Source: Bacteroidota bacterium (GTDB lineage: Bacteria > Bacteroidota > Ignavibacteria > Ignavibacteriales > Melioribacteraceae). From it: a stretch of 7,688 nucleotides of DNA. Positions 1 through 7,688 of this stretch are shown piece after piece. The stretch lies in assembly GCA_021814855.1 (NCBI GenBank), contig JAKAHQ010000070.1:1-7688 (forward strand). Direction: 5' to 3'. The notes beneath the pieces were generated by a model. That model made no database searches, was not told where the DNA came from, and worked only from the letters and a program-made list of their open reading frames with translations. The position numbers and the translations under genes were made by a program. Within the stretch, counting starts at the first letter, position 1, and each line of letters starts with the position of its first letter.

Positions 1-1
1 C

Positions 2-814
2 ACGCCTAAAATTGTAGTCGAAGGATATCTTTGCCCCGGTCAGAAAGTCAGGAACATTCGGGTGACAAGAAATATACCTCTTAATACTTCGCCCAACCCG
101 CTTAGTGTAATTCTATCCGGTGCGGATGTTAGAATCGTTGACTTACAAACGAATAAAGAATTCAATCTTACATATAACCGTACCGATTACGCGTTCGAAT
201 ACAACGGAAGCGATCTTTCAATCAATTACGATGATAGTTACCTCATTAATGTTAACGCCGATATTGACGGAAGAAATTTACAAACGTCGGCAACCACACG
301 CGTACCAAGAGCCGGATTCAAGATTAACTTGGAAAACTCAAACATCCTGCCAATGTATTACCGCGAGCGCGACGAAAATAATAATGTAAAGAATTTCTCT
401 ATCGCTTTTTCACCTTCGCCGGCAACGGAATTTTATGTTTTCTCAATTGTTCCTTTGGATGCAAGCGACTCCACTTTTAATTATGACAACGCTTATGTGG
501 CAGTAGACAAGGAAGACGTGGCTAAGGAACTCGATAGATTTAAATATCAGTTAAGGTGGCTTCAAAACGTTAACTCGTACGGTGAAGAAATTATATTTAA
601 TGTGGATTGGATCAATCTATGGTTTTACGGCAGATATAGAATTATTGCGTATGCCGGCGACGATAATTACAAAAATTACGCTCTCACTTATAAAATGGTC
701 CAGGAGTTCGACGGTAATTTCCACGAGCCAAAGATGAAGTTAAGCGGCGACGGAATTGGCGTCTTTGCTTCGGTTATACCGGATACGGTTTATATCGAGA
801 TAAAGAGAAGATAG
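2..814 (+). CDS. DUF4249-like envelope protein, 3' part only (start outside window)
   Basis: The reading frame is open from the first bases of the window, so only the last 270 residues are seen. The GTG at position 62 is not the true start: the codons before it already encode family-like sequence (IVVEGYLCPGQ, then VRVTR-type strand). The visible part reads as an extracytoplasmic beta-rich protein: an early VEGYL strand, the segment SGADVRIVDL about 45 residues in, a tyrosine-rich middle, and a C-terminal GDGIGVFASV just before the end. This order (VxG.L..G, then A.V.I.D, then a late GGIGVF-type motif) is what I know from DUF4249 proteins of Bacteroidota, which are usually lipoproteins encoded next to TonB-dependent outer-membrane receptors. 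The signal peptide and lipobox would lie upstream and cannot be checked. Function is unknown. The gene converges on the large minus-strand gene, with 154 bp between the stops, so the two are not co-transcribed. Confidence 0.75.
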   Translation, partial: TPKIVVEGYLCPGQKVRNIRVTRNIPLNTSPNPLSVILSGADVRIVDLQTNKEFNLTYNRTDYAFEYNGSDLSINYDDSYLINVNADIDGRNLQTSATTRVPRAGFKINLENSNILPMYYRERDENNNVKNFSIAFSPSPATEFYVFSIVPLDASDSTFNYDNAYVAVDKEDVAKELDRFKYQLRWLQNVNSYGEEIIFNVDWINLWFYGRYRIIAYAGDDNYKNYALTYKMVQEFDGNFHEPKMKLSGDGIGVFASVIPDTVYIEIKRR

Positions 815-824
815 CAATGCTATC
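810..824 (+). repeat. Small hairpin overlapping the DUF4249-like stop codon
   Basis: GATAGC (810-815) and GCTATC (819-824) form a perfect 6-bp stem around a 3-nt AAT loop, and the TAG stop at 812-814 lies inside the left arm. No T-run follows, so it is a poor intrinsic terminator by itself; it may stabilise the 3' end of the message or be chance. Confidence 0.3.
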
Positions 825-831
825 CGACCAA

Positions 832-851
832 ATTATTCGGTACCGAACAAT
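832..851. repeat. 12-bp perfect palindrome in the convergent intergenic region
   Basis: TTCGGTACCGAA (836-847) is its own reverse complement. After one mismatch (835/848), the symmetry continues for three more pairs to 832 and 851. There is no room for a normal hairpin loop unless the central GTAC is left unpaired. It could be a binding site for a dimeric protein, or part of the transcript-end structure. It lies between two gene ends, so a promoter operator is unlikely. Confidence 0.35.
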
Positions 852-865
852 AAGCTAAAAAGGAA

Positions 866-905
866 TTGATTTAAGAATAACGAACAAGGATTTTTGATTT
901 AAGAA
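866..905 (+). repeat. 12-bp direct repeat
   Basis: TTGATTTAAGAA occurs at 866-877 and again at 894-905, offset by 28 bp. The second copy spans the left arm and loop of the inverted repeat that follows. This could be a small tandem duplication that has drifted; no function is evident. Confidence 0.4.
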
Positions 906-932
906 ATTCTAATCAAAAATCAGTGTCCGTTA
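878..932. terminator. Likely bidirectional terminator hairpin between convergent genes
   Basis: GATTTTTGATT (889-899) and AATCAAAAATC (911-921) form a perfect 11-bp stem with an 11-nt loop. Outward, the arms 879-899 and 911-931 match as inverted repeats at 18 of 21 positions, and one further pair (878/932) closes the base. On the minus strand the hairpin starts 36 nt after the stop codon of the giant gene and is followed by the U-rich stretch TTATTCTT. On the plus strand it lies 63 nt after the DUF4249-like stop and has a T5 run about ten bases beyond. The stem core is AT-rich, so strength is uncertain, but location and symmetry fit a shared terminator. Confidence 0.5.
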
Positions 933-968
933 ATGGGAAAAGTTTTTAACAACCCGACCGGAAGCGAA

Positions 969-3900
969 TTAACTTTTTTTCTCTCTAAGTTTTCTTTCAA
1001 CTGCAAATTTAGCGGATGCAATCGTTTCCCTGTTGACCTTCTCGGTAATTCTGCCGCGTGTAATATCTTCAATTGTAAGGTAACCGTTCATGATAAGCAG
1101 CTGAAGAATCATATTGTTCGCAACTGTATCCGGGCTGTATCCTTCCGCAATATAAAGCCGGTCGGAGTCTTCGTAGAATTCATTTGCAAACTCCGGATTG
1201 CTCGGAAGACTCATCAAATGCTCGTAAGATTCGCTGAATGAGTTCAACTCAATATTTATGTTTGGCGTAACAAGAAGCGGACTAAATTCCTTTGCCGGAT
1301 CAATTGACTCAAACCCTTTAACTCCGGAAAGATCGATCGGCGTTTTCAAGTCATCCACGCGCACAAACCTGGATTTGCGCATTCTTTCCATCTGGAAGAG
1401 AAGGAAATTATACCGGCACACTTCGCTGTTGTGCTTATGGCCGTTAAATATGTGTTTGTATTTTTCATAGACAAGCTGCTGTACAAAATTCTTTTTCTCG
1501 TTGATATCGTGTCTCTGGATTCTAACTTCCTGGATCATCGTTTTCATTTCTTCGGCTGCGGCTTGCGGACCGGAAATTTCCTTACCTTTTCTTCCGAGAT
1601 CGGTAGAAAGAATTCCCAGTTTGATTTTTCTACCGTTGCCGGTGCCGTCGTTTCCGCCTTTAAGTATCTCTATCAAATGCCTGCGCGATTCAAGCTGCCC
1701 TTCTTCCGCCACAAAAGGCTGACCGGCAGGAGTGCTCGCAAGGGCATTGAAAATGTTCATGAATATTTCTTTATCGAGCAAGAAATCGTGCTTTGTATCC
1801 TTCGGCTTATTTTCGTTATCCGGGTCGGGCGTGGTGCATACCGCCGTAGCTGCAAATCTGTTCTTGATAATGTCGAAATTCACCTTGCTTATTTTATAGG
1901 AATTATTTTTTTGTTTGAATTTTTTGCCGACAAAAATTTTATTAATCACGTCTTCAATATCAATCTTATCGATCATCTTATAAGAAGCACAGAGGTAATA
2001 CTTATTTGTAAAGTCATCGAGTTCCCAATCTATAACGTCGTCGATGTAATTGCCGTGCTTATCCATCACCTCGACAATATTTTTATCGCCGGTATAGCGC
2101 AGCAGAGTTCGTTGAAGGTGCGGGTTATCCGAGCTTGTAGCTTTCTCCTTTCTTTCGCCGTGGGAATCGCGATACCACAAAAAGTTTTCCGGATTTTGAT
2201 AACGCGTAATGCCCGCTTCAGCGCGTGCAAAGTTGCTCGCGGTAAGCATTATATCTATCTTAAACGGCATTGTAATATCGCACAAACCGCTTATTGTGCT
2301 TCGCCAGTTTAAATCTTCGATGTTGCTGTCCGCCGCTTTTGCGAATAGCGAATAATAGTACTTAATAAAATCCGGGTCGAAATCCGTTACGCGCGAAAAA
2401 TCGCCTTCCTCAGTTCCCAATCCGTAAAGGTTGCCTTGATCATCGGGGAATAAATAGAACATGTCTCCGGCAATCATTTTAATTGATCGAACGCCCTGCA
2501 AATCTTTTCTAAGCCACTTAAGCATCATCGCCGCGAGCATTTCGGATTTACCAACGCCGCTGTCGCCGCTTATCTGAACGACGAATAAACTGCCGTCATC
2601 TTCCTCAACTGCGAATAACGAACCGTGAACCGGAATTCCACCCATCTCTTTTACTTTTTCGTTCATCATTGTGAGCCACGGCTTCTTGATGTTGCCGAAG
2701 TAATCCACTTCCTTTTTGAGAGGTGTAACCAGCGTTTTAATATTTCCATTCGGTCCCTTCAAATCGAAATACCCGATCTGCGGAAACGACAAAACTTTTT
2801 CGGGCGCGCCGTAGAATAGAATAACGTCCGGCACAAACTTCTTAACGTCTTCAACGCTTATTTCGTCGGCTTGAATTAGCCGGTAGTTATCCGTAAGATA
2901 TTTTATATAACTCTTCTGAAACACATAAAGAATTTTTACAAGACCATGTTTAATAATCTTGCAGCGGTAATCGTTCTCGTCCATATTATCAATAAAGTTA
3001 GCCATTCTTCTTCCAAAGAAAACGGAAGCCGGTTTAATATCCATACTTTTGATAAACTCGTGCGGCTCGGAATAATTTCTTTCTTCGTTTCCGTTTTCGG
3101 GACGGTCTGCTTTATGGAACGGGTAAACGCGTTTCTTTGAATCGGTAACAATACGTGTTCTTGTCTGAACGGTTTGTTCGAGTCCAATTACGCCGCATTT
3201 AGTCATCACTTTTTTAACCCAATCCAAAGTATCGCCGCCGTCGGTTTCCATTTTAAAATCTTTATGAATTGTAATACCGTGCTGAATCATCTCGTTGATG
3301 CTTGAGTTCTGAGTTTTGAATTCGGTCTCGATAAACTTTATCAATGTGTGGTTATACTTTTCATAATATTCCGTCGAGCGGGTTCGATTCATAATGTTGA
3401 TAAGGAAAAGCGATACGTTGCGCACTTCGTTATGAAGTTCCTGCTGGGTAATTTTTATATTGCCGGAAGTCAAAATTCTGCTGTTGATCTCGGCAAGCTC
3501 TTCATTCAGAATATCAAAAACGAATTTTTCCGAAATCATCCTGGCTTCGTTGTCGCTTCTACTCTGAAGGGTTTTATTCAGCAAATCAATTTTCGCCTCT
3601 ATCAATTTTTTCAGCGCATCGTTTCTATCCAGCAGATAAAACCGCAGCAAGCTCTCGTCGTCGGTCAACCCTTCTCTTAGAACAAATTCCTTGCAAGAAT
3701 TTTTAACGTAACCGATCAAAAGGGGTTTAAGACTATCCGCCAAACCGTAATCGGAAACTTGCGTAACAAAATTCTTTACTTCATTTACAAGATTAAACTC
3801 GTTTACGGATTTTCCAACCACCTCTTCAAATTTAACAATCGCGGTGTTGATAATTTCCCGTATGGTCGGCTCGGTGCCGATATGAGCGAACGGAAGATTA

Positions 3901-6900
3901 AAATGAAGAAGCAACTCTTCGATATATTTTCTAAGAATCCTGTTCGTGCCTTCCAGCTTGGCCTTATCGCCGGTTATATCTCTCGACGCATTTAAAGCGA
4001 GTATTTTAACCTTTGAATCCGAGAACAATATTTTTTCCATCTCGATCAATATCTCGGTCATAATATTTTTCTCGTCGGCATCGTCGAGCACATAGCTGTT
4101 GGGCTGGAAATCGATTTTATTGTTGATGTACTTAAGAATTGTCGCCTTTCCGTATTTGGAGACAACCGTATTGAAATCGAGATATTTTATTGCCGGAATG
4201 TTTTTATAAATCTGCGGCAGCAGGTTCTCGTATATTTTTGTAAATGCTTTACTGCCGATGAAGCTTTTTAAATCCGTGCAGCTGCCCACATTCTCGTAAA
4301 ATTCGAATACGGAATTCTTTGAACCGCGAATTGTATTTATTGTAACGCCGGATTCGTTCGGGAATGCGTGGTACAAAGTCATAAACGGATTTATGGTAAG
4401 ACTGTTCTTCGTAACCTTATTTAGATTCCTGATTATGCTGTAGTCTTCAAAAACCTTACTCACAAATTCCAGGTCCGAAGTTGTTTGAAGGATTCCGTCC
4501 AAAATCTCATCCGAACGTTTTTCCTTATTCTTCGGTTCATTTTTTTCTTTGTGGAATAATTTCCAGTACTTCAAGACAATGCGAAGAGAGTTTTCAAATT
4601 CCTTACCGAAAATTTCGTAACTCTGATGCGAGCCCTCTACGTAATCGCCGAGAGAAAATCTTAAAAAGCCGGTTTGATACGGAAGAACCGATATGCCTCT
4701 GTGTTCGGCAAGTTTCTTTGTAAATTTTTCCAAATCCTGGAACGAGAAAAAGTCCTTAAGCAAAATATTGAAGAGATATGAACCGTCGGATTCCAAAATG
4801 GAACAATATTCCTCTGCATCTTCCTTTCTAATCACCTCGGCGGCAATTTGTTTAGCAAGCTGAAGCCGTTTATTGCACTCGCTCCGGAACAGCTTGTTAA
4901 GTCGGAACCGGTTGATTTCTTTTACAAAATGATCCTGATAATATTTATAGAATGGTTCGCCTTTATATTTAAAATCATCGGGCAAACCGAGAACATCCAG
5001 TTTGTCCAGCGAGACGAGCTCGTCGAGGAGAAATAAGTGTAGCGGACTCCCTTCAAACGGGGAAAATCTTTTTATGGATTGTTTCTTCTTAGCGCCGGAT
5101 TTGCGCTCGGCATAACTGACAATTTCATCGTTAACATAATTTTCTATCAACGCCTTGATTTTATAACGCGATGCGTCCTTTGGAAGTTCGCTCTCCATCG
5201 TATCTTTAATTTTTTTTGCAAGCTGCGCCGCTTCAATTGTGTTTACAAGCATAAAGAGCGAGTTTGTATTTCCCCTCTCGATGCTGTTCTGCGCCTTGGC
5301 AAAATTAATTACGTCTTCCCTTGCGGGAGTTGCAATTACTGCGCCGAGTCTATTGCCGGTAGCTCCTAAGTTCTTTGTTGTCGATAAAGATGAAACAATA
5401 CTTATATTCGGCAAAGAGCCGATGTTGTTCATCACGTAACGGGAAATTGTACGCCACTTCGGCTCATCGGGATCGTCAATCTTAATTGCGTCGCTGTATG
5501 CTTCATCCAAAAGTAATGTAATCTTATTATTGTTCATGAACTTCAGGAATTTGATAAGCGCAGGATTGTTGAAGTCAGTATAGCCAGATGGATTCGACGG
5601 ATCATTAATAATAATCGTCAGGTTCTCGCAAAATCTATCCCACAATGTGCCGGTATCGTCGAAAAGCTGGAATGTATTTTTCATTCTATTAAGCCGGTGG
5701 TGCAGCCGCTCAAAGTCGATTCGCTTTTCTTCCGTCAATCCAACTTCGAGGTCGAATGGATTTATATCGAACCTATCTACCGGGAAAAGATCCTTGTATT
5801 CCCACGCCGCGTCTGTATTGAAAATTATGTAGGGGCGAAGTACGGCGTCGAAAAGAAGATCGCGGATAATCATCTGAACATCGTCCGCAATCGAAGTGAT
5901 ATCCAAATTGGCAAGATTACTTATGAATTCCTTAATTACCTTCTGTTGTTCGGGAGTCCGCTTTTTATATTCTTCATTTATACCGATATCAATTAAAAAA
6001 TTTGTAAAGCGCCCCAGGTTATTCGATTCGTTCTCAACCTTGGTGATGAATTCCTTATATTTCTCAAGAAAAAGGTTCACACCAAAATTTTTATGAAAAT
6101 GATTCCGCAGCGTTCTTGTGTAATTGTTGGGAATAATATCTATGATGGTAGTGCACTTATCGATAATTTTTTTGTCGATCTGCTTCAGAGGTCTTTGCAG
6201 AAGATATTCGCCGTATGTTCTTAATTGTCCCCTGCCGCCTCCTTCGACTATAGTAGCAATATTCACCTGCTCAATATTCGAATACATGTAGGCCTTGGTG
6301 CGCGATTCAAACTCGTTGATTAATTCCTCATTAAGCTTTTGAAGTTTAGCCGGCTCCTTACAAGTTTGGATCAGCACAATATAATCGCGAAGCTTTGTAA
6401 TTGCATATTTATCTTTACTAATCTGGCGCGCATAGTCGTTGAATTTATAAAGAGTGATATCTTTCTTAAGATTATCGGTTTGGCCAAGCTGTTCATTTCT
6501 AAACAAGGTCAGTTCCTCTTCATAATCCGCAATCTTTTTTGCAGCACAGATCCGGAATTTTTCAAGGTTCTCATCGTTTACCTTATCCAATATCAATCTT
6601 AAATTGAGCTGTGTGTTTGCCAGAGCGCCAAGTTTTTTTGTATGAACCTTGTTCAACGTATTAATAATTTTATTATGGAATCCGAACACGAGCGAGGTAT
6701 TTGTAGCCCGCGATTCCGGCGAATCATCAACTATAACAATGCGGGTTAGGTACGGAAACCATCTTATATCGTTAAAAATATTTTTACGCATGCTCTTTGC
6801 TTTAACAACGAATATGCTCGTCCGATCATTTTTAATGGATTCAAACAACGAATCCGGATCGGTGAACTCTATAACTTTTACATCCTTAGCATTGAAAATT

Positions 6901-7610
6901 TCGCTGAGGAAAAGATCGATAACCGTATCGGCTCCGCCGCCAACAACCGTGCGGATAAAACCGCTAAGTCCTTTAAATGTAATTGTTAATTCCGTCTTTG
7001 AAAGAAAATCTTTTTTCTCCGCGCTTGTTGTGTAATGAGTACTCTGAATAATCATTTGCTCAAGAACATCCATCAGGTAATTCCATTGGGATTCCTCTAT
7101 ATCTCCGTTCACGCCTATTACATCGCGGAATTTTCTAAGCTCGCCAACGTCGTCCCCGAGAACCAGTTTGTACATCAGATCAATCTGCTTTTGCGTAGCA
7201 GGCGGCGTGCCTATGGAAAAATCGTGTGTCTTGAGAATATTGGCGGTCTGTTTTTTTGCATCTTCATCCACAAGTTCGGTATCTATCAACGACTTCAGCT
7301 TATCGTCGAATTGATATTTCTTGCTTGTATATTGAAACGCTTTGGAATCCTCGTGCGGGAAAAGCATCAACGAAACATCTGCGTAGCCGGGAATTAATTC
7401 TTTCAGTTCAAGAATGTTTCTGTCAATTTCCAAACGTTGACGTGACGGATCGATTGCTTCATCGCAGCAAATCTTTACAAAATTTTTAAGATTATCCGTA
7501 ATATGTTTCGGAAGAAAATTTTCCGATCTCTCCCCTAATAACATATACAGGTTGATTAAGTCCTTTGCATCGGACTGTAAATTCGAAATTGGTTTTCCCG
7601 GTAGTTGCAT
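969..7610 (-). CDS. Giant 2213-aa fusion: PLP aminotransferase-like plus ATP-PEPCK-like enzyme
   Basis: A single uninterrupted frame encodes 2213 residues (about 250 kDa), roughly four to five times the length of an aminotransferase or a PEPCK. The ATG at 7608-7610 is the first possible start, because an in-frame TAA lies at 7623-7625. Visible layout: residues 1-200, mostly helical, unrecognised; 205-345, an alpha/beta segment with GGGAD (224-228) and a hydrophobic strand ending VDDS (about 294-297); 345-455, charged helices; 455-1010, fold-type I PLP module with Schiff-base lysine K746; 1010-1480, largely helical, unrecognised; 1480-2110, ATP-PEPCK-like module with P-loop K1688; 2110-2213, helical tail. 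No signal peptide or membrane segment is seen, so it is probably cytosolic. Both modules keep most recognisable active-site residues, which argues against decay. Known enzymes of these families act on aspartate, oxaloacetate and PEP; a joint role is inference. A regulatory or protein-modifying role is possible. The gene appears monocistronic within the window. Confidence 0.9.
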   Translation of the reverse strand: MQLPGKPISNLQSDAKDLINLYMLLGERSENFLPKHITDNLKNFVKICCDEAIDPSRQRLEIDRNILELKELIPGYADVSLMLFPHEDSKAFQYTSKKYQFDDKLKSLIDTELVDEDAKKQTANILKTHDFSIGTPPATQKQIDLMYKLVLGDDVGELRKFRDVIGVNGDIEESQWNYLMDVLEQMIIQSTHYTTSAEKKDFLSKTELTITFKGLSGFIRTVVGGGADTVIDLFLSEIFNAKDVKVIEFTDPDSLFESIKNDRTSIFVVKAKSMRKNIFNDIRWFPYLTRIVIVDDSPESRATNTSLVFGFHNKIINTLNKVHTKKLGALANTQLNLRLILDKVNDENLEKFRICAAKKIADYEEELTLFRNEQLGQTDNLKKDITLYKFNDYARQISKDKYAITKLRDYIVLIQTCKEPAKLQKLNEELINEFESRTKAYMYSNIEQVNIATIVEGGGRGQLRTYGEYLLQRPLKQIDKKIIDKCTTIIDIIPNNYTRTLRNHFHKNFGVNLFLEKYKEFITKVENESNNLGRFTNFLIDIGINEEYKKRTPEQQKVIKEFISNLANLDITSIADDVQMIIRDLLFDAVLRPYIIFNTDAAWEYKDLFPVDRFDINPFDLEVGLTEEKRIDFERLHHRLNRMKNTFQLFDDTGTLWDRFCENLTIIINDPSNPSGYTDFNNPALIKFLKFMNNNKITLLLDEAYSDAIKIDDPDEPKWRTISRYVMNNIGSLPNISIVSSLSTTKNLGATGNRLGAVIATPAREDVINFAKAQNSIERGNTNSLFMLVNTIEAAQLAKKIKDTMESELPKDASRYKIKALIENYVNDEIVSYAERKSGAKKKQSIKRFSPFEGSPLHLFLLDELVSLDKLDVLGLPDDFKYKGEPFYKYYQDHFVKEINRFRLNKLFRSECNKRLQLAKQIAAEVIRKEDAEEYCSILESDGSYLFNILLKDFFSFQDLEKFTKKLAEHRGISVLPYQTGFLRFSLGDYVEGSHQSYEIFGKEFENSLRIVLKYWKLFHKEKNEPKNKEKRSDEILDGILQTTSDLEFVSKVFEDYSIIRNLNKVTKNSLTINPFMTLYHAFPNESGVTINTIRGSKNSVFEFYENVGSCTDLKSFIGSKAFTKIYENLLPQIYKNIPAIKYLDFNTVVSKYGKATILKYINNKIDFQPNSYVLDDADEKNIMTEILIEMEKILFSDSKVKILALNASRDITGDKAKLEGTNRILRKYIEELLLHFNLPFAHIGTEPTIREIINTAIVKFEEVVGKSVNEFNLVNEVKNFVTQVSDYGLADSLKPLLIGYVKNSCKEFVLREGLTDDESLLRFYLLDRNDALKKLIEAKIDLLNKTLQSRSDNEARMISEKFVFDILNEELAEINSRILTSGNIKITQQELHNEVRNVSLFLINIMNRTRSTEYYEKYNHTLIKFIETEFKTQNSSINEMIQHGITIHKDFKMETDGGDTLDWVKKVMTKCGVIGLEQTVQTRTRIVTDSKKRVYPFHKADRPENGNEERNYSEPHEFIKSMDIKPASVFFGRRMANFIDNMDENDYRCKIIKHGLVKILYVFQKSYIKYLTDNYRLIQADEISVEDVKKFVPDVILFYGAPEKVLSFPQIGYFDLKGPNGNIKTLVTPLKKEVDYFGNIKKPWLTMMNEKVKEMGGIPVHGSLFAVEEDDGSLFVVQISGDSGVGKSEMLAAMMLKWLRKDLQGVRSIKMIAGDMFYLFPDDQGNLYGLGTEEGDFSRVTDFDPDFIKYYYSLFAKAADSNIEDLNWRSTISGLCDITMPFKIDIMLTASNFARAEAGITRYQNPENFLWYRDSHGERKEKATSSDNPHLQRTLLRYTGDKNIVEVMDKHGNYIDDVIDWELDDFTNKYYLCASYKMIDKIDIEDVINKIFVGKKFKQKNNSYKISKVNFDIIKNRFAATAVCTTPDPDNENKPKDTKHDFLLDKEIFMNIFNALASTPAGQPFVAEEGQLESRRHLIEILKGGNDGTGNGRKIKLGILSTDLGRKGKEISGPQAAAEEMKTMIQEVRIQRHDINEKKNFVQQLVYEKYKHIFNGHKHNSEVCRYNFLLFQMERMRKSRFVRVDDLKTPIDLSGVKGFESIDPAKEFSPLLVTPNINIELNSFSESYEHLMSLPSNPEFANEFYEDSDRLYIAEGYSPDTVANNMILQLLIMNGYLTIEDITRGRITEKVNRETIASAKFAVERKLREKKS
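1281..3173 (-). other. ATP-PEPCK-like (PEPCK/HPr-kinase superfamily) module, residues about 1480-2110
   Basis: The segment YFGNIKKPWLTMMN (1637-1650) parallels the E. coli PEPCK stretch YGGEMKKGMFSMMN. Y1637, K1643 and H1662 then have exactly the spacing of Y207, K213 and H232 there (6 and 19 residues), the residues that contact substrate and Mn2+. FVPDVILFYGA (1592-1602) matches the earlier PDFIVMNGA strand. The P-loop GDSGVGKSE (1682-1690) is closer to HPr kinase than to the PEPCK form GLSGTGKTT. IAGD (D1716) takes the place of the LIGDD metal site, with one of the two aspartates missing. NWR (R1770) parallels the NTR around R333. GTGNGRK (1989-1995) resembles the GTGKR segment near the nucleotide. 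The Arg corresponding to R449 is not evident, and R65 has only the R1534/R1535 pair as candidate. About 120 extra residues lie between R1770 and R1994. Family membership is supported by motifs; catalysis is unproven. Domain edges are approximate. Confidence 0.7.
4581..6248 (-). other. Fold-type I PLP aminotransferase / aspartate 4-decarboxylase-like module, residues about 455-1010
   Basis: The core runs in family order. Y497-x4-R502 resembles the N-terminal Y...LR element, followed by a P-Y strand near 590. DPSNPSG (670-676) gives N673, the equivalent of aspartate aminotransferase N194. DEAY (702-705) gives D702 and Y705, equivalents of D222 and Y225. SLSTTKNLGATGNRLG (741-756) gives S743, K746 (Schiff-base lysine, K258) and R754 (phosphate-binding R266), with identical 3- and 8-residue spacing. 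FLRFS gives R984, equivalent of the substrate-carboxylate R386. The GATGxRLG string and the GISVLP segment before R984 are especially like bacterial aspartate 4-decarboxylase as I recall it. K746 to R984 is 238 residues against 128 in aspartate aminotransferase, so a lysine-rich helical insertion of roughly 110 residues is present. Substrate cannot be read; an acidic amino acid such as aspartate is a guess. PLP binding is well supported. Confidence 0.75.
6576..7013 (-). other. Unassigned N-terminal alpha/beta region of the giant protein, residues about 200-345
   Basis: This stretch alternates hydrophobic strands and amphipathic helices: a strand around 207-213, a glycine-rich turn GGGADT (224-229) before a helix, a strand VKVIEF, a strand SIFVVKA, then TRIVIVDDSPES (about 289-300). 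The order strand, Gly-rich turn, helix, strand, strand ending in VDD loosely resembles the front half of a PLP or Rossmann-like fold, but there is no lysine or other diagnostic residue in the right place. It may be a structural or regulatory domain. I do not recognise a family. Confidence 0.35.
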
Positions 7611-7688
7611 AGTTATACTTATTTATTTTTATTAAAAATTATTCTGTTTTGAAAGCCGGTTTAATTCAACGGTTAAGATTGTTTCTTG
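7611..7688 (-). promoter_or_regulatory. AT-rich upstream region of the giant gene, probable promoter
   Basis: On the minus strand the 30 bases before the ATG are almost pure A and T, with no Shine-Dalgarno motif, which fits the A-rich leaders common in Bacteroidota. TAATTTTT (7634-7641) matches seven of eight bases of the Bacteroidota -7 element TAnnTTTG and lies 23 bp before the ATG, but no TTTG box is found at the usual distance upstream. An in-frame stop at 7623-7625 excludes a longer protein. No coding sequence reaches in from the right edge that I can identify. Confidence 0.3.

Follow-up and report, generated by a model that had tools for sequence, protein, structure and literature searches.

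A single gene in the 7,688-nucleotide stretch of DNA analysed here (the window) encodes a 2213-aa protein, P0001, in which a fold-type-I aminotransferase-like half is joined to a divergent module resembling phosphoenolpyruvate carboxykinase (PEPCK). The intact chain, its homology, its invariant motifs, the existence of a split second half and, in predicted models, both folds are established by computation. Tentatively, the reading that we consider best for the protein is a single-chain bifunctional enzyme at the oxaloacetate/PEP node. The initial annotation had proposed a fusion of these two enzymes, and this proposal is supported: both modules were confirmed and are kept together in homologues of ~2200 aa.

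969..7610, minus strand: complete ORF encoding P0001 (stop codon at 969-971)

P0001 is the one long ORF of the window, running from its ATG at 7610 down to 969 without any internal stop, which bears out the uninterrupted frame claimed initially, to which we add its strand. When the gene was compared with four relatives, the fractions of changes at codon positions 3, 1 and 2 were 0.57-0.58, 0.18-0.25 and 0.10-0.16, respectively, an excess at third positions indicating that the frame is under protein-level selection. The dN relative to the window gene was 0.15 (L016) and 0.24 (L015), dS being returned as -1, presumably because of saturation. A partial DUF4249 protein (PF14054, E 2.2e-11), encoded at window positions 2-814 on the plus strand, converges on the giant gene.

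We searched a protein collection and found that 364 of 6511 candidates match P0001 at E <= 0.001; the statistics below rest on the 120 listed homologues, P0001 included. Their lengths range from 1758 to 2251 aa, with 118/120 within 2168-2251 aa, the length that the initial annotation had named as support, and two shorter members of 1918 and 1758 aa. The other 119 are 57-82% identical to P0001 over 79-100% of its length, and PF00155 is present in all 120. The source labels include Ignavibacteriae, Melioribacteraceae, Bacteroidales and other Bacteroidota, plus single MAGs labelled Calditrich- and Acidobacteriota. At the level of genomes, we observed the fusion gene in 3/395 genomes of the phylum of G001; in its class, 5/294 genomes match, four at full length and one through a marginal generic aminotransferase match, and a Bacteroidales query found the fusion gene in 4/294 genomes. 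This rarity (3/395, and four full-length genes in 294) counts against the oxaloacetate-node reading. No relatives of P0001 were found in viral contigs and phages, leaving a phage origin unsupported; the sole match in the plasmid collection is one remote PEPCK, and P0001 had no match in the defence-system scan (PADLOC). A literature search of open-licence papers found none describing P0001 or an aminotransferase-PEPCK-like architecture.

In some relatives, the second half appears, from sequence comparison, to be encoded separately. Two proteins hold it alone: P0149 (1155 aa, Rikenellaceae, not flagged partial) and P0152 (1171 aa, from a cluster of 20 members whose longest contig has 201,327 bases). 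Each has its initial Met near residue 1079 of P0001 and extends to the end of P0001. These separate genes could be taken to favour an assembly or frameshift artefact fusing two neighbouring genes in the window, but this explanation is refuted by the full-length chains found in many assemblies and by open frames of 2212-2228 aa in four whole genomes, and we regard it as extremely improbable. The G002 copy of the gene is itself broken by two contig ends. Together, the full-length relatives and the third-position changes indicate that selection acts on the chain as a protein and that it did not arise by an assembly error; the possibility, raised initially, that the halves are normally separate and were joined here by mistake is thus excluded, while a natural split form does exist. 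The products of the separate second-half genes (1155-1171 aa) resemble PPi-PEPCK in length. PPi-PEPCK is described as unrelated to ATP- and GTP-PEPCK in one review (PMC8100219).

The features of the first half are the following.

4542..7355, minus strand: fold-type-I aminotransferase range with large insertions, residues 86-1023 (predicted model)
5283..5729, minus strand: PF00155 match, residues 628-776 (Pfam, E 2e-10)
6225..6245, minus strand: EGGGRGQ, residues 456-462, presumed PLP-phosphate loop (G457-R460 invariant, 120/120)
5583..5606, minus strand: NDPSNPSG, residues 669-676, NPxNPTG-type motif with N673 (profile alignment and conservation)
5496..5513, minus strand: LLDEAY, residues 700-705, with D702 and Y705 as presumed PLP ring contacts (alignment and conservation)
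5349..5384, minus strand: residues 743-754, with S743, presumed Schiff-base K746 and R754 (alignment and conservation)
4647..4670, minus strand: GFLRFSLG, residues 981-988, with R984 as presumed substrate carboxylate arginine (alignment and conservation)

The PF00155 match scores 40.8 bits against a cut-off of 19.7 and recurs in 21/21 family members scanned. A profile-profile comparison of the first half with aminotransferases of the host genomes gave E 2.3e-12 (23 loci used, with L046 and L050 set aside by choice, L039 failing the length filter and L053-L056 omitted), and the predicted model has the type I fold of the PF00155 class. The PF00155-type module placed at residues 455-1010 in the initial annotation is therefore confirmed by Pfam, profile-profile alignment and fold, with borders that are wider in the model. 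Much of the N-terminal part of the ~1000 residues thought to carry no recognised domain falls inside the predicted aminotransferase fold, and what is left without an assigned fold is ~1061-1448 and 2033-2213. Class I/II aminotransferases (PF00155) share with the fusion the NPxNPTG-type, DEAY, SxxK and terminal Arg motifs as well as the fold, but they comprise ~400 residues, whereas the fusion has ~1000 with large insertions. As placed by profile alignment, K746, D702, Y705, N673, R754 and R984 are each invariant in the 120 listed sequences; their roles are presumed by analogy with AspAT. Six NCBIfam models match the first half at E <= 1, all far below cut-off, namely GntC, CobD, tyrosine transaminase and three general aminotransferase models; no aspartate-aminotransferase equivalog is among them, which counts against the oxaloacetate-node reading.

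Two further assignments in this half were considered and not retained. Residues 1-430 looked by eye like a plausible degenerate second aminotransferase forming an internal pseudo-dimer, but hhalign, with E 0.18 against the host aminotransferases and E 0.053 against P0315, an outsized aminotransferase, does not support this. Aspartate 4-decarboxylase, considered owing to the fold match 3f6t and to a GATGxRLG-like motif that we presumed to be indicative of it, was rejected as TIGR03801 does not match P0001 at E <= 1 nor, at E <= 0.001, the fused ORF of any of four genomes.

In the remainder of the chain, we delineated the following features.

3267..4430, minus strand: mostly helical middle with no assigned fold, residues 1061-1448 (predicted model)
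1515..3266, minus strand: PEPCK-fold module, residues 1449-2032 (predicted model and homology)
2682..2702, minus strand: YFGNIKK, residues 1637-1643, PEPCK Y-x-G-x-x-K-K motif (alignment and pattern count)
2625..2627, minus strand: H1662, 19 residues past K1643, PEPCK metal histidine position (alignment and pattern count)
2541..2567, minus strand: GDSGVGKSE P-loop, residues 1682-1690 (alignment and conservation)
2463..2465, minus strand: D1716, PEPCK kinase-2 aspartate position (alignment and conservation)
2301..2309, minus strand: N-x-R, residues 1768-1770, PEPCK substrate arginine position (alignment and conservation)
972..1514, minus strand: mostly helical C-terminal tail with no assigned fold, residues 2033-2213 (predicted model)

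The PEPCK fold was matched at residues 1449-2032 of the predicted model, the AF2 models being built from alignments of 86 rows each; the C-half model is moderately confident (pLDDT 77, pTM 0.64), with stretches under 50 within the PEPCK module, which weighs against the oxaloacetate-node reading. All 50 fold matches listed are PEPCKs, and the best-ranked solved folds are GTP-type. No PEPCK family model of Pfam or NCBIfam matches P0001 at E <= 1, and at this threshold neither PF01293 nor the HPr kinase family PF07475 was found among the Pfam matches of P0001 and the scanned members. The closest relatives of the module form a stand-alone family of ~590 aa (hhalign E 4.8e-22; translated search E 2e-24; each hhalign E-value here is that of a single pairwise comparison), with 6007 matches of which 120 were listed and 119 aligned, P0238 (701 aa) being removed by the length filter. 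The source annotation names 13 of the 120 listed members phosphoenolpyruvate carboxykinase, and none of the 120 carries a PEPCK Pfam domain; the module is 26% identical to a Limosilactobacillus protein annotated as PEPCK (E 1e-10). This family, which ranges over Armatimonadota, Nitrospirae, Nitrospinota, Moorellaceae, Firmicutes, Dictyoglomaceae and others, with an annotated member in Limosilactobacillus fermentum, is homologous to P0001 residues ~1542-1795 and 1936-2032 and has the YFGxxKK, H, GDSGxGKSE, GTExGxF and NxR motifs of the fusion, at 30-33% identity over the main block. Its members stand alone and have no PLP module; the fusion contains in addition an aminotransferase half, the helical middle, the C-tail and an insertion that separates the aligned blocks. 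A literature search on the family (P0195-P0314) found nothing.

Profile comparisons link the module to the ATP-PEPCKs of the host genomes (E 2.1e-5, probability 77%) and as strongly to their HPr kinases (E 1.3e-5, probability 80%), the latter over residues ~1660-1783. GTP-PEPCK matches weakly by profile (E 0.0033, probability 10%), and aminotransferase profiles, used as a negative control, gave E 0.14. The alignment of the stand-alone family with the host ATP-PEPCKs (E 2.5e-5, probability 75%) covers 263 columns and takes in the N-x-R block. The hhalign register with the host ATP-PEPCKs places Y1637-x-G-x-x-K1642-K1643, H1662 and the P-loop in line. A Y-x-G-x-x-K-K motif with His at +19 from the second Lys is found in 120/120 fused proteins, 118/119 stand-alone proteins and 5/5 host ATP-PEPCKs, against 0/4 host HPr kinases and 0/20 GTP-PEPCKs; the Lys-Lys/His spacing is thus of the ATP-PEPCK type, though the top folds are GTP-PEPCKs. 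HPr kinase/phosphorylase shares with the fusion a GxSGxGKS P-loop and the HG motif preceding it, but differs by the absence of Y-x-G-x-x-K-K and by a match confined to residues ~1660-1783. The HPr-kinase-like P-loop and profile match, the weak match to GTP-PEPCK and the lack of the Y-x-G-x-x-K-K/His pattern in GTP-PEPCKs count against the oxaloacetate-node reading. ATP-PEPCK (PF01293) and GTP-PEPCK (PF00821) differ in having a GLSGTGKT P-loop, compared to GDSGVGKSE in the fusion, whose module lies below Pfam and NCBIfam detection and is joined to an aminotransferase. Judged by its sequence, the second module is best described as a divergent PEPCK-like family outside PF01293. Of the PF01293-type module expected at residues 1480-2110, the fold and the homology to PEPCK thus stood, while PF01293 itself remained silent and the borders shifted to 1449-2032.

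Conservation of the presumed active sites is nearly complete. We examined 30 positions across the 120 sequences, 13 of them in the aminotransferase and 17 in the PEPCK module; 29 show no variation at all, and the P-loop K1688 is kept in 119/120. The invariant set includes the predicted metal ligands K1643, H1662 and D1716, as well as R1770 and Y1637, which we take to correspond to the PEPCK substrate residues R333/R405 and Y207/Y235 (E. coli/rat numbering), the register being obtained via the stand-alone family, whose N-x-R block is N1768-x-R1770 in the fused protein. P-loop variants are GDSGVGKSE (117), GDSGAGKSE (2) and one sequence without a pattern match. Profile alignments and invariance thus uphold the initial view that most active-site residues of both folds are in correct register, with one PEPCK arginine not placed: no counterpart of the substrate residue R65 (E. 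coli)/R87 (rat) of the N-terminal PEPCK domain could be located, the alignments of that region being unreliable, and this counts against the oxaloacetate-node reading.

The host genomes contain ordinary enzymes of both types. Several aminotransferases are present in all four, HPr kinase in 4/4 and ATP-PEPCK in 3/4, so that the fusion is not needed in these three for the PEPCK step alone, which counts against the oxaloacetate-node reading. In G001, a MAG of unstated completeness, neither ATP- nor GTP-PEPCK was found, and the fusion may be its sole PEPCK-type protein as judged from the genes detected, which would favour the oxaloacetate-node reading.

In the scheme that we tentatively favour, the first half would act as a fold-type-I PLP aminotransferase, forming the Schiff base on K746 and holding the substrate alpha-carboxylate through R984, and would interconvert aspartate + 2-oxoglutarate and oxaloacetate + glutamate. 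Residues 1449-2032 would act as a phosphotransferase of the PEP-carboxykinase type, in which K1643/H1662/D1716 form the metal site, K1688 belongs to the P-loop and R1770 binds the substrate, interconverting oxaloacetate + NTP and PEP + CO2 + NDP or working in the reverse, CO2-fixing direction. We infer that both sites are active and that oxaloacetate is their common intermediate, as we do the phosphoryl donor, the direction and the channelling by which oxaloacetate would be handed from one half to the other. The stronger version, a self-contained aspartate<->PEP machine in which the giant transaminase passes unstable oxaloacetate straight to the divergent PEPCK and spares the cytosol, strikes us as rather doubtful. 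A different intermediate is the main rival, if somewhat unlikely: the PLP half would produce or consume an unusual amino or keto acid, and the PEPCK/HPrK-fold half would phosphorylate it or a related metabolite in place of decarboxylating oxaloacetate. The best family matches of the PLP half, none of aspartate type, would suit such a pair, as would the HPr-kinase-like P-loop, the local match to host HPr kinases and the unplaced substrate arginine; the Y-x-G-x-x-K-K/His pattern, universal in the fused proteins and absent from host HPr kinases, the invariant NxR and the uniform PEPCK fold matches argue for PEPCK chemistry instead. Less probable still is a large allosteric machine with one catalytic half and one sensor, for example a PEPCK-like half binding nucleotide or PEP to regulate the PLP half, or the reverse. 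The large insertions of the first half, the ~390-residue helical middle and the ordinary PEPCKs and aminotransferases retained by the hosts are consistent with it, but sensors usually lose some catalytic residues, whereas the presumed ones of both halves are invariant here, but for the single exception at K1688.

Should the two sites cooperate, the protein would unite a transaminase and a PEPCK at the oxaloacetate/PEP branch point and would offer a direct test of oxaloacetate channelling, as well as a way into the large stand-alone PEPCK-like family; it may then allow some environmental bacteria to couple the metabolism of amino acids with that of sugars within a single molecule. Should the substrates differ, the invariant active sites would point to an unknown two-step reaction.

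Around the fusion gene, no common neighbour was seen by eye among the ORFs listed for the window and five relatives (L001/L017, on one contig, L002, L014, L015 and L016), which counts against the oxaloacetate-node reading. Two of the four host genomes (G064 and G547) also encode this combination of enzyme types, there as individual genes that belong to ordinary families.

L065:4296-8470 and L066:4988-9213, minus strand: aminotransferase/ATP-PEPCK/aminotransferase operon, its ATP-PEPCK being a paralogue

The operon encodes a 405-aa aminotransferase, the ATP-PEPCK and a 396-399-aa aminotransferase, the first two genes overlapping; for both aminotransferases the highest-scoring models are of aspartate type, with scores under the cut-off. 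In other genomes of the phylum, PEPCK is flanked by a relative of the first aminotransferase (57-81% identity) at 14 of 20 loci hand-chosen, not at random, from lower-scoring rows (2-kb flanks), and at 0/29 top-scoring loci (1.5-kb flanks, L019 left out). Transaminase and PEPCK are thus genetically coupled in the phylum by other means, which favours the oxaloacetate-node reading but does not in itself show the role of the fusion; under the version with a self-contained aspartate<->PEP machine, the coupling would have arisen twice.

Upstream of the G064 operon, P0315 is a 1246-aa protein (L065:10381-14121, minus strand, with a run of N near the locus end) that has a WxYxDxFP stretch in common with P0001 (blastp E 4.6e-5). 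A 596-aa protein encoded between it and the operon (L065:8588-10378, minus strand) matches nothing in Pfam (E <= 0.1) or in NCBIfam (E <= 0.001). In another genome, an ATP-PEPCK match at G137:C73:20504-21898 lies within a 1233-aa open frame and is possibly another PEPCK fusion.
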